A stretch of 64,000 nt of DNA, taken from Maribellus sp. YY47 (lineage in GTDB: Bacteria > Bacteroidota > Bacteroidia > Bacteroidales > Prolixibacteraceae). The notes beneath the pieces are model-generated. The model was not told the origin of the DNA and did not search any database. It saw nothing but the letters and a program-made list of their open reading frames with translations. Shown piece after piece: positions 1-64,000 of the stretch (its first letter is position 1; every line of letters starts with the position of its first letter). Made by a program: the position numbers and the translations under genes. Location: NCBI RefSeq assembly GCF_023111095.1, contig NZ_JALGYW010000022.1:1-64000 (forward strand), read 5' to 3'.

Positions 1-14
1 GAACGAAAGATTTT

Positions 15-122
<108 letters not shown>

Positions 123-128
123 TTTATT

Positions 129-165
129 AAAACCTGGTTCTGGTAACAGAGTCAGGTTTTTTTTA
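129..165 (+). terminator. rRNA operon terminator
   Basis: AAACCTG pairs with CAGGTTT, with a further TTCTG/CAGAG inner stem, and is followed by an uninterrupted run of T. It sits just after the 5S gene and is a standard intrinsic terminator. Confidence 0.85.
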
Positions 166-216
166 TGCAATAAACTTTTCGTGCATCCGTTTTTGCAATA
201 TCAAAAGCTATGCTTA

Positions 217-1803
217 ATGAAGAAATTCTTTACTAACCTAATTGATGCCAACTGGTTCTTTCTTTCACTTATTGCTTTTGTTATTGCTTTACCCTTATCA
301 CAAGCTTTGGTTTCGGTTTTCAGCGGTCTAATACTTTTGACTGCCCTTGCAGAAGATTCATGGGCCAATAAATTCAATAGAATAAAAGAACGGAAAGTTC
401 TTTTCCTTATTCCCTCAGTTTTTTTGATCTATTTAATTAGCACATTCCTGACAAATGATTCTTCATTTTACGATGTAAGAAAAACGCTTTTTTACCTGGT
501 TATTCCGCTTGCTTTTATACTGGGAAAAACGTTGAATTCATTACAGAAAAGATATATTTTTTATGCCTTTTGTACTTCAGTTACGGTGGCTATCATTATT
601 GCATTGGTAAGGTGGCAATTCATAAAAAATACCGGAGGTTTTGAAATCCATAAAATAAGCGTGATTTCTCATATCCGTTTTAGCTTTCAGCTGATATTAG
701 CTGCCTGGTTTTTTATATTTCTTTTATTTCTGAATTATCGAACAGTAGGCAAGGTCAGAAAAATTTTATTGGCTTCACTAACAGTTGGCATGCTTGGATT
801 TTTATTCCTTCAACAATCATTAACCGGAATATTAGCGTTTGGTGCGAGTTTAGTTTGTTTTGTTTTTTACCTTTTGTTTCAGCAAAAAATGAAACGACGA
901 ATAGCTGGAATAAACGGATTGGTTGTTATAATCATTTTCCCGGTGTGGTATGTTATGCATGCGGTCAATGGTTTTTATGATATTGATGAAAAGGTTGTCG
1001 CTCATCTTGAACTAAAAACTGCGCAGGGAAATCCCTATAAACACGATACCCAAAATCCTATGGTCGAAAATGGCCATTATGTATACTTATATATTTGCGA
1101 GCCTGAGATGCGCGAAGAATGGAATCAGGTTTCAGAGATAAAATACGATTCCATAGGAGGCAGCGGTTATCCTGTTGCAGCCACGTTAATGCGTTATCTC
1201 ACGTCAAAAGACTTACGAAAAGATGCCGAAGGAGTCAAAGCTTTATCAGAACAGGATGTCAGGAATATAGAAGCCGGGATGGCAAATTATATTTATGAAA
1301 GACGTTTTTCGCTTTACCCGCGAATTTATCAAACCATCTGGGAATATTATGTTTTTACTCAAACCGGTAATGCCAATTACCAGTCGTTTTCCCAGCGTAT
1401 CGAATTTGCCCGGGCAGCCATCACGATCATAAAAAAGAATTTCTTTTTTGGAGTCGGAACCGGGAATTGGAAAGAGGAATTTGCTAAGGCCTTTAAAGAG
1501 AACAATTCAAAATTGGATGAAAGTCTGTATGCGTCGTCACATAATCAGTACCTGAATTATATCGTAAAGTTTGGTATGCTTGGCTTTATCTACATAATGT
1601 TCTCGCTTATTTACCCCATCATAAAAACAAGGAGATACCATGATCCCTATTTTCTCGTGTTTTTGGTTTTTATGCTTGTAGCCAACTTGGCTGATTCCAA
1701 CCTTGAATCTCACATGGGTAGTTCGTTCTTCTTCTTTTTCTATTGTTTGTTTATTACCGGGCCGGGAAATTACTTTACTGAAGGCTTTTTGTCTGATCGA
1801 TAA
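217..1803 (+). CDS. O-antigen ligase/polymerase (Wzy/WaaL) family membrane protein
   Basis: About 528 aa, rich in membrane segments: around ten hydrophobic helices in the N-terminal 250 residues and three near the C-terminus, with one large outer loop between them. That loop ends in the family pattern FFGVGTGNW and then SSHNQYLNYIVKFG before the next helix, as in the Wzy_C domain of O-antigen ligases and polymerases. Such proteins polymerise or transfer undecaprenol-linked glycans at the outer face of the inner membrane. A GTG at 181 is in frame, but the ATG at 217 gives a better start (MKKFF). A second family member lies at 12959. Ligase and polymerase cannot be told apart from sequence alone. 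Confidence 0.75.
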   Translation: MKKFFTNLIDANWFFLSLIAFVIALPLSQALVSVFSGLILLTALAEDSWANKFNRIKERKVLFLIPSVFLIYLISTFLTNDSSFYDVRKTLFYLVIPLAFILGKTLNSLQKRYIFYAFCTSVTVAIIIALVRWQFIKNTGGFEIHKISVISHIRFSFQLILAAWFFIFLLFLNYRTVGKVRKILLASLTVGMLGFLFLQQSLTGILAFGASLVCFVFYLLFQQKMKRRIAGINGLVVIIIFPVWYVMHAVNGFYDIDEKVVAHLELKTAQGNPYKHDTQNPMVENGHYVYLYICEPEMREEWNQVSEIKYDSIGGSGYPVAATLMRYLTSKDLRKDAEGVKALSEQDVRNIEAGMANYIYERRFSLYPRIYQTIWEYYVFTQTGNANYQSFSQRIEFARAAITIIKKNFFFGVGTGNWKEEFAKAFKENNSKLDESLYASSHNQYLNYIVKFGMLGFIYIMFSLIYPIIKTRRYHDPYFLVFLVFMLVANLADSNLESHMGSSFFFFFYCLFITGPGNYFTEGFLSDR

Positions 1804-1887
1804 TCCCTTATAGAGGAAATCAATCACTTTGTCCGAACCTTTTTGTGGTCCTGATGTTCTTGTAACAAATAGAACAATAAAAGAACT

Positions 1888-2595
1888 ATGGAAAGAAGAA
1901 AATTTATCATCACAGCAGGAGTTGCTGCTGTTGCTGCTCCAATGTTGGGAACGCTCGCATCATGTGCATCAGAATCAAAAGCATTTGAAGGGCATAAATT
2001 TCCGGAACTGGGTTATGGTTACGATGCTCTGGAACCCTACATCGATGCGCAAACCATGGAGCTTCATTATTCGAAACATCACAACGGATATTATACCAAG
2101 TTTATGGCTGCTGCCGAAGGAACTGAATTGCTGAGTACCCCAATGGAACAGATTTTTGCTGAAATAAGTAAGCAACCTGAGGGAATCAGAAACAACGGAG
2201 GCGGTTATTACAACCACAGTCTTTTTTGGGAGAACATGACTCCGACACAAGGAGAAATGCCGACTGAATTAAAAGCCGCGATCGAAAAAGATTTTGGCTC
2301 GGTTGACGCATTTAAAGAAGAATTCGGGAAAGCCGGAAAAACCCGTTTTGGTAGCGGATGGGCATGGTTATTGGCTGACAAATCAGGGAAATTGGTAGTT
2401 TCGTCGACTCCGAATCAGGATAACCCGCTGATGGATATTGCCGAAGTTAAAGGAACCCCTTTATTGGCACTTGATGTGTGGGAGCATGCTTATTATTTGC
2501 ATTACCAGAATAAAAGAGCAGATTACGTCGATAATTTCTGGAACATTGTAAACTGGGACGTTGTAAACGACCGTCTGACAAAAGCATTAGCATAA
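1888..2595 (+). CDS. Superoxide dismutase (Mn/Fe family), exported lipoprotein
   Basis: A 235-aa Fe/Mn superoxide dismutase, converting superoxide to hydrogen peroxide and oxygen. The predicted metal ligands are all present: H60, H110 (in GGGYYNHSLFW), D196 and H200 (in LDVWEHAYY). The GGG before NH and the Gln in NQD (Q167) resemble the Mn-type or cambialistic branch rather than the Fe-type. Unusually it begins with a signal peptide carrying an RR pair (MERRKF) and a lipobox LASC with Cys26, so the mature enzyme should be lipid-anchored outside the cytoplasm. The upstream 85 bp hold no gene. It is probably monocistronic, as the next gene starts 54 bp on. Confidence 0.93.
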   Translation: MERRKFIITAGVAAVAAPMLGTLASCASESKAFEGHKFPELGYGYDALEPYIDAQTMELHYSKHHNGYYTKFMAAAEGTELLSTPMEQIFAEISKQPEGIRNNGGGYYNHSLFWENMTPTQGEMPTELKAAIEKDFGSVDAFKEEFGKAGKTRFGSGWAWLLADKSGKLVVSSTPNQDNPLMDIAEVKGTPLLALDVWEHAYYLHYQNKRADYVDNFWNIVNWDVVNDRLTKALA

Positions 2596-2649
2596 ACAGT
2601 TTTTGGCACTGTGCGTAAGGCTCATTATTTTTGACAAAAATTAAAAATA

Positions 2650-3426
2650 ATGAGCCTTAATTTTTGCTTCATTGGCGCCGGAAACCTCGCTACTCATCTG
2701 TCCACAGCTTTAAATGAAAAAGCAGGGAAAGTAATCCAGGTGTACAGCCGTACCGAAGAGTCAGCGCGAACGCTGGCACAAAAACTGAATTCGCCTTATA
2801 CCACTTCAACAAAAGAAATTACGGATAAGGCCGACATCTATTTTATTGCATTAAAAGACGCCGTTGTTGCTGACGTATTATCGGAAATCGATTTTCAAAA
2901 CAAATTAGTGGTACATTGTTCGGGGAGTTTGCACATGGCCGTGCTGAACGATTTTTCATCGAACTACGGTGTGCTGTACCCGCTGCAGACTTTTTCCCGA
3001 ATGCGAAGGGTGGACTTCGCCCAAATCCCGGTTTTTATTGAAGCGAATAATTCCGGCAATTTGAAAATCTTAACCACCCTGGCACACAAAATATCGGAGT
3101 CAGTAACAGAGATGGATTCTGCACGCAGAAAAAGCCTGCACATTGCTGCTGTTTTTTCCAACAATTTTGTCAATCATTTTTATACGCTTGCTGCCGATTT
3201 TCTGGAAGCACAGAATATTCCGTTCGAAGTGCTGCATCCCTTAATTCTGGAAACGGCTAAAAAAGCACAGGAAATGAATCCGAAGGATGCACAAACCGGA
3301 CCGGCAGTGCGTTTCGACGAAACTATAATTAATGATCATTTACATGTATTGGAAAAATACCCCGAAAAACAGGCGTTGTATAATTTAATTTCTAGGAGTA
3401 TTTTTGAACATCATCAAAAGAAATAA
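2650..3426 (+). CDS. Rossmann-fold DUF2520 protein
   Basis: A 258-aa protein with an N-terminal NAD(P)-binding Rossmann domain (FIGAGNLATHL at residues 7-17) and a C-terminal all-helical DUF2520 domain. The architecture resembles F420-dependent NADP oxidoreductase or 6-phosphogluconate dehydrogenase-type enzymes, but no substrate is established for this family as far as I know. It starts a compact three-gene set with kdsC (2-bp gap) and maf. This order is a recurrent Bacteroidota arrangement. Confidence 0.8.
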   Translation: MSLNFCFIGAGNLATHLSTALNEKAGKVIQVYSRTEESARTLAQKLNSPYTTSTKEITDKADIYFIALKDAVVADVLSEIDFQNKLVVHCSGSLHMAVLNDFSSNYGVLYPLQTFSRMRRVDFAQIPVFIEANNSGNLKILTTLAHKISESVTEMDSARRKSLHIAAVFSNNFVNHFYTLAADFLEAQNIPFEVLHPLILETAKKAQEMNPKDAQTGPAVRFDETIINDHLHVLEKYPEKQALYNLISRSIFEHHQKK

Positions 3427-3428
3427 AT

Positions 3429-3959
3429 ATGGGCTTTTTTAAAGACGAGTTATTAAAGGTAAAAGGATTTGTGTTTGACGTAGATGGAGTGCTATCAAAA
3501 GATACCTCGCCTTTAAATGAAGACGGCGATCCGGTTCGGACGGCGAATGTGAAAGATGGATTCGCCATTCGGAATGCGGTTAAAGCCGGTTATCCGGTGG
3601 CCATTATTACCGGTGGTTTTATCGAGCGTGTCAGGCTGCGTTACGAGAAGCTTGGGGTGGAGCATTATTACGACAAAGTGCGCGATAAAGTGGAAGCCCT
3701 CAACGATTTTTTGGCAAAGACTAATCTTACCGCAGAGGAAATTATGTTTATGGGGGATGATTTAGTGGATTACAGAGTAATGACTGAAGTCGGACTGGCT
3801 GTGTGCCCCAAAGATGCAGTTCAGGAAATTAAGGAGATATCCAAATACATTTCCGATAAAAACGGGGGCGATGGCTGTGTGCGCGATGTAATTGAGCAAA
3901 CCATGAAAGCCCAGCAAAAATGGTTTACCCCGGAAATGTTGAACGCTCGTGCTTTCTAA
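3429..3959 (+). CDS. kdsC: KdsC-type HAD phosphatase (KDO-8-phosphate phosphatase)
   Basis: A 176-aa HAD subfamily IIIA protein without a cap domain, the size of KdsC. The nucleophile motif is DVDG (D17, D19), motif II is TGG (T61; many KdsC proteins have TGR here), and motif III/IV is GDDLVD (about 109-114). KdsC removes phosphate from 3-deoxy-D-manno-octulosonate 8-phosphate, giving KDO for lipid A core synthesis. The kdsA, kdsB and kdsD genes are not in the window, so the substrate rests on family similarity. It sits between the DUF2520 gene and maf, with almost no spacing. Confidence 0.85.
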   Translation: MGFFKDELLKVKGFVFDVDGVLSKDTSPLNEDGDPVRTANVKDGFAIRNAVKAGYPVAIITGGFIERVRLRYEKLGVEHYYDKVRDKVEALNDFLAKTNLTAEEIMFMGDDLVDYRVMTEVGLAVCPKDAVQEIKEISKYISDKNGGDGCVRDVIEQTMKAQQKWFTPEMLNARAF

Positions 3960-3960
3960 A

Positions 3961-4536
3961 ATGAACTGGTTCCCGACATATAATTTTATTCTTGCCTCCA
4001 AATCACCGCGCCGGCAACAATTGCTACAAGCGCTGGGAATCGAATTTACGGTGCAGACAAAGGAAGTGGAGGAAGTATGGCCCGCCGGTTTGGCAATCGA
4101 AGAAGTTCCAGTTTATCTTGCCGAACTAAAGGCGGATGCATTTAATGCCGAACTTGGAGAAAACGATGTTGTGATTACGGCCGATACGGTGGTTTGTCTC
4201 GGCCCGGAAGTTTTGGGCAAGCCCGAAAGTTTTGACGAAGCTTGCGCCATGCTGCATAGGCTAAGTGGGAGAGAGCACCAGGTAATCACCGGTGTTTGTT
4301 TAACTTCCAGCAAAAAGCGAAAATCATTTTATTCGGTGACAAATGTTGAATTCAAAACGCTGACAGCTGCCGAAATCGAATATTATGTCACTCATTTTAA
4401 ACCTTACGATAAAGCGGGTGCATATGGCATTCAGGAATGGATTGGTAGCATTGGCATCAAACATATCGAAGGATCTTTTTACAACGTGATGGGGCTTCCC
4501 ATTCAAAAATTATACGAATACATTCAAAGTTTTTAA
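3961..4536 (+). CDS. maf: Maf family nucleotide pyrophosphatase
   Basis: About 191 aa with the Maf signature ASKSPRR at the N-terminus (residues 12-18), TADTVV (about 73-78) and GKPES. Maf enzymes hydrolyse non-canonical or canonical nucleoside triphosphates to monophosphates (dTTP/UTP or m7GTP types) in the cytoplasm. An upstream in-frame ATG at 3949 overlaps kdsC; the ATG at 3961, one base after the kdsC stop, is the more natural start. It ends the DUF2520-kdsC-maf set. Confidence 0.9.
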   Translation: MNWFPTYNFILASKSPRRQQLLQALGIEFTVQTKEVEEVWPAGLAIEEVPVYLAELKADAFNAELGENDVVITADTVVCLGPEVLGKPESFDEACAMLHRLSGREHQVITGVCLTSSKKRKSFYSVTNVEFKTLTAAEIEYYVTHFKPYDKAGAYGIQEWIGSIGIKHIEGSFYNVMGLPIQKLYEYIQSF

Positions 4537-4659
4537 ATCCCTTTCTCAAAAGGTTTCATTATCCCGGCTGTTATTAAACAGAGCGTTAAAAAAATATATG
4601 GTTAACATATTTCGCGGATAATTCGTAAATTGAATAGAAACAGAACTAAAATCAATGTT

Positions 4660-5664
4660 ATGAATCGTCCGATTAAATTAATTTCATTGTTTTTTTTCGC
4701 GTTCTTTCTGATCGGAGGTTGTTCATTACAGAAAAATGAAAAAGTAAAAGTTGGATTTTTAATTCACGCCTTAGATCAGGAGAGGTGGAAAAATGACCGT
4801 GATTTTCTGGTTCAAAAAGTAGAAGAGCTGGGAGGAACGGTGATCGTAAAAGTTGCCGATAACAATGCCGACAAACAACTGGCGCAGGCCAAGGAAGTGC
4901 TGGCTGGTGGTGTTAATGTTTTAGTGGTTGTTCCTGTCGATCAGTTTGCAGCCGCGGCAATAGTTGAAGAAGCCCATGCACACAGTGTAAAAGTTATTTC
5001 CTACGACCGTCTGATTAAGAATTGCAAGCTCGACTATTATGTGTCGACGGATAATATTGAGATTGGTTCTTTGCAGGCAACTTATCTGACAAGTATTAAA
5101 CCGACGGGTAATTATGCGCTAATTGGTGGAGCTCTCACTGATAATAACAGTCAGCTTTTGTACCTCGGGCAGCGCAATGTATTGCAGCCACTGGTCGAGA
5201 AGGGAGACATCAACATTATCTACAACGAATTCACCGATCATTGGGGGGAAGAAGAAGGGTATGCAGACACCAAGAAGATTCTGGCGCTTCCGCAGAAAGT
5301 GGATGCCATTATTGCTGCTAATGATGGAATTGCGATGGGAGTAATCAAAGCTTTGCAGGAAGCCAAACGCGAAGACGTTTTGCTAGCCGGGATGGATGCT
5401 GATTTGCCAAATCTCCAGGAAATCGTTGCCGGTCATCAAACTTGCACCGTTTATAAGCCTTACGAAAAACTGGCTGCAGCAACTGCCGAACTTGCTTTTC
5501 AGTTGGCTAAGGATGGTGGTTTTGAAAACACTTTCCAAACGGTAAGCAATGGAGCCAGATTGGTTCCAACGGTTTTCTTTAACGGCATGATCGTGAACAA
5601 AGAGAACCTGAAACTAACCGTGATTTCAGAGGGATATCAGAAAGAAGAGGAGGTTTATAAATAG
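4660..5664 (+). CDS. XylF-like periplasmic sugar-binding lipoprotein (orphan)
   Basis: About 334 aa, a type I periplasmic binding protein of the ribose/xylose class. A signal peptide is followed by lipobox IGGC, then a fold resembling D-xylose-binding XylF: VGFLIHALDQERW, then SYDRLI (XylF has the same YDR), VSTDN, and NDGIAMG. No permease or ATPase gene flanks it, so it may serve a transporter elsewhere or act as a sugar sensor for a membrane kinase. The ligand is inferred only from resemblance to XylF. An in-frame TTG at 4630 lies upstream; the ATG at 4660 directly precedes the signal peptide. A terminator follows at 5687. Confidence 0.82.
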   Translation: MNRPIKLISLFFFAFFLIGGCSLQKNEKVKVGFLIHALDQERWKNDRDFLVQKVEELGGTVIVKVADNNADKQLAQAKEVLAGGVNVLVVVPVDQFAAAAIVEEAHAHSVKVISYDRLIKNCKLDYYVSTDNIEIGSLQATYLTSIKPTGNYALIGGALTDNNSQLLYLGQRNVLQPLVEKGDINIIYNEFTDHWGEEEGYADTKKILALPQKVDAIIAANDGIAMGVIKALQEAKREDVLLAGMDADLPNLQEIVAGHQTCTVYKPYEKLAAATAELAFQLAKDGGFENTFQTVSNGARLVPTVFFNGMIVNKENLKLTVISEGYQKEEEVYK

Positions 5665-5686
5665 GGATAAAAAGGTAGGTTATGAA

Positions 5687-5714
5687 GGGATTCCATGACG
5701 GAGTCCCTTTTTTA
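5687..5714 (+). terminator. Terminator after sugar-binding lipoprotein gene
   Basis: GGGATTCC and GGAGTCCC form a stem (one mismatch) around ATGAC, followed by a T-run. It lies 22 bp after the stop of the sugar-binding gene. Confidence 0.75.
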
Positions 5715-6147
5715 TTCAAGTTTGTTAGTACATTCCCAATTATACCGATCGTCTCATCCTTCCCTGCGAGTATGGTGAGTTCCCGCTGGAAGACAGGGAG
5801 GATTGTAAGGTGGTTCAACGCATATGGCAATCAAGTATTTTGATCTTCGTTTCCTAAGAAGGCTGATCGTCTTTCCCAGGAATAGGGAAAGACAGGAGAA
5901 AGGGTATACAATTTACTGGAAATCAACTTTCATATCTGTTGGTGATTCCTAAGAATCATGATTGTTTTGTCAGCTTTTTGATTTCAACCGAGGGTAGTTA
6001 TCTTTATTGTTTTCAGAATATTTGAAAGCGGAACGTGGACCTTTAATGATATTGTAGACTTATTAGTCTTTTTCTATGCTTCATACCCAAATACTTTGCC
6101 GATATTTTATACTTTTGTCGCGGTTTTGAAAACAATATTTCAGAAAA
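5715..6147. other. Intergenic stretch, mostly unassigned
   Basis: No open frame here shows a protein family or plausible composition. The only signal I can support is TACTTTTG at 6110-6117, which matches the Bacteroidota -7 element TAnnTTTG and would start a transcript about 25 nt before the TTG start of the flavin reductase gene. No good -33 TTTG at the right distance is visible. Confidence 0.5.
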
Positions 6148-6792
6148 TTGAAGAAACATAAAGTCATACAGCTAAGACATTTAAGCGATTCAACTTTTGT
6201 AATCCGGATGGAGCGAAACGGAATGCCCTTTCAAACCGGGCAATTTTTGATTTTAAGCCTGAAGGGACAAATCGACCGCCGTGAATATTCGGTTTACAGC
6301 GGAGAAAACGACGATTTCCTGGAAGTACTGGTGCGCGAAGTGGAAGGCGGAAAAGTTTCGGCAAAGCTAAAACGCCTCAAACCCGGCGATCAGCTGGATG
6401 TGGACGGGCCGTTTGGCTTCTTTAAGTTTTCGCCCGATATGTTTTCGCCGCAAAAGTTTCTGTTTATCGCCACCGGAACCGGTATCAGCCCGTTTCACAG
6501 TTTTGTGAAAACTCATCCCGCTCTCGATTATCAATTAATTCACGGTGTACGTTATGTCGAGGAAGCTTATGATCATAAGGATTTTGATCCGAAGCGTATT
6601 ACACTTTGTACATCGGCGGACAAGAACGGCGATTTTGAAGGTCGGGTGACTGCGTTTGTGGCCGGGCAGAAATTGGATGTGGAAACCAACTGTTTTCTTT
6701 GCGGAAACAGTGAAATGATATACGAGATGTTCGACATTTTAACCGGAAAAGGAGTCCCGGTCTCGAACATTTATACCGAAGTTTACTTTTAA
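6148..6792 (+). CDS. Ferredoxin-NADP reductase-like FAD oxidoreductase
   Basis: A 214-aa protein of the ferredoxin-NADP(H) reductase superfamily. An N-terminal FAD-binding barrel carries the RxYS-type motif RREYSVYS (about residues 47-54), followed by a nucleotide-binding domain with ATGTGISPF and a late CGN motif, ending in an aromatic-rich tail TEVYF. It should shuttle electrons between NAD(P)H and ferredoxin, flavodoxin or a similar one-electron carrier in the cytoplasm. The start is a TTG; the next in-frame ATG is 20 codons in and would cut the first strand. A -7 promoter element lies about 30 bp upstream. Confidence 0.83.
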   Translation: MKKHKVIQLRHLSDSTFVIRMERNGMPFQTGQFLILSLKGQIDRREYSVYSGENDDFLEVLVREVEGGKVSAKLKRLKPGDQLDVDGPFGFFKFSPDMFSPQKFLFIATGTGISPFHSFVKTHPALDYQLIHGVRYVEEAYDHKDFDPKRITLCTSADKNGDFEGRVTAFVAGQKLDVETNCFLCGNSEMIYEMFDILTGKGVPVSNIYTEVYF

Positions 6793-6796
6793 TAGA

Positions 6797-6827
6797 AGCC
6801 CCTCTTAATCTCCCCAAAGGGGAGAAA
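6797..6827. repeat. Short dispersed hairpin CTCCCC-AAA-GGGGAG
   Basis: CTCCCC (6810-6815) and GGGGAG (6819-6824) form a perfect 6-bp stem within a context (CCCTCTTAATCTCCCC) that I recall as a frequent intergenic repeat in Bacteroidota. It may end the flavin reductase transcript but has no T-run. Confidence 0.45.
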
Positions 6828-6920
6828 AGAAAGACAGGGAGTGTTGAAATATTTTTAGAAGATTCAGGCTCAGGATGAACATACTCTGAACACTGAACAT
6901 AGAACTTTGAACTTTTTGAG

Positions 6921-8297
6921 ATGAAATATCACGTAATAACATTGGGGTGTCAGATGAATTTATCTGACGGAGAGCGGGTGATTTCGGTGCTGGATAAAGC
7001 CGGTTACCAGTGGACCGACAACGAGGAGGAGGCCAACCTGATTGGGATCCTGGCATGTTCGGTGCGGCAAAAAGCCATCGATAAAGTGTACTCGCGTATT
7101 CACAAGTGGAACAAATGGAAAAACCATAAAAATCTGATCACGTTTATTTCCGGATGTATTTTGCCCGACGATCACGAGAAGTTTCTGAAGCTTTTCGACA
7201 TCACTTTTCAGATGAAAGATCTGCCGAAACTACCCGAAATGATCAGCAACTACGGAATTACTACTCCGCTTCATTTAAAAGTGGGGATCGATCCGCATAA
7301 CGAGAACATTGAGCAGTTCTGGGATGTAAAACCCAATTACCAATCGAATTTTGAAGCATTTATTCCGATTCAGAACGGGTGCGATAAATTTTGTTCGTTT
7401 TGCGCGGTTCCTTACACACGGGGCAGGGAGGTTTCGCGTCCGTCGCGCGATATCGTTGCCGAAGTGGCATTGCTGGCCGCACAAGGATATAAATCGATCA
7501 CCTTGCTGGGCCAGAATGTAAATTCGTACGGCCTCGATAAAAAAGGAGAGGAGATCACTTTCCCGCAATTGCTGCGCGAAATTGGCGAGCTGGGCAAGCG
7601 CCTGAAAAAGGATTTCTGGGTGTATTTTACTTCTCCTCACCCGCGCGACATGACCGATGAAGTGATTGAAGTTATTGCCGAATACCCGGTGCTGGCCAAG
7701 CAGATTCACCTGCCCATGCAAAGTGGCGACGACAAAGTGCTGATGCGCATGAACCGCAAGCACAACATGGAAAAATACCGGCACATTGTGGAAAGCATCC
7801 GCCGTATTATTCCGCAGGCGACTTTGTTTACCGACATTATTGTTGGATTCACGGGCGAAACCGACGAACAGTTTGACAACACGCGCAAAGCGATGGAAGA
7901 GTTCCAATTCAACATGTCGTACACCGCTATTTATTCGCCGCGACCGGGAGCAACCAGTCACCGCTGGGACGATGATGTTCCGCTCGAAGAGAAAAAGCGC
8001 CGCCTGCATGTGCTTACCGAAGAACTGCGCAAACACAATCTTCCGTACAACAACAGTTTGGTTGGAAAAACCTTGCGTGTGCTGGTAAAAGGCGACGACC
8101 GGAAAGAAGGTTTCCTGTCGGGACATACCGAAGGAAAACTGATTGTTCGTTTTGCTGCTGAAAACAAAAAACTTGTAGGGCAGTTTGTCGACGTTAAAAT
8201 CACTTCCGCTTCCGATTTCTCGATGGAAGGGGAGTTGGTGGAAGCCGGCAGTTTGAAGTCAGAAGCCGGACAACCGAAATCGGTGGTAACAGTGTAA
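6921..8297 (+). CDS. MiaB-family radical SAM methylthiotransferase (atypical)
   Basis: A 458-aa protein with the UPF0004, radical SAM and TRAM domain order of methylthiotransferases. Cys10 (GCQMN), Cys46 (ACSVRQKA) and Cys79 (SGC) form the N-terminal cluster site. Cys154-x3-Cys158-x2-Cys161 is the SAM cluster, followed by PYTRGRE, and LLGQNVNSYG is also MiaB-like. MiaB adds a 2-methylthio group to i6A37 of tRNA. The protein lacks the N-terminal extension usual in Bacteroidota MiaB and has LACSVR where NTCS is normal, so it may be a second, divergent copy beside a standard MiaB elsewhere. A separate MtaB lies at 51978. Confidence 0.8.
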   Translation: MKYHVITLGCQMNLSDGERVISVLDKAGYQWTDNEEEANLIGILACSVRQKAIDKVYSRIHKWNKWKNHKNLITFISGCILPDDHEKFLKLFDITFQMKDLPKLPEMISNYGITTPLHLKVGIDPHNENIEQFWDVKPNYQSNFEAFIPIQNGCDKFCSFCAVPYTRGREVSRPSRDIVAEVALLAAQGYKSITLLGQNVNSYGLDKKGEEITFPQLLREIGELGKRLKKDFWVYFTSPHPRDMTDEVIEVIAEYPVLAKQIHLPMQSGDDKVLMRMNRKHNMEKYRHIVESIRRIIPQATLFTDIIVGFTGETDEQFDNTRKAMEEFQFNMSYTAIYSPRPGATSHRWDDDVPLEEKKRRLHVLTEELRKHNLPYNNSLVGKTLRVLVKGDDRKEGFLSGHTEGKLIVRFAAENKKLVGQFVDVKITSASDFSMEGELVEAGSLKSEAGQPKSVVTV

Positions 8298-8307
8298 CAA
8301 ATAATAT

Positions 8308-8350
8308 AACTTAGACCTTCAAGGTTTTCGAAACCTTGAAGGTCTAAGTT
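8308..8350. repeat. 43-bp perfect palindromic hairpin
   Basis: Two perfect 20-bp arms (AACTTAGACCTTCAAGGTTT and its complement) flank a 3-nt TCG centre, 10 bp after the methylthiotransferase stop. There is no T-run, so it is not a classic terminator, although it could block or stabilise transcript ends. The core ACCTTCAAGGTT/AACCTTGAAGGT resembles palindromes scattered in Bacteroidota genomes. Confidence 0.85.
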
Positions 8351-8504
8351 AACCCGCGGTCATTCGGGCTTATTTTTTGTTGTCATTTGTGTATCATACT
8401 ATAATCCAATTCGTATGGGATTATTTTTTCCCGGAGAGGCAATTCTGACTTCGCGGATCTTTTCTATTTTCGACGCAATAATAAAAGTATTGATTGTTTT
8501 AAGC

Positions 8505-8529
8505 GCTTAGCGGTTTGGAACCGCTTAGC
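8505..8529. repeat. Imperfect hairpin GCTTAGCGGTT/AACCGCTTAGC
   Basis: Eleven-base arms around TGG with a single central mismatch; CGCTTAGCG also reads as a direct repeat. It lies near the left edge of the repeat island. Function unknown. Confidence 0.6.
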
Positions 8530-8613
8530 GCGTGTTTCCTGCCGATAGTCAATGAAGTAGGGACCCTTTTTTTAGAGAACGGTTCCTTCGAATCGTTTCA
8601 GTGTTTCCCGAGG

Positions 8614-8662
8614 CTGAAAGTGTCGGAGCTTAATAGCCCGGTACGCAGTGCCGGGTTGGGAG
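8614..8662. repeat. Dispersed hairpin element, copy A (partial)
   Basis: CTGAAAGTGTCGGAG followed by a TTAATA spacer and the hairpin CCCGG..CCGGG (8637-8655). The same order with the same spacing recurs at 9397-9442, so these are two diverged copies of one element. No transposase is present nearby. Confidence 0.7.
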
Positions 8663-8766
8663 TGGAAGATGAATCCTCGTCCGGCGGGATGAATAGTTAA
8701 AAGCGCATGTTGCAGTTCCGAACGAAAAGTTGGTGTATTTCATTCGTATGTATTTTAAATTATTCA

Positions 8767-9080
8767 ATGGTCCGTCATCCGACGGATGAAAAATCATTCT
8801 GATATCCTTTGGTGATTCACCACGAAGCGAAAAATTGGTTGAAGAAGGCATGGTGATTTACCACGCCATGAAAAAATGATTTTTCGCGGAATGGCGGATC
8901 ACCACGCGATGAAAAATTGATTCGATATCCTTTGGTGACTTACCAAGAGGTGAAAAATCGGTTGGACAAGGTATGGCGGATCACCACGCGATGAAAAAAT
9001 GTTTTTTTTGGCAATGGTGAATTACCACGCGATGAAAAATCAAATGTTTAACGATGGCTATTCACCACGCCTGATCTTGC
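8767..9080. repeat. 41-bp tandem repeat array, about eight units
   Basis: Units begin at about 8767, 8809, 8850, 8891, 8932, 8973, 9014 and 9054, a near-exact 41-bp period. The best conserved part is TGGTGATTCACCACG followed by GCGATGAAAAAT; the rest varies. Several units contain a short inverted repeat of the GGTGA..TCACC kind, and the first unit has a different palindrome (CATCCG-A-CGGATG) at the same place. There are no unique spacers separating identical repeats, so it is not a CRISPR array. Reading frames across it are not maintained (41 is not a multiple of three). Confidence 0.88.
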
Positions 9081-9269
9081 ATTCGACTGGCAAAATCTTT
9101 TTAATGTTCCGAAAAGAATACACAGAGAAGAAAACAATCATGATCCCGAGAAATCACCAACAATTATGAAAGTGAGGTTTTTCGACAGCATTTTATAACG
9201 AAAGTTAGTTTACAAGGCGCATAAAGCGATTGTGCGTTGAATCACGTATTGATTGCCCCTTTGATCTAC

Positions 9270-9445
9270 TTACATCCCACCCCCGGGTTTCACCCGAGGT
9301 TAATCGTATTTTATCCCTTTGGGATATTGATCAGAATAACAAAGTTAAGACGAGTTAAACGGACAGTGATGTTTGAACCCTTTACTTTCTATGGCACTGA
9401 AAGCGTCGAATGTGATTAACCCGGTGTGTAACGCCGGGCTGAAAT
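9270..9445. repeat. Dispersed hairpin element, copy B (fuller)
   Basis: Three hairpins in a row: CCCGGGT-TTC-ACCCGAG (9282-9298), ATCCC-TTT-GGGAT (9313-9325) and CCCGG..GCCGGG (9420-9438), the last preceded by CTGAAAGCGTCGAA. The final third matches copy A at 8614. This architecture resembles REP-type elements mobilised in trans by RAYT transposases; that link is inference. Confidence 0.65.
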
Positions 9446-9546
9446 AATCGAAGGGAAATCGTCCGGAAAGGGTAGTTGATCATAGACTGACAGGACTTCC
9501 GGACGAAAAATAGCTGTCCTTCTTTGATCGATTTTCACAGGAAAAA

Positions 9547-9572
9547 GGAGGTGAACTCACCTCCTCTTTTGT
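9547..9572. terminator. Intrinsic terminator hairpin GGAGGTGA-AC-TCACCTCC
   Basis: A perfect 8-bp stem. On the plus strand it is followed by TCTTTTG; on the minus strand by TTTTTCC. The minus-strand reading fits as the end of the hydrolase transcript and the gene tail at 9586. Confidence 0.8.
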
Positions 9573-9585
9573 TTGTTGCAGCTTA

Positions 9586-9666
9586 CTATTCGTTAGTCAA
9601 AAACTTTGCGATTTCGGGTCGTGCTTTCTGAATACGTTCCTGGTCGATGGTAAGTGCCGTATTGAC
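9586..9666 (-). pseudogene. Tail of a lost gene (26 codons, no start)
   Basis: Read on the minus strand, 26 codons give a protein-like tail (ending RPEIAKFLTNE) closed by tandem TAG TAA stops and followed by the terminator at 9547. There is no start codon: an in-frame TAG precedes the first codon. It begins only 7 bp after the hydrolase stop. This looks like the C-terminus of a gene whose body was deleted, with the hydrolase now next to its terminator. I do not recognise the protein. Confidence 0.5.
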
Positions 9667-9673
9667 CTAAATT

Positions 9674-10909
9674 TTAAATTTCTCCGTCTCTTAGTTGAAT
9701 AAACCAGGCTATGGCTGCAAGTTCTGCCGGCATAATGGCACTGGTGTGGTCTAAGCCGTTAAGTGGTGCTAAGGTAACCAAATCTGTACTGACGCCTTTC
9801 CCTATAAATTGTTGGTACAAATCAGAACTTAGAACAGGCGGAACATAAGTATCAGCAGTTCCGTGAAGAAGCAGAGTGGGGATATTGGTGTTGTATCCTT
9901 CAATACTGTTTTCTTCCATCATCGTGCGCAGCGAGGCAAAAGTTTCGCTGGTTTTCCAGTTCGCCATAAAATTGGGTTGAAAAAGATCGGAAACAACAGT
10001 TGTAAGTTCTGAATTGATTTGTGATCCCGAATGATTTCCATCAAATAGCCCCGATATTTTAGCGGCATATTCTTCCTGAAATACTGAGTCGATGGGAGTT
10101 TCCATATCGAGTTCTGCATAGCTGTTATACAGGTAAGCCAGAAAATAAGGCATGGGGTATTCGGGTTGGCTTGTTACCAGTTCCGTTACAGTTGAAATAT
10201 CATAAGGTCCTGCACCGCATGCGCTGGCTTTCAGTTTGAATTCATTTGAATAGTTGGTTTCGATTGCCTTTTGAAGCTGCAGGGTTACCCATCCTCCCTG
10301 CGAGTAGCCGGTGATGTACAAATCGTTGCTCAGCGTAACCGAACTTTTTCCCTCAACAAATTCTTTTACTGCCCGTAGCATGTCAGCTACCGACTTAACC
10401 GTAGATTCTGCATGCAGGTAAGGGTGAAACATATCATCAGAAGCGCCAAAACCCAGGTAGTCGGGTATGGCTATCACAAAGCCGGAGGAAGCCATCATTT
10501 CAAGCTTCTGAAATAAATCACCGTTCGGATTTTCAGAAGGCGCTGCACTGTGCAGGGTATTGGTACCGTTCTGGAAACTCATCAGCGGGTAAGTTCCGGC
10601 TGCTGTTGGAAGGCATACCAAACCTGAAGCAACAACAGCTTCTCCCTCAAAAGTGGTATTGTAGGTTATTTTGTACACTTCCACTCCCGAAGTAAATTTG
10701 TCGGTAATCGCTGAAATTTCAGGGTAAAGTAATGCAGCCACATTCATGTTTGCACTGATAACGCTCTGTTGATAAGCTACAACAAAGTTTTCTTCCACCA
10801 GGTATTCGTTTTCGGTTCCGTCAACTTTTTCATCGTCAAAACGGTCACAGGCAGAGAAGGCGATACTTATCAGGATGAAAAGCAGTAAGGGTTGTAACAG
10901 ATCTTTCAT
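9674..10909 (-). CDS. Secreted alpha/beta hydrolase lipoprotein
   Basis: A 411-aa serine hydrolase. Residues 1-21 are a lipoprotein signal with lipobox FSAC. The predicted triad is S203 in GYSQGG, D353 in HGTADTYV and H388 in LDHTS. The long, lid-bearing layout resembles bacterial secretory lipases and prolyl-oligopeptidase-like esterases, so an ester or lipid substrate outside the cytoplasm is likely but not defined. It stands alone on the minus strand and diverges from the ThuA-like gene, sharing the 200-bp gap between them. Confidence 0.8.
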   Translation of the reverse strand: MKDLLQPLLLFILISIAFSACDRFDDEKVDGTENEYLVEENFVVAYQQSVISANMNVAALLYPEISAITDKFTSGVEVYKITYNTTFEGEAVVASGLVCLPTAAGTYPLMSFQNGTNTLHSAAPSENPNGDLFQKLEMMASSGFVIAIPDYLGFGASDDMFHPYLHAESTVKSVADMLRAVKEFVEGKSSVTLSNDLYITGYSQGGWVTLQLQKAIETNYSNEFKLKASACGAGPYDISTVTELVTSQPEYPMPYFLAYLYNSYAELDMETPIDSVFQEEYAAKISGLFDGNHSGSQINSELTTVVSDLFQPNFMANWKTSETFASLRTMMEENSIEGYNTNIPTLLLHGTADTYVPPVLSSDLYQQFIGKGVSTDLVTLAPLNGLDHTSAIMPAELAAIAWFIQLRDGEI

Positions 10910-11109
10910 GGCAAAATGTTTTCAATAAGGTTACTTCAAAAATAGGCTAAATTATTGTTTAATGGAAGGGGATGGCAAACAGAATGCAATTTGTGGTATT
11001 TTGGATACGCGATGCTTTCGGCAATCTTTTCTTTGGTTTGATTTTTTTATTTTCGTTGCATCAAAGATTCAGTTCGAAATATAATTTTGTTTGGTAAAAT
11101 ATTGACCCA

Positions 11110-11817
11110 ATGAAAAGACTTTTACTTGTATCTGCTTTTGTTGCGATTTATTTTTCGGTGGTTGCGCAGCCCATTAAGGTAATGCTGGTTACCGGCGGCC
11201 ACGACTTTGAGGCACAACCGTTTTTCGAAATGTTTGACGCGATGGAAGGTGTAGAGTACGAACATTACGAGCAACCTTCAGCTAATCAAAAAATTGCAAA
11301 AGATCATGCCAAAGATTTCGATGTGATTGTATTCTATGATATGTGGGATAAGATTGGTTTGACAGAACGAGAGGCCTATCGCCAGATGGGGGAGCAGGGC
11401 AAACCGTTTTTGTTTCTTCACCATTCGCTGGCTTCTTATCAGCAGTGGCCCGAGTTTGAGCAAATTATCGGAGGAAAATACGTTGAGAAAAGAACGGGGA
11501 TAGATGAAGAAGAAGCATCAACTTATGAGCATGATGTGTGGGTATATTGCAATGTGGAAAATTATACTTCTGTGACACGCGGTTTTCGGGAGCTTCGTTT
11601 TTTTGATGAAGTTTACGGGAACGTCAGGATTTCAGATAAGGTATTGCCCTTGTTGAGTACCCGGCACCCCAAAAGTATGGAATATGTTGCCTGGGAAAAC
11701 CGGTATCGAAACTCCAGAGTGATCTACATTCAGCCGGGACACGACAATCGCACTTACGCAGAGGCCGATTACCGGAAACTCATTTTACAGGCTATACATT
11801 ATCTCTCGGGAAAATAG
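11110..11817 (+). CDS. Secreted ThuA-like domain protein
   Basis: A 235-aa protein with a cleavable signal peptide (ending near VVAQ) and a ThuA-like fold: VMLVTGGHDFE at the first strand, FYDMWDK, FLFLHHSLASYQQWPEF in the middle, and HDVWVY then YIQPGHDNRTY towards the end. ThuA-like domains are glutamine-amidotransferase-like folds associated with sugar utilisation; enzymatic activity is generally undefined. A TAATTTTG element at 11082-11089 matches the -7 consensus about 20 bp upstream of the ATG. A perfect 18-bp palindrome lies 41 bp after the stop. Confidence 0.8.
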   Translation: MKRLLLVSAFVAIYFSVVAQPIKVMLVTGGHDFEAQPFFEMFDAMEGVEYEHYEQPSANQKIAKDHAKDFDVIVFYDMWDKIGLTEREAYRQMGEQGKPFLFLHHSLASYQQWPEFEQIIGGKYVEKRTGIDEEEASTYEHDVWVYCNVENYTSVTRGFRELRFFDEVYGNVRISDKVLPLLSTRHPKSMEYVAWENRYRNSRVIYIQPGHDNRTYAEADYRKLILQAIHYLSGK

Positions 11818-11858
11818 AGGTTGCGCTAAGTCGTTTTGTAGGCAATTAGTGCGATTTT

Positions 11859-11876
11859 TTGGCATCCGGATGCCAA
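11859..11876. other. Perfect 18-bp palindrome
   Basis: TTGGCATCCGGATGCCAA is fully self-complementary with no loop. It lies after the ThuA-like gene and 160 bp before the next start. No T-run follows, so an operator is as likely as a transcript end. Confidence 0.5.
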
Positions 11877-12036
11877 TTCCCAACCAAAATACCGAGACTT
11901 CATCGGAATTAATTGGAATCTGCTCGATAACATAGACTTATAACGTTTTTTAACATTCTGGTGTTAATTAAAGAGGACCTACGACTATTTTTTTAGTTAA
12001 TTTAGACGGCATACAAACCCAATTAACTTGCATGAT

Positions 12037-12408
12037 ATGAAAACTGTTGCCAAGTTAATCCACCAATCCAACATGACATATATTCCTACGAACCTTCCGG
12101 TAAAATTTTTTGGGCTTCCGGATGGTAAAGTCTATTTATTGTATGCCCGATTTTGTATCATCAGGCCCGAAAAAACAGACCTGGAATTTGTGATTGCGGA
12201 ACACGATGAGTTTTCTTTCGATTATGCATCGGAGAAACTGGTTCCGAAAGCAGAAACGCGTTATCCTGTATATCGCGAGATGGTTGATAAGCCGAATCCG
12301 GTTTATCATATTTTAGATATTAATCGCGATGTTAAATCTTATGCTGAAGCAGTAGCTTTGCTGAATCAAAAAGCGATCAAGATGTCGCTTCACCCGGAGG
12401 CCTGTTAA
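12037..12408 (+). CDS. Hypothetical small cytoplasmic protein
   Basis: About 123 aa, not recognised. It has no signal peptide or membrane segment. Composition and codon use look real: alternating hydrophobic strands (VKFFGLPDGKVYLLYARF), acidic stretches and a C-terminal helix. The ATG at 12037 is preferred to an in-frame TTG at 12028. It has its own 220-bp upstream region and no partner gene close by, so it gives no functional clue. Confidence 0.6.
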   Translation: MKTVAKLIHQSNMTYIPTNLPVKFFGLPDGKVYLLYARFCIIRPEKTDLEFVIAEHDEFSFDYASEKLVPKAETRYPVYREMVDKPNPVYHILDINRDVKSYAEAVALLNQKAIKMSLHPEAC

Positions 12409-12674
12409 CATTAAAATAGGCTATAGAATCTTTATTTATACCATAACCTGCATCAGGAAACATTTGCAGGTAGAATAACTTTTTACCCCAAACAAAGCAA
12501 ATCTCTTTATTTCTTTTTCTTTTTCCCCGGATCAAATTTGTGGCTAACCCTTTTTTGAAAGAGTAAAAGTATGACAGCGCATCGTCGCTGGCAACAAAAG
12601 GAAGCAATCTATTGATCTGGAATTATTTTAAGCCAAAAATGTATGGGAAAATCTAAAAAAAAGTGAGAAAAAAC
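12409..12674. other. Intergenic stretch, nothing recognised
   Basis: AT-rich sequence without a credible gene or hairpin. A 76-codon minus-strand open frame crossing the end of the preceding gene has no family features. The small RNA unit begins immediately after this stretch, and 12787-12958 beyond it is also empty. Confidence 0.5.
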
Positions 12675-12705
12675 TTTGTGTAGAATCCATTTTTATTTAG
12701 ATTTG
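12675..12705 (+). promoter_or_regulatory. Consensus Bacteroidota promoter for the small RNA
   Basis: TTTG at 12675-12678, exactly 19 bp, then TAGATTTG at 12698-12705. This matches the sigma-A(Bfr) consensus TTTG-N19/20-TAnnTTTG at every fixed position, and predicts a start near 12710-12712. Confidence 0.85.
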
Positions 12706-12709
12706 TGTC

Positions 12710-12786
12710 ATAGGTCGTTCTGACCTATTGTGTGTTTGGGGGTTAACATTTTAAAGGGCAGTTGTTGAACTGCCCTTTCTTTTTGA
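12710..12786 (+). ncRNA. Candidate small RNA, about 75 nt
   Basis: The predicted transcript begins with a perfect hairpin ATAGGTC-gttct-GACCTAT (12710-12728), continues with about 24 unpaired nt including a G-run (GTTTGGGGGTTAAC), and ends in a perfect 11-bp terminator hairpin AAAGGGCAGTT-GTTG-AACTGCCCTTT (12753-12778) with T-tail. A full consensus promoter lies at the right distance. It contains no ATG. The downstream gene is on the opposite strand, so this is not a leader or attenuator. I do not recognise the family. Confidence 0.75.
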
Positions 12787-12958
12787 ATAAATCTCAATGG
12801 TAACATTTTTTCAAAACATTATTTACATAATAGTTGGTTCTGACGTTCAATAAATTACTTGAAAATTAGAGCAGGCGAGCTTATCTTTTTGTTTAATTTC
12901 AGGGAATTCCTTTGCCTGAACAACGATATCGTAACAGAATTATTAAAATAATGCACTG

Positions 12959-14428
12959 CTAGCGAATGGCAGGAGAATCTGTTTCTGCAGGTTTTGCCTG
13001 TTTTCGAGAGATTATATCAATGGCAACAATCATGGCGGTAAAACCCCAGAAGGGAACAGAAAGCTTGTCGGTGTCCAGGAAGTTATTCAAAAATCCGTGT
13101 AAATAATAGGTGACCAGCCCCAGAAAAGCGACCAAAACAATCTTTTTTAATCTCGGATCGGCTGCTCTGGAATAAGTGGTTATAGCGGTGTAAGTTATCG
13201 TACCTAGAATCAGCAAAAAGGTGAGTAATCCCAATAAGCCCGATTCGGACAACGGTCCCAGGTATTCGCTGTGCGCATTTCCCCCGTCCGCAGCATTGGT
13301 ACTGATAATGGTGCGGTCTTTGGTTAGCTGGTAGGGGGCATATTGAAACATATAGGTTCCCGGGCCAAATCCCAAAACGGGTTTGTCCTCGAACATTCTT
13401 ATGGCGCAACTCCAGCGGTTAATACGTTCCAGGTTTGATGCATCAGACGAGATATTCGACATCGATGAAATGTGTGTGCCTAAATTGGCAGACGACTCGT
13501 GAGAGTTTTGCTCCAGCTTCATCAGTATCTGTTGTTGAAACGTAAAAAAAATCAGAGCAGCAGAGAACACGGTAATAAGAATGGTTTTGAACCTGATCTT
13601 TAAGAGTAAAATAAACCACAGTCCGATTGATGCCACCAGGCTCAACCAAGCGGCCCGGCTGTATGAAAGGATAAACCCCATCAGCACCACTAAAAAAGCA
13701 AACGTTGCAAATGTACGCCATTTTTTTTCCAGACTTTTATCGAGCACAAACATCAGTAAAAAGGGCAAATAGAAGGCAAGGGAAGCTCCGTACGAAGTGT
13801 GGTCGTTGTAGAACGGTGCAACTACAAAATGAGCCGCCTGTTTATCCCATAATCCATAGCCCAGATGGCGAAATGTTGCATAAAAAATTACTCCCATAAA
13901 CGGCACCACATACAGCCAAACATATTTTTCCATATGCTTGCCTTGCGAGAAGAGTTTAGCGGTAAGGAAATAGAATATCGCCACAAACCAGATTCTCATC
14001 AACAGAAACTTAAACGAGACCAGTGGCATAGTGCTGGTGATACTGGTGACCAGTATCCAGAACAAATTCAGATAAACAGCCAGCGACACCGGGTGCCAAA
14101 ATATTTTTTTATCAAATTTCCGCTTCTGTAGTACTTTAAGCAAAAAAACAATTAAGAGCCCAAAAATTAAGGGTTCGGTGGGCAGGTCCATGTCAAATCC
14201 AAATCCGGGAATAAGTTTCCGGAGGGGGATCGATAGCGGAGTAAAAAATACGATGAGGTAGATAATCTTGTCAAAGGAATAAACAGCAACGAGCAACAGC
14301 AGGAATACTAATGGAAGCACGTTTAAATACAGCATGTGCTTGTTTACCACCAACCAAAGGTTCAACAAGATAAAGCCAACCGAGATGAGGTAAAAAAAGG
14401 AAATTCTTATTTGGTTGCTTTTGAACAC
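12959..14428 (-). CDS. O-antigen ligase/polymerase family membrane protein
   Basis: About 490 aa, with twelve or so predicted membrane segments and one large outer loop (residues about 300-400). The loop ends in VLGFGPGTYMFQYAPY and then NAHSEYLGPLSESGLLG, the Wzy_C signature of O-antigen ligases and polymerases with its conserved His. The Wzz-like gene ends at 14434. The longer frame from 14518 overlaps that gene, so a GTG at 14428, six bases after its stop, is the likelier start. With its Wzz partner it suggests export-coupled assembly of a surface polysaccharide. Confidence 0.8.
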   Translation of the reverse strand: MFKSNQIRISFFYLISVGFILLNLWLVVNKHMLYLNVLPLVFLLLLVAVYSFDKIIYLIVFFTPLSIPLRKLIPGFGFDMDLPTEPLIFGLLIVFLLKVLQKRKFDKKIFWHPVSLAVYLNLFWILVTSITSTMPLVSFKFLLMRIWFVAIFYFLTAKLFSQGKHMEKYVWLYVVPFMGVIFYATFRHLGYGLWDKQAAHFVVAPFYNDHTSYGASLAFYLPFLLMFVLDKSLEKKWRTFATFAFLVVLMGFILSYSRAAWLSLVASIGLWFILLLKIRFKTILITVFSAALIFFTFQQQILMKLEQNSHESSANLGTHISSMSNISSDASNLERINRWSCAIRMFEDKPVLGFGPGTYMFQYAPYQLTKDRTIISTNAADGGNAHSEYLGPLSESGLLGLLTFLLILGTITYTAITTYSRAADPRLKKIVLVAFLGLVTYYLHGFLNNFLDTDKLSVPFWGFTAMIVAIDIISRKQAKPAETDSPAIR

Positions 14429-14433
14429 CGGTA

Positions 14434-15381
14434 TTATTCTTTTCGGTAATCGAGCACCAGAAATACCAATAATCCGAGAAATACCGCTGAAACTGTCGAC
14501 AGCAGTACAATCAGCCAACGCACCGGGTATGATTTTTTATCGGCCGGAAAGGGAGATTGAACCACCTGACAATGTGTGATATTTTTTTCATATTCGCTTA
14601 AATGCATGTCGTGTAAAATTGTCAACGAATCAATCACCAATAAAGTGCGGTTGTATCTGGCTTCAAGAAGTTCTGCTTTTGCTCCCTCTTTCGAAAAGTT
14701 ATTGTACAGCTGGTCGATCTTCTTTGTGTCAGGTGCATTACCTCTGCCGTTTGCCAGCGCAGTCATATAGCCTCGGGTAAGTTCGGGCACCTGTTCTTTG
14801 AAACTGATGATTCCCGTTGCTGTCCTGAGGCTGTCGAGTTGTTTTTCAACAGCGGAGAGCTCCTTGTATCTTTTTTTTAATTGATTTTGGGTGATAACCA
14901 CCATTTCTTTGTCTGAAGTTTTATACAACGAACGAACTTTCTTGTTGTAAAATTTAATGATCGAATCGCACATGTCGGAAGCACGCTGAGGCTCGTAATC
15001 CAATACCTTTATTTCAGCGGTTTCAAATTCGGTTTTGTTTACCGAGACATTCTCATCGTACCTGTCGAGCATATACGTGATGAAATTCGGATCTTCTTTG
15101 CTGATTTCATAAACGTCAGAAAGATGGAAGACCTCAAACATCTTAAACTTAATGTCGTTTGAGTTCAGCACCTCAATCATTTGTTCGGTTTCCGACTCAT
15201 TACTCAGTTGCAAGGTGTTGGTCGGATACAGCCGGGCAACCGACTTGTACTTGGGTCGAATAAAAATGGGGCCGGAAAAAACAGCAGACAACAGAACCGC
15301 AATAATTCCGATGATTACAAAATGCACTCTGCGTTTCCAGATAATTTCCAGAATTCGCTGGTTGTCAAAAAAATTATCCAT
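14434..15381 (-). CDS. Wzz-like chain-length/polysaccharide export protein
   Basis: About 316 aa with the polysaccharide co-polymerase layout: a transmembrane helix after about 20 residues (VHFVIIGIIAVLL), a periplasmic middle with coiled-coil character (about residues 150-260), and a second helix near the C-terminus preceded by SFPADKKSYPVRW, matching the proline-rich motif of Wzz proteins. No C-terminal tyrosine kinase domain is present. ATG 15381 (MDNFF) is chosen; a longer frame to 15525 would overlap tyrS. It is followed at once by the ligase/polymerase gene. Confidence 0.8.
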   Translation of the reverse strand: MDNFFDNQRILEIIWKRRVHFVIIGIIAVLLSAVFSGPIFIRPKYKSVARLYPTNTLQLSNESETEQMIEVLNSNDIKFKMFEVFHLSDVYEISKEDPNFITYMLDRYDENVSVNKTEFETAEIKVLDYEPQRASDMCDSIIKFYNKKVRSLYKTSDKEMVVITQNQLKKRYKELSAVEKQLDSLRTATGIISFKEQVPELTRGYMTALANGRGNAPDTKKIDQLYNNFSKEGAKAELLEARYNRTLLVIDSLTILHDMHLSEYEKNITHCQVVQSPFPADKKSYPVRWLIVLLSTVSAVFLGLLVFLVLDYRKE

Positions 15382-15460
15382 AAAGGTGGTTTCAGTTTGA
15401 TCGTGTATTTTCAACGAAACCAAACGGTTTTTAGTATTTGCCCAATTGTTTTTACCTTTT

Positions 15461-16753
15461 TTATCCGGCGATGACCAGGTAATAATTTTTCTTTCCCTTT
15501 TGAGCAAGAATATATTTTCCTCCAATCAGATATTCAGCATTGATCACTGCATCCGGATCAGTAATTTTTTCTTTGTTTATGCTGAGTCCGTTCCCCTGAA
15601 TTGTTCTTCTTAATTCTCCTTTCGATGGGAAAACGTCGGTTTTTTCAGCTAAAAGATCGATAACGTTAATACCTGATTCCAGTTCGGTTTTGCTGACCTG
15701 AAATTGAGGTACGCCTTCAAATACAGCAAGGAAAGTACTTTCATTCAGTTTACGCAATTGATCTGCCGTTCCATTTCCAAAAAGGATTTGAGAGGCTTCA
15801 ACTGCCATTTCGTAATCTTCGCGCGAGTGAACCATTGTGGTCACTTCTTCGGCCAGTTTTTTCTGAAGGTTTCTCTGGTGAGGAGCTTCTTTATGCTCTG
15901 CAACGAGTGTCGAAATTTCTTCTTTCGAAAGCAGTGTAAATATTTTAATGTAGCGTTCGGCGTCTTCATCCGAAGTGTTGAGCCAGAACTGGTAAAATGC
16001 ATAGGGCGAAGTACGTTCGGCATCAAGCCAAACATTCCCCGATTCGGTTTTTCCAAATTTGGCACCATCGGCTTTAGTAATCAGCGGGCAGGTCATGGCA
16101 AAAGCTTCGCCTCCGTCCATTCTGCGGATCAGTTCCGTTCCGGTCGTAATATTTCCCCACTGATCGGAACCTCCCATCTGCAGTCGGCAGCCATGGTTTT
16201 TATATAAATGATAGAAATCGTATCCCTGAACGAGCTGGTAGGTAAATTCGGTGAACGACATTCCTGATTTGGATTCTTCTCCGAGACGTTTCTTCACACT
16301 GTCTTTTGCCATCATGTAGTTTACGGTAATCCGCTTACCTACATCACGGATAAAATCGAGGAAGGTAAAGTTTTTCATCCAGTCGTAATTGTTGACCAAA
16401 AGCGCCTGGTTCTTTTCTCCACTTTCAAAATCAAGAAAACGGGCCAGCTGTTTTTTGATGCATTCCTGGTTGTGACGTAGAGTCGGTTCATCAAGCAGGT
16501 TTCTTTCCTGCGATTTGCCCGATGGATCGCCAATCATTCCGGTAGCACCTCCAACAAGAGCAATGGGTTGGTGGCCGGCAATCTGAAAATGTTTCAGCAT
16601 CATTACCCCAACCAGGTGACCGATGTGCAGCGAGTCGGCTGTTGGATCGATTCCCACATACGCACTGGTGGTTTCTTTTAGCAATTGTTCTTCCGTTCCG
16701 GGCATTATATCGTGCAACATGCCTCTCCATTTCAGCTCTTCTACAAAATTCAT
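15461..16753 (-). CDS. tyrS: Tyrosyl-tRNA synthetase
   Basis: A 430-aa class I aminoacyl-tRNA synthetase charging tRNA-Tyr. The HIGH motif is intact at residues 43-46 ([10 protein letters not shown]), the KMSKS loop is KFGKTESG, and the tyrosine pocket motif GYDFYHLY is visible. The C-terminal 80 residues form an S4 RNA-binding domain. Length and order match bacterial TyrS. It is the first gene of a possible transcript with the Wzz-like and ligase genes, 80 bp apart. A 230-bp upstream region contains TATATTTG on the minus strand (16877-16884) as a possible -7 element; I find no T-box features. Confidence 0.97.
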
Positions 16754-16987
16754 TTGATTTAAAATATTGTTGTTACTACCAGATTTACATTCAAAATAAA
16801 TTTAAACCGCTTGATTTATATGTTTAAAGGTCGTTGTTAACCTTCAGTAAAAATCGTGTGATTAAAATTTGCGCAAATATATAAAATGCAGCTGTAAACG
16901 ACGGGAAAATAAGCGGAAAACAAAAATGCAGGTTTCTTCAAAAATAATTGCAACCTTTTCATATCTTGCCCAGTCTGATGAAATAGT

Positions 16988-17569
16988 ATGGAAGACAGTC
17001 AACTGGTTCAGCAGGTTTTAAACGGGAACAGCAATGCATTTCGGTTCCTGGTATCGAAATATCAGCGGCTGGTTGTTCATGTAGTTGGGCGTATTGTTCA
17101 GCAGCAAGATGAGGTGGAGGACATTTGCCAGGAGGTGTTTATCAAAGTTTTCAAAACGTTGAATAAATTCAGGAACGAGTCAAAATTGTCGACATGGATT
17201 GCCACTATTGCTTACAATACGGCCATTACGCATTTGAGAAAGAAAAGCAGGAGAGGAGAGTTGTCGTATAGCGAGGAACCGAAACTGATTGGGATGGAAG
17301 CCGATCCGGCACCCAACCAGAAAGCGGTGGAAACAGAAGAAATAAAACGACATCTGCTGAAGCTCATCGAAACCTTGCCGGTACATTACCGAACAGTGCT
17401 TACTCTGTATCATTTGGAAGAGTTTTCGTACCGCGAGATTGTTGAAATAACGGGAATGCCCGAAGGAACAATAAAAAGTTACCTGAACCGCGCCCGTATG
17501 ATGCTAAAGGGCAAGATCGATAAAATTGCCCGATTGGAACAAACCAATATATTTGCAGATTATGTCTGA
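16988..17569 (+). CDS. ECF-type RNA polymerase sigma factor
   Basis: A 193-aa sigma-70 family protein of the extracytoplasmic-function group. Region 2 spans about residues 10-80, with the typical VEDICQEVFIKVFKTL and STWIATIAYNTAI; region 4 spans about 125-180, with LPVHYRTVLTLYHLEEFSYREIVEITGMPEGTIKSYLNRAR as the helix-turn-helix (position given, key residues L126, Y148, G158 approximate). It overlaps the next gene by 8 bp, so the two are translationally coupled. The partner membrane protein is a candidate anti-sigma factor. Confidence 0.93.
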   Translation: MEDSQLVQQVLNGNSNAFRFLVSKYQRLVVHVVGRIVQQQDEVEDICQEVFIKVFKTLNKFRNESKLSTWIATIAYNTAITHLRKKSRRGELSYSEEPKLIGMEADPAPNQKAVETEEIKRHLLKLIETLPVHYRTVLTLYHLEEFSYREIVEITGMPEGTIKSYLNRARMMLKGKIDKIARLEQTNIFADYV

Positions 17570-17921
17570 CACTAAGAAATTTACTGATTCGGAAAAACTA
17601 CTTGGAGAAGTACTTCGGGAAGAACCCGACTTCTTTTTATCTGACCGTTTTGCTGAAACCGTGGCCAATAAAATGGCGCGCAGGTTTGCGTGGAATCAGT
17701 ACATCCGCGAATTTTTTATTTACCTGGCAGCTATTTTCGGAATTGCCGCGTTGTCTGCCGGCATTGCACTAATCTGGCTGGATGTGAACTGGCAGGCATG
17801 GTGGAGTTTTCTGCTTTACAATGTCAGCTGGGTGGCAGGCCTTAATATACTCGTGGTATTTATTTTGTTTGTCGACAGGGTTCTGTTGCGTTATTTTTCA
17901 TACAAATTGTCGCAACATTGA
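17562..17921 (+). CDS. Small membrane protein, candidate anti-sigma partner
   Basis: About 119 aa. The first 50 residues are charged and cytoplasmic (SDTKKFTDSEK.. FAETVANKMARR); two transmembrane helices follow (about 50-72 and 82-104). The ATG at 17562 overlaps the sigma gene stop, favouring coupled expression and interaction. No zinc-binding HxxxCxxC anti-sigma motif is present. The role as a membrane tether or inhibitor of the sigma factor is inferred from position and topology. Confidence 0.65.
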   Translation: MSDTKKFTDSEKLLGEVLREEPDFFLSDRFAETVANKMARRFAWNQYIREFFIYLAAIFGIAALSAGIALIWLDVNWQAWWSFLLYNVSWVAGLNILVVFILFVDRVLLRYFSYKLSQH

Positions 17922-17937
17922 GTCTTATCTCAATATT

Positions 17938-18861
17938 CTACCGTAGTTTAATTATTTGCCCCACCTGTGGCATTTGTCCCGAATTCATGCGGTTTCTTTT
18001 GCACAACGATTTTAGTTTAATGCCATACACCTGCGAAATGTAATGCATGCTTTCGCCTGCCTCTACCCGGTGCGTAGTTTTTCCTTTCGATTTGCTTTTT
18101 TTGGCTTGAATGTAAACGATCTCGTTGGCGAGCGGACGATAGCCCGGACGTTGATCGTTGAATTTGTACAATTCCCAGTCATTTAGTCCAAATTCCTGGG
18201 CCAGCATTTCATAGGTATCACCCTGGCGGGCAACAACCGCTTTTATCTGGTTCATTTTTATGACTTTGTGCGATTGGAATGCATTAACTGTAAGGGTGTT
18301 GGATATGTCTTGGTTTCCCATGCTTTTTTGCTCAAAACTGGACATTGCGTTTAGCGTCATTTTAAGATCGAGCCGATGAAGCTTGTGATCTTCAATGATC
18401 TTAATCAAACGTTTATCGTAATCGTGTGCCGTTGCATACCCCGCTTTTTTAAGTCCCCTGGCCCAACCTTTATAGTCGGTGTGTTCCAGTTGAAACAGAA
18501 AAGCATAACGCGGATTGTCCATCAAAAAGTTGGTGTGATCGATGTACGATTCCTCCACCGAAGTGTATTTCCGGAAACATTCATTTTTGTGGTCATCGTC
18601 ATAATAAACCTTTTTCCCCTTCCAGCCCGTTTTGCATTTTATCCCAAAATGGTTGTTCGAACTCTTCGACAGTTCACTGTTTCCGCTTCCCGATTCCAGG
18701 ATTCCCTGTGCCATGGTAATACTGGCAGGAATACCGCTTCTGTTCATTTCTTCAATGGCCAGTAACTGGTAGCGATTGATGTATTCCTCGCGGGTTATCT
18801 TTTGAGAAAAGCTTGAAAATGAGAAAAGAAGTAGTAAAAATGTCAATAGGTTATATTTCAT
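17938..18861 (-). CDS. Secreted glucosaminidase (GH73) with LysM repeats
   Basis: About 307 aa: signal peptide to about residue 20 (FSFSQ), a mannosyl-glycoprotein endo-beta-N-acetylglucosaminidase domain (about 25-160) with ASITMAQGILESGSG carrying the expected catalytic Glu, then two LysM-like segments at about 200-245 and 258-305. It should cut peptidoglycan glycan chains while the LysM part holds the wall. ATG 18861 is taken because an extra five residues upstream add nothing to the signal. It converges with the sigma factor pair, with 16 bp between the stops. Confidence 0.88.
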   Translation of the reverse strand: MKYNLLTFLLLLFSFSSFSQKITREEYINRYQLLAIEEMNRSGIPASITMAQGILESGSGNSELSKSSNNHFGIKCKTGWKGKKVYYDDDHKNECFRKYTSVEESYIDHTNFLMDNPRYAFLFQLEHTDYKGWARGLKKAGYATAHDYDKRLIKIIEDHKLHRLDLKMTLNAMSSFEQKSMGNQDISNTLTVNAFQSHKVIKMNQIKAVVARQGDTYEMLAQEFGLNDWELYKFNDQRPGYRPLANEIVYIQAKKSKSKGKTTHRVEAGESMHYISQVYGIKLKSLCKRNRMNSGQMPQVGQIIKLR

Positions 18862-19118
18862 GGCCAAATGCTTCAAATAATTTCGCTTAAAAATAGATGC
18901 AGTTATTGGATTTTCTTACCGATCGATTTAGAATTTATAAACAAACTAACGTGAGTAAGCATAATTTATTGAGATGATTTCGGGGATTCTCTTTTTTTAT
19001 GAGAACCGAATTCATGATGTTGGAACTTTAAGCTTTCTTGAAGGACGAAAATAAACGGGCGACTTTTTCTTGTGGTCATTTTGTTTTAACTTATTTCGCG
19101 GTTTCAAATTCGAAATAG

Positions 19119-19889
19119 ATGGGCCTTACAGACGAAGAGAAAGTGAATGAGTTGAGCAAAGTGCTCTTGGAAGTCGGTTCTTTACTGATGAGTTCGGGGG
19201 CGAACTCTTCGAGGATCCGTATTACCATCAGCCGGATTGCCGGCGCATTTGGATACGATGTCGACTTGCTGATTACACACCGTGCATTAATGATGACGAT
19301 TTACGACGAAGAAACGGATTTCTTCTTTAGCCGTTTAAAACGAACTTCGCCTCATGGTGTGAACTTTCGGATGGTGAGCGGAATAAGTCGTATGAGTTGG
19401 CGGATTGTGCAGGAAAAATGGGAGATCGATCAGGTGAAAAATGAGCTTGAGCGTTTAAAATCACTGTCGCATTACCCGCGAATTCTGGTTTTGGCGATGG
19501 TTTCGGCAGCTGGTGCCGGATTCTGCCGCGTGTTTGGTGGAGTTTACCTCGAACTACTGGTAACCTTTGTAGCTACTTTCATCGGTTTGTACGTTCGCCA
19601 GGAGGCTGTGAAAAAGGCATTTAATCCTTATCTGGCGATATTCTTTGCTGCGTTTGTCTCGTCAATGATTGCCGGTTTGGCGCTAAAAATGAAGATTGGC
19701 CCGAACCCGGAATATGCATTTGCAACATCGGTACTTTATTTAATTCCCGGAATTCCGCTGATCAACTCACTTTCCGATTTACTCGACGGGAATATTATGA
19801 ATGGTATTGTGCGGGGACTAAACGGATTGATGATTTCGTTCGCCATTGCATTGGGAATGTTGGGAGCAGTTTTAATATACGGTATATAA
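19119..19889 (+). CDS. Threonine/serine exporter family protein, ThrE N-terminal part
   Basis: A 256-aa DUF1212 protein. A cytoplasmic N-terminal domain with LLMSSGANSSRI and the conserved hydrophilic core (about 1-110) is followed by four to five membrane helices. In ThrE exporters a second, DUF3815 domain completes the transporter; here that part is a separate gene 18 bp downstream, so the two products should form one split exporter of small amino acids. Substrate assignment rests on the family. Confidence 0.85.
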   Translation: MGLTDEEKVNELSKVLLEVGSLLMSSGANSSRIRITISRIAGAFGYDVDLLITHRALMMTIYDEETDFFFSRLKRTSPHGVNFRMVSGISRMSWRIVQEKWEIDQVKNELERLKSLSHYPRILVLAMVSAAGAGFCRVFGGVYLELLVTFVATFIGLYVRQEAVKKAFNPYLAIFFAAFVSSMIAGLALKMKIGPNPEYAFATSVLYLIPGIPLINSLSDLLDGNIMNGIVRGLNGLMISFAIALGMLGAVLIYGI

Positions 19890-19907
19890 AAAGTAAAAGG
19901 ATTGGTT

Positions 19908-20420
19908 ATGCAAGAGTGGTTACATATTGTTGATCGTTGGTTTTGGCTGGGTATGGGTGCCATTGGATTTGCCGTTCTTTTCAATGTTCCCAAAAGAACC
20001 CTGTTAACTATATTTCTGCTGGGAGCCTTTGGCGGTACCCTTAAGTTTGTGGTGATTGGTGCAGGAGGCGGAATTATTCTAGGCTCATTCTTCGGAGCGG
20101 TTTTGGTGGGCTTTGCAAGTATTGTGGCTGCACATCAACGACACACTCCGCCTTTTGTGTTGGCCATACCTGCTGTTATTCCTATGGTTCCGGGCGCATT
20201 TGCTTATCGGGCCATGCTCGGAGTAATTCATTTAACCGAAAAAATTAATCACGACACCTTTCTGAAATTACTGGAAGAAACCGTTGATAACGGATTGAAA
20301 GCCTTCTTTGTGCTGGCCGCACTTTCGTTGGGTGTTTCTGCGCCAATGCTTATTTCCAGAAGGGAATCGGCAAAGAACCTGGTAGTTCGGATCAAGCGCG
20401 ACGAATTAAAATCCAAATAA
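19908..20420 (+). CDS. Threonine/serine exporter family protein, ThrE C-terminal part
   Basis: About 170 aa and four membrane helices with the DUF3815 pattern VLFNVPKRTL and PAVIPMVPGAFAYRAM. It complements the DUF1212 protein upstream as the second half of a ThrE-type exporter. ATG 19908 is preferred to an in-frame TTG at 19902. Confidence 0.85.
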   Translation: MQEWLHIVDRWFWLGMGAIGFAVLFNVPKRTLLTIFLLGAFGGTLKFVVIGAGGGIILGSFFGAVLVGFASIVAAHQRHTPPFVLAIPAVIPMVPGAFAYRAMLGVIHLTEKINHDTFLKLLEETVDNGLKAFFVLAALSLGVSAPMLISRRESAKNLVVRIKRDELKSK

Positions 20421-20546
20421 AACATTCGTAGTACCTTTCTTTTCAGAGCTTTCGGTTATCTGTTGCCCATAGAAGCTGGTTTATGGTTAAATCTTTTTCC
20501 TCAGCATTTTGTTTTTTTAATGTTACATTTGAACAAAATATGCAGG

Positions 20547-21029
20547 ATGAGGATTAAAGAACTCAAAATTCTTATTCAGGAATATGATCGTATTGAAGAA
20601 CTTCCTGATCTGGAGCAGAAACTACTGGAGAAAGCGCGTACCGCTGCAGAAAATGCTTACGCGCCGTATTCGCATTTTAATGTTGGCGCAGCTGTTTTGC
20701 TGGAAAACGGCGAAATTGTTGCGGGGAACAATCAGGAGAATGCCGATTTTACTGATGGTTTATGCGCTGAAAGGGTGGCCTTGTTTTATGCGCATGCTAC
20801 ATACCCCGGAACAGCTGTGAAAGCAATTGCCATCACCGCAAAAAACAAAAACGGATTTTTGGAAGAGCCTGCCCAGCCTTGTGGCTCTTGCCGCCAGGTT
20901 ATGGTTGAAACGGAGTTCCGGTTCAAAAAGCCCATTCGTATTATTCTTGACGGGAAAAACGGAATACAGGTATTAAACGGAGCCGACAGTCTGTTGCCTC
21001 TGGCGTTTAAACCGGTTGCACTGGACTAA
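20547..21029 (+). CDS. cdd: Cytidine deaminase
   Basis: About 160 aa, the usual size of the homotetrameric enzyme that converts cytidine or deoxycytidine to uridine or deoxyuridine. The zinc site is complete: C73-A-E75 (catalytic Glu) and PCGSC with C112 and C115. The substrate motif NVGAA is also present. ATG 20547 is chosen because the in-frame extension upstream is not protein-like and a TACATTTG promoter -7 element (20524-20531) would start the transcript just before it. It converges with the pseudouridine synthase gene; the two coding ends overlap by 23 bp. Confidence 0.93.
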   Translation: MRIKELKILIQEYDRIEELPDLEQKLLEKARTAAENAYAPYSHFNVGAAVLLENGEIVAGNNQENADFTDGLCAERVALFYAHATYPGTAVKAIAITAKNKNGFLEEPAQPCGSCRQVMVETEFRFKKPIRIILDGKNGIQVLNGADSLLPLAFKPVALD

Positions 21030-21717
21030 ATCGTCCGGCGTGGAAAAGGTTGATGAATTCGTTCCAAACCGGATCGTTGGGAGGATCAGCAATTATCGTT
21101 AGTATTTCATTTTTGACAGGGTGCATTAATTCCACTTTTCGCGCATGTAAATGAATTCCCTTGTCGGTGTTCGAACGCGGAAATCCATATTTTAAATCGC
21201 CTTTTATGTGCAATCCCAGTTGTTTTAGCTGCACACGAATCTGGTGGTGACGGCCGGTGTGCAGTTCTATTTCCAGCAAATGGTACCGTTCGATGCTGGC
21301 AACATGGCGGTACGTGAGCCTGGCCAGTTTTGTACCCTCCCCTGGTTCAGTGTACGCATAACTTCTGTTTTGTTCCTGGTTTTTAACCAGGTAATGCTCC
21401 AGTGTATCTTCGTATTTCGGAGGGCGTTTATCAACCACTGCCCAGTACACCTTTTTTACTTCACCACGGGTTTGGAACAATTTGTTCAGGCGCGGCAACA
21501 CTTTACTGGTTTTGGCCAGAATAAGAATTCCACTGGTTGGGCGGTCTAAACGATGCGGAAGCCCCAGGTATACATTTCCGGGTTTGTTATACTTCTCTTT
21601 CAGGTAGGCTTTTACGGTATCCATTACCGTCGCATCGCCTGTTTTGTCGCTTTGGACGACTTCGCCACAGGCTTTGTTGACGGCAATGATATGGTTATCC
21701 TCGTAGATTACTTTCAT
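21007..21717 (-). CDS. RluA-family pseudouridine synthase
   Basis: A 236-aa enzyme without an S4 domain. The catalytic motif HRLDRPTSG lies at residues 55-63 with D58 as the active-site Asp; GRHHQIRVQLKQLG and LHARKVEL complete the family pattern. It isomerises one or more uridines in tRNA or rRNA. The short form resembles RluA/TruC types; the target site cannot be told. Confidence 0.9.
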   Translation of the reverse strand: MKVIYEDNHIIAVNKACGEVVQSDKTGDATVMDTVKAYLKEKYNKPGNVYLGLPHRLDRPTSGILILAKTSKVLPRLNKLFQTRGEVKKVYWAVVDKRPPKYEDTLEHYLVKNQEQNRSYAYTEPGEGTKLARLTYRHVASIERYHLLEIELHTGRHHQIRVQLKQLGLHIKGDLKYGFPRSNTDKGIHLHARKVELMHPVKNEILTIIADPPNDPVWNEFINLFHAGRFSPVQPV

Positions 21718-21777
21718 GATTAGACACTATGAGCTGAGAGCCACAAACTATGATCTTATTTTACTTTAAACACTGAA

Positions 21778-22593
21778 CTAATACTGTTCTTTTTCGTTGG
21801 GAAAATCTCTTGATTTCACGTCGTTGATGTAATTGCCCACCGCACCTTTAATTTCTGCCGCCAAGTTATGATATCGTCTCAAAAAGCGGGGAGAAAATTG
21901 TTGCGTAATTCCCAGCACATCGTGCAAAACCAGTACCTGTCCGTCCACACCTCCACCAGCGCCAATTCCGATAACCGGAATTTTTAGTTCCTGCGCTACC
22001 TTTTCTCCCAGCGAGGCGGGGATTTTCTCCAGGACAATTCCAAAGCAACCGGCATCTTCCAGCAATAACGAATCTTTTAGCAGTTTTTCGGCTTCAGCTT
22101 CTTCTTTGGCTCTTACCGTGTAGGTGCCAAATTTATGGATCGATTGAGGCATAAGCCCAAGGTGTCCCATCACCGGAATGCCGGCAGACAAAATACGTTT
22201 TACCGATTCCAGCACTTCTTCACCTCCTTCGAGCTTCACCGCATCAGCAGCTGTTTCTTTCATAATACGGATGGCCGAATGCAATGCTTCGCGCGAATTT
22301 CCCTGGTAGGTTCCGAATGGAAGATCGACAACCACCAGCGCCCGGTTTACAGCACGAACTACCGATGCTCCGTGGTAAATCATTTCGTTCAATGTAATCG
22401 GCAGGGTAGTTGTGTGCCCGGCCATTACGTTCGAAGCCGAGTCTCCCACTAAAATAACATCAATTCCGGCTTCATCCACCAGTTGAGCCATACTGTAATC
22501 GTAGGCGGTTAACATCGATATTTTTTCACCGCGCAGTTTCATTTCAGATAAGCGATGGGTGGTTACTCGGCGTATTTCGTTATGTATTGACAT
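21778..22593 (-). CDS. panB: 3-methyl-2-oxobutanoate hydroxymethyltransferase
   Basis: About 271 aa, the normal PanB length. It transfers a hydroxymethyl group from 5,10-methylene-tetrahydrofolate to 2-oxoisovalerate, giving ketopantoate for pantothenate and CoA. Key motifs: VGDSASNV with metal-binding Asp, [27 protein letters not shown] and the catalytic-region [15 protein letters not shown] 22593 is used; five extra codons from a TTG are unlikely. It lies 60 bp upstream of the pseudouridine synthase, same strand, with a short spacer between them. Confidence 0.96.
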
Positions 22594-22766
22594 ATCTGTT
22601 TTTTTCAAATTAGACTACAAAATTAGACAAAGCTTTTGGCTTGCGCAAAAGTCGCAACTTTTATCGTAATTGATTCGTTTTCTGTTAACGTTTATTAACC
22701 GGAGGGTAGTGCAATATTCAGCAAGGTTTATTTTCTTTGCGCTACTTACTTCATGAAAAACAAACA

Positions 22767-24062
22767 ATGAAAAATCCACGCTTCCGGCTAACAGGTTTTA
22801 TCACAACTGCTTTCTTCTTTTTAATTCCGTCGTTTATGGCGAATGCACAAGATGTCAATAACGAAGTAGTGTCGTTTAAAAAACGGGAACTGAATACCGG
22901 ATGGATTTTTCAGGTGGGGAAGGACCGCGAGGAATTGCGGACCGATGTTTCGCGTTTTTTTGAAGATCAAACCTCGTTGAACGGAGGATATAAAATCGAA
23001 AATTCTTTTTGGGACATCAGGGATTACCGGCAGGATGAATTGAATCTTTCAGTCGATCTTGGTCCCTTCGGAGCCTATGGAAACTGGATCGACAGTTCCA
23101 AAGTCAGTAATTCGGAAGCCGATCAGTATTTGTATGGATTAAGAACTTCTGCCAATCTTAATTATAAATACCGCTATTATTACGACGCAAAGAATTACAC
23201 TGCTTTCGAAATTTCGGGTTGGGGGCTTTACGAAGTTTTCCGCCAGAGTCTCGACGGTACAAGTATTGATTCGATGGGAGTTGTGAGCGATATAGACCGA
23301 ACCCGGACAGAAGATCGGTTTCGCTACGGATTCCAGGCGCGCGGTGGATTTGGAATCGGGCGTTTAAGTCCGATGAATCACCTGATGACTGCACACTATT
23401 TATTGGAAAAATATTATCCGGGACGTGTTTTCTCGGATTATGAAATTGCACAGTTTGCCCAAATCATCGCCCAGCTTAAAAACGAACGGGATTATAAACA
23501 AGGGCACGACACCGGAAAGGAAATGGAGGCAATCCAAAAATTCCTGAACGGCAAATTTCTGCTCGAACCAGCAGAAGCAATGAATGCTGACTGGTCCTAT
23601 GCTGAGTTCGATCCGCGATACGAAGGCAAACGTTTTGAAATGGGACCTTTTTTTAAATACTACAACCAGGAACCCGATTTTATTTGGGGAGGCTATGTTC
23701 AGTACGAAGATGCCCGTTACAAAAACGTAAGCTGGAACCGGAATTTTACTGCCAATTTGAATTACAACCGCTACAAAAATTCAGACTGGATGACAGCCGA
23801 AGTTAACGTGGGCTGGAGTTATTACAGTAAACTCAAAAGCCGGTTTAATTTCGGTGTAAAATATGTTCCCGGTATCGAATTGAACGGCTTCGAAAATGTT
23901 GGTACGCTAAGTCATAATTTCGTTCCCTACCTGGGGTATTTTTCCCAGTTGAGTTCGAAATCACGCGTTCGTCTCGATTTCTCATGGCGTATCACCGACG
24001 GAGAACAATTTATGGTGCCCGGCCCCGAGTTTAGCCTTGGTATTTACCGAAGTGCTTATTAG
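22767..24062 (+). CDS. Hypothetical secreted protein, probable outer-membrane barrel
   Basis: About 431 aa with a signal peptide (ending near ANAQ) and long runs of alternating aromatic and polar residues typical of beta-strands, especially in the last 200 residues. It ends in GIYRSAY, with the terminal aromatic often seen in outer-membrane barrels. A helical, charged insert sits near residues 210-270. I do not recognise a named family. It converges with the NagX-like gene with a 4-bp overlap of coding ends. Confidence 0.6.
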   Translation: MKNPRFRLTGFITTAFFFLIPSFMANAQDVNNEVVSFKKRELNTGWIFQVGKDREELRTDVSRFFEDQTSLNGGYKIENSFWDIRDYRQDELNLSVDLGPFGAYGNWIDSSKVSNSEADQYLYGLRTSANLNYKYRYYYDAKNYTAFEISGWGLYEVFRQSLDGTSIDSMGVVSDIDRTRTEDRFRYGFQARGGFGIGRLSPMNHLMTAHYLLEKYYPGRVFSDYEIAQFAQIIAQLKNERDYKQGHDTGKEMEAIQKFLNGKFLLEPAEAMNADWSYAEFDPRYEGKRFEMGPFFKYYNQEPDFIWGGYVQYEDARYKNVSWNRNFTANLNYNRYKNSDWMTAEVNVGWSYYSKLKSRFNFGVKYVPGIELNGFENVGTLSHNFVPYLGYFSQLSSKSRVRLDFSWRITDGEQFMVPGPEFSLGIYRSAY

Positions 24063-25168
24063 ACCCGTAAAAAGATATTCTTTTTGTACATGTAATACAA
24101 CAGTAGCCACACAACAGCTAAGGTTGATATTGCCATTGCAAGCGTACCGGCCTCACCCATGGGATTTACAATCCAGCCCACAAAATATGCGGTAAGGTTT
24201 TCTACGTCGATAATATGGGTAAACAGATACACAAAGATCGAGTTCATACCGATTACCTTAAAATAAAAGGCCCATCTGCTAAATTTCCAGTGGTCGATAA
24301 TCATAAAAAACAAGGCCATCAAAATAAAACCGATTCCTCCGGTTAGCATGTTAAATGTTGAAGTCCAACATTTTTTGATGATCGGGTAGAAGGTTGAAAA
24401 CAACAGGGCAAGAACGATTAAAGCTGCACCCGTTGCTGCCATGTAACCAATTTTTTGCCAGTCGGTAGTTTTCCTGCTCCGAAGAATGTTACCGGCAATG
24501 GTTCCCATCAGTGTAACTCCTGTTGCCGATAAGCTGCAGAGAATTCCTTCCGGATCAAACACTCCTCCGTATAAGCGTCCCGGTAAAAACAAACGGTCTA
24601 TGTAACCGTTGATACAACCTTCGGGAGTAAGAACACCTGCACCTACTCCGGGAACGGGGATCAAAAGTTGAATGACACCAAAACCCACCAGGATGCCTGC
24701 CAGCCAAATGATCCGGCTTTTTAGCGCCGGGAAATACAAATAAATTAATGCGGCAAAGAAATAGCCGATCCCGATTTGCCCCAGAACACTGGCAATTCTT
24801 CCATCAGTAAAACCGTTTTTAAATACGCCATTGTATAGGATTCCCAGTGTAATCAGAAGGAGTAAACGCTTAAATATTTTAAGAAAAAGTCGTCGTTTAG
24901 GTACGTTTTTTTCGAGTTTGCTCCCAACCGAAAACGGAACAGCCACACCGGCAATAAACATAAATAGAGGAAAAATCAGGTCTTCGAAATGAAAGCCGGT
25001 CCATTCAACATGATGCATCTGATTTCCGAGCCATTCGGCACCGGTCATTTTTGCGAGAAGACTTACCAGATAACCGCCACCGGTTATCCAAAACATATCG
25101 AAACCACGTAAAGCGTCGAGTGATTGAAGCCTTTTATCGGGAGCTGTTCTCAAAGGTTTAGTTGTCAT
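24059..25168 (-). CDS. NagX/DUF5009-type membrane acyltransferase
   Basis: About 369 aa and ten predicted membrane helices. The start of the domain has RLQSLDALRGFDMFWI, then HVEWTGFHFEDLIFPLFMFIAG, a pattern shared with heparan-alpha-glucosaminide N-acetyltransferase-like proteins (DUF1624/DUF5009, NagX). These are thought to move acetyl groups across the inner membrane to sugars. No sugar-catabolic partner is adjacent. The ATG at 25168 follows an in-frame GTG at 25189. Confidence 0.85.
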   Translation of the reverse strand: MTTKPLRTAPDKRLQSLDALRGFDMFWITGGGYLVSLLAKMTGAEWLGNQMHHVEWTGFHFEDLIFPLFMFIAGVAVPFSVGSKLEKNVPKRRLFLKIFKRLLLLITLGILYNGVFKNGFTDGRIASVLGQIGIGYFFAALIYLYFPALKSRIIWLAGILVGFGVIQLLIPVPGVGAGVLTPEGCINGYIDRLFLPGRLYGGVFDPEGILCSLSATGVTLMGTIAGNILRSRKTTDWQKIGYMAATGAALIVLALLFSTFYPIIKKCWTSTFNMLTGGIGFILMALFFMIIDHWKFSRWAFYFKVIGMNSIFVYLFTHIIDVENLTAYFVGWIVNPMGEAGTLAMAISTLAVVWLLLYYMYKKNIFLRV

Positions 25169-25409
25169 AATTGTTGTTTTAAGTGCCACGAATGTATAAA
25201 AACTTTTGAAAGGAAGAAGTTGATCGGGTCTGAATCACCGAAAAGAGATGTAATTCTGTCGTTTTGTCATCGGGATTGACAGGGTGAACGCCAATATTCA
25301 TCAATAATGTGTCAGTATTGCGCCGATTTTTCCCGAAAATCTGATGGCACAGTGATTGATTAATGAGAAGCGGAATTTTTGAGAACAATAAAAATTAAAA
25401 CATATAACA

Positions 25410-27329
25410 ATGGGAAAAATAATCGGAATTGACTTAGGAACCACCAACTCGTGTGTTTCGGTGATGGAAGGAAACGAACCCGTAGTTATCCCCAACAGCG
25501 AGGGAAAACGTACGACTCCTTCAATTGTAGCGTTTGTAGAAAACGGAGAGCGTAAAGTAGGTGATCCTGCCAAACGTCAGGCAATTACCAACCCAACAAA
25601 AACGATTTTCTCGATCAAACGTTTTATGGGTGAAACCTTCGATCGCGTAACTAAAGAAGTGTCACGTGTGCCGTACCAGGTGGTAAAAGGCGACAATAAT
25701 ACTCCGCGTGTTCAAATTGACGACCGGAAATATTCTCCCCAGGAAATTTCTGCCATGGTGCTTCAGAAAATGAAGAAAACGGCAGAAGATTACCTCGGAC
25801 AGGAAGTAACCGAAGCAGTAATTACAGTGCCTGCTTATTTTAATGATTCTCAGCGTCAGGCGACTAAAGAAGCCGGCGAAATTGCAGGCTTGAAAGTTCG
25901 TCGTATCATCAACGAGCCTACTGCTGCATCTTTGGCATACGGTCTTGACAAAATGCACAAAGACATGAAAATCGCAGTATTCGACCTTGGTGGTGGTACT
26001 TTCGATATTTCAATTTTGGAGCTGGGCGACGGTGTATTTGAAGTAAAATCTACCGATGGTGATACTCACCTGGGTGGAGACGATTTCGACCAGGTAATTA
26101 TCGACTGGCTGGCCGCAGAATTCATCAGCGAAGAAGGCATTGATTTGCGCAAGGACCCAATGGCCCTGCAACGTTTGAAAGAAGCTGCAGAGAAAGCAAA
26201 AATCGAATTGTCAAGTTCTTCTCAAACCGAGATCAACCTGCCTTATATTATGCCGGTGAATGGTATTCCAAAACACTTGGTAAAAACCTTAACCCGTGCA
26301 AAATTTGAGCAGTTGGCTGACAGCTTGATCAATGCAATTATAGAGCCTTGCCGTAAATCGTTGAAAAATGCAGGTATCTCGGCGAGCGAAATTGACGAAG
26401 TAATTTTGGTAGGAGGTTCAACACGTATTCCTGCTATTCAGACCAAAGTAAAAGAATTCTTCGGAAAAGAACCTTCAAAAGGCGTTAACCCGGATGAGGT
26501 GGTAGCTGTAGGTGCTGCCATTCAGGGTGGTGTGTTAACCGGTGAAGTAAAAGACGTGTTGTTGCTGGACGTTACTCCGCTTTCGTTGGGTATTGAAACC
26601 ATGGGTGGTGTAATGACCAAACTGATTGAAGCCAACACAACGATTCCAACCAAGAAATCGGAAACCTTTACAACGGCTGCCGATAATCAGCCTTCAGTTG
26701 AAATTCATGTATTGCAGGGCGAACGTCCGATTGCATCGGGCAATAAAACAATCGGAAGATTCCACCTCGACGGAATTCCGCCGTCACCACGTGGTATCCC
26801 GCAAATTGAAGTTACTTTCGACATCGATGCCAACGGTATCCTGCATGTGAATGCAAAAGACAAAGCTACCGGGAAATCGCAATCGATTCGTATTGAAGCT
26901 TCTTCGGGCCTGAGCGACGACGAAATTAAGAGAATGAAAGCCGAAGCCGAAGCAAATGCCGAAGCTGACAAAAAGGCGAAAGAAATGGCTGACAAAATCA
27001 ACCAGGCTGACAGTTTGATTTTCCAAACCGAAAAACAACTGAAAGAATATGGTGATAAAATTCCGGCCGACAAAAAACAGCCGATCGAAGACGCACTGAA
27101 AAAGCTGAAAGAAGCACATGGTCAAAAAGACCTGGCTGCCATCGACGCTGCTATGAATGAACTGAATACGGTTTTCCAGGCTGCATCGCAGGAAATGTAC
27201 AATGCTTCTCAGGCTCAGGGTGGGCAACAAGGTGGTCCGCAAGGAGGTCCTCATGCTGAAGGAGGTGCTCAAGGCCAGCCCAAAAACGACGGCGAAGTAA
27301 CCGATGTAGATTTCGAAGAAGTAAAATAA
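25410..27329 (+). CDS. dnaK: Chaperone DnaK (Hsp70)
   Basis: A 639-aa full-length Hsp70. Nucleotide-binding domain signatures are intact ([10 protein letters not shown] at the N-terminus, IFDLGGG-type [10 protein letters not shown] near residue 190, VGGSTRIP near 335), then the substrate-binding domain and a helical lid with a Gly/Gln-rich tail ending DVDFEEVK. It folds and protects proteins with DnaJ and GrpE, neither of which is encoded here. The 220-bp upstream gap separates it from the divergent NagX-like gene. A terminator follows at 27396. Confidence 0.98.
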
Positions 27330-27395
27330 TTACTGACTCATAGAAATTGATGGTATAACCGAAGTTGTACCGTCAACGAAACGACAATAACTTCT

Positions 27396-27431
27396 GGAAA
27401 AGCCTTTTGTTGAAAGACAAAGGGCTTTTTT
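27396..27431 (+). terminator. Terminator after dnaK
   Basis: AAGCC-TTTTGT pairs with ACAAA-GGGCTT around TGAAAG, followed by a T-run. It lies 67 bp after the dnaK stop. Confidence 0.8.
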
Positions 27432-27495
27432 CTGTTTGGCATAAACCTTCTTCCGCTACAGTTGTTTGTGAAAAATAGATTAAAAAAGCAGAGCA

Positions 27496-27858
27496 ATGAG
27501 CAACGAATACGAACAATCGAGAAGAGCATTTTTAACAAAACTGGGACTGACCATTGGAGCCAGTGCCATTGCAGGCGAAAAATTGTCGGCAAAAGTATTA
27601 AACGACAAAACTGAATTTCCGTTGAGCGCCGAACAACAACACTTAATGGATCGTTATGAAAACTGGATGGACGAATTTATTCCGGTAATTAAAGCTTTTC
27701 GAGCCAATCCGGCAGATTTGGAGGCCCAAAAAGGTATTGCCGACCTTTCGGAAGTAGCCGAAAGCTGGCGTGAACAATTGACTGTTTTTATGAAAGATGA
27801 AAACTTTGCGCGTTACTATATGACGGCAACCGAACGAATGACCAAGGAAATTTACTGA
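27496..27858 (+). CDS. Small Tat-signal protein of unknown function
   Basis: A 120-aa protein. Residues 1-30 are a twin-arginine signal (SRRAFLTKLGL then a short hydrophobic run), the remainder a soluble helical domain of about 90 residues with conserved-looking Trp residues (YENWMDEFIPVIKAF, SWREQLTVF). Tat export implies folding or cofactor binding before transport. I do not recognise the mature domain. It stands alone after dnaK's terminator. Confidence 0.7.
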   Translation: MSNEYEQSRRAFLTKLGLTIGASAIAGEKLSAKVLNDKTEFPLSAEQQHLMDRYENWMDEFIPVIKAFRANPADLEAQKGIADLSEVAESWREQLTVFMKDENFARYYMTATERMTKEIY

Positions 27859-27926
27859 TCATTGTTTCGGGGCAATCGCATGATTTTTTATTTGACTGAA
27901 AGCTTCTTCTTGCGAAGAGGCTTTTT

Positions 27927-28868
27927 TTACAGCATTGTATCCACAATCCAGCCCTCCGGTTTTTCCTGCATACGCTTCGGAATACTTTCGCGAATCACAT
28001 CCTGAAGGGCGATCACCTGGCGCTCGCGTGCCGGCTTTTTTACAGTTACCATGCTAATTTCGCGTGCCGGCTCTTCTTTCTTTAGTTCCTTGATCATTTC
28101 TTCCTGTTCGGCCGGAATGTTGATGGTGGCCAATTCGGGAACAAAAGTTACGCCGCATTCGTTTTCTACAATTCGCCGAAGCGATTCAATCGAGCTGCTG
28201 CGGTAAACCAGCTGCTGGGCTGTTTTTTTCTGGTAGTTGATTTTACAGATCGAATTTACCTGGTTTTGAAAGCAGTTGCCTTCTTCGAGGTACCAGATGT
28301 CATTGAGATCCACTTCCTCAACATCCAGTTTATCGCTCGCAGCAAGCGGATGTTTTACCGAAACGTAGGCATAAAACCGTTCGTAAAACAGTGGCTCTAC
28401 GCGAATATTGAGCATGGAAACAGGCGTTGAAATAATGCCGCAATCCAGTTTCCCCATTTTTAGCTCGTCGATGATTTCCTCGGTTTTTAACTCAAAAACT
28501 TCAATCTGAAGTTCAGGGTAATGGGTTTTCAGTTTTTGGGTGAACAGCGGAACCAGGTACGGTGCTACCGTAGGAATAATTCCCACCCGGAGGTTTCCTT
28601 TTATTTGTTCGCCCAGTTCGAGCGACAAATCTTTCAGCCGCTCTATTTGCTGAAGGATATCGACGGTTTTTTCGTAAAACACCGTGCCTTCATCGGTTAA
28701 CTTTAGCGGCCGTTTGGTGCGGTCAATCAATTTAAAATCGAGTTCTTCTTCCAGTTTCTGAATCTGAAGACTGAGCGCCGGTTGCGTAATCCCAAGGTTT
28801 TCGGCAGCGGCAGAAAAACTTCCCGCATTGTATAATTCCCGCAGGTATTCCAGTTGATTGATGTTCAT
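27927..28868 (-). CDS. oxyR: LysR-type peroxide sensor OxyR
   Basis: A 313-aa LysR-type regulator: N-terminal winged helix (residues 1-60) and a two-lobed sensor domain. The redox pair C199 and C208 falls at exactly the positions used in Escherichia coli OxyR, in EEGNCFQNQVNSIC, which marks it as OxyR rather than a generic LysR protein. Oxidation to a disulfide by peroxide should switch on target genes. It diverges from dps across 99 bp, the standard layout of OxyR next to a target. Confidence 0.94.
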   Translation of the reverse strand: MNINQLEYLRELYNAGSFSAAAENLGITQPALSLQIQKLEEELDFKLIDRTKRPLKLTDEGTVFYEKTVDILQQIERLKDLSLELGEQIKGNLRVGIIPTVAPYLVPLFTQKLKTHYPELQIEVFELKTEEIIDELKMGKLDCGIISTPVSMLNIRVEPLFYERFYAYVSVKHPLAASDKLDVEEVDLNDIWYLEEGNCFQNQVNSICKINYQKKTAQQLVYRSSSIESLRRIVENECGVTFVPELATINIPAEQEEMIKELKKEEPAREISMVTVKKPARERQVIALQDVIRESIPKRMQEKPEGWIVDTML

Positions 28869-28918
28869 TCTATAAGTATTTAAAATGGAGTTATAAAAAT
28901 AATAAATAATGCTAATAG

Positions 28919-28926
28919 TATATTTG
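28919..28926 (+). promoter_or_regulatory. dps promoter -7 element in the oxyR-dps gap
   Basis: TATATTTG matches TAnnTTTG, about 42 bp before the dps ATG. There is no TTTG at the -33 distance, as expected for an activator-dependent promoter. The AT-rich 28870-28910 stretch with CTATAAG and GAGTTATA could hold OxyR half-sites, but I cannot fix them. Confidence 0.55.
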
Positions 28927-28967
28927 TTGTGTAAATAATAAAAATCAAATACTAAAAATTAAATAAG

Positions 28968-29414
28968 ATGAAAACAAAAAATCAACCCGCAGTAGAGAAA
29001 TTAAACAAGTTATTGGCAGATTACCAAATCTTTTATCAGAACCTGAGAGGATTGCACTGGAATGTAAAAGGCGCCATGTTTTTCCAGCTTCATGCAAAAT
29101 ACGAAGAGTACTACAACGAATCATCAGAGATTGTTGATGAAATCGCAGAACGTATTTTAACCCTGGGAGGACAGCCGTTACATACTTTTGGCGATTACCT
29201 GAAAGTGGCAACCTTGGAACAGGTATCGAATCTTTCGGACGGAAAGAAAGGTGTTGAAACCGTACTGAACAGCTACCGTTTTTTCCTCGAAAGTTTTCAG
29301 GATATTCTGGCAACAGCAAGCGAAGCCGGTGATGAGGGAACTGCAGGAATGATGAGTGAATGGATCGGCCATACCGAAAAAAGAATCTGGATGTTGGAAG
29401 CCTACCTGGCATAA
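28968..29414 (+). CDS. dps: Dps-type ferritin-like DNA/iron-protection protein
   Basis: A 148-aa Dps, forming dodecamers that oxidise iron with peroxide and store it, protecting DNA. The inter-subunit ferroxidase ligands are visible: H30 (GLHWNVKG), H42, D57 and E61 (IVDEIAER). There is no long charged N-terminal DNA-binding tail beyond MKTKNQ. It is transcribed away from oxyR and ends with its own terminator. Confidence 0.96.
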   Translation: MKTKNQPAVEKLNKLLADYQIFYQNLRGLHWNVKGAMFFQLHAKYEEYYNESSEIVDEIAERILTLGGQPLHTFGDYLKVATLEQVSNLSDGKKGVETVLNSYRFFLESFQDILATASEAGDEGTAGMMSEWIGHTEKRIWMLEAYLA

Positions 29415-29436
29415 ACGTTTTAAGACAAGATAAAAA

Positions 29437-29472
29437 GGAAAAGTGCCTCACCGTTTGGTGGGGTATTTTTTT
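29437..29472 (+). terminator. Terminator after dps
   Basis: GCCTCACC and GGTGGGGT form a stem around GTTT, followed by ATTTTTTT. Confidence 0.8.
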
Positions 29473-29579
29473 GCCCCATTCTGAAACTTTCCGATTCGGT
29501 GGAAGTAAAATCTATTCTACAATGAGCTTATTTTTTAAGTGATACGGAAACAGGATTTATGAATTAAAACTAGACGAAA

Positions 29580-30092
29580 ATGCCGGCGCAAAAACTAAGA
29601 ACGTACCTCGATGAAAATAACATCAGGTACGTTACAATCAGACATTCCAGTGCCTACACTGCACAGGAGATTGCTGCGAAAACCCACATTTCGGGGAAGG
29701 AAGTGGCTAAAACGGTAATGATTAAAGTTGATCGTAACCTGGCGATGTGTGTTTTACCGGCCAGTTACAAAGTAGATTTCGAATTGCTTCAGGACGTGTT
29801 TGGTAAAGAAAAAGTAGCACTTGCCACCGAGGAAGAGTTCAAATATTTCTTCCCCGATTGTGAAGTGGGAGCCATGCCTCCGTTTGGAAATCTTTATGAT
29901 TTGGATGTTTATGTGGCTCAATCGCTGGCCGAGGAAGAAATGATCGCCTTTAATGCCGGAAACCACACCGAGATGATTCAGATGCATTATGAAGATTTCG
30001 AACGACTGGTAAAACCGCATGTTTTCCGCTTCTCGCGCAAAGAAGTTGCAATGCCGGGCGATCCCAGCGAACGTTGGCAATCCGATTACTAA
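29580..30092 (+). CDS. YbaK/ProX-type aminoacyl-tRNA deacylase
   Basis: A 170-aa YbaK/EbsC-domain protein. These trans-editing enzymes hydrolyse mischarged tRNA such as Ala- or Cys-tRNA-Pro. The family pattern is visible: HSSAYTAQEIAAKTHISGKEVAKTV with the conserved Lys, GAMPPFG, and NAGNHTEMIQM. No C-terminal CBS-like extension is evident, but 170 aa is slightly long for YbaK. Substrate is not predictable. The gene stands alone between dps and mntH. Confidence 0.85.
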   Translation: MPAQKLRTYLDENNIRYVTIRHSSAYTAQEIAAKTHISGKEVAKTVMIKVDRNLAMCVLPASYKVDFELLQDVFGKEKVALATEEEFKYFFPDCEVGAMPPFGNLYDLDVYVAQSLAEEEMIAFNAGNHTEMIQMHYEDFERLVKPHVFRFSRKEVAMPGDPSERWQSDY

Positions 30093-30230
30093 TTTGCCGG
30101 TTACGGTTGCCGAAGTATCCGGATGAATTGGTTGGCTTTGGGATTTAAGATCGCAACTGCCGTTTTTTCCATATTTAGAGTGGAGAGAAGGGATTTAGTA
30201 TCCTCCTCTAATCGATTTGCACATGTTCAA

Positions 30231-31493
30231 TTAATGAAACATGCTCACAAATAACGCAATATTCAAAACCGCAACAATTGCTCCCAGACCGTAAAGTAAG
30301 ATTTTCGAAAAAGGGGAATTCTTGTATTTGCCCATTACTTTTTCGGATGAAGTGAGATAAACCTGTAAAAATATGGTAAACGGGAGCTGAATACTCAGAC
30401 ACATCTGTGAAATGATGAGCCCGTTAAACGGGTTTGAAATTAGAAAGATGATGCCTAGTGCCAGAAGGAGAGAAATTGACACGCCCAGTCTGGAGTGGTT
30501 ATCCTGAATGTCGTATGGTTCTTTGTACATCCCGGCAAAAATGGTTCCGGCTGCCATCCCCGAAGTGATGGTGGAGGAAATTCCCGAAAATAACAGTGCG
30601 ACGGCAAAAACTGCGGCTGCGTGATTTCCAAGAAGAGGTGCCAGCAGCGAATTTGCCTGTTCGAGCTCAGTGACCGGTGTTTTGGTTTGAAAGAAGGTGG
30701 CGGCTGCCAGAATAATCATAGCACTGTTGATGGCCCAGCCAATGACCATTGAAATAAGCGTGTCGAGATATTCGTACCTCAATTGCTTTTTAATGATTTT
30801 GTCATCCTCCAGGTTCCACTGGCGGCTTTGAATAATTTCGGAATGAAGGAACAGGTTGTGGGGCATAACCACCGCGCCTAAAACACTCATGATAATCACC
30901 ATCGATCCCGAAGGAAACGAAGGAGTTACCCAGCCTTTTACCGCAGCATTCCAGTCGATATTCACCAGCGACAATTCGTACAAAAATGATAGTCCAATTA
31001 CTGAAACAAAGGCAATGATCCATTTTTCGATGACCCGGTACGAGTTGGTAAATAGCATAACAAATACAAAAATAGTAACCAGAAGGGCGCCTGCTCTTAC
31101 CGGAATATCAAACAGCAGGTTGACGGCAATTGCCCCGCCCAAAATTTCTGCCAGAGAGGTCGATACCGATGCCAGCATGGCTGAGGACAAAAGCCAGCGG
31201 GCATGCCTTTTCTTCACATAAATAGCGGCTGCTTCAGAAAGACAAAGACCGGTTGCGATTCCCAGGTGGGCAACGTTGTGTTGCAGCACAATCAGCATAA
31301 GCGTCGACAGTGTCACCATCCACAACAACGAGTAGCCAAAGTTAGCTCCCGCAGCCAGGTTGGAGGCCCAGTTTCCCGGATCGATAAAACCAACCGTCAC
31401 AAGTAATCCCGGACCAATAAACTTAAAAATTCCCCGTCCGCCGAATTTGGCTTTGTATCCTTTTCTGTCGATATTTTTTAATGCCTCAAACAT
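30231..31493 (-). CDS. mntH: Nramp-family Mn2+/Fe2+ transporter
   Basis: A 420-aa metal-proton symporter with 11 predicted helices. The unwound metal-binding helices are recognisable: DPGN in the first (D38-N41) and MPH in the sixth (M210-H212). Proteins with DPGN and MPH are true divalent transition-metal carriers of the MntH type. Proximity to oxyR and dps fits a peroxide-defence role, replacing iron by manganese. A 22-bp inverted repeat lies just upstream of the start. Confidence 0.92.
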   Translation of the reverse strand: MFEALKNIDRKGYKAKFGGRGIFKFIGPGLLVTVGFIDPGNWASNLAAGANFGYSLLWMVTLSTLMLIVLQHNVAHLGIATGLCLSEAAAIYVKKRHARWLLSSAMLASVSTSLAEILGGAIAVNLLFDIPVRAGALLVTIFVFVMLFTNSYRVIEKWIIAFVSVIGLSFLYELSLVNIDWNAAVKGWVTPSFPSGSMVIIMSVLGAVVMPHNLFLHSEIIQSRQWNLEDDKIIKKQLRYEYLDTLISMVIGWAINSAMIILAAATFFQTKTPVTELEQANSLLAPLLGNHAAAVFAVALLFSGISSTITSGMAAGTIFAGMYKEPYDIQDNHSRLGVSISLLLALGIIFLISNPFNGLIISQMCLSIQLPFTIFLQVYLTSSEKVMGKYKNSPFSKILLYGLGAIVAVLNIALFVSMFH

Positions 31494-31507
31494 GTTCTAA
31501 AATTAAC

Positions 31508-31529
31508 GTTATAGTTAACCCATTATAAC
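31508..31529 (-). promoter_or_regulatory. Candidate metal-regulator operator upstream of mntH
   Basis: GTTATA-N10-TATAAC, an inverted repeat 15 bp upstream of the mntH ATG. Its position would overlap the promoter or transcript start, as for MntR/DtxR or Fur-type repressors. The regulator is not in the window. Confidence 0.4.
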
Positions 31530-31663
31530 AATCGTCTGCCCGGATGGATGTGGGAATTGATATATTCTTAAAGATATTTCTGCATCTGGAAATCGCATCT
31601 ATGTGGGGCTGTGGATTCAGTCGCGAATGTTTATGTGTCCGTTCTGATTGAACGTGGCCTTTT

Positions 31664-31700
31664 CAAAAAAAAAGCCGTCTGGTTGAAAAACAGACGGCTC
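31664..31700 (-). terminator. Terminator of the GH109-like gene
   Basis: AGCCGTCTG and CAGACGGCT form a perfect 9-bp stem; on the minus strand it is followed by a run of eight T. It lies 25 bp after the stop of the GH109-like gene. Confidence 0.85.
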
Positions 31701-31724
31701 TTCGATATAAGTGATCTTATTTTA

Positions 31725-33065
31725 TTAAACGAATTCTACCGGTTTTCGGTTAATCCATTGTCCGCGGGTAAAATCCGGGAAATACTGGGGAGAACTACCT
31801 GTTGCAATAGAAGCTTCCGAAAGTGGTGTTACCGCACTCCAGGCAGCTGCATCGTATACGTCCATAACCGGTTGGCGTTGTTCTTTAACGGAATTAATAA
31901 ATTCGCGGGTCACAAAATAGTCGATACCGCCGTGGCCCGATCCATTAGCAATTTCGCCGTATTTTTTCCAGAGCGGATGGTCGTATTTATCCTGCCAGGC
32001 CTGGAAATCATCCCAGGTATGTGCCGGACTTTGTCCTTCGATATGAATACGACGGGTACCGTAATCGAAGTCGGTAACTCCATCGGTTCCTGCCACATGG
32101 AAATTCAATGAATACGGACGCGGCAGGTTACAATCGTGGGTCACAATAATGGTTTCTCCGTTGGTTGTTTTTATCACCGAAGTAATAATGTCTCCCTGTT
32201 TCCACGGAAGTTGGGCATACGGATGATCTTTACCTCCCTTTTCTTCGATATAATCTTTCAGTCCCACTGCTTTTGTGGCTGTCGAAGTCAGATACAGGAA
32301 GCGGTTACCCCGGTTAATGTCTAACATGGCTGCAACCGGTCCCAATCCGTGTGTTGGATAAACATCGGCATTACGTTTGAGCGAGTGTTGTGTCCTCCAA
32401 CGGGCCTCTCCCTGTGCACCTTCACCAAATTTCAGGTCCTGGTTGAATTTAACGTCAAGCAAACTGTGGCGGTAACCGCAACGGGCGTGTACCACTTCTC
32501 CGAAAATTCCCTGTTTTACCATGTTCATTACTGCCATGGCATCGCGGCGGTAATTTACATTTTCAAGGATCATACAAGGCATTCCGGTAGCTTCTGATGT
32601 ATTAACCAGGTCCCAGCATTCTTCAATCGTATTGGCAGCCGAAACTTCAACAGCTGCATACTTGCCAGCTTTCATGGTTGCCACAGCCATGCGGGTGTGC
32701 CACAGCCATGGAGTGGCAATGATAACACCATCAATATCTTCACGTTTTAGCATTTCGAGGTAGGCATATTCGCCGTCAGAATACACTGCCGGTTCAGGTT
32801 TTCCCAGATCGCTCAGCATTTTTTTTGTGCTAGCAACTGCTGCCGGATCGATATCGCAGAAAGCGGTTACTTTCACTCCTTCTGTAATTGCGGCTCTGTG
32901 TACGTGACCCCGGCCACGTCCGCCAACTCCGATGAAAGCGATGTTCACCTCACCGTTCTTACTTTTTTTTGATAGTCCTGCCTTGGCAATGTGAGGAGCT
33001 GCAAACAGTCCAACACCGGCTGCGGTGGTCGTTTTTAAAAACGATCTTCGGTTTGATATTGTCAT
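31725..33065 (-). CDS. Gfo/Idh/MocA oxidoreductase, GH109-like, Tat-exported
   Basis: A 446-aa protein with a Tat signal (SNRRSFLKTTTAAG), an N-terminal Rossmann domain (IGVGGRGRGH near residue 45) and the Gfo/Idh/MocA C-terminal domain. The motif ENVNYRRDAMAVMNMV and CGYRHSLLD closely resemble NAD-dependent GH109 glycosidases, first described as alpha-N-acetylgalactosaminidases. The NAD would be loaded before Tat export. Whether it is a glycosidase or a dehydrogenase cannot be decided here; no sugar gene flanks it. Confidence 0.82.
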   Translation of the reverse strand: MTISNRRSFLKTTTAAGVGLFAAPHIAKAGLSKKSKNGEVNIAFIGVGGRGRGHVHRAAITEGVKVTAFCDIDPAAVASTKKMLSDLGKPEPAVYSDGEYAYLEMLKREDIDGVIIATPWLWHTRMAVATMKAGKYAAVEVSAANTIEECWDLVNTSEATGMPCMILENVNYRRDAMAVMNMVKQGIFGEVVHARCGYRHSLLDVKFNQDLKFGEGAQGEARWRTQHSLKRNADVYPTHGLGPVAAMLDINRGNRFLYLTSTATKAVGLKDYIEEKGGKDHPYAQLPWKQGDIITSVIKTTNGETIIVTHDCNLPRPYSLNFHVAGTDGVTDFDYGTRRIHIEGQSPAHTWDDFQAWQDKYDHPLWKKYGEIANGSGHGGIDYFVTREFINSVKEQRQPVMDVYDAAAWSAVTPLSEASIATGSSPQYFPDFTRGQWINRKPVEFV

Positions 33066-33330
33066 TTCGTATATGATTTAAGTTAAAGATGCTAATGTAT
33101 CAATTTTGCAGCTCATATTGTTGAATAATTTATATAAATGCAGAACACTTTGGAAATATATTAAAATCTATAAGTGGTCTCAGTCGCTCAAAATTCTTAT
33201 CGCCCGTTAATGCTGGCAATTTTTACACCTGCTTATTTTTCATCGGAAGTGAAACCGGGAAAGCACATACATTCGCCGGAGATTTGTTCTTTCTGATAAC
33301 ATAAAATAATTGTCTATTTTTACGTTTTTA

Positions 33331-34131
33331 ATGAAAAAAGCTATGTATAAACTATTCGTGCTGTTTGTTTTTCTGCCGTTTTTGACGTTTTCGCAAGTCA
33401 ATCAAACCGATGCAAACGGGTTACGCCAGGGCTTATGGAAAAAAACGCAAGCCAACGGAAGACCTGTTTACGAAGGATCTTTTAAAGACGGTAAACCGGT
33501 GGGAGAGTGGAAACGCTATCATCCGGGCGGACAGCTGAAAGCTTTAATTGAATACCGCGGCGACACGGCCCATACGCAATTGTTTGATGTTTGGCGGAAG
33601 AAACTCGCAGAAGGAGATTACTTCGAAGAAAAGAAGACCGGCGTTTGGTTGGTTTTTAAGGAAAATCAAAAAGTAGCCGATGAGGAATATCGCAATGGAG
33701 TGAAAGACGGCGTTTCGCATCGTTACTACGATACGGGCGAGGTAATGGAAGAAAGCCACTGGAAAAATGGCATGCAGGAAGGCGATTACCAGGTGTTTTT
33801 TAAAACAGGCGAGCCTTACATGCAGTGCAAAATGAAAAATAACATGCGTAACGGGTTGTTCCTGGTGTATTTCGAAAATGGTCAGCAGGAGACAGTTGGC
33901 GGGTATAAAGATAACTTGCGTAACGGCGAATGGAAATATTACAATGAAGAGGGAAAACACCAGTATTCGCTGTTTTACGAAGAGGGAAGAATTCTGAATC
34001 CGCAGGTTCGCGACAGTATTGACAATCTGCAAATGAAAGAACTGGAGAAAAATAGAAGCCACTTGCTCGATCCTGAAAAATTTATGCAGGATCCTTCGGA
34101 GTATATGATGCAGAACAAAATGTTCCGGTAA
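33331..34131 (+). CDS. Secreted MORN-like repeat protein (YwqK family)
   Basis: About 266 aa with a signal peptide (ending near TFSQ) and six to seven MORN-type repeats of about 22 residues, each with the core NGxxxGxWxxYxxxG (for example DGKPVGEWKRYHPGG, KNGMQEGDYQVFFKTGE, NLRNGEWKYYNEEG). Such proteins are common in Bacteroidota and often labelled toxin-antitoxin YwqK, but activity is unproved. ATG 33331 is preferred to a TTG at 33310. It lies 50 bp before the subtilase gene, same strand. Confidence 0.8.
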   Translation: MKKAMYKLFVLFVFLPFLTFSQVNQTDANGLRQGLWKKTQANGRPVYEGSFKDGKPVGEWKRYHPGGQLKALIEYRGDTAHTQLFDVWRKKLAEGDYFEEKKTGVWLVFKENQKVADEEYRNGVKDGVSHRYYDTGEVMEESHWKNGMQEGDYQVFFKTGEPYMQCKMKNNMRNGLFLVYFENGQQETVGGYKDNLRNGEWKYYNEEGKHQYSLFYEEGRILNPQVRDSIDNLQMKELEKNRSHLLDPEKFMQDPSEYMMQNKMFR

Positions 34132-34181
34132 ACCCTGTCTATATTTTGATTAAATTGGCGGGACAATTTGAAATACGCTAA

Positions 34182-35819
34182 ATGACTCGATACCTCACAC
34201 TGCTGTTTTTTTTGTTAACTATTGGAACACAGGCATTCGGACAAAATTATTACTGGATTGCCTTCTCCGATAAAAACGAAACCGAATATTCTTTGTCATC
34301 GCCCGGGGCTTATTTGTCAGAAAGGGCCATTCAGCGCAGAACACAACAAAACATTCCCATCGATTCACTGGATCTTCCGGTAAATAAAACGTATATCGAT
34401 TCGGTACTTACACTTGATGTGACGTTTGTTCATTCTTCAAAATGGTTGAACGGGATCACCGTAAAAACGGAAATCGACAGTTTGGATACCTTGTTGCTAC
34501 CCTGGACTTTTATTATCGAAGTTCAAAAAACAAAACCCGCAGTAATCACTAAAAGTGCGGCAGATAAGTTTGCGGAAGAATCATTTTCCGAAGCTGATCC
34601 GATCGATACTTCGCTGTATGGCGCATCGGTTCATCAGGTAGGAATGATGGAAGGCCAGTTTCTGCACAATCAGGGCTATAAAGGCGAAGGACTTCAGATT
34701 GCGGTCCTCGACGGCGGATTTGAAAGCGCTGATACATTGCCGGCTCTGGATAGCCTGTGGGCCAACAATCAGATTTTGGGCACCCGGGATTTTGTCGACC
34801 CGCAAAGTGATTTTTTTAGTACGAATTATCACGGAATGAGTGTTTTGTCGTGCATGGGAGGGAACTATTCCGGGAAATTGATCGGCACGGCACCCAAAGC
34901 ATCCTACTGGTTGTTGCGTGCTGAGGATGATGATACCGAATATATTGTGGAGGAAGATAACTGGGCTGCTGCTGCCGAATTTGCCGACAGCGTGGGGGCC
35001 GATATTATTAATTCTTCGCTGGGCTATTTTATGTTTGACGATCCGAAAACCGATCATACCTACGCCGATATGGACGGGAAAACAACCCGTATTACACGAG
35101 CGGCCAATATTGCCGCTTCAAGAGGAATGCTCGTATTTGCAAGCGCCGGAAATGAACGGAACGACAGTTGGTTCCGCATCATTGCACCGTCTGACGGAAC
35201 AGGTGTAATAGGTGTTGGCGCGGTGGATCAAAATCTTGTTCCTGCCAACTTTTCTTCTGCCGGACCGGCAGCTGACGGGGCCATAAAACCTAACCTGGCG
35301 GCGATGGGCTACCGGTCGATTGCACAACTACGAAACGGAGTGATCGGACAAATCAACGGAACATCGTTTTCGTCTCCCATTCTGGCGGGAATGGCAGCCT
35401 GTTTGTGGCAGCGGTTTCCGGAAAAATCTGCACTCGAAATCAAAGACGCCCTGGAAAAATCAGGTAGTAAATACCTTTCTCCCGACTCGCTGGTTGGCTA
35501 TGGTATCCCCAATATGCGTTTAGCTGCTGAAATTCTGGATCCTTTATCGGCAAATATTGTCGAAACAAATAAACGCTGGAAGGTGTTTCCTAACCCAGTG
35601 AGCGATTTCCTTGTATTGGAACATTCGGGAACGATTCATTCATCCGAAATTCAACTTGAACTATATACCATCGACGGCCGTTTGAAAAAACACTGGTTGT
35701 ATCCGGCGACGCAGAGAATCGTATTAAACAACTGGACGGCGATGGAAATCGGAATTTACGTATTGAGAATAAGTACGGCATCAGGAACAGAGTCGGTAAA
35801 GGTCAACAAAATAAGGTAG
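34182..35819 (+). CDS. Secreted subtilisin-like protease with T9SS sorting tail
   Basis: A 545-aa S8 peptidase: signal peptide, a prodomain-like N-terminus (about 20-150), and the catalytic domain with D177 (AVLDGG), H217 (YHGMS) and S395 (GTSFSSP). The C-terminal 85 residues are a type IX secretion sorting domain (KVFPNPVSDFLVLE ... GIYVLRIS), so it should cross the outer membrane by the Por system and remain on the surface or be released. Its stop codon abuts the xseA start, with no intergenic DNA. Confidence 0.93.
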   Translation: MTRYLTLLFFLLTIGTQAFGQNYYWIAFSDKNETEYSLSSPGAYLSERAIQRRTQQNIPIDSLDLPVNKTYIDSVLTLDVTFVHSSKWLNGITVKTEIDSLDTLLLPWTFIIEVQKTKPAVITKSAADKFAEESFSEADPIDTSLYGASVHQVGMMEGQFLHNQGYKGEGLQIAVLDGGFESADTLPALDSLWANNQILGTRDFVDPQSDFFSTNYHGMSVLSCMGGNYSGKLIGTAPKASYWLLRAEDDDTEYIVEEDNWAAAAEFADSVGADIINSSLGYFMFDDPKTDHTYADMDGKTTRITRAANIAASRGMLVFASAGNERNDSWFRIIAPSDGTGVIGVGAVDQNLVPANFSSAGPAADGAIKPNLAAMGYRSIAQLRNGVIGQINGTSFSSPILAGMAACLWQRFPEKSALEIKDALEKSGSKYLSPDSLVGYGIPNMRLAAEILDPLSANIVETNKRWKVFPNPVSDFLVLEHSGTIHSSEIQLELYTIDGRLKKHWLYPATQRIVLNNWTAMEIGIYVLRISTASGTESVKVNKIR

Positions 35820-37265
35820 ATGAATCAGAAACTCACTTTAACGGAACTGAATGAACAAATCAAGGATGCATTGTTGGATGCTTTCCCTGGAACGGTTTGG
35901 GTAGTGGCTGAAGTGAGTGAGTTAAAGGAAAACCGCAGCGGGCATTGTTATCTTGAATTGGTGGAAAAAGAAGGAAATGATATTACTGCGCGATCACGGG
36001 CCACGATTTGGTCGTATGCATACCGGATGTTAAAACCTTATTTTGAGACGACCACCGGACAACTTTTTTCACACGGCATAAAAATTCTGGTTCAGGCAAC
36101 AGTGGAATATCATCCTGCGTACGGTTTAAGCCTGAATATCCGCGATATCGATCCAACCTACACCGTTGGCGACATGGCTTTGCAGCGAAAGCAGATCATC
36201 GAGCGTTTGCAAAACGAAGGTGTTTTCGAAATGAACAAGGAACTGGAACTTCCACTGGTTCCGCAGAAGATAGCTGTTATTTCTTCGGCAACAGCTGCCG
36301 GTTATCAGGATTTCATGAATCAGCTTGAGAGCAATGAATATGGTTTCCGGTTTTATACGCATTTGTTTGAGGCTTATATGCAGGGAGCTGAAGCGGTTCC
36401 GTCGATCATACGCGCTTTGGAGCGGATTTTTCAGTACGACGATTTTTTTGATGCCGTTGTGATTATTCGGGGAGGAGGTGCCACTGCCGACTTAAGTAGC
36501 TTTGATAATTACGACCTGGCCATAAACATTACGCAGTTTCCTTTGCCCGTAATTACAGGGATTGGCCATGAAAAGGATGACACGATTATCGATCTGGTGG
36601 CACATACCCGGCTAAAAACACCTACGGCGGTGGCTGAGTTTCTTGTTAACGGTGTAGAACGTTTTTACGAGCGTTTACTGGAAATGGAAAATTCTATTGT
36701 GCAGTTAACGCGTGAAACCCTTCAGTTTCAAAAGGAAAGGCTGGAAGGCCTGGCTGAAAACCTCAGCGATACGGTTTCTGGTTTTATCCGGGATAAACAA
36801 AACAAGTTAACCCGTACCGGAAGCCGTTTGCAGCACGGAGTTAGTTCATTTTCGTTTGGGAAGCAGCGCGAACTGATTGGGCAAAAACATCAACTTAATA
36901 AGGTACTTTCAGTTTGGTCGGTGGAAGCCCGGAACGAGCTCAACCGCAAACGTCGAATATTAAGAAGAGTGGCCGGAGAATCACTGTTAAAACAACAGGC
37001 GTTGCTGGACCGTGTTCAGCGAAAACTAGGAACCGAAGCTACTAAACGACTTTCGAAGGAAACAGACCGGATACGTTTGAATGAAAATACGGTTCGTTTA
37101 TTAACGCCCGAAAATGTGCTGAAAAGAGGATTTACACTAACTTTGAAGGAAGGGAAAATCATCAAGTCGGCAAAGGAACTGAACGTGGGAGAAGAGCTGG
37201 AAACCCGCTTTGCGGATGGCAATGTAAAAAGTAAGATCACAAATAAAACCGAAAATGGTAAGTAA
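35820..37265 (+). CDS. xseA: Exodeoxyribonuclease VII large subunit
   Basis: A 481-aa protein with an N-terminal OB fold (about 5-115), then the catalytic domain with AVISSATAAGYQDF, RGGGATADLSSF and GIGHEKDDTIIDLVAHTRLKTPTAVAEFL, all family hallmarks, followed by a long coiled coil (about 280-430). With XseB it degrades single-stranded DNA to oligonucleotides. It is translated immediately after the subtilase gene and overlaps xseB by 11 bp. Confidence 0.96.
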   Translation: MNQKLTLTELNEQIKDALLDAFPGTVWVVAEVSELKENRSGHCYLELVEKEGNDITARSRATIWSYAYRMLKPYFETTTGQLFSHGIKILVQATVEYHPAYGLSLNIRDIDPTYTVGDMALQRKQIIERLQNEGVFEMNKELELPLVPQKIAVISSATAAGYQDFMNQLESNEYGFRFYTHLFEAYMQGAEAVPSIIRALERIFQYDDFFDAVVIIRGGGATADLSSFDNYDLAINITQFPLPVITGIGHEKDDTIIDLVAHTRLKTPTAVAEFLVNGVERFYERLLEMENSIVQLTRETLQFQKERLEGLAENLSDTVSGFIRDKQNKLTRTGSRLQHGVSSFSFGKQRELIGQKHQLNKVLSVWSVEARNELNRKRRILRRVAGESLLKQQALLDRVQRKLGTEATKRLSKETDRIRLNENTVRLLTPENVLKRGFTLTLKEGKIIKSAKELNVGEELETRFADGNVKSKITNKTENGK

Positions 37266-37455
37266 GAAAATATCGTACAGCGAAGCAATGGCCGAAATCG
37301 AAGAGATTCTTGAAAAAATCGAGAGCGAAGAACTGGATGTGGATGAACTGGCCGAAAAAGTAAAACGCGTTTCAAGCCTGCTAAAAACCTGCAAAGACAA
37401 GCTGACTCAAACCAACGAGCAGGTGGAGCAGATTCTGAAAGAAATGGAAGATTAA
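37255..37455 (+). CDS. xseB: Exodeoxyribonuclease VII small subunit
   Basis: A 66-aa helical protein with the XseB pattern YSEAMAEIEEILEKIES and DELAEKVKR, followed by LLKTCKDKL. Its start lies within the xseA end (11-bp overlap), which supports coupled translation of the two subunits. Confidence 0.93.
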   Translation: MVSKKISYSEAMAEIEEILEKIESEELDVDELAEKVKRVSSLLKTCKDKLTQTNEQVEQILKEMED

Positions 37456-37465
37456 AACTTATGAT

Positions 37466-37696
37466 ATGAACACACAAGATGAAATTGTAAAAGTTTATAC
37501 CGGTGACGAGTTTATGGTCAACAGGATCAAACAGGAATTGGAGTTGCACGGTATTTTTAGTCTGATCAAAGATGGTTATGGTCAGGGAATTTCGGCAGGT
37601 TTTGTTGGTGGAGTCCAGTCTGCCATCGAATTGTATGTCCGTGAAGAAGATTTAAAAGCGGCAATTGAAACAATCGAAGCAATTACAGAAGCATAA
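37466..37696 (+). CDS. DUF2007-family small protein
   Basis: A 76-aa protein with the DUF2007 layout: VYTGDEFMVNRIKQELELHGI, a Gly-rich middle (GISAGFVGG), and LYVREEDLKAAIETI. The fold is ferredoxin-like and may be regulatory or signal-transducing; no function is established. It lies between xseB and deoC with 10- and 1-bp gaps, so it belongs to this operon. Confidence 0.8.
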   Translation: MNTQDEIVKVYTGDEFMVNRIKQELELHGIFSLIKDGYGQGISAGFVGGVQSAIELYVREEDLKAAIETIEAITEA

Positions 37697-37697
37697 T

Positions 37698-38378
37698 ATG
37701 TATAGAATAGAACAGGTTGCAAAAACCATCGATCATGCGGTGTTAAAGCCCGATCAAACGCTGGCCGATTTGGAAGCCAACGCAAAGATGTGTGCTAAAT
37801 ACGGGGTTTTCAGTATGTGTGTAAAACCTTGTGATATAAAAGCCGCAAAAGAGTTGCTGAAAGACAGTGATGTAAAAGTGTCGTGTGTGTTGAGTTTTCC
37901 GCATGGCGCCGATGCTACACCGGTAAAAGTGTTTCAGGCTCAACAGGCCATTGAAGACGGTGTCGATGAAATTGACATGGTGATGAACATCGGGCGTTTT
38001 CTTTCAGGTGAATACGAATATGTTTTACAGGATATAAAAGCAGTTGTGGAGGTGGCACATCAGCATGGAATTTTGGTAAAAGTAATCCAGGAAAGTGGTT
38101 TCCTTACCCCGGAACAAATTGCGAAAGCCTGCGAACTGTCATATGAAGCCGGTGCCGATTATGTAAAAACTTCCACAGGATTCGGACCGGGCGGGGCCAA
38201 ACCCGAATACATCGACGTGATGGTAAAAACCGTTGGCGCTAAAATGAAAGTCAAAGCCTCGGGAGGAATCCGCAGTTGGGAAGATGCGGTTGCATTTTTA
38301 GACCAAGGAGCTGACCGCCTGGGAATAGGATCAACTGAAACCGTGCTGAAAGGCGGTGTGGCCGATGGGGACTACTAG
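37698..38378 (+). CDS. deoC: Deoxyribose-phosphate aldolase
   Basis: About 226 aa, the usual DeoC length. It splits 2-deoxyribose 5-phosphate into glyceraldehyde 3-phosphate and acetaldehyde. The Schiff-base Lys lies in YVKTSTGFG and the second Lys in MKVKASGGIR; EIDMVMNIG is also typical. ATG 37698 is one base after the DUF2007 stop. Confidence 0.95.
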   Translation: MYRIEQVAKTIDHAVLKPDQTLADLEANAKMCAKYGVFSMCVKPCDIKAAKELLKDSDVKVSCVLSFPHGADATPVKVFQAQQAIEDGVDEIDMVMNIGRFLSGEYEYVLQDIKAVVEVAHQHGILVKVIQESGFLTPEQIAKACELSYEAGADYVKTSTGFGPGGAKPEYIDVMVKTVGAKMKVKASGGIRSWEDAVAFLDQGADRLGIGSTETVLKGGVADGDY

Positions 38379-38495
38379 GAAATAGTCTCATTTTTTTTCG
38401 CGAAAAAAACAGCCATATTTGTGCTTCGTTTAACTGAAATGTTGAAAAAGCAACTTGGTTTCTTTTCTGCATTTCGCGATTGACAGGGATTGGGA

Positions 38496-39626
38496 ATGTA
38501 TTTTTTAGACGGAGACAGAATTTATATAAAACCGGAACGTGCGTGTTCTACACTTGAAGAGCAAGTGGAGAGCTGTTGTGTAAAGTTGCTGAAAATCAAT
38601 TCGGGGAAGCGTATTTTTAAGCTCAACTTTTTTGTTGATACCGAATCGGATGAGGCTTATGCAGGACTCCGAAGCCGTGTCAAAAAACGTATAACAGAGC
38701 TGTTCTCCGAGAATATTATTCTGTCGTTTATAGCCCAGCCGCCTCTTACCTGCAAAATTATTGTGGAAGCACTTTACTACGATCCGGAAATCTGGGAGAT
38801 GAAAACTATTTCCGATGGGGAAAATGGTGCGGCGGTTTTTAGCAACCACAAAATGCAAATACTGGTGGGTAACGTACATACCAATCGGGAGGCATGCTGT
38901 AAACTCAGCTCGGAACAGGCATTTGGCGCGTTGAACGAGGTACTTGAAAACGCTGATTTTGGCATCGGGAACATTATCCGGCAATGGAATTACCTCGAAA
39001 ATATTCTTGGTTTCGATGGAAATGAGCAGCGCTACCAGGCTTTTAACGATGTGCGTTCGCATTATTACGGTTCGGTTTTCGAGAAAAACGGATACCCGGC
39101 AGCTACCGGAATTGGGATGAACCGTGGCGGCGTTATTATTGAATTTGTTGCCGTTAAAGGAAAAGGATTTGTAACGCGTCCTGTCGATAATCCCGGACAG
39201 ATTTCGGCGCACAATTACAGCGAGAACGTATTGGTCGGTGAGGAGTGCAGCGTAAAAACCACTCCAAAATTTGAACGGGCCCGCTACTTCAATTACGAAG
39301 ATAAAAAGCTTATTTTTATTTCGGGGACTGCTTCTATTACCGGCGAGCTTACAGTGGGAGTCGGCGATCCGGTTCATCAAACCGAAGTGACCATTCAAAA
39401 CATACAGCGTTTATATTCCGATGAGGTACTTCAAAATCTGTCGGACGAAAAGTTGGAAGCCAAATACGGCCACGCCCGCGTGTATGTTAAGAACCGGAAA
39501 GATTTTCATCCGATTCGAAAAACCTTCAAAAAGCATTTTGGGAACCTGCCGGTGGTTTATATCATTGCCGATATTTGCCGAACCGATCTGTTGGTTGAAA
39601 TCGAGGGCAAGGTGATTTTGGAATAA
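38496..39626 (+). CDS. Chorismatase-like (FkbO/Hyg5/XanB2) RidA-fold protein
   Basis: About 376 aa. The C-terminal half is RidA/YjgF-like (FISGTASITGEL ... HQTEVTIQNIQRLYSD) and the middle has RQWNYLENILGF then RYQAFNDVRSHYY, the pattern seen in chorismatases such as FkbO, Hyg5 and XanB2, which hydrolyse chorismate to a dihydroxycyclohexadiene acid or to 3-/4-hydroxybenzoate. No flexirubin, aryl-polyene or polyketide genes are near. ATG 38496 replaces a TTG six bases upstream. Which product is made is not visible. Confidence 0.65.
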   Translation: MYFLDGDRIYIKPERACSTLEEQVESCCVKLLKINSGKRIFKLNFFVDTESDEAYAGLRSRVKKRITELFSENIILSFIAQPPLTCKIIVEALYYDPEIWEMKTISDGENGAAVFSNHKMQILVGNVHTNREACCKLSSEQAFGALNEVLENADFGIGNIIRQWNYLENILGFDGNEQRYQAFNDVRSHYYGSVFEKNGYPAATGIGMNRGGVIIEFVAVKGKGFVTRPVDNPGQISAHNYSENVLVGEECSVKTTPKFERARYFNYEDKKLIFISGTASITGELTVGVGDPVHQTEVTIQNIQRLYSDEVLQNLSDEKLEAKYGHARVYVKNRKDFHPIRKTFKKHFGNLPVVYIIADICRTDLLVEIEGKVILE

Positions 39627-39631
39627 CCCGG

Positions 39632-39719
39632 ATGCGAAGTTCTGTGCCTTCTCTGTGAACTCTGTGGTAAAAACAGAAACACAAAGTATCACAAAGAAGG
39701 CACAAAGTATCACAAATAG
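39632..39719. repeat. Dispersed intergenic repeat with a direct duplication
   Basis: Contains TTCTCTGTGAACTCTGTGG, a string I recall as a frequent Bacteroidota intergenic repeat, then CACAAAGTATCACAAA twice (39680-39695 and 39701-39716) at 21-bp spacing. It separates two converging genes. Confidence 0.55.
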
Positions 39720-39723
39720 ATTG

Positions 39724-42168
39724 CTAAAACTTAAAGTCTACCCCAAACATAAAATGTGTTCCGGCCTGAGGAAAATAGCCATCTTGTTTATAGCGCTCGC
39801 CACCAAAAAAATAAGAGTAAACCCAGGCATTCGATTCATATTTTTCATTAAACAGGTTATTCACCATGCAGTGCAAAACAATTTCGTCGAAAAAGCCGGT
39901 TTTTAAACGGTAATCAATTTTCAGGTTGTTTACGAAATAGGCATCCAACACTCTGTCGTTGTTCGAAGTGTTATCGATGTATTGTTTGCCAACATAACTC
40001 GAGAGCAGGCTAAACGACAGGTTCTTTGCCGGTGTAAACAATATCTGGCTATTCCCGGTAAAGTTGGGTGAAAAGGCCAAATCTGTAGTTCCAAGGTCAA
40101 ATGCTTGTTGTTCGCCGGTATCCCAATCGTCAACAAATTCGGTAAAATCTTTTATTTTGTTTTTGCTGATTGTCGCGTTGGCATTCCATTGTAAGGTACG
40201 CGAAATCTTCCAGCCAGCTTGTAATTCCAAACCGGCGCGGTAACTTTTATCAACGTTAAGCAAAATTACCCCGCCCACATCGTTTATTTCTCCGGTTAAG
40301 ACCAATTGGTCTTTATAATTCATGTAATACAAGTTGGCTCCGGCTGTAAAATTCGACGACTGATAATTGTAACCTATTTCCCAATCATGTAGCGTTTCGT
40401 GTACCGGTTGTTTTCCGTTCGGGTCGGCATCCACAAAGTTATCGCGGTTGGGTTCGCGGTTGGCTACGGCAAACGATGCATAGATTTTCTGGTTATCGGC
40501 AGGTTGATAAAATATTCCCAGTTTCGGATTAAAAAAGTTGTAGTCATGCTCCTGGCTAATGTCTCTTAAATCGTCATGAATCCCCGTGATTTTATAGTTG
40601 ATATTGCGGTATTGCAGATCAGTATAAACATTTAATTTTTTCGCCAGTTGATAGCTGAATTTTGCATAAATATTGAAATCCTTTTTCAAGCCGTTTCCAC
40701 GGTACCACTCGTAATTGGGGGCAACGTTGCCTAAATACTGTGCCCAGATAACATTTCCGAAGTGGTCGCCATCGTATGTATTCCAACCTCCGCCTAATGT
40801 AAAGTCAACCCGGTCTTTTTTGTGGTTTAAAGCGAAAACACCTCCGTAAAAATCATTGTCGAGCCATTTGCGGTTAACCAAATCAGAAGAAAAAACGGTA
40901 TCATTTCCGACAACCGGATACGGGATATTGTACTTTTCCTTTAAATCCTGATCAGCCTTGTAGTTTTCGTAGTAACCACGTCCTCTGCGGTAATGAATGC
41001 CTGTGTTCAGGTGCAGGTATTCATTAAACTGGTGAGAAAAATGCAGGTGGTAATAATCTTGTTGATAGTGGTCTATCTGGTTATCGTACGTGTAATAATT
41101 GTACGTGCGGCTATCCGAGTTAATCATGTGCTGAGTTTCCTCGTGTGTATAAAGCCAGTTGTCTTCGTATTGTTGCATTCCTGCCATGTCGTTATTTAAA
41201 CGCACCGACGGAACACCCCACCACGACTGGTAAGTTTCTTCGAGACCCGAGAAAACATTGATTTTCAGCACTGACTTTTTTGTGTAATAACCACCCGAAA
41301 CAAAGAATGATTTCAGGTCGGAAGAAGCCCGGTCAATAAAGCCGTCTGATTTTACTTTACTGAGGCGAACATCAAACGTAAATTTACCATCAAGCAAACC
41401 GGTTCCTGCCGAAACAGTGTTTTTAAAAGTATTGAAAGAACCAATTGAAGTTCGGTATTCCGCTGAAGGTTCCTTGTTGAGGGTGTTGGTTTGCAGGTCG
41501 ATAGAGCCACCAAAAGCAGCGGCTCCGTTTGCCGAAGTTCCTACCCCGCGCTGAACTTGTACGTTTTCAAGCGATGAGGCCAAATCCGGAATATCAACAA
41601 ACCATGTTCCGTGTGATTCCGATTCTGAAATCGGGATTCCGTCAATGGTAACGTTGATGCGGTTTAAATCGGTTCCGCGGATACGGAAATTGGTGTAACC
41701 CACTCCGGCGCCCGCATCAGAAGTTGCCACAAACGATGGTGTGAGTTGCAGCAAATACGGAATGTCCTGTCCGAGGTTTTGGCTTTCCAGTTGCTCTTTC
41801 GTTACATTGCTGTAAGCCACCGGGGTTTTGTTCCCTGCACGGGTGGCCGAAACCAGTACTTCGTCGGTTAAAACACTTCCCGGCGCCAGGTTCACTTCAA
41901 TTTTCTTGTTGTTTTGAAGACTGACTTCCACTTCTTGTGTTTCGAAGCCAATAAAAGAAACCTTTAGCGTGTAATCGCCAGCTTTCAGGTTTTTTATTTC
42001 GAAATTGCCGTTGCCATCGGTGGAAACGCCGTAAAAGGTTTGATCGATGACAACGCTCGCTCCGGCCAGCGGTTCGCCATCACTTAAAATAACGCCACTC
42101 AGTTTAACCTGAGCAAAAGACACAACTACACACATTTGCAGCAGCAGTAAAAAACTAAACTTTTTCAT
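39724..42168 (-). CDS. TonB-dependent outer-membrane receptor, predicted thiamine importer
   Basis: An 814-aa receptor: signal peptide, a CarboxypepD_reg-like domain (about 20-95), the plug (about 100-230, with RIRGTDLNRINVTIDGIPI) and a long beta-barrel ending in Phe. TonB and ExbBD would energise uptake. A TPP riboswitch in its leader strongly suggests that the ligand is thiamine or a precursor, as reported for Bacteroides thetaiotaomicron outer-membrane thiamine receptors. There is no PnuT or thiamine kinase next to it, so inner-membrane uptake must be encoded elsewhere. Confidence 0.92.
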   Translation of the reverse strand: MKKFSFLLLLQMCVVVSFAQVKLSGVILSDGEPLAGASVVIDQTFYGVSTDGNGNFEIKNLKAGDYTLKVSFIGFETQEVEVSLQNNKKIEVNLAPGSVLTDEVLVSATRAGNKTPVAYSNVTKEQLESQNLGQDIPYLLQLTPSFVATSDAGAGVGYTNFRIRGTDLNRINVTIDGIPISESESHGTWFVDIPDLASSLENVQVQRGVGTSANGAAAFGGSIDLQTNTLNKEPSAEYRTSIGSFNTFKNTVSAGTGLLDGKFTFDVRLSKVKSDGFIDRASSDLKSFFVSGGYYTKKSVLKINVFSGLEETYQSWWGVPSVRLNNDMAGMQQYEDNWLYTHEETQHMINSDSRTYNYYTYDNQIDHYQQDYYHLHFSHQFNEYLHLNTGIHYRRGRGYYENYKADQDLKEKYNIPYPVVGNDTVFSSDLVNRKWLDNDFYGGVFALNHKKDRVDFTLGGGWNTYDGDHFGNVIWAQYLGNVAPNYEWYRGNGLKKDFNIYAKFSYQLAKKLNVYTDLQYRNINYKITGIHDDLRDISQEHDYNFFNPKLGIFYQPADNQKIYASFAVANREPNRDNFVDADPNGKQPVHETLHDWEIGYNYQSSNFTAGANLYYMNYKDQLVLTGEINDVGGVILLNVDKSYRAGLELQAGWKISRTLQWNANATISKNKIKDFTEFVDDWDTGEQQAFDLGTTDLAFSPNFTGNSQILFTPAKNLSFSLLSSYVGKQYIDNTSNNDRVLDAYFVNNLKIDYRLKTGFFDEIVLHCMVNNLFNEKYESNAWVYSYFFGGERYKQDGYFPQAGTHFMFGVDFKF

Positions 42169-42178
42169 TTTGTGATTA

Positions 42179-42200
42179 ATTGGTTAAAAAAATAACCAAT
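42179..42200 (-). promoter_or_regulatory. Hairpin in the riboswitch expression platform
   Basis: ATTGGTTA and TAACCAAT form a perfect 8-bp stem around TTTTTT, ending 10 nt before the receptor ATG. It could pair or unpair with the aptamer state and mask the ribosome-binding region; it lacks the T-run of a terminator after the stem. Confidence 0.55.
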
Positions 42201-42212
42201 GAGGCAGGAAAT

Positions 42213-42304
42213 GTTCCTTTTCGCTCTCCCTCCGCCGGTACTAACCGGATCAGGTTCTTTGAGTATAATCTCAGTCCCAAACACTCGGGACACCCCATTG
42301 CGTA
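42213..42304 (-). promoter_or_regulatory. Thiamine pyrophosphate (THI-box) riboswitch
   Basis: On the minus strand the sequence reads GGGGTGTCCCGAG...GGACTGAGATTATACTC, then GAACCTGATCCGGTTAGTAC, then CGGCGGAGGGA. These are the conserved CTGAGA pyrimidine-sensor loop, the GAACCTGATC core and the GCGnAGGGA closing segment of the TPP aptamer. The leader starts within about 5 nt of the promoter start site and the aptamer precedes the TonB receptor by about 45 nt. Confidence 0.96.
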
Positions 42305-42314
42305 AATATCGCGA

Positions 42315-42347
42315 CAAAGGTATAAAGCTTTTTTTGATTTTGTCAAA
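42315..42347 (-). promoter_or_regulatory. Promoter of the riboswitch-receptor unit
   Basis: On the minus strand: TTTG (42347-42344), 21 bp, TACCTTTG (42322-42315), matching the phylum promoter with slightly long spacing. A start near 42308 fits the beginning of the aptamer. Confidence 0.7.
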
Positions 42348-42436
42348 CTTTTGGTAAAGGAACCCGACCGATAGGTATTTTGTTCGTTTTTTTTAGGAGG
42401 ATGTTCTTGCTATCGTCTGAAAATGAGATGGAAAAT

Positions 42437-44260
42437 TTATATTAATTCAAACTCATGAATTTCAAGTTTCATTTTTTCTTTTGTGGATTCTTGGTCGGAA
42501 CTAATTTGGAGCGCATTTGCCACCGCTTCTGAAATGTCCAGAACTTTTAGATTTGGATGGCGTGAGAATGTCTTTTTACACATCGGACAGGCAGTTGCCA
42601 GCACATCCGGGCGATAGCGCAAATAATCTTCCACCGCTTGGTTACGAAGCAGCGAACGTTCGACCTGTGAAATTTTCAGGTTCCCCAAACTACCTCCACA
42701 GCAGTGTGCCATGTGCTTTTCATTTTTAATGGGAATTACTTTTCCTGTGGTCCGCAGCACTTCCCGCGGTGGTTCATACATGCCCATTCCGCGTCCCAGT
42801 TCGCAGGGATCATGATAAATTATCCGATCCGAACCTTTTTTCAGTGCGATGATTTCTTGTTGAAGGAGGTTTAAGATATATTCGGCATGAAACACTACTT
42901 CCACATTTGCGAGTTCATAATCTTCTTTGAAAACCTTGTAGCAAATGGGGCAGGAAACGACCAGCTTTTTTGCTCCCGAGCCAATTATTTTTCGGGTGTT
43001 GTTGGCAATCAGTTTCGAAGCTGCTTCGTATTGTCCGGCCAGCATCAAAGGGCGGCCGCAACAAGGTGCTTTTTCCTCGTCCATAAACCACACATTTTCA
43101 CCGGCCAGATGGAAAAGCTTTTTCATAGAAGCAATAATTCCTGGGGTGAGATGAGTCATACATCCGGCAAAATAAACCGTGTCTGCTTTGGGGACAGGGC
43201 CATCTTCCAGGTATTTGTAAGAGGAATTGTACTGCCGGGTAGATTCAATACGCTGGGTAATTCGCAGGTCGATGGTGTTGATTCCTACCGGGCAGTCAAC
43301 CTCGCATTTTCCACAAAGCAGACAGTTAAAAAGTTGTTCGTCGGAGAGATTGTGGTTGCGGATGTTTTTCAGAATGTACACCGATTGCGTGTTGTTTATC
43401 CCGGCCGCCGATAGCTGGCAATTGTCAAGACACAACCCGCAGCGCGAGCACGAAAACACCTGGATGTTGGTGTAAGTATTGTTTCGTTTTTTTAGTTTGA
43501 CGCCTGCATTCCGAACAAAAATCAATAATATCTCCGTGGGGATGTGCATGTAACGCGAATTGGGCAAAGCGGCAAAAAAGAATCCCAGCGAGCAGGAATA
43601 GGCGGTCCAAAGTGAAAGGTTGGCCGTTTCTGAGTTCAGGTTGCCAAAAATGTGACCAAGAGTGGAAGTCAGAAAACTACCATTTCCGTACAAACCGGCC
43701 GACATTCCTTCGGATAAAAGCCGCAAGGGAAAAATCATCCAAAGTGAGAGTAAGGCAATCCGGTCGCCGGTTTTTAACCGGGTGGTTTTTTTCATCCCAA
43801 AGAGTTTTTTCTTGAATCTTTTTAGCAGAGCCAGTGCAACTCCTGAAAGAACAAACAGCAGTAACAAATCCATCAGAAATGAAAAAATACCGGATAACAT
43901 GAAAGAATGATCCGTTTCGAAATAGCGAAAAAATACGGGGAGATAAATGGGTGCAATTAATGATTGCCGGGAAACCATCACTTCAATGTGCCCGACAACA
44001 ATCAGCAAAAACCAGCCAAAAGCGAGACTCATGTGCATGTAACCCAGTACCGGGTTTTTCCTGAAAATTTTGCGATGCAGAAGTCCTTCCATAAAAACTT
44101 CTTTGATGGAATCAAAAAAACGCCGGGTTTTGAAAGAGTGTATCAGCCGCAGTTTATCAAGCCTCGACAAGCCGCCAACCCATTTTACAACGCGAAATCC
44201 CAGAATTCCGAGGAGGTAGATAAAGCCAATGCTAAAGGGAAGGATGATGAGCTTTTCCAT
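42437..44260 (-). CDS. Membrane HdrE/HdrD-like fusion with Fe-S and two CCG domains
   Basis: About 607 aa. An N-terminal membrane part with about five helices and several His resembles the NarI/DsrM/HdrE cytochrome b type. It is followed by two [4Fe-4S] motifs (CSRCGLCLDNC, CLLCGKCEVDCPVG) and two CCG domains: FAGC..APCCGRP..SCPIC and HDPC..HCCGGSLG..ACPMC. CCG domains hold the non-cubane disulfide-reducing clusters of HdrB/HdrD. This is the likely quinone-linked end of the complex. ATG 44260 overlaps the preceding stop by one base (TAATG); a longer frame upstream is an artefact of that overlap. Confidence 0.82.
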   Translation of the reverse strand: MEKLIILPFSIGFIYLLGILGFRVVKWVGGLSRLDKLRLIHSFKTRRFFDSIKEVFMEGLLHRKIFRKNPVLGYMHMSLAFGWFLLIVVGHIEVMVSRQSLIAPIYLPVFFRYFETDHSFMLSGIFSFLMDLLLLFVLSGVALALLKRFKKKLFGMKKTTRLKTGDRIALLSLWMIFPLRLLSEGMSAGLYGNGSFLTSTLGHIFGNLNSETANLSLWTAYSCSLGFFFAALPNSRYMHIPTEILLIFVRNAGVKLKKRNNTYTNIQVFSCSRCGLCLDNCQLSAAGINNTQSVYILKNIRNHNLSDEQLFNCLLCGKCEVDCPVGINTIDLRITQRIESTRQYNSSYKYLEDGPVPKADTVYFAGCMTHLTPGIIASMKKLFHLAGENVWFMDEEKAPCCGRPLMLAGQYEAASKLIANNTRKIIGSGAKKLVVSCPICYKVFKEDYELANVEVVFHAEYILNLLQQEIIALKKGSDRIIYHDPCELGRGMGMYEPPREVLRTTGKVIPIKNEKHMAHCCGGSLGNLKISQVERSLLRNQAVEDYLRYRPDVLATACPMCKKTFSRHPNLKVLDISEAVANALQISSDQESTKEKMKLEIHEFELI

Positions 44261-44610
44261 TATGCGGTTGTATTTTCGTTTTTCAGCATGGCAATGCGCT
44301 TTTTGATCAGCAGAATCACGTTCCGGATATTGATGTCGCGCGGACAAACCAGTGTGCATTTCCCGCAAAACATACATTTCTGGATTTCTTCGGAGAGTTT
44401 TTCTGTTTCGCCGCGGCGCAGCCACAGCCCGATTTTGCGAACATTGAAATTGGTCAGGTTACCGGCGCTGCAGGTTGCTGTGCAGCCTCCGCACGAAATA
44501 CAGGTAAAAAACGATGGTTCGTATTTTAGCACATAAAGCAGCAGCCGGTCGTCGAAATTATCGAAATCGATCTGACGGGAAGCAGGTTTTAAAAAGCTGA
44601 GATCGTTCAT
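44260..44610 (-). CDS. HdrC-like ferredoxin subunit (short)
   Basis: A 116-aa protein with two [4Fe-4S] motifs, CISCGGCTATC (about residues 37-47) and CMFCGKCTLVCPRD (about 80-93), in the spacing of HdrC and QmoC. It should pass electrons between the flavoprotein and the membrane subunit. It overlaps the HdrA-like gene by 4 bp (ATGA). Confidence 0.82.
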   Translation of the reverse strand: MNDLSFLKPASRQIDFDNFDDRLLLYVLKYEPSFFTCISCGGCTATCSAGNLTNFNVRKIGLWLRRGETEKLSEEIQKCMFCGKCTLVCPRDINIRNVILLIKKRIAMLKNENTTA

Positions 44611-45641
44611 GGTCTGCGGTTTTCAAAAAAGTGAATGATTTCTGTTGCAGCCGACCGCGCGTTTTCGAGCGTTTCGTTCACAGCCATTGGGCAAATTGCG
44701 GTGCCGGTCATAAAAATTCCCTCTTGCGTGCTTTGGTTGCGGGCGCAGTGCATGTTGGCCGATTTCAGAAAACCGTTTTCATCCACGGTCATTTGGTTTT
44801 TCTGAATCAGCTGCGAAGTGGATACTCCCGGTTCCATTCCCACCAAAAGTATCACCATGTCAACCGTCATCCGAAGCGGACGGCCCTGAAGCGTGTCTTC
44901 AGCTTTGATCTGAATGCTTTTGTCGGCGCGCTCGGCAGCCTCGGATAAACGGCCCCGGATAAACTGGATTTTATGGCGTTTCTGAGCTTGTAGGTACAGG
45001 CTGTCGAACTTTGATCCGTACAAACGCAGGTCCATGTAAAAGCAAAAAACTTCGCAGTCGGGCAGCATTTCGCTGATTTCGATGGCCTGTTTTATCCCGG
45101 TGATGCAACAAACTTTCGAACAGTAAGTATTGCCAACTTTGGCATCGCGCGAGCCTACACAATGGATAATGGCAACCCGCTTGGGTGCTGTTCCCTGAAT
45201 GGTGTGCAGCTGGCCGTGTTTCTTCATCCGTTTCTCAAAATCAACCGATGTAATCACATTCCCAAACAACCCGTAACCGTATTCTTCTTTAATAGTGGCA
45301 TCAAAAACATTAAAGCCAGAAGCTACCAACACGGCATCTGCAAAAAAACGGACATCCTGGTTGGCCCGTAATTCGAAGCGTTTCCCGTTTCGTTCAATCC
45401 GGCTGATTTCGGTATTGCAAACAGTGTTTACTCCGCTGTCTTTTGTTTTATTCGCCAGCGAATTCACCAGTTCATCGGGCGACGAAAAATCGGGGAAAAG
45501 ATGATCCCAATCGTTTAGTTTGCCGCCTGTGTTTGCCTGTTTTTCAATCAGTGTCACTTTCAGTCCCTGCCGGGCAAGTACCGAAGCGGCCTCCATTCCG
45601 GCAATTCCTCCGCCAATAACAGCTACATGTTTGTTGTTCAC
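44607..45641 (-). CDS. HdrA/QmoA-like FAD subunit
   Basis: A 344-aa flavoprotein with an N-terminal FAD motif VAVIGGGIAGMEAA and the HdrA hallmark CVGSRDA...YCSKVCC (C161, C174, C178, C179), which binds a [4Fe-4S] cluster near the FAD. It ends with GIFMTGTAICPMAVNETLENA, as in HdrA and QmoA. It is shorter than methanogen HdrA, with no N- or C-terminal ferredoxin inserts, so it is nearer the QmoA type. It lies 66 bp after the HdrB-like gene. Confidence 0.85.
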   Translation of the reverse strand: MNNKHVAVIGGGIAGMEAASVLARQGLKVTLIEKQANTGGKLNDWDHLFPDFSSPDELVNSLANKTKDSGVNTVCNTEISRIERNGKRFELRANQDVRFFADAVLVASGFNVFDATIKEEYGYGLFGNVITSVDFEKRMKKHGQLHTIQGTAPKRVAIIHCVGSRDAKVGNTYCSKVCCITGIKQAIEISEMLPDCEVFCFYMDLRLYGSKFDSLYLQAQKRHKIQFIRGRLSEAAERADKSIQIKAEDTLQGRPLRMTVDMVILLVGMEPGVSTSQLIQKNQMTVDENGFLKSANMHCARNQSTQEGIFMTGTAICPMAVNETLENARSAATEIIHFFENRRP

Positions 45642-45706
45642 CCTCTTCGTTTTTTATGTTTTCAACTGGTTTTACATGCAATCACATCAACCCACTCAAT
45701 CTGTAT

Positions 45707-46792
45707 TCAATCTTGTTTTGCTAAACAACCTGTAAATTCAGGTTCGTTAATGTATTGTCCCCTAACGCCTGTAAATTTTTGTTTCGGATCATATTCAACT
45801 CCTATTTTGTTCAAAAGGGGCTCTACATCAATCTGGTGCATTTGCAAGCCAATGTCCTTCCAAGGATCGTAACCCAGCACCAGTCCTGCAAGTTCTTCGT
45901 GTGAAAGCACAGGGATGCCGTTTTCGCCTCCGTAAACTTTTCCCTCAATTTGTGCCAGTGCATATTGCCAGCGGTCGAGAAACATGTTGCAGCCGGGGCA
46001 ATTGGTCAGAATCATATCGGGCTGATACGGTTTCATGCTTTCAAATTTTTTGCGCGAGTTGGAAATGGAATAGCTTCGGTTGTTTTTTACGAGGTAATGC
46101 CGGAATCCAAAACCACAGCAATGCCGGCGTTCCGGATAATCGACCGCTTCTCCGCCCCAGGCTTCGATCATTCCGGTGAGTACGCGCGAATATTCAGAGC
46201 CGCCCACACCTTTCTCGGGAAAGATTTTAGCATAGTGGCACCCGATATGGTCCACTATTTTCAGCGGTTCTCCTGTTTCTTTATTGATCAAGCGGTATCG
46301 TGCCTGTGTCGCAATTTCTTTTCTGAAATGGTAAATAATGTCACAGGCGTGGGAAAGATTCTCCGGTATTTCAAACGTTCTTCCTGTGGCTTTTAACAGG
46401 TTTTCGCGGGTTTTCTCCAGTTCTTCAGGGAATTCTTTCCAGGTGGAAAGTACCTCGTTGTAGCCGCCAAACGACGTAATGCACGACACTGCGCAGTTTT
46501 TGTAACCGCGTTCCGTCATAAGCGAAAACTGCCGGGCTACCATGGATTGAAAGGTTTCGAAAGGCACAATGTCGGAATGATAGCCGATCCCCGAGCAAGT
46601 GGTGTGATGTGGATCGTCGTAAACCTCTTTCCGCAGCTTATTTTGAAGGATGGACAAAAATACTTTTTCAGCTCCCGGATTAAAGTTTTGCCGGATGCAA
46701 CTTCTCAAATAAAAGAACTTGTTGTCAGCAATTTCCTTGTTGTATTCGCTCCAGCGTATTTTGGTTTTTGTTTCCATGTTTGGCTTATTCAT
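45707..46792 (-). CDS. HdrB-like CCG-domain subunit
   Basis: A 361-aa protein with two CCG domains. The second is canonical: HIGCHYA, RRHCCGFG, NCPGCN. The first is degenerate: RSCIRQ, TTCSG (only one of the CC pair) and SCITS (second Cys lost). One intact non-cubane cluster is therefore expected rather than the two of methanogen HdrB. It overlaps the upstream HdrC-like gene by 8 bp. Confidence 0.8.
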   Translation of the reverse strand: MNKPNMETKTKIRWSEYNKEIADNKFFYLRSCIRQNFNPGAEKVFLSILQNKLRKEVYDDPHHTTCSGIGYHSDIVPFETFQSMVARQFSLMTERGYKNCAVSCITSFGGYNEVLSTWKEFPEELEKTRENLLKATGRTFEIPENLSHACDIIYHFRKEIATQARYRLINKETGEPLKIVDHIGCHYAKIFPEKGVGGSEYSRVLTGMIEAWGGEAVDYPERRHCCGFGFRHYLVKNNRSYSISNSRKKFESMKPYQPDMILTNCPGCNMFLDRWQYALAQIEGKVYGGENGIPVLSHEELAGLVLGYDPWKDIGLQMHQIDVEPLLNKIGVEYDPKQKFTGVRGQYINEPEFTGCLAKQD

Positions 46793-47480
46793 TCAGTAGA
46801 TACTGCGTGTATTTTTCCATGTCAGCTTCGCCGTTTGGGTCAGTCAATCCCAGTTCAATTGCTTTTCGTTGACTGAAATACTCAATGGTTTGATAGAGTT
46901 TTAAGCCTCCACTTACCTCAAATATCTGGTGAAGTTCATCCAGATCTTTATCGCTGATTTTTCGCAGGGCGCCGGGGCCATCACCATCGAGGTTGGCGCC
47001 CACCGACGCATACACTTCCTGCATGTTTTCGTATATCCAGCGCCAAACCGGCCCCTGTTCCGGATGGGTAGCCGGAACGAGGGAAGTTGGATGGACACAG
47101 TAGCCAAACTGGAGGAGGTTTGCGCCAATGGTTTTGACGATTAAATACTGCTGACGGCCCATCCGGCTTTTTATAAAAGCGCCGGTTTCCTGGGAGAGTT
47201 TGCGTAGCACACTGATGATGAGTCCGGGACAGTTGTTGCGGGGGCAGCGTGTTTTGCACGACATACACTGGCCACAGTACCAGATGGTATCGCTTTGGAG
47301 CAGCGCTGCAATTTTTTCTTCGTTTCCCGATTGAACGGTGATGGCAATGCTTCTCGGGTCGTATTCGTAAAACTCGGCCGCCGGACAAATGGCTGTACAA
47401 ATTCCGCAGTTCATGCAGGCCTGCAGCCCTTCTTCCAGCCGTACATCCGCTTTTAATCTTTGGTTTAAATCTGAATACAT
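46785..47480 (-). CDS. HdrC-like ferredoxin subunit (long)
   Basis: A 231-aa protein with two [4Fe-4S] motifs in the N-terminal half: CMNCGICTAICPAA (about 22-35) and CGQCMSCKTRCPRNNCPG (about 69-86). The C-terminal 110 residues lack cysteine-rich motifs and may contact HdrB. It is the first gene of the five-gene minus-strand operon. A palindromic operator candidate lies 71-92 bp upstream. Confidence 0.83.
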   Translation of the reverse strand: MYSDLNQRLKADVRLEEGLQACMNCGICTAICPAAEFYEYDPRSIAITVQSGNEEKIAALLQSDTIWYCGQCMSCKTRCPRNNCPGLIISVLRKLSQETGAFIKSRMGRQQYLIVKTIGANLLQFGYCVHPTSLVPATHPEQGPVWRWIYENMQEVYASVGANLDGDGPGALRKISDKDLDELHQIFEVSGGLKLYQTIEYFSQRKAIELGLTDPNGEADMEKYTQYLLNE

Positions 47481-47536
47481 AAAAACTGCCTGTATTTTGC
47501 AAAGCTTGGCAAATACCGACAGTTTTAAAACCGCTG

Positions 47537-47572
47537 ATATACGTATTCTGAACTACGTTTATATACGTAGTT
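47537..47572 (-). promoter_or_regulatory. Palindromic operator candidate upstream of the Hdr-like operon
   Basis: AACTACGT-N6-ACGTAGTT (47551-47572) is a perfect 8-bp inverted repeat, and ATATACGTA occurs twice as a direct repeat 24 bp apart (47537 and 47561). The 5-6-5 geometry (TACGT-N6-ACGTA) resembles Crp/Fnr-family sites. It lies 71-92 bp before the first Hdr start codon, suitable for an activator. Confidence 0.6.
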
Positions 47573-47611
47573 GCCTTTTCAAAAAGGAGTTACCCGGACG
47601 GTTTTATGAAT

Positions 47612-49090
47612 TTAATGAGGGATTGCGGGGCTTATCTGCAAACATTCATACACTTTATTCTTACTTTCCTGGTCTTCCGAAAGAATCATTAAAATATCGC
47701 CGTGTTCAATAATGGTAGCTCCGCCGGGTGTGATGTATTGATCTTGTCGTTTGATTAACGCAATAACAGAAGTGGTGGGGAAATGCAACTCCACCACTTT
47801 TTTCCCGACCGCAAAACTATCCTCCGGAATGGTAAGTTCGGTAATAATCTTTTTGGCTTGTTCCTGTAGGTAAACTTCCCAGGTAGCGTCTTTTTTGCTT
47901 TTCTGCGGCAACGCCACATTAAGCCATTTAGCCACGGTGTTTAATGTGGTTCCCTGTATCAACACCGAAGTGAGCGAAATAAAAAATACGATATTAAAGA
48001 TCATGTCTGCCTTCTCAACCCCGGCCAGCAGTGGATAGGTTGCAAATACAATGGGAACAGCTCCGCGTAATCCCACCCACGAAATATAAAACCGACGCCG
48101 AGGTTTCATTTTAAACGGTAGTAAACTCAGAAAAACACTTAGAGGGCGGGCTACAAAAATCAGCACGATTGAAATAAGCAGGCCAATTCCGGCTACCGGC
48201 AGCAATTGTGTTGGAAATACCAGAAGTCCGAGTGTAATGAACAGTACGATCTGCATTAGCCAGGCGAGGCTGTCGAACATTTTTACGATGGTATTCTTAT
48301 GAATGATGTTTTGATTGCCGATATATACCGCGCAAATGTAAATGGCAAGAAAACCGTTGCCGCCAATAAAATCAGTCGCAGCAAAAGTCATAAACATCAG
48401 GGCGACGACAAGAATCGGGTAGAGGCCTTCGTAAATCAGCTGGATTTTATTGATGATGAATTTGGTGGATTTTGCAAAAATGAATCCGGCCAGTCCGCCG
48501 ATTAACATCTGTTGCAGAAACAGCAGAACGACAGACCAAAAACCGGTTTCGGGATTTTGCACCAGGCCCAGAAAAGTAATGGTTAAAACATAGGCCATGG
48601 GGTCGTTACTTCCACTTTCCAGTTCCAGCGTTTCTTTCAGGTTGTTTTTTAAACCCAGGTTTTTTGATCGTAGTATCGAGAATACGGCAGCAGCATCGGT
48701 CGAAGAAACGATGGCTCCCAAAAGCAAGCCTTCAAAAAGTGAAAAATCGGTAATGCCCCATACAAACAACCCGATGGAAACCGAGGTAAGTAACACTCCG
48801 AGCGACGAAAGCGAGACACCCTGCCAGAGAACCGGTTTAATTGCATTCCAGTTGGTGTCTAAGCCTCCCGAAAACAAAATAAAGTTGAGTGAGACAATAC
48901 CTATAAATTGTGCGACTTTAGGATTGTCAAAATATATTCCGCCAATGCCTTCAGAGCCTGCGAGCATTCCCACCGCCAGGAACAAAAGCAAGGCAGGAAC
49001 CCCGAACCGGGAAGAAGTTTTTCCAACCAAAATTCCGATAAACAGCAGCAGGGAGCCGATCAGCAGTATGTTTTCAATCGTTACATTCAT
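47612..49090 (-). CDS. NhaP2-type K+(Na+)/H+ antiporter with TrkA-C domain
   Basis: A 492-aa CPA1-family antiporter. Twelve or so membrane helices span about residues 5-385, with SSTDAAAVFSIL and ELESGSNDPMAY carrying the conserved Asp pair region, and VGLRGAVPIVFA near helix 10. The last 75 residues form a TrkA-C regulatory domain (SVIALIKRQDQYITPGGATIIEHGD). It should exchange K+ or Na+ for H+ across the inner membrane. Its start overlaps the thioesterase stop by 4 bp. Confidence 0.9.
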   Translation of the reverse strand: MNVTIENILLIGSLLLFIGILVGKTSSRFGVPALLLFLAVGMLAGSEGIGGIYFDNPKVAQFIGIVSLNFILFSGGLDTNWNAIKPVLWQGVSLSSLGVLLTSVSIGLFVWGITDFSLFEGLLLGAIVSSTDAAAVFSILRSKNLGLKNNLKETLELESGSNDPMAYVLTITFLGLVQNPETGFWSVVLLFLQQMLIGGLAGFIFAKSTKFIINKIQLIYEGLYPILVVALMFMTFAATDFIGGNGFLAIYICAVYIGNQNIIHKNTIVKMFDSLAWLMQIVLFITLGLLVFPTQLLPVAGIGLLISIVLIFVARPLSVFLSLLPFKMKPRRRFYISWVGLRGAVPIVFATYPLLAGVEKADMIFNIVFFISLTSVLIQGTTLNTVAKWLNVALPQKSKKDATWEVYLQEQAKKIITELTIPEDSFAVGKKVVELHFPTTSVIALIKRQDQYITPGGATIIEHGDILMILSEDQESKNKVYECLQISPAIPH

Positions 49091-49509
49091 TCAGTTTCCA
49101 AGAAAAGAAATTTTTCAAAGTTCTTGCGAAATTTTGCAATTTTTCTTGACGGTTTTTGGGTGTCGCTGTCTATGAAAAGTACTTTTTGTTGAGCAGTACA
49201 GCAGAGTTCGTCTTTTCCGTTCAGAAAGCGGAACTTGAAGTTGGCCGAAACGTTGAACATTTCCGAAACCCAAACTTCTACCTGGACCGTGTCGCCTAAG
49301 AAAAAAGGTTTTTTATACTGAATCAGTGTTTCTGTAATAATGGGGAGAATGTTGTCTTCTGTCGAGAGATCGGCAATGCTGAGATCCATCGCTTCAATTA
49401 ATTTTACCCGTGCATTTTCGAGCCATTGCACGTAAATAATGTTGTTGACATGTCCCACAAAATCGATGTGGTAAGTGTAAATGGGTTCTGTAAATGTAAG
49501 TTTTTGCAT
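49087..49509 (-). CDS. Hot-dog acyl-CoA thioesterase (4HBT family)
   Basis: A 140-aa hot-dog protein with the 4-hydroxybenzoyl-CoA thioesterase pattern YHIDFVGHVNNIIYVQWLE, whose Asp is the expected catalytic residue, and TETLIQYKKPFFLGDTV. It hydrolyses acyl-CoA thioesters; the substrate is unknown. It lies 3 bp after the glycosyltransferase stop and overlaps the antiporter. Confidence 0.85.
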   Translation of the reverse strand: MQKLTFTEPIYTYHIDFVGHVNNIIYVQWLENARVKLIEAMDLSIADLSTEDNILPIITETLIQYKKPFFLGDTVQVEVWVSEMFNVSANFKFRFLNGKDELCCTAQQKVLFIDSDTQKPSRKIAKFRKNFEKFLFLETE

Positions 49510-49511
49510 GC

Positions 49512-50552
49512 TTATTCCGGCTTAAAATTCAAACTTGAAAAAGTTTGTTTCTTTTGAATGAAAAATTTCCACATTATGCTTTGCCTGAAAATTTCAGGAT
49601 GATCGGTTAAAAGGGTATGTTGCTGAATTTCAGTTCTGCTTTTTCGAAGTTTCGCCAGGTTTTTATAAAACGTAGCGTGTGCTTTGGCTACTGCCAGGAA
49701 TGCTCTTCCTTCGAAACCCAGCAGGAATTTGGCAGCGGCAACACCGTCGAGTACCATTCGGATAAAAAGAATACGTTTGAATTTATTCTTGGGAAGATTC
49801 TTGTACAGCATGTACAGGTTGTTCCTGAAATTGAGGTATACTTTGCGTGGATCGCCGTACGATAAAGAACCGCCTCCTAAATGGAAAATGATGCTCTTTG
49901 GTTCGTAAACGATTTTCAATCCCCGGTTTTTAAGCCTCCAGCAAAGATCGATTTCTTCCATATGTGCCCAAAAGAGCGGATCGAACCCACCTGCTGATTT
50001 GAAAACTTCAGCTCGCACAAACATACAGGCGCCGCTGGCCCAAAAGATTTCGCCCGGAGTCTGGTACTGTCCTTCGTCTTTTTCCACTTTATCGAGAATG
50101 CGTCCGCGGCAAAACGGATAGCCAAACTGATCGATAAAACCACCGGCAGCCCCGGCATATTCAAAATATTCGGGTTGATGGTAACTCAGTATTTTGGGTT
50201 GAACGGCAGCCACGGTTTTGTCCGATTCAAAGTGTTGAATACAAGGCTGAATCCAGTTCTTGCTCACTTTTACGTCTGAATTTACCAGCACGAAATAGTC
50301 GGCATCAATTTGGTCCAGCGCCACATTGTAACCTTTGGCAAAACCATAGTTGGTTTTTAGATCGAGTAGAGTAACCGACGGGAAATTCTTTTCAAGAAAT
50401 GCCAGCGAGTCATCGGTCGAGCCATTGTCGGCAACAATCAAGTCAATATTGTCTCCCTTCGAATGTTCGATGAGTGACGGAAGAAAATCGGGGAACAGTT
50501 TTACCCCGTTCCAGTTTAAAATTACAATGGCAATTTTTGGGTTGCTTGTCAT
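49512..50552 (-). CDS. Family 2 glycosyltransferase
   Basis: A 346-aa GT2 enzyme with an N-terminal GT-A fold: IVILNWNG, VADNGSTDDS, and the NSD motif (VNSDVKV) as the DXD-like metal site, then GFDPLFWAHMEEIDLCWRL with the catalytic ED region. It is nearest the rhamnosyl- and related transferase group and acts on surface polysaccharide or lipid-linked glycans. It lies 6 bp after a small unknown gene in the same operon. Confidence 0.88.
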   Translation of the reverse strand: MTSNPKIAIVILNWNGVKLFPDFLPSLIEHSKGDNIDLIVADNGSTDDSLAFLEKNFPSVTLLDLKTNYGFAKGYNVALDQIDADYFVLVNSDVKVSKNWIQPCIQHFESDKTVAAVQPKILSYHQPEYFEYAGAAGGFIDQFGYPFCRGRILDKVEKDEGQYQTPGEIFWASGACMFVRAEVFKSAGGFDPLFWAHMEEIDLCWRLKNRGLKIVYEPKSIIFHLGGGSLSYGDPRKVYLNFRNNLYMLYKNLPKNKFKRILFIRMVLDGVAAAKFLLGFEGRAFLAVAKAHATFYKNLAKLRKSRTEIQQHTLLTDHPEIFRQSIMWKFFIQKKQTFSSLNFKPE

Positions 50553-50557
50553 GTAAA

Positions 50558-51034
50558 TTAGTTCAGAAGAAGTTTTGCAATGATGGCTGCGAGATTTTCC
50601 TTTTCCAGTTTTTCCAGAATTTCGCCAATCTTTTCTGCCTTATCCGAAATTTCAGATTTAAGCAGTGTTTCAATTTCTTTAACCTGTCTGCCGGTAAGCT
50701 CGTCTTCCAGAAGTTCCCACACTTTTTGATGTTCTGAAGTATCGCCGGGAAGGCCCAACTTTTCCAGTTCCATAATGGTGGCTTCCAGGATTTCCCTGGC
50801 CTGCATTTTTACCGGGTCTTTGTCTTTTGTTTTTCCGATGGCAGCCGTGTCGCGCAGGTTCCAGCTCGAATAATCGTACCGCAAATCACGAATCAGCTTC
50901 AGTTTGGTACTGTCTTTCCCGAAAATCCGTTCCAGAAAAATAAGTGTGTGATTTTTCCAGGCTTCGAGGTCGAATTTTGGTTCGTCGAGGCTGGCGAGTT
51001 GTTCCTTTAGCAGTGCAATTTCTTTTTCAGCCAT
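50558..51034 (-). CDS. Unknown helical protein
   Basis: About 158 aa, no signal or membrane segment. It is strongly charged and helical, with coiled-coil-like ends (EKEIALLKEQLASLDEP and IGEILEKLEKENLAAIIAKLL) and a central segment (KLIRDLRYDYSSWNLRD). I do not recognise a family. ATG 51034 is preferred to one at 51070, since the extra residues look non-coding. It lies 6 bp before the glycosyltransferase, suggesting coexpression. Confidence 0.65.
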   Translation of the reverse strand: MAEKEIALLKEQLASLDEPKFDLEAWKNHTLIFLERIFGKDSTKLKLIRDLRYDYSSWNLRDTAAIGKTKDKDPVKMQAREILEATIMELEKLGLPGDTSEHQKVWELLEDELTGRQVKEIETLLKSEISDKAEKIGEILEKLEKENLAAIIAKLLLN

Positions 51035-51147
51035 GGCAATATTTTTTTGCAAAATAAGACAAAAGTGCATAATTTAATGTGCAATTGCCGATGAAAATGC
51101 ATAAATGGATATGCATTTAAAGACTCTTCAAAGCTTTTTGCAATGAA

Positions 51148-51945
51148 TTATTTCTTTCCTAAATACTTGTTGATGACGCCGTAAAACTGGTCGAAGAAAC
51201 TGCTGCTTGCTGAAATTATTTGTCCTCCGAAAAGCCAGTTATCGCCACCATTAAAGTCGGTGACTTTTCCGCCTGCCTGTTGAAGGATAAAAACTCCGGC
51301 CGCCACATCCCAGGCGTGGAGGGCATGTTCGTAAAAGGCATCGAAACGACCCGAGGCCACGTAACAAAGATCAACAGCTGCCGATCCAAACCTGCGCAGG
51401 CCAAGAGTATTTTTCATCAGGTATTTCATGGCGCTGATGTAGTCGTCCACGCGGTCGAAATCGTAATACGGGAAACCGGTTCCGATCAGCGTTTCTTCGA
51501 TTTTTGAACGGCTGGCGGTTCTAATTTCCTTTTCGTTGCAATACGCCGGACTGTCTTTCCACGCGTAAAACATTTCGTTGGCGCCAATTTCGTATACCAC
51601 GCCGAGCACCATTTCCCCGTCTTCAGCTAAACCAATGCTTACTGAATGTGGTGCAAGCCCAAAAAGATAGTTGGTGGTTCCGTCGAGCGGATCCACAAAC
51701 CAGGTGTATTTCTCGTTGTTTGATTCGGCAGTTCCTTCTTCGGCTACAAAGCCTGAATCGGGAATCAACGTTTTTAAGGCTGAAACAATGCGTTGTTCGG
51801 CAGTTTTGTCAACATAGGTAACCAGACTGGCAACACTCTTTATTTCGATATTTTCAGCGGATAGTTTTTTCTGTTCGGTGCGGATAAAATCTCCCACTTC
51901 ACGGGCAATGTCCTGCACCTGAAAACAAAGTTGTTTGTAATTCAT
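51148..51945 (-). CDS. suhB: Inositol-1-monophosphatase family protein
   Basis: A 265-aa Mg-dependent phosphatase with the inositol monophosphatase motifs: EE at residues 69-70, DPLDGTTNY (85-93) and WDVAAG near 215. It dephosphorylates inositol phosphate or related sugar/nucleotide phosphates (some members are 3'-phosphoadenosine phosphatases). SuhB also acts in rRNA antitermination in some bacteria. It starts 32 bp after the mtaB stop. Confidence 0.88.
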   Translation of the reverse strand: MNYKQLCFQVQDIAREVGDFIRTEQKKLSAENIEIKSVASLVTYVDKTAEQRIVSALKTLIPDSGFVAEEGTAESNNEKYTWFVDPLDGTTNYLFGLAPHSVSIGLAEDGEMVLGVVYEIGANEMFYAWKDSPAYCNEKEIRTASRSKIEETLIGTGFPYYDFDRVDDYISAMKYLMKNTLGLRRFGSAAVDLCYVASGRFDAFYEHALHAWDVAAGVFILQQAGGKVTDFNGGDNWLFGGQIISASSSFFDQFYGVINKYLGKK

Positions 51946-51977
51946 AGTTGCGAAGTTTGGAGTAAAAATACTGTTTT

Positions 51978-53282
51978 TTAAACCATGAGGTCCACGGCAA
52001 CGTGCCCGTTTGGCAGAATTGACTTTAATTTTACCGGATGCAGCTGGTTTACCAGGTTTTCGTTGTAAGGAATTTCTACCTTAATGTAATTCTCGGTAAA
52101 ACCATTCATGCAGTCGTGGCTTTTTTTGTCTTCAAAAAGCACGGTTTGCTCGGCTCCCAGGTGTTGTTCGTAAAAAGCCCGAAGTTTTTTCTCCGAAAGA
52201 TTGATGTACATCTGCGTACGTCGTTTCCGGTCTTCCACTTCTACTTTCCACGGAATTTTCAAGGCCTGTGTGCCGCTTCGTTCCGAATAGGTAAAAGCAT
52301 GAAGTTGCGATATTTCGAGGCTGTTCAGAAAATCGTACGATTCCTGGAAATAGGATTCTGTTTCGCCGTTGGTCCCGGCAATCACATCCACTCCAATGAA
52401 CGCATGCGGCACAATCTCGCGGATTCGTTCCACTCTTCTGCGGTACAATTCAGTCGAATACTTACGCTTCATCAGCGAAAGAATCTCGTCGGAACCCGAT
52501 TGCAACGGAAGGTGAAAATGTGGCATAATCACTTTCGATCCGGCCACCAGTTCGATGATCTCGTCCTTCAGCAAATTGGGTTCAATCGACCCAAGACGCA
52601 AACGGTTCAATCCGTCTACTTTTTCTAGCGCTTTCAGCAAATCCCGGAAATTTTCGCCTGTTGATTTGCCAAAGTCTCCAATGTTTACACCTGTTAAAAT
52701 GATTTCCTTAAAGCCTTTGTCAACCGCTTTTTGTGCTTCGGCAACCGTATTTTCGATGGTGTCGTTGCGGCTTCGTCCCCGGGCAAAAGGAATGGTACAG
52801 AAAGAACAGTAGTAATCACATCCGTCCTGAACTTTGAGGAAACTGCGTGTGCGGTCGCCCCACGAAAAAGCGCGGTGGTAACTTTTGATATTGGCCAAAC
52901 GCGTGGTTTGTACCTGCGTGGTCTCTTTCTTTTGTAAATCACCCAGGTAAGCCGGAATATGAAACTTTTCCTGCGTACCAAGCACCAGGTCAACGCCTTC
53001 AATATGGCCTACTTCTTCGGGTTTGAGCTGCGAATAACAACCCACCACAATTACCATTGCGTTAGGATTTTTGCGCACTGCACGCCGGATAATGTTACGG
53101 CTTTCCTTGTCGCCCTGGTTGGTAACCGAGCAAGTGTTGATCACATAAACATCGGCTTCTTCTTCAAACTCCACACGATCAAACCCCACCTCTTTAAAAG
53201 AGGCAGCGATAGTTGAGGTTTCTGAAAAGTTCAGTTTACATCCCAGTGTATAAAAAGCAGCTTTCTTCCCTTTGTAGTCCAT
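51978..53282 (-). CDS. mtaB: tRNA t6A37 methylthiotransferase MtaB
   Basis: A 434-aa radical SAM methylthiotransferase. C15 (GCKLN), C51 (NTCSVTNQGDKE) and C82 hold the auxiliary cluster, and C155-x3-C159-x2-C162 the SAM cluster, followed by PFARGRSR; the GCKLNFSE and NTCSVTNQ motifs are specific for MtaB/YqeV. It converts t6A37 to ms2t6A37 in ANN-decoding tRNAs. It is the first gene of the run mtaB-suhB-unknown-GT2-thioesterase-antiporter. Confidence 0.93.
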   Translation of the reverse strand: MDYKGKKAAFYTLGCKLNFSETSTIAASFKEVGFDRVEFEEEADVYVINTCSVTNQGDKESRNIIRRAVRKNPNAMVIVVGCYSQLKPEEVGHIEGVDLVLGTQEKFHIPAYLGDLQKKETTQVQTTRLANIKSYHRAFSWGDRTRSFLKVQDGCDYYCSFCTIPFARGRSRNDTIENTVAEAQKAVDKGFKEIILTGVNIGDFGKSTGENFRDLLKALEKVDGLNRLRLGSIEPNLLKDEIIELVAGSKVIMPHFHLPLQSGSDEILSLMKRKYSTELYRRRVERIREIVPHAFIGVDVIAGTNGETESYFQESYDFLNSLEISQLHAFTYSERSGTQALKIPWKVEVEDRKRRTQMYINLSEKKLRAFYEQHLGAEQTVLFEDKKSHDCMNGFTENYIKVEIPYNENLVNQLHPVKLKSILPNGHVAVDLMV

Positions 53283-53373
53283 CTCTAATTTTGAATCTTT
53301 CTAAACAGGCTGCAAAGGTAGAAAAAAGAATGGATTTGCAAGTTGAGTGTGATTCAGTGTTTTGGAAGATAAA

Positions 53374-53400
53374 AGCCCGGAGACATGGAAGTCTCCGGGG
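53374..53400 (-). terminator. Terminator after phoH
   Basis: CCCGGAGAC and GTCTCCGGG form a perfect 9-bp stem around a 6-nt loop; on the minus strand it is followed by CTTTTATC. It lies just beyond the phoH stop. Confidence 0.75.
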
Positions 53401-53408
53401 ATATTTTA

Positions 53409-54743
53409 TTAAAGCAGCGTTGCTGCGAGTTCGGCCAGGTAGCTGCGTTCGCCTTTCAACAGGTTGATGTGGGCAAACAGTTCCTGGTTGCGCATACGGT
53501 CGGTCATGTAAGCCAATCCGTTTGATTTCATATCCAGATAAGGCGAGTCGATCTGCTGAAGGTCGCCTGTAAACACCATTTTGGTTCCTTCTCCGGCACG
53601 GGTGATAATGGTTTTTATTTCGTGCGGAGTCAGGTTCTGTGCTTCGTCGATGATGAAAAAAGCATTTGATAAACTACGCCCGCGAATGTAGGCCAGCGGA
53701 GTGATGTTCAGCTTTTCTTCCTTCACCATTTCCTCGATCAGCTGGTATTCGTTGCTTCGCGGGTTAAACGTATGCTTGATTACGGCCAGGTTGTCGAACA
53801 GCGGTTGCATGTACGGACTGATCTTATCGGACGCATCGCCTGGCAAATAACCGAGGTCGCGGTTGCTGAGTGCCACAATCGGGCGGGCCAGCAAAATTTG
53901 CTCGTATTGGCGGTGTTGCTCTATGGCAGCTGCCAGCGCCAGCAGGGTTTTTCCAGTTCCGGCTTTCCCGGTGAGCGCCATTAGCCTGATTTCCGGATCC
54001 ATCAGCATGTTTAAGCTAAAGGTTTGCTCGGCGTTTCGTGGTTTGATTCCGTAAGCCGAATTTTTTTCCACCCGGTAAATTCGCTCCGATTTGTTGTCGT
54101 AACGAGCCAGTGCGCTCGAAGAGCTTCCTCGGAAAATAAAGCATTCATTAGCTTCCGGCTTAAAGTCTTTCTTCACTTCGTCTTTGGCGAAACTTCCTTG
54201 GTTGTACAACTTGTCGATCAGTGAATCGTCGAAATTATCAAAGGTAGTAACGGTTTTGTCCAAGATGTGCTCGTCGGTGACCTGGTCGGTTTTGTAATCT
54301 TCGGCCTGGATTCCCAGCGATTTGGCTTTCATCCTCAGGTTGATGTCCTTGGTGATAAGAATCGATTTGCGTTTAGGGTACGATTTCGAAATGTAATCGG
54401 CGATGGCAAGAATTCGGTGGTCAGGGATGTCTTCTTTGAAAGAAGCTTTTAGTTCATCTGAAAAGGGTTTTCCTGTTTCAATTCTCAGCTTGCCTTTTCC
54501 CTGTCCCAGCGATTTGCCGCCGTTAAATAGTTCATCTCCTACAATTTCATCCAACAGGCGGGTGAATTCACGAGCCTGAAAGTTGATGAGATCATTGCCG
54601 CGCTTAAATTTGTCCAGCTCCTCTAATACAGTGATCGGAAGGATAACGTCGTTATCCTGGAACTGGTAAATACAGGTGTAATCGTGTAAAATTACGTTCG
54701 TATCCAGAACGAAAATTTTACTCTTTGCAGTTTTACTAAGCAT
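53409..54743 (-). CDS. PIN-PhoH fusion protein (PhoH2 type)
   Basis: A 444-aa protein with an N-terminal PIN domain (FVLDTNVILHD with D14, then LITKDINLRMKA) and a C-terminal PhoH ATPase domain (GKAGTGKT Walker A near residue 260, IIDEAQNLTPHEIK Walker B, FTGDLQQID). PhoH2 proteins unwind and cleave RNA in an ATP-dependent way. The fusion is standard for PhoH2, not a novelty. It diverges from folC. Confidence 0.93.
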   Translation of the reverse strand: MLSKTAKSKIFVLDTNVILHDYTCIYQFQDNDVILPITVLEELDKFKRGNDLINFQAREFTRLLDEIVGDELFNGGKSLGQGKGKLRIETGKPFSDELKASFKEDIPDHRILAIADYISKSYPKRKSILITKDINLRMKAKSLGIQAEDYKTDQVTDEHILDKTVTTFDNFDDSLIDKLYNQGSFAKDEVKKDFKPEANECFIFRGSSSSALARYDNKSERIYRVEKNSAYGIKPRNAEQTFSLNMLMDPEIRLMALTGKAGTGKTLLALAAAIEQHRQYEQILLARPIVALSNRDLGYLPGDASDKISPYMQPLFDNLAVIKHTFNPRSNEYQLIEEMVKEEKLNITPLAYIRGRSLSNAFFIIDEAQNLTPHEIKTIITRAGEGTKMVFTGDLQQIDSPYLDMKSNGLAYMTDRMRNQELFAHINLLKGERSYLAELAATLL

Positions 54744-54841
54744 ATCAAATTGAATTTCTTAAATGTAGATAAATTGACGGGATAACCGGGAGAATGCCTT
54801 AAAATTTAATAAACTTGCACCCGTTAATAAAATAGATTGAC

Positions 54842-56137
54842 GTGAACTACAGCGATACACTTGATTATCTTTTTACCCGCCTGCCCATGTTTCAACGCAT
54901 GGGACCTGCGGCGTATAAAAATACCCTGGCCAACACTTTACTGCTCGACGAATATTATGCGCATCCGCACCGCTCGTTTAAAACCATACATGTAGCGGGC
55001 ACAAATGGCAAGGGTTCCGTTTCGCACATGCTGGCTACCGTTTTACAAGCTGCCGGGTATAAAATCGGTTTATACACCTCTCCGCACTTAAAGGATTTTC
55101 GGGAACGCATCCGGATCGACGGCAAAATGATCGGAGAGGAGGAGGTGGTGAACTGGGTGGAAAAATACCGTACTAACAACGAGTTGTGGAAAATAGAACC
55201 TTCTTTTTTCGAGTTGACCGTTGCCATGGCATTCGACTATTTTGCCCAGCAAAAAGTAGATGTGGCGGTTATTGAAGTGGGATTGGGCGGAAGGCTTGAT
55301 TCGACGAATATTATTATGCCTGAAGTGGGTATTATTACCAACATCGGATTCGATCATACCAACCTGTTGGGCGAAACGCTTGAACTTATCGCGGGAGAAA
55401 AAGCGGGAATCATCAAAAAGAATATTCCGGTTGTGATTGGCGAAACGCAGGAGGAAACAAAAGCAGTGTTTCTGAATAAAGTCCGGGAAGTGAACGCACC
55501 TATTTATTTTGCTGATCAGGAATATAAGGTGGCTTATGCGACCCGGGGAGTAGACGGCATGCAAAACCTGCAGGTGGACAAAAACAACGAGCCTTTTTAT
55601 CGTGATCTGAAACTTGATCTGCTCGGATTGTATCAGCATAAAAATCTTCCAACTGTTTTAAAGGCTGTAGACATTTTAAACGACCGTGGATTTAAAATTG
55701 CTGAACAGGATTTAAGAACCGGTCTGAAACAGGTGAAAGAGGCAAGCGGATTACAGGGACGATGGCAGATTATTGGAGCTAATCCGATGGTGGTTTGTGA
55801 TACCGGCCACAATTCTGACGGAATAAAAGAGGTGGTGGAACAGATTAATTTTACTCCACATAAAAAATTGCACTTTGTTTTTGGTACGGTCGGCGACAAA
55901 AATCCGGACAAAGTTTTGGGGCTTTTACCCAAAAATGCAAGCTATTATTTTGTAAAAGCAAATATTGAGCGGGCGCTGGATGCGGAGGTGTTGAAACAGC
56001 ACGCAGCCGGTTTCGGGCTGATAGGAGATACATATAGTTCTGTGAATGAGGGCTTCAAAAAAGCGCTGGAAAATGCCGGAGAAAAAGACCTCGTTTTTGT
56101 TGGGGGCAGCACCTTTGTGGTCGCTGAAATTATCTGA
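54842..56137 (+). CDS. folC: Bifunctional folylpolyglutamate/dihydrofolate synthase
   Basis: A 431-aa Mur-ligase-family enzyme that adds glutamate to dihydropteroate and folates. Motifs: HVAGTNGKGSVSHMLA (P-loop), YTSPHLKDFRERIRI, GLGGRLDSTN, then the C-terminal domain with CDTGHNSDGI and FVFGTVGDKN. The start is GTG at 54842, giving the usual N-terminus (MNYSDTLDYLF). It is followed by the tRNA-Val pair, which has its own promoter. Confidence 0.94.
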   Translation: MNYSDTLDYLFTRLPMFQRMGPAAYKNTLANTLLLDEYYAHPHRSFKTIHVAGTNGKGSVSHMLATVLQAAGYKIGLYTSPHLKDFRERIRIDGKMIGEEEVVNWVEKYRTNNELWKIEPSFFELTVAMAFDYFAQQKVDVAVIEVGLGGRLDSTNIIMPEVGIITNIGFDHTNLLGETLELIAGEKAGIIKKNIPVVIGETQEETKAVFLNKVREVNAPIYFADQEYKVAYATRGVDGMQNLQVDKNNEPFYRDLKLDLLGLYQHKNLPTVLKAVDILNDRGFKIAEQDLRTGLKQVKEASGLQGRWQIIGANPMVVCDTGHNSDGIKEVVEQINFTPHKKLHFVFGTVGDKNPDKVLGLLPKNASYYFVKANIERALDAEVLKQHAAGFGLIGDTYSSVNEGFKKALENAGEKDLVFVGGSTFVVAEII

Positions 56138-56155
56138 AGATTTTTTTGAGATTTC

Positions 56156-56186
56156 TTTGCAGAACTAAAAATAGCTTCTATATTTG
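56156..56186 (+). promoter_or_regulatory. Consensus promoter of the tRNA-Val pair
   Basis: TTTG at 56156-56159, 19 bp, TATATTTG at 56179-56186, a full match to TTTG-N19-TAnnTTTG. The start should lie near 56193, about 45 nt before the first tRNA. Confidence 0.85.
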
Positions 56187-56237
56187 CAGCGCCTTTCTGA
56201 AAAGGAGGGCGCGTTCAGAAACAAGAAAACGATTTTC

Positions 56238-56312
56238 GGGCGATTAGCTCAGTTGGTTCAGAGCATCTGGTTTACACCCAGAGGGTCGGCGGTTCGAATC
56301 CGTCATCGCCCA
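56238..56312 (+). tRNA. tRNA-Val (anticodon TAC), copy 1
   Basis: A 75-nt cloverleaf: acceptor arms GGGCGAT/ATCGCCC with discriminator A, D-arm GCTC..GAGC, anticodon arm TCTGG-TTTACAC-CCAGA (TAC reads GUA and related Val codons), T-arm with GGTTCGAATCC. CCA is not encoded. Confidence 0.96.
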
Positions 56313-56408
56313 CAAAAAAGGTTGATCCGTTTTATGACGGACGGCCTTTTTTGGTTTAACTGTCCTTTCGGTAAGGAAGGAGACGTTCAGCAATAGAGAA
56401 TAATTTTC

Positions 56409-56483
56409 GGGCGATTAGCTCAGTTGGTTCAGAGCATCTGGTTTACACCCAGAGGGTCGGCGGTTCGAATCCGTCATCGCCCA
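56409..56483 (+). tRNA. tRNA-Val (anticodon TAC), copy 2
   Basis: Identical over all 75 nt to copy 1, beginning 171 bp downstream. Its upstream flank (GAAGGAG..CGTTCAG..TTTTCGGG) repeats the flank of copy 1 with small changes, so the unit was duplicated in tandem. No separate promoter is apparent; it is probably co-transcribed with copy 1. Confidence 0.96.
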
Positions 56484-56487
56484 CAAA

Positions 56488-56526
56488 AAAAGGTCGATTT
56501 GTCGAATGACAGTCGGCCTTTTTCCT
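56488..56526 (+). terminator. Terminator after the tRNA-Val pair
   Basis: AAAGGTCGATTTGTC pairs with GACAGTCGGCCTTT around GAAT with few mismatches, followed by a T-rich tail. A weaker related hairpin (GATCCGT/ACGGAC with CCTTTTTT) follows copy 1. Confidence 0.75.
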
Positions 56527-56955
56527 TTTTCAGGATCTATGGTTAGGAATACCATTTCTAGGTTTCCAATAGAACTTCAGCAAGATTTACTAAACTATAC
56601 TTACGATCGCTTTTCAATAATCCTTACTAAAGTTGAATTGACAGATATGTTTGATTTCAATGACAAAAAAACTATCTTCAACTGATTTTATAAAAGTAGC
56701 ATATACGTTTATTATCTCAAAACATATCCGTAAAAGAAACTAAACAAGGGGTTATAAAGTAATGCTATTTTTTATGTTGAGAAAAGTAAAACACAGGTGG
56801 TTGTGATATTGAAAATGTTGATGGCAAAGAAAACGAAAGGGTAATTTCAATCATTTCAGACTAAATTTATACGAAGGAATATTAATAAGAACATGAAACT
56901 TATTTTTCCTACGAGCTGATAATCTGGTAAATAATTCAATAATAAACTTAAACCA
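56527..56955. other. Intergenic stretch, nothing recognised
   Basis: AT-rich sequence between the tRNA terminator and the esterase gene. No gene, strong hairpin or full promoter stands out; the esterase must be expressed from a promoter that I cannot identify. Confidence 0.5.
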
Positions 56956-58125
56956 ATGAAACGAACGTTAGTGTTTTTAACAGCATTTTTTCTGACACTT
57001 CCAACGCTCCGGGCGCAACAAGCTTTGTTTGGAGCACAGGAAATTGTATCTCCGGAAATCAGTGCCGAACATCAGGTTACCTTTCGGGTAATGGCGCCAA
57101 ATGCAAAAGAAGTAAAGCTTTCGGGCGACTGGATGCCCTCGCAGGGGTGGGTTCCCGGTTCGGCAGACATGGTAAAAGATGAGAAGGGATTGTGGAGTTA
57201 TACCTCCGATCAACTGGTCCCCGAACTGTATACGTATTATTTTCTAATCGATGGTGTACGCAGTGTGGATCAAAACAATCCGTTTATTATCCGGGACGTG
57301 GCAACGTTGATGAATATTTTCATCATTGAGGGAGACCAGGCCGATCTTTATAAAGTAAACGATATTCCGCATGGTTCGGTAACCCGTCGGTGGTACGATT
57401 CGCCCGGTTTGGAAATGGATCGGCGAATTACGGTTTACACTCCTCCCGGTTATGAAACTTCCTCTGAAAAATATCCTGTTTTGTATTTACTACATGGTGC
57501 GGGTGGCGACGAAGAAGCCTGGATCACCCTTGGAAGAACAGCTCAGATAATGGATAATCTGATTGCAGAGGGGAAAGCGAAACCGATGATTGTGGTAATG
57601 CCGAATGGAAATGTGATCCAGGATGCAGCTCCGGGGGAAGGCAATAAAGGTTTTTACAAACCTAAGTTTATGGTCGAAAAAACCATGGATGGAACTTACG
57701 AGGCCCATTTCACGGACATCATAAAATTCGTGGAAAGCAATTATCGGGTGAAAGCCGACAAAGCCAACCGGGCGATTGCCGGTTTATCGATGGGCGGATA
57801 TCATTCCATGCATATCTCGCGGTATTACCCGAATACTTTTGATTATGTCGGTTTGTTTTCCGCAGCATTGATGCCCCGTGCCGATGCCACCAGTAAAGTG
57901 TACGATGACATTGATGGTACGCTTAAAAAGCAAATGGAGAACGGGTACAAACTCTACTGGATTGGAATAGGGAAAGACGATTTTCTCTACAAAGCAAATG
58001 TCGAGTACCGTCAAAAACTGGATGATATGGGGATGAAATATACATACACTGAGACCGACGGTGGACACATCTGGAAAAACTGGCGCGTATATTTATCTGA
58101 ATTTACTCCTTTGTTATTTAAGTAA
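56956..58125 (+). CDS. Secreted CE1-like esterase with N-terminal beta-sandwich
   Basis: A 389-aa protein with a signal peptide (ending LRAQQ), an E-set/CBM48-like sandwich (about 35-125; FRVMAPNAKEVKLSGDW) and an esterase-D/CE1 alpha/beta hydrolase domain. The nucleophile is S278 in GLSMGG; a late DGGHIWKNW supplies the likely His. CE1-like members often release ferulic or acetyl groups from plant polysaccharides, so a role in polysaccharide breakdown is plausible. It lies about 100 bp before another secreted esterase on the same strand. Confidence 0.87.
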   Translation: MKRTLVFLTAFFLTLPTLRAQQALFGAQEIVSPEISAEHQVTFRVMAPNAKEVKLSGDWMPSQGWVPGSADMVKDEKGLWSYTSDQLVPELYTYYFLIDGVRSVDQNNPFIIRDVATLMNIFIIEGDQADLYKVNDIPHGSVTRRWYDSPGLEMDRRITVYTPPGYETSSEKYPVLYLLHGAGGDEEAWITLGRTAQIMDNLIAEGKAKPMIVVMPNGNVIQDAAPGEGNKGFYKPKFMVEKTMDGTYEAHFTDIIKFVESNYRVKADKANRAIAGLSMGGYHSMHISRYYPNTFDYVGLFSAALMPRADATSKVYDDIDGTLKKQMENGYKLYWIGIGKDDFLYKANVEYRQKLDDMGMKYTYTETDGGHIWKNWRVYLSEFTPLLFK

Positions 58126-58228
58126 ACGGGAAGCGATTTTTTCCGTCGTTCCTCATGCTGATTGGAGCAGGGAATCGGTTCTTTTTTGGGAACAATTTCA
58201 ATAAAACTAAATCAACAAAAACGAATCA

Positions 58229-59908
58229 ATGAAAACCAACAGAAGAGATTTTTTTCAAACCATGGGAGCAGGTGTCGCCGGTTTTGGGCTGGCTGCAACT
58301 TTGCCGCTCGCTTCTTGTGCTGTGCCTGCAGCAAAAACAGATAACGACGAAGACGAACAGGTTTTGTTCATTGGCGACGATATTGCCATTGCAGATACTG
58401 TTTATGGTAAAGTGAGGGGTTTTATTCTTCGCGGGATTACTCAGTTTCGGGGCATTCCCTATGGGGCAGATACCGGTGGAAAAAACCGTTTTATGCCTCC
58501 GCAAAAACCGGAGTCCTGGGACAACGTCCGTCCGGCGGTTTGGTGGGGGAACAGTGCTCCGCAAATCATGGACAACCGGTATGGGAATGCCTATTCTTCG
58601 TTTGTCGATCATTGGAATTACGACGATGTGAGCGAAGACTGTCTGAAATTAAATGTTTGGACACCGGCGATCGATGATAAAAAGCGCCCGGTGATGGTTT
58701 GGTTACACGGTGGCGGCTACACGAATGGGAACGGTATCGAGCAAGACGGTTATATGGGCGAAAATCTTAGTCGCAAAGGCGATATTGTTTTTGTATCGAT
58801 CAATCACCGTCTTGGCCCGATTGGGTTTACCGACCTCTCCGGAGTGGGTGGAGAGAAGTATATGCATTCAGGAAATGTTGGGGCGCTCGATATGGTAGCA
58901 GCTCTCGAATGGGTAAACGAAAACATTGCAAATTTTGGCGGCGATCCCGGAAATGTTGCCATCATGGGGCAGTCGGGTGGTGGCGCAAAAGTTTGCGTTC
59001 TTTCAGCTATGCCAAAAGCAGCCGGGTTGATTCATCGGGCAGTTCCTTTGAGTGGCTCATCTACAAGCGCGATGGACCAGGAAATGTCGCGAAAACTTGG
59101 CGAATATGTTTTGGAAGAAGCAGGTCTGAAACCTTCGGAAATTGACAAGCTGCAGGACATTCCCTGGAAAGAATATATTTTGATTGCCAACAGGGCCAGT
59201 CAGAAACTAAGACAAGATATTGGCAATGCTGACTCTCGCCGTTTTGGCTTTGCTCCGGTTGCTGATGGTATCAACATTCCGAAGGGAACTTTCTTTTCAG
59301 ATGGGAATGGTGTATCATCTGATGTTCCAATGCTCATTTGCAGCACATTTCACGAATGGGGAATGGCGCGTACCATGCCCGAGATGGAAAATATTACTGC
59401 CGATGAAGCCAAAGAAATGTTGAAAAACCGGGCAGGATTCAGAGGTGGTTTAGGAGACAATGCAGCTGCCGTGTACGATGCCTACGCGCAAGCATTTCCG
59501 GATGCAAAACCAATCGAGGTGATGACTCTGGTGTCTAGCAACCGGAAAGGTGTCGTGGAGACGGCCACGGCAAAATCAAATCAGAAAGCGCCCGTTTATG
59601 TGGCATGGTTTGGTTGGGAACCGCCATTATTCGATAACCGGATGCGGGCCTTTCATTGTCTTGATATTTGTTTCTGGTTTTACAATACCGACCTGATGCT
59701 GACGCATACCGGCGGAGGTGCACGACCCCGAAAACTCTCGGAAAAGATGTCGGACGCGTTGCTTCAGTTTATGAGAAACGGCGATCCAAACGGTGGAAGC
59801 TTGCCGCAGTGGCCGGCTTTTACGGTCGAGAATGGCGAGACGATGATTCTCAATGATGTTTGCGAAGTGAAGAACGATCCTGACCGTGAAGGCCGGGAAA
59901 TGATATAA
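58229..59908 (+). CDS. Secreted type-B carboxylesterase
   Basis: A 559-aa carboxylesterase/lipase family enzyme with a Tat-like start (TNRRDFFQTMGAG) followed by lipobox ASC (C30), so it may be a Tat-exported lipoprotein. Family motifs: FRGIPYG, EDCLKLNVW, HGGGYTNG (oxyanion hole) and GQSGGG with S249; the usual motif is GESAGG, so two positions differ. The substrate is unknown. Length is normal for type-B esterases. Confidence 0.85.
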   Translation: MKTNRRDFFQTMGAGVAGFGLAATLPLASCAVPAAKTDNDEDEQVLFIGDDIAIADTVYGKVRGFILRGITQFRGIPYGADTGGKNRFMPPQKPESWDNVRPAVWWGNSAPQIMDNRYGNAYSSFVDHWNYDDVSEDCLKLNVWTPAIDDKKRPVMVWLHGGGYTNGNGIEQDGYMGENLSRKGDIVFVSINHRLGPIGFTDLSGVGGEKYMHSGNVGALDMVAALEWVNENIANFGGDPGNVAIMGQSGGGAKVCVLSAMPKAAGLIHRAVPLSGSSTSAMDQEMSRKLGEYVLEEAGLKPSEIDKLQDIPWKEYILIANRASQKLRQDIGNADSRRFGFAPVADGINIPKGTFFSDGNGVSSDVPMLICSTFHEWGMARTMPEMENITADEAKEMLKNRAGFRGGLGDNAAAVYDAYAQAFPDAKPIEVMTLVSSNRKGVVETATAKSNQKAPVYVAWFGWEPPLFDNRMRAFHCLDICFWFYNTDLMLTHTGGGARPRKLSEKMSDALLQFMRNGDPNGGSLPQWPAFTVENGETMILNDVCEVKNDPDREGREMI

Positions 59909-60039
59909 GGATTTAAAAAGATAGAAGGGATCGGCATAAAACCGGTCCTTTTTGTTACCTGTCTCCTGATAACTGAAATAGCATAAAACGCGTTATAAGG
60001 AAGGTTGAAGGAATCATGTTTTCTTCTTAAATTTGAAGA

Positions 60040-60702
60040 ATGACAAGCACTTACCAAAATTCAGCAGACGATTCACGGGAGACAAACCAATCCTTAAAAA
60101 AGAAAGTTTGGTGCCTGATTCTGGCGGCCGGAGAATCAACACGCATGAAGCAGCAGAAATTACTGATGCCCTGGAACGGGAGAACAGTTGTTGAGGCAAC
60201 TGTCGGAAGGGCTTTGGCTTCAAATGCTGATGAGGTTTTGGTCGTTACCGGGAGTCATCGTTCAGAAATTGAGTCGCTTTTAAAACCCCTGGACGTTAAG
60301 ATCGTAGTAAATGAAAGTTACCCGGATGGAATGCTTTCGTCGGTGCTTTGCGGAATAAAGACGATTCCTTCGACAGTGAATGCTGTTCTGGTGATGCTGG
60401 GTGATCAGCCGATGGTTCAAACTTCGGTTATCAACAGGATCATTGAAATTTACCAAAAGGAAGGCAAAAAGATCATTCTCCCGGTTTGGAAAGGGAAGAG
60501 GGGACACCCGGTTTTATTTGATCTGCAATTTCGGGAAGAAATGTTCGGGCTAAAGGGAAATCCGGGATTACGCGAATTACTGCAACGATATCCGGAGGCA
60601 GTAAAAGAATTGGAAGTAGATTCTTCAGAGATCGTTGAAGATTTGGATACGCAGGAAGATTACCAAAAACTAAAAGATACTTACGATGACGGAAACCATT
60701 GA
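60040..60702 (+). CDS. MocA-type molybdopterin cytidylyltransferase
   Basis: A 220-aa nucleotidyltransferase with LILAAGESTRMKQQKLLMPW (signature 1, metal and nucleotide binding) and LGDQPM. It resembles MocA, which transfers CMP to molybdopterin to make the cofactor of xanthine-dehydrogenase-type enzymes. The first 25 residues are extra and polar. It overlaps the [2Fe-2S] subunit gene by 17 bp, tying the cofactor maker to its client. Confidence 0.85.
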   Translation: MTSTYQNSADDSRETNQSLKKKVWCLILAAGESTRMKQQKLLMPWNGRTVVEATVGRALASNADEVLVVTGSHRSEIESLLKPLDVKIVVNESYPDGMLSSVLCGIKTIPSTVNAVLVMLGDQPMVQTSVINRIIEIYQKEGKKIILPVWKGKRGHPVLFDLQFREEMFGLKGNPGLRELLQRYPEAVKELEVDSSEIVEDLDTQEDYQKLKDTYDDGNH

Positions 60703-61162
60703 ATTCAGGTTGAACGGTAAAAGCGTTTCTGTTCAACTCGATGCATCCAAAACCTTGCTCTGGGTGTTGCGTGCGCATTTCAACCTCACGGGTACCAAGT
60801 ACGGATGCGGAGAAGGTTATTGTGGCGCCTGCACTGTTTTGATCGACGGTTCGGCGATCCGGTCCTGTATCACCAATCTTGGTGAAGTGGCCGGAAAAAG
60901 TGTTGTCACCATAGAAGGACTGGCTGATGGCGACAAGTTGCATCCGGTGCAGCAGGCCTTTGTCGATAATGATGCGCTTCAGTGCGGGTATTGCACACCC
61001 GGAATGATCATGAATGCTGTCGGTCTGATCAATGACAATCCAAATCCAACCCATGAAGATATCATCTGGGGAATGGAAAACAATCTTTGTCGATGTGGTG
61101 CTCACAACCGTATTATTGAAGCTATTGAAACGGCGGCTGCCGGTATGCGCAACAAAAAGTAA
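60686..61162 (+). CDS. [2Fe-2S] subunit of a molybdenum hydroxylase
   Basis: A 158-aa small subunit with the plant-type ferredoxin cluster (GCGEGYCGACTVL) and the second [2Fe-2S] cluster domain (CGYCTPGMIM, NLCRCGAHNRI). This is the standard electron-transfer subunit of the xanthine dehydrogenase family. No signal peptide is present. Start is ATG 60686, within the mocA end. Confidence 0.92.
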   Translation: MTETIEFRLNGKSVSVQLDASKTLLWVLRAHFNLTGTKYGCGEGYCGACTVLIDGSAIRSCITNLGEVAGKSVVTIEGLADGDKLHPVQQAFVDNDALQCGYCTPGMIMNAVGLINDNPNPTHEDIIWGMENNLCRCGAHNRIIEAIETAAAGMRNKK

Positions 61163-61186
61163 TACCCGAATTTAAAATCAGAAAAG

Positions 61187-63334
61187 ATGGATGAGTTCAA
61201 CGATTATAAAGACTATCTGAAAAGTCATAGTTCCTTTCCGGGAATCAAACGCCGCGATTTTTTCCGTTTAATGGGAGGCGGTATTTATATTTTCTTTCGG
61301 GTAGGTAGTGCAATGGAAATCATGGCTGCCGAAGCAGATCAGAATCGTCTTCCCAATGATCTGAATGCTTTTCTTCAGATTCATGAAGACGGAACGGTTA
61401 CCTGTTTCACCGGAAAGATTGAAATGGGGCAGGGCGTGATAACCGGACTGGCGCAGATGCTGGCCGATGAGTTGGATGTGGCCTTCGAAAAAGTAAAAAT
61501 GGTAATGGGCGATACCGATCTGTGTCCGTGGGATATGGGAACTTTCGGTTCTTTGTCCACCCGGGCTTTCGGACCTTATTTGCGTGCGGCAGCGGCCGAG
61601 GCAAGGATGGTTCTTTTAATCCAGGCAGCGGAAGTGCTTGGCGTTCCCCTTGAAGATTTGGACGTGAACGAAGGCGTGATATTCAAAAGAAAAGATAAAA
61701 AGGAGAAGGTTACCTATTCGCAGTTAACAGAAGGGAAAAAGATCGAACGCTTTTTGACTGAGAAGCCCGAGGTAAAAGATTATTCAGAGTTTCGAATCAT
61801 GGGGCAGCCCAGGTTTCGGGTCGATAGTGTTGAAAAGGTAACAGGCAAAGCCAAATATTCGGGAGATATTCGTCTTCCGGGGATGGTTTATGCGCGTATC
61901 CTTCGTCCACCGTCGCATGCGTCAAAGCTTGTTTCGGTTGACACTTCGGAAGCTGAAAAAGTGGAGGGTGTTCAAATTGTAAAGGATGGCGATTTGGTGG
62001 CAGCCTTGCACGAAGATCCTGAAATGGCAGACAAAGCACGGCGTTTGTTTAAAGCCGAATTTGTAGGCGATGAAAAGCCGGTCAGCAACGAAAATGTTTT
62101 TGCTTATCTGAATGAAAATGCCCCCGAAGGCAATGTAAATATCAACGAGGGCGATTTGGAAACAGGGAAAAAATCATCTGACAATACATTTGAAAACGAA
62201 TTTCACGATGGGTATGTGGCGCATTCACCAATGGAACCGCATACAGCCATGGCTTTTCTTGAAGACGGGAAAATGACGGTTTGGGCCGGAACGCAAACAC
62301 CGTTTCCGGCAAAAAGCAACATTGCGCGTGTTTTGGGTTTTGAGGAAGAAAAAGTGCGGGTAAAGCCTCCGTATCTGGGAGGTGGTTTTGGAGGAAAGTC
62401 GGCGCACCAGCAGGCAGTAGAGGCTGCGCGACTCGCAAAAATAACCGGAAAGCCTGTGATGGTTGACTGGAACCGTCAGGAAGAATTTTTCTACGATGAA
62501 TTCCGTCCTGCAGCGATTGTTAAAATCAACTCGGGAGTAGATGAAAAAGGGAAAATCGTGTTTTGGGACTACCATGTTTATTATGCCGGAGACCGCGGCG
62601 CCGAAACGATGTACAATGTTCCGCACCAAAAACGAACTGTTTACGGACGGGGCTGGCGGGCACCGGGTATTCATCCGTTTCCAACGGGAGCCTGGCGTGG
62701 CCCCGGGAACAGCACGAATACTTTTGCACGCGAAGTTCAGATTGATATTATGGCAGCAAAGGCAGGAATTGATCCGGTGGAGTTCCGACTAAAAAATCTG
62801 ACGGATCAGCGGGCCATCGATGTATTGACCGAAGTGGCAAAAATGGCCGACTGGAAACCTGCCCAATCTCCAAGCAAGCGTGGTTACGGAGTAGCGATTG
62901 GTTCGGATGCCGGTACTTACGTGGCACACATTGCCAAAGTGGATGTGGATGCCAAAACAGGCGAGGTAAAAGTGATGAAAGTTTGGTGTGCACAGGAAAT
63001 GGGTTATTGTGTGAATCCGCAAGGAGCCACTATTCAGATGGAAGGATGTATTAACATGGGCATGGGGTACGCACTCAAAGAAGTTGTTGAATTTGAAGGA
63101 GGAAAAGTAAAAACTTCCAATTTTGATACCTATGAAATCCCTCGTTTCTCGTGGATTCCGGAAATTGAAACAAAGATTCTGGACAGAAATGCACCGCCGC
63201 AGGGTGGAGGCGAGCCTGCCATTGTTTGCATGGGAGCTGTGATCAACAATGCGATTTATGATTTAACCGGCGCTCGTTTGTTCGAAATGGCGATGACACC
63301 CCAACGGATTTTGGAAGCATTAAAAAATGTATGA
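61187..63334 (+). CDS. Molybdopterin-binding large subunit (isoquinoline oxidoreductase-like)
   Basis: A 715-aa catalytic subunit of the xanthine dehydrogenase family, closest in layout to one-polypeptide IorB-like aldehyde/N-heterocycle oxidoreductases. Molybdopterin motifs: GKIEMGQGV, GGGFGGKS, GAWRGPGNSTN and the catalytic Glu in GGGEPA (E676). The N-terminus has IKRRDFFRLMGGGIYIFF, a Tat-like signal but with an Arg inside the hydrophobic run (FFRVG), so export is uncertain. There is no FAD subunit, meaning electrons leave by another carrier, perhaps a cytochrome. Confidence 0.88.
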   Translation: MDEFNDYKDYLKSHSSFPGIKRRDFFRLMGGGIYIFFRVGSAMEIMAAEADQNRLPNDLNAFLQIHEDGTVTCFTGKIEMGQGVITGLAQMLADELDVAFEKVKMVMGDTDLCPWDMGTFGSLSTRAFGPYLRAAAAEARMVLLIQAAEVLGVPLEDLDVNEGVIFKRKDKKEKVTYSQLTEGKKIERFLTEKPEVKDYSEFRIMGQPRFRVDSVEKVTGKAKYSGDIRLPGMVYARILRPPSHASKLVSVDTSEAEKVEGVQIVKDGDLVAALHEDPEMADKARRLFKAEFVGDEKPVSNENVFAYLNENAPEGNVNINEGDLETGKKSSDNTFENEFHDGYVAHSPMEPHTAMAFLEDGKMTVWAGTQTPFPAKSNIARVLGFEEEKVRVKPPYLGGGFGGKSAHQQAVEAARLAKITGKPVMVDWNRQEEFFYDEFRPAAIVKINSGVDEKGKIVFWDYHVYYAGDRGAETMYNVPHQKRTVYGRGWRAPGIHPFPTGAWRGPGNSTNTFAREVQIDIMAAKAGIDPVEFRLKNLTDQRAIDVLTEVAKMADWKPAQSPSKRGYGVAIGSDAGTYVAHIAKVDVDAKTGEVKVMKVWCAQEMGYCVNPQGATIQMEGCINMGMGYALKEVVEFEGGKVKTSNFDTYEIPRFSWIPEIETKILDRNAPPQGGGEPAIVCMGAVINNAIYDLTGARLFEMAMTPQRILEALKNV

Positions 63335-63339
63335 AATAG

Positions 63340-63366
63340 GAAAGGCTGTCATCGACAGCCTTTTGT
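63340..63366. terminator. Bidirectional terminator between hydroxylase and DUF2264 genes
   Basis: AAGGCTGTC and GACAGCCTT form a perfect 9-bp stem around ATC, with T-rich sequence after it on the plus strand and a weaker one on the minus. It separates converging genes. Confidence 0.75.
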
Positions 63367-64000
63367 TTCTTGGTATATTGCATGGTCATTTTTTAAATCC
63401 TCTCCGCTCCAAATCTGAACGCTCGTCCACGGCGCATCAGCATCTTTCCAGAATTCGTCATCCGTTGCGAGTCCGAGTGGGAGAAAAGCGGTAGAACACA
63501 AATACAAACTTCCGGTAGAAATATACGATTCGCCAATCGACTGTTGGTGCCCGCATAACCCAATCTGCAACCACCCATTTTCGTCAAATGTTCCAGGGGC
63601 GCTCATTATGCGTTGCATAACTGCTGTTAAGGCGCAACGCACCTGGGCAGGTTTAACAATTTCGGGAAGTCTTTTTTGTAAACATGCCTGCGCCAAATGC
63701 TGAAAGGCTCCCATCCGGTAAGGAATCGACCGTCCGATAATAGGGAAAGTTCCTTCCGGAGAAATCAGTCGTTCCTGAATGGCAGCATAACGTGTAAATC
63801 TTTTTGCAATCTCCTCGGTAGAGCGGTCGTCAAATTTCTTCTTTTCCTGCATAACGGTTACAATGTCCATCAGCATGGGTTGAATAACATAGCTGTTGTA
63901 ATAGTCCCAGTGAAAGTTCGGTCCATCGCCGTACATTCCGTCACCCAAATACCATTCCTGGTGTTTTTTCACCGAGAAATCAAGCCGCATGATATCGAAA
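63349..64000 (-). CDS. DUF2264 protein, C-terminal part (runs off the window)
   Basis: At least 217 codons of a larger gene are present, with the start beyond the right edge. The DUF2264 pattern is visible: YLGDGMYGDGPNFHWDYYNSYVIQPM, RYAAIQERLISPEGTFPIIGRSIPYRMGAFQHLA, and GHQQSIGESYISTGSLYL. These proteins have an (alpha/alpha)-barrel-like fold reminiscent of glycoside hydrolase or lyase enzymes and occur with polysaccharide-use genes. Activity is not established. It overlaps the terminator hairpin at its 3' end. Confidence 0.85.
   Translation of the reverse strand, partial: FDIMRLDFSVKKHQEWYLGDGMYGDGPNFHWDYYNSYVIQPMLMDIVTVMQEKKKFDDRSTEEIAKRFTRYAAIQERLISPEGTFPIIGRSIPYRMGAFQHLAQACLQKRLPEIVKPAQVRCALTAVMQRIMSAPGTFDENGWLQIGLCGHQQSIGESYISTGSLYLCSTAFLPLGLATDDEFWKDADAPWTSVQIWSGEDLKNDHAIYQETKGCR

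Follow-up and report, generated by a model that had tools for sequence, protein, structure and literature searches.

A five-gene Hdr-like operon with a membrane arm as a candidate sulfite source for sulfonolipid biosynthesis in Bacteroidales

HdrA- and HdrE-type subunits of the heterodisulfide reductase (Hdr) family are linked to menaquinone in QmoABC and DsrMK. The sHdr system of Hyphomicrobium and Acidithiobacillus (hdrC1B1A-hyp-hdrC2B2) serves lithotrophy. Its pathway is reported to form sulfite (PMC10332631). Sulfite is also what cysteate synthase is described as adding (PMC12713407), and sulfonolipids are outer-membrane lipids of Bacteroidota, with Alistipes and Odoribacter named as the most prominent gut producers (PMC9304779 and PMC5591296). 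Our literature search found "heterodisulfide reductase" and "sulfonolipid" together in no paper, and the word "sulfite" is absent from the main texts of three papers on sulfonolipids (PMC9304779, PMC11211663, and PMC10191378).

The window, the whole 64,000-nucleotide stretch of Maribellus sp. YY47 DNA analyzed here, carries five Hdr-type genes arranged head to tail in the order C1-B-A-C2-ED, their ORFs running on the minus strand from 47480 to 42437 (Table 1). An earlier reading made without database searches (the sequence-only reading) had described a five-gene Hdr-like operon with a membrane arm, and all five ORFs were recovered on that strand. Its spacing was correct for the three overlaps (8 bp for C1/B, 4 bp for A/C2, and 1 bp for C2/ED), but the gap between B and A measures 65 bp rather than 66 bp. 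A scan with a model lacking Bacteroidota promoters gave promoter-like matches below the shuffled mean and terminator-like matches close to it. An NhaP antiporter lies beside the window operon; among the relatives it recurs at only one locus (L066; L, G, and C numbers denote loci, genomes, and contigs), and a link to antiport was dropped. Response-regulator and histidine-kinase-like genes, named by eye, stand beside C1 in 10 loci, which we read as regulation and not as function.

Table 1. Genes of the Hdr-like operon in the window
Gene	Coordinates	Strand	Product and features
HdrC1	46785..47480	-	231 aa; two 4Fe-4S sites, long conserved C-terminal part
HdrB	45707..46792	-	361 aa; C-terminal CCG site complete, N-terminal partial
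HdrA, short form	44607..45641	-	344 aa, GTG start; single FAD domain, one 4Fe-4S motif
HdrC2	44260..44610	-	116 aa; small, ferredoxin-like, two clusters
HdrE-HdrD fusion (ED)	42437..44260	-	607 aa; membrane helices, two 4Fe-4S, two complete CCG sites

By Pfam, C1 and C2 carry Fer4 diclusters, ED combines a Fer4 dicluster with CCG domains, B has CCG domains, and A has an FAD/pyridine-nucleotide fold, bearing out the FAD that had been noted earlier. In alignments of 60-110 sequences per subunit, which include the window and contain some genomes twice, once per search, the cysteines assigned to cubane and CCG clusters were invariant. All eight cysteines of the two HdrC1 sites (C22, C25, C28, C32 and C69, C72, C75, C79, with putative cluster pairing) were kept in 60/60 sequences, and C128 was kept in 59/60. 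The C-terminal CCG site of HdrB consists of C185, C225, C226, C265, and C268, and its N-terminal site has only C32, C66, and C104 in a CxTSFG motif that lacks the second Cys of the CC and the last of the CxxC; this set of three of the five cysteines was found in 62/62 sequences. Together with both sites of ED, whose cysteine sets are complete, the C-terminal site of B makes up the three intact CCG sites of the sequence-only reading. The top Foldseek matches of HdrB were HdrB chains (8rvy_B and 5odc_B). The 4Fe-4S motif of HdrA (C161, C174, C178, and C179), which has no extra ferredoxin domains, was conserved in 102/102 sequences, the 8 cysteines of HdrC2 in 106/106, and H62, H76, and H239 of ED together with its cluster cysteines in 110/110.

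Methanogen HdrABC(-MvhAGD / Elp / Fdh) has the HdrA, HdrB, and HdrC folds and the CCG clusters in common with the window operon; however, the window HdrA is short and far below the NF041778/NF040770 cut-offs, only one of the CCG sites in B is complete, and no MvhD was seen at the operon. All of the methanogen models scored below their cut-offs (HdrA2, 244 of 1100 bits; HdrB, 138 of 450; HdrC, 91 of 350 for HdrC1 with NF041779). The absence of MvhD and Flx that had been claimed was supported in that no such gene was recognized by eye beside the operon. Compared with QmoABC and DsrMK, the window proteins are far below the qmoC and DsrK model cut-offs (QmoC: 48 of 300 bits for C1 and 24 of 300 for C2), there is one HdrA only, and no apr, sat, or dsr genes were recognized by eye beside the operon. 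The plasmid Hdr operon of Picosynechococcus sp. PCC 7003 (NZ_CP016476.1), annotated by general names only, has C1-B-A-C2-B2 in a row; its A and B are 43% and 41% identical to those of the window, and its B shares the CxTSFG site, but the place of the membrane fusion is taken by a B2 that is soluble and by an FAD protein whose best match, far below cut-off, is to an SQR model.

The predicted structure of ED (pLDDT 87) found its best fold match in mycobacterial EtfD (9ojn; Foldseek E 5e-20, TM 0.68, rmsd 8.8). Membrane helices, conserved His, and two cubane plus two CCG sites are features of HdrDE and EtfD/EMO that are also present in ED, which differs from them by its accompanying HdrABC-like soluble part. 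Both the conserved operon and this fold sustain the earlier description of a soluble HdrABC-like part joined to a quinone-type HdrE/HdrD arm. EtfD is described as reducing menaquinone, its heme-b ligands are His78/His241, nearly the same numbering as His76/His239 of ED, and it has lost Hdr-type ligands, with Thr539 and His583 in their stead. In ED, by contrast, C401, C440, C521, and C561 are all present, I439 takes the position of EtfD His583, and C440 and C561, the two bridging cysteines of the Hdr type, are retained. The fold match and the heme-ligand histidines would suit an EtfD/EMO-like complex that passes flavoprotein electrons, for example from acyl-CoA oxidation, to menaquinone. We consider this very improbable, given the ligands that ED keeps and EtfD has lost, the lack of any ETF gene recognized by eye among the window ORFs, and the description of EtfD, in the part available, without HdrA, B, or C partners.

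With sHdr, the window operon shares the C1-B1-A-...-C2-B2 order, the short FAD-only HdrA (a full-length phmmer match of residues 4-335 to 2-336 of 6tjr, which we take to be Hyphomicrobium denitrificans sHdrA), the modified N-terminal CxTSFG site found in window B and in an Acidithiobacillus plasmid HdrB, and sulfite as the proposed product. The two differ in that sHdr has sHdrH (hyp) between A and C2, where the window operon has no gene (the A-C2 gap has a median of 2 nt and exceeds 250 nt in 2/61 loci), in that the membrane HdrE-HdrD fusion occupies the position of HdrB2, and in that we propose a role in building lipids and not in lithotrophy. LbpA was not recognized in the window's own genome, where PF01597 detected an ordinary GcvH (E 9e-47) plus a pair of H-domains anchored in the membrane; the latter lie far from hdr, beside NrfD- and ferredoxin-like genes (by eye), and in both the lysine is off the spacing usual for GcvH. 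TusA (PF01206), the sulfur carrier that typically partners sHdr-LbpA, was found in 0/4 genomes (G000, G375, G402, and G336). With no sHdrH in the operon, no LbpA recognized in its own genome, and TusA in none of the four, the window complex falls, judged by gene content, outside the sHdr-LbpA system, and its sulfur delivery would differ from that of sHdr.

A dissimilatory, energy-conserving complex of the sHdr type, for which reduced sulfur is an extra donor to the menaquinone pool and lipid sulfite a by-product, would use the same chemistry and would fit the 6tjr-like short HdrA, the CxTSFG site shared with the Acidithiobacillus plasmid HdrB, which has a GcvH-like gene a few genes away, and a standalone C1-B (L196) beside a pyridine-nucleotide disulfide reductase-rhodanese gene. 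The sHdrH, LbpA, and TusA results speak against it, as does the tie of SulA to Hdr when CysH is absent (see below), which points to biosynthesis, and we regard it as quite unlikely.

Of 118 relatives from named genomes, the best 80 were compared; 61 of these have the full five-gene order on one strand, upholding the conserved order that had been put forward for checking, and 13 more are interrupted by contig ends. Five others have A-C2-ED without adjoining C1-B (L109, L135, L136, L138, and L139), and L122 has ED alone; B is present elsewhere in 7/7 genomes searched, those of these six loci and of L129. Standalone C1-B pairs occur with DUF134, Nitro_FeMo-Co-type, and/or P-loop ATPase genes at L194, L196, L197, and L199 (by Pfam at L196 and, for the ATPase only, at L197; by clustering in the others), with none of these at L195, and followed by HdrA at L198. 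ED was detected at E<=1e-40 in 90/295 genomes of the window's order, and the sole full-length match in a 296-genome phylum sample, three of them from this order, was the window's own.

In two ED clades, the Hdr operon adjoins cysteate/sulfonolipid genes. In 19 loci, cysteate synthase follows ED downstream in the same orientation. It is the next gene in 18 of them, at a distance of <=51 nt in 17 and about 280 nt in L142, and one ORF intervenes in L135. These enzymes score 530-593 bits against the window genome's own, and the six of the 19 tested with TIGR03844 were all above cut-off. The PALP of L106 was rejected as a cysteate synthase (124/325, with 156/303 for threonine synthase) and is kept as "PALP" outside the 19. 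A SulA-type enzyme clusters with Hdr in six cases (L106, L107, L200/G435, L201/G402, L202/G336, and L221/G375; interrupted by a contig end in L107), mostly with PALP/SDR. Against 28eh, an entry deposited under the name cysteate-C-fatty acyltransferase, it scored 560 bits, against 7u7h 612, and against serine palmitoyltransferase 3a2b 247. The order at L221/G375 is SulA-PALP-SDR-VOC-C1-C2-ED-B-A, in which the Hdr gene order is altered and the gene set retained. The corresponding clusters of three Hdr-less genomes contain CysH, two of them with CysDN: the SulA/PALP region holds CysH, CysD, CysN, CysQ, and a transporter in L223/G398 and L224/G356, and CysH in L222/G379; L222-L224, like L200-L202, form a non-random sample, picked since coordinates already placed the genes close.

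SulA, PALP, or cysteate synthase lies <=12 kb from ED in 7/90 Hdr+ genomes (G435, G402, G336, G375, G478, G303, and G517), a count with SulA coordinates for 61 of the 90. Among the genomes with coordinates, only 6 have CysH <=12 kb from SulA or PALP, and 3 of these (G460, G583, and G317) have Hdr elsewhere. On the ED tree, 3 changes suffice to account for the linkage labels, with seven ED rows with short flanks left unlabeled, and we cannot tell from it two gains of linkage from one gain plus losses. The clade of the window operon has no sulfonolipid neighbors, and its genome carries Hdr on C15, SulA on C6, cysteate synthase on C43, and CysH on C54, so that its own Hdr copy is not linked to SulA or cysteate synthase. 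The sequence-only reading had noted no sign of sulfate reduction in the window; for sulfur metabolism, such an absence applies there and not to the genome as a whole. This unlinked copy may have the same role as the linked ones.

Presence and absence were scored in the 295 genomes of the order, with the ED threshold above, SulA at E<=1e-90, CysH above the curated cut-off (182/295, with 37 weaker rows scored absent), serine palmitoyltransferase (Spt) at E<=1e-130 (100, of which 87 above cut-off), and PALP at E<=1e-100, in a draw of 213 that is taken to contain G296-G413. Sets were joined across searches by genome handle, assuming the same genomes each time, and one genome per family means the 118 genomes G296-G413, inferred from family codes (G366 belongs to the window's family). 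SulA was present in 84/90 Hdr+ versus 125/205 Hdr- genomes (p = 2e-9), and in 36/38 versus 52/80 with one genome per family (p = 5e-4). Among CysH- genomes, the figures were 29/30 versus 18/83, and 14/14 versus 9/28 per family (p = 3e-5), whereas CysH+ genomes gave no Hdr-SulA association (p = 0.6; per family p = 0.5). That SulA tracks Hdr in CysH- but not in CysH+ genomes is the pattern of interchangeable sulfite suppliers. Hdr and Spt, taken as a control, were unassociated (OR 0.72, p = 0.29).

CysH is also present in 55/84 Hdr+ SulA+ genomes, and both Hdr and CysH are absent from 18/209 SulA+ genomes. Within the SulA+ genomes, Hdr and CysH exclude each other modestly (p = 0.001, or 0.029 with one genome per family), with p = 0.061 in the 89 representatives not marked <95% complete, a filter that removed 29 genomes listed below 95 and kept those without a listed value. 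Hdr was weakly associated with TIGR03844 alone (p = 0.047; per family p = 0.51). Neither searched cysteate-synthase type was found in 18/36 family representatives with Hdr and SulA; when the SulA neighborhoods of 16 of these 18, several of which sit on very short contigs, were searched for a third, phmmer matched neither type there.

Alternatively, the complex would belong to general redox metabolism, as an oxidoreductase that connects a thiol/disulfide or low-potential carrier to quinone, and its linkage to sulfonolipid genes would come from hitch-hiking or a shared anaerobic lifestyle. Such a role would explain the heterodisulfide-reductase fold and motifs, the Hdr-type bridging cysteines kept in ED, and the location of most copies, the window's included, away from sulfonolipid genes. 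It fails to predict the dependence of SulA restricted to CysH- genomes, the absent Hdr-Spt association, and the cysteate-pathway linkage at two places of the ED tree, and it seems unlikely to us. The sequence-only reading had proposed that such a carrier is coupled to the quinone pool. Its sulfur/thiol-quinone wiring agrees with the HdrABC-like part, the HdrE/HdrD arm, and the EtfD fold, but gene clusters and co-occurrence point to cysteate and sulfonolipid synthesis, in which the complex could take the place of CysH in supplying sulfite, and a generic heterodisulfide or a low-potential carrier is probably not the partner.

We favor, with a probability of about 0.6, the reading that the five genes encode a menaquinone-linked, sHdr-like sulfur-oxidizing complex with a biosynthetic job, the supply of sulfite for cysteate and sulfonolipids. 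Sulfane or thiol sulfur would be oxidized to sulfite by the Hdr complex, and electrons would flow through HdrC/HdrA/HdrC2 to the membrane arm ED, with its two Fe-S clusters and heme b, and on to menaquinone. Cysteate synthase would use the sulfite to convert phosphoserine to cysteate, which SulA would condense on the way to sulfonolipids. The Hdr complex would thereby replace APS/PAPS reductase (CysH) or, in many genomes, provide a second route beside it. What the sequences show directly is the gene order, the cofactor motifs, the membrane arm, the linkage in two clades, the CysH(DN) clusters of some other genomes, and the co-occurrence; sulfite as the product, the direction of flow, and the nature of the sulfur donor are what we infer from comparing genomes.

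By a slight balance of probability, the sole purpose for which many Bacteroidales would oxidize sulfur anaerobically with a menaquinone-linked Hdr complex is the supply of sulfite to cysteate and sulfonolipid synthesis. This would couple an outer-membrane lipid to the respiratory chain with no need for sulfate, in a biosynthetic sHdr-type branch with a membrane HdrDE arm and a donor other than LbpA. If this is true, an uncharacterized complex whose ED subunit occurs in nearly a third of the sampled genomes of the order gains a product, a biosynthetic role is added to Hdr-type sulfur oxidation, and sulfonolipids could be built without the usual sulfate-reduction enzymes.

The five Hdr-type genes of the window, encoding HdrC1 (C1), HdrB (B), HdrA (A), HdrC2 (C2), and a membrane HdrE-HdrD fusion (ED), are arranged head to tail with spacings of -8, +65, -4, and -1 bp in this order, confirming the five-gene operon, with overlaps or a short gap, described in the sequence-only reading. 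All five proteins belong to the heterodisulfide-reductase superfamily according to Pfam and NCBIfam, and they score far below the curated cut-offs of the methanogen Hdr, QmoC, DsrK, and similar profiles. The 3′ end of the operon precedes a TPP riboswitch (Rfam RF00059, 67.5 bits), whose position before a TonB-type receptor gene suggests thiamine uptake. The window also carries two tRNA-Val(TAC) genes, 95 bp apart.

Coordinates of the operon, its surroundings, and features in related loci
Feature	Sequence	Positions	Strand	Remark
HdrC1	window	47480-46785	minus	ORF
HdrB	window	46792-45707	minus	ORF
HdrA	window	45641-44607	minus	ORF
HdrC2	window	44610-44260	minus	ORF
ED (HdrE-HdrD fusion)	window	44260-42437	minus	ORF
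TPP riboswitch	window	42307-42210	minus	
TonB-type receptor gene	window	42168-39724	minus	named by eye; downstream of TPP riboswitch
tRNA-Val(TAC) pair	window	56238-56484	plus	
VOC protein	L221	7169-8239		
VOC protein	L106	15361-16455		
VOC protein	L223	10962-12065		
VOC protein	L224	7237-8331		
Methionine-gamma-lyase-like gene	L117	11812-12999		
Methionine-gamma-lyase-like gene	L118	11825-13009		
SulP-type permease	L126	13105-14877		
Hdr operon with FAD protein	L180	10065-15805		
GcvH-like cluster	L185 (C12:262500-282400)	8621-13169	minus	

Relatives of ED were collected by a scan of named genomes, from which the best 80 of 118 were kept, all Bacteroidota by title; the nearest were two Maribellus genomes with 92% identity over ED. 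The arrangement recurs across these Bacteroidota, with the complete five-gene order on one strand at 61 of the 80 loci; a contig end interrupts 13, five have A-C2-ED without C1-B, and one has ED by itself. HdrB was encoded elsewhere in all seven genomes searched (six with an incomplete operon and that of locus L129). Among 295 genomes of the window's order, 90 encode ED at E ≤ 1e-40 (Hdr+), and in a phylum sample of 296 genomes, three of them from this order, the sole full-length match was the window's own. In alignments that count the window itself and hold certain genomes twice, one entry per search, invariant cysteines were found in C1 (8/8; 60/60 sequences), C2 (8/8; 106/106), A (4; 102/102), B (8; 62/62), and ED (8 cubane and 10 CCG cysteines; 110/110). 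HdrB is present twice in Bacteroidales bacterium CF. Standalone HdrC1-HdrB modules in L194, L196, L197, and L199 sit with DUF134, Nitro_FeMo-Co (NifX-like), and/or Mrp/MinD ATPase genes; in L196, a gene for a pyridine-nucleotide disulfide reductase-rhodanese protein is also present.

Excerpts of PMC9304779, PMC11211663, and PMC10191378 describe sulfonolipid synthesis as leading from cysteate synthase through SulA/CapB to 3-ketocapnine reductase. At 19 of the 80 named loci, a cysteate synthase gene lies downstream of ED on the same strand, directly next to it in 18 (17 within 51 nt; ~280 nt in L142) and after one ORF in L135. These enzymes score 530-593 bits against that of the window's genome, and the six tested of the 19 all passed the TIGR03844 cysteate synthase cut-off. 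In L106, the Hdr operon is followed by a SulA-type (cysteate-fatty acyl condensing) enzyme, a PALP enzyme, which we infer to be a CapA-like cysteate synthase, an SDR, and a VOC protein; the contig of L107 breaks off after the start of the same cluster. The L106 SulA-type enzyme scores 612 bits to 7u7h (deposited as 7-keto-8-aminopelargonate synthetase-like enzyme; presumably Alistipes SulA), 560 to 28eh (deposited as cysteate-C-fatty acyltransferase), and 247 to serine palmitoyltransferase 3a2b. Other arrangements are Hdr-SulA (L200, G435), SulA-PALP-C1-B-A-C2-ED (L201, G402), the same followed by SDR (L202, G336), and SulA-PALP-SDR-VOC-C1-C2-ED-B-A (L221, G375); in the last, the order is reshuffled and the set retained, which speaks for selection on the set.

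In a FastTree phylogeny of 86 ED sequences, built with several long-branch warnings, the 19 cysteate synthase-linked EDs form one clade and six SulA-linked EDs another, shared with the unlinked L120. With two linked clades and three label changes needed, linkage occupies two places in the tree, which fits two independent gains and a single ancient linkage followed by losses equally well. The ED of the window falls into a third part of the tree, which has no such linkage. Seven of the 90 Hdr+ genomes in the order sample (G435, G402, G336, G375, G478, G303, and G517) have SulA, PALP, or cysteate synthase no more than 12 kb from ED, SulA coordinates being available for 61 of the 90.

SulA-PALP clusters repeatedly include a VOC/glyoxalase-superfamily protein (Pfam-tested in L221), whether they carry Hdr or CysH (APS/PAPS reductase); it is possibly a lipid-modifying enzyme. 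In L117 and L118, a methionine-gamma-lyase-like gene directly follows ED; the L117 protein falls under the TIGR01328 cut-off (509/550 bits), and this sulfur-related neighbor is a possible route for the sulfur donor. In one Hdr subclade (L126 and counterparts; cluster c5), cysteate synthase is followed by a SulP-type sulfate permease with a STAS domain.

CysHDN convert sulfate to sulfite. CysH adjoins SulA in L222 (G379), and the Hdr-less L223 (G398) and L224 (G356) have a SulA-PALP region with CysH, CysD, CysN, and CysQ, together with a CitMHS/DASS-type transporter and the VOC protein found in Hdr-linked clusters; these three loci were selected since their coordinates already put the genes together. 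The four Cys proteins exceed NCBIfam cut-offs in L223; in L224, CysH was tested and the others were named by likeness and order. In a few genomes, Hdr thus stands where related clusters have a module that produces sulfite. Six of the genomes with coordinates have CysH no more than 12 kb from SulA or PALP (103 and 20 pairs examined), and three of these (G460, G583, and G317) also have Hdr elsewhere; Hdr and CysH were within 12 kb of each other in 0 of 50.

Across the same 295 genomes (positives: Hdr 90, SulA 209, CysH 182, TIGR03844 81), SulA occurs in 84/90 Hdr+ versus 125/205 Hdr- genomes (OR 9.0, p=2e-9). The association holds with one genome per family (118 genomes; 36/38 versus 52/80, OR 9.7, p=5e-4) and among the 89 representatives not marked <95% complete (34/36 versus 34/53, p=8e-4); P values here and below account for ancestry only in part. 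Without CysH, SulA is present in 29/30 Hdr+ versus 18/83 Hdr- genomes (per family 14/14 versus 9/28, p=3e-5), and with CysH no association is present (55/60 versus 107/122; per family 22/24 versus 43/52). This restriction to CysH- genomes is the pattern expected of two interchangeable suppliers. Hdr or CysH is found in 191/209 SulA+ genomes (18 have neither, 55 both) and in 21/86 SulA- genomes (65 have neither). Exclusion between Hdr and CysH within SulA+ genomes is modest (Hdr in 29/47 CysH- versus 55/162 CysH+, p=0.001; per family p=0.029; completeness-filtered p=0.061). As a control from sphingolipid synthesis, the sister enzyme serine palmitoyltransferase (NF047600) showed no association with Hdr (OR 0.72, p=0.29; per family OR 0.74, p=0.53). 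Since its own associations with SulA (OR 0.18) and CysH (OR 0.25) are negative, this control applies to the Hdr side alone.

The association of Hdr with TIGR03844 alone is weak (32/90, p=0.047; per family 12/38, p=0.51), and the PALP type occurs in 40/213 genomes. Both types are absent from 18/36 Hdr+SulA+ family representatives, and for 16 of the 18, the neighborhood of SulA contained no match to either. Six Hdr+ genomes have no SulA (G317, G331, G450, G458, G520, and G541), the first two having PALP. SulA and cysteate synthase are present in all four sampled genomes of the window's family; G366 encodes Hdr but no CysH, G469 and G561 encode CysH but no Hdr, and the window's genome encodes both.

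The window HdrA is a short form that matches 6tjr, which we take to be Hyphomicrobium sHdrA, over its full length (residues 4-335 to 2-336), whereas the match to methanogen HdrA is split into two parts. The HdrB model (pLDDT 81; low at 1-18, 187-199, and 229-240) has the HdrB fold (Foldseek 8rvy_B and 5odc_B, TM 0.69). Its C-terminal CCG site is complete, with C268 at the position of bridging Cys234, and its N-terminal site retains only C32, C66, and C104, S107 replacing bridging Cys81 (bridging residues as in excerpts of PMC13083937). The CxTSFG signature of B is shared with the Picosynechococcus plasmid Hdr operon and an Acidithiobacillus plasmid HdrB. The best fold match of ED (pLDDT 87) is mycobacterial EtfD 9ojn (TM 0.68, rmsd 8.8). 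Excerpts of PMC13083937 give His78 and His241 as EtfD heme-b ligands, to which the invariant H76 and H239 of ED correspond by residue number only. At two positions where cysteine is present or used in Hdr, EtfD has Thr539 and His583, whereas ED retains C401 and C440, with I439 at the His583 position. A plausible path would lead electrons from a sulfur site (B and/or the ED CCG pair) through Fe-S clusters and FAD to the ED cubane clusters, heme b, and menaquinone. Since E0′ is about -116 mV for sulfite/sulfide and about -74 mV for menaquinone, electrons could pass from sulfur to menaquinone provided that the sulfite concentration stays low.

Known sHdr clusters have the order hdrC1B1A-hyp-hdrC2B2, with sulfite as the proposed product (excerpts of PMC6335251, PMC12345210, and PMC10332631), and depend on LbpA (excerpts of PMC6067878 and PMC10332631). 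We take the window set to work likewise, but three tests of sHdr membership came out negative, so we regard it as related to the sHdr systems without counting it among them. LbpA was unrecognized in the window's own genome, and TusA was found in 0/4 genomes searched. The Picosynechococcus PCC 7003 plasmid (L180) encodes C1-B-A-C2-B2 and an FAD protein scoring best, far below cut-off, to a sulfide:quinone reductase model. A separate cluster of the window's genome (L185) encodes two membrane-anchored GcvH-like domains, one in a 238-aa protein and the other fused to a binding-protein-like region (563 aa in all), with ferredoxin-like and NrfD-like genes (by eye), then a sensor kinase and response regulator; it is predicted to form an odd H-domain electron-transfer complex. 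No paper in the literature collection searched combines "heterodisulfide reductase" and "sulfonolipid", and the titles and abstract beginnings covered gave no assignment of the Bacteroidales five-gene set.

The sequence-only reading had coupled a thiol/disulfide or low-potential carrier to the quinone pool. This was partly right and is here sharpened: the complex is probably (roughly 0.6) a menaquinone-linked sulfur oxidase supplying the sulfite needed for cysteate and sulfonolipid synthesis. For the window's own, unlinked copy, homology and co-occurrence are the basis for proposing this role; sulfite made by the oxidase would enter cysteate and, through it, sulfonolipids.
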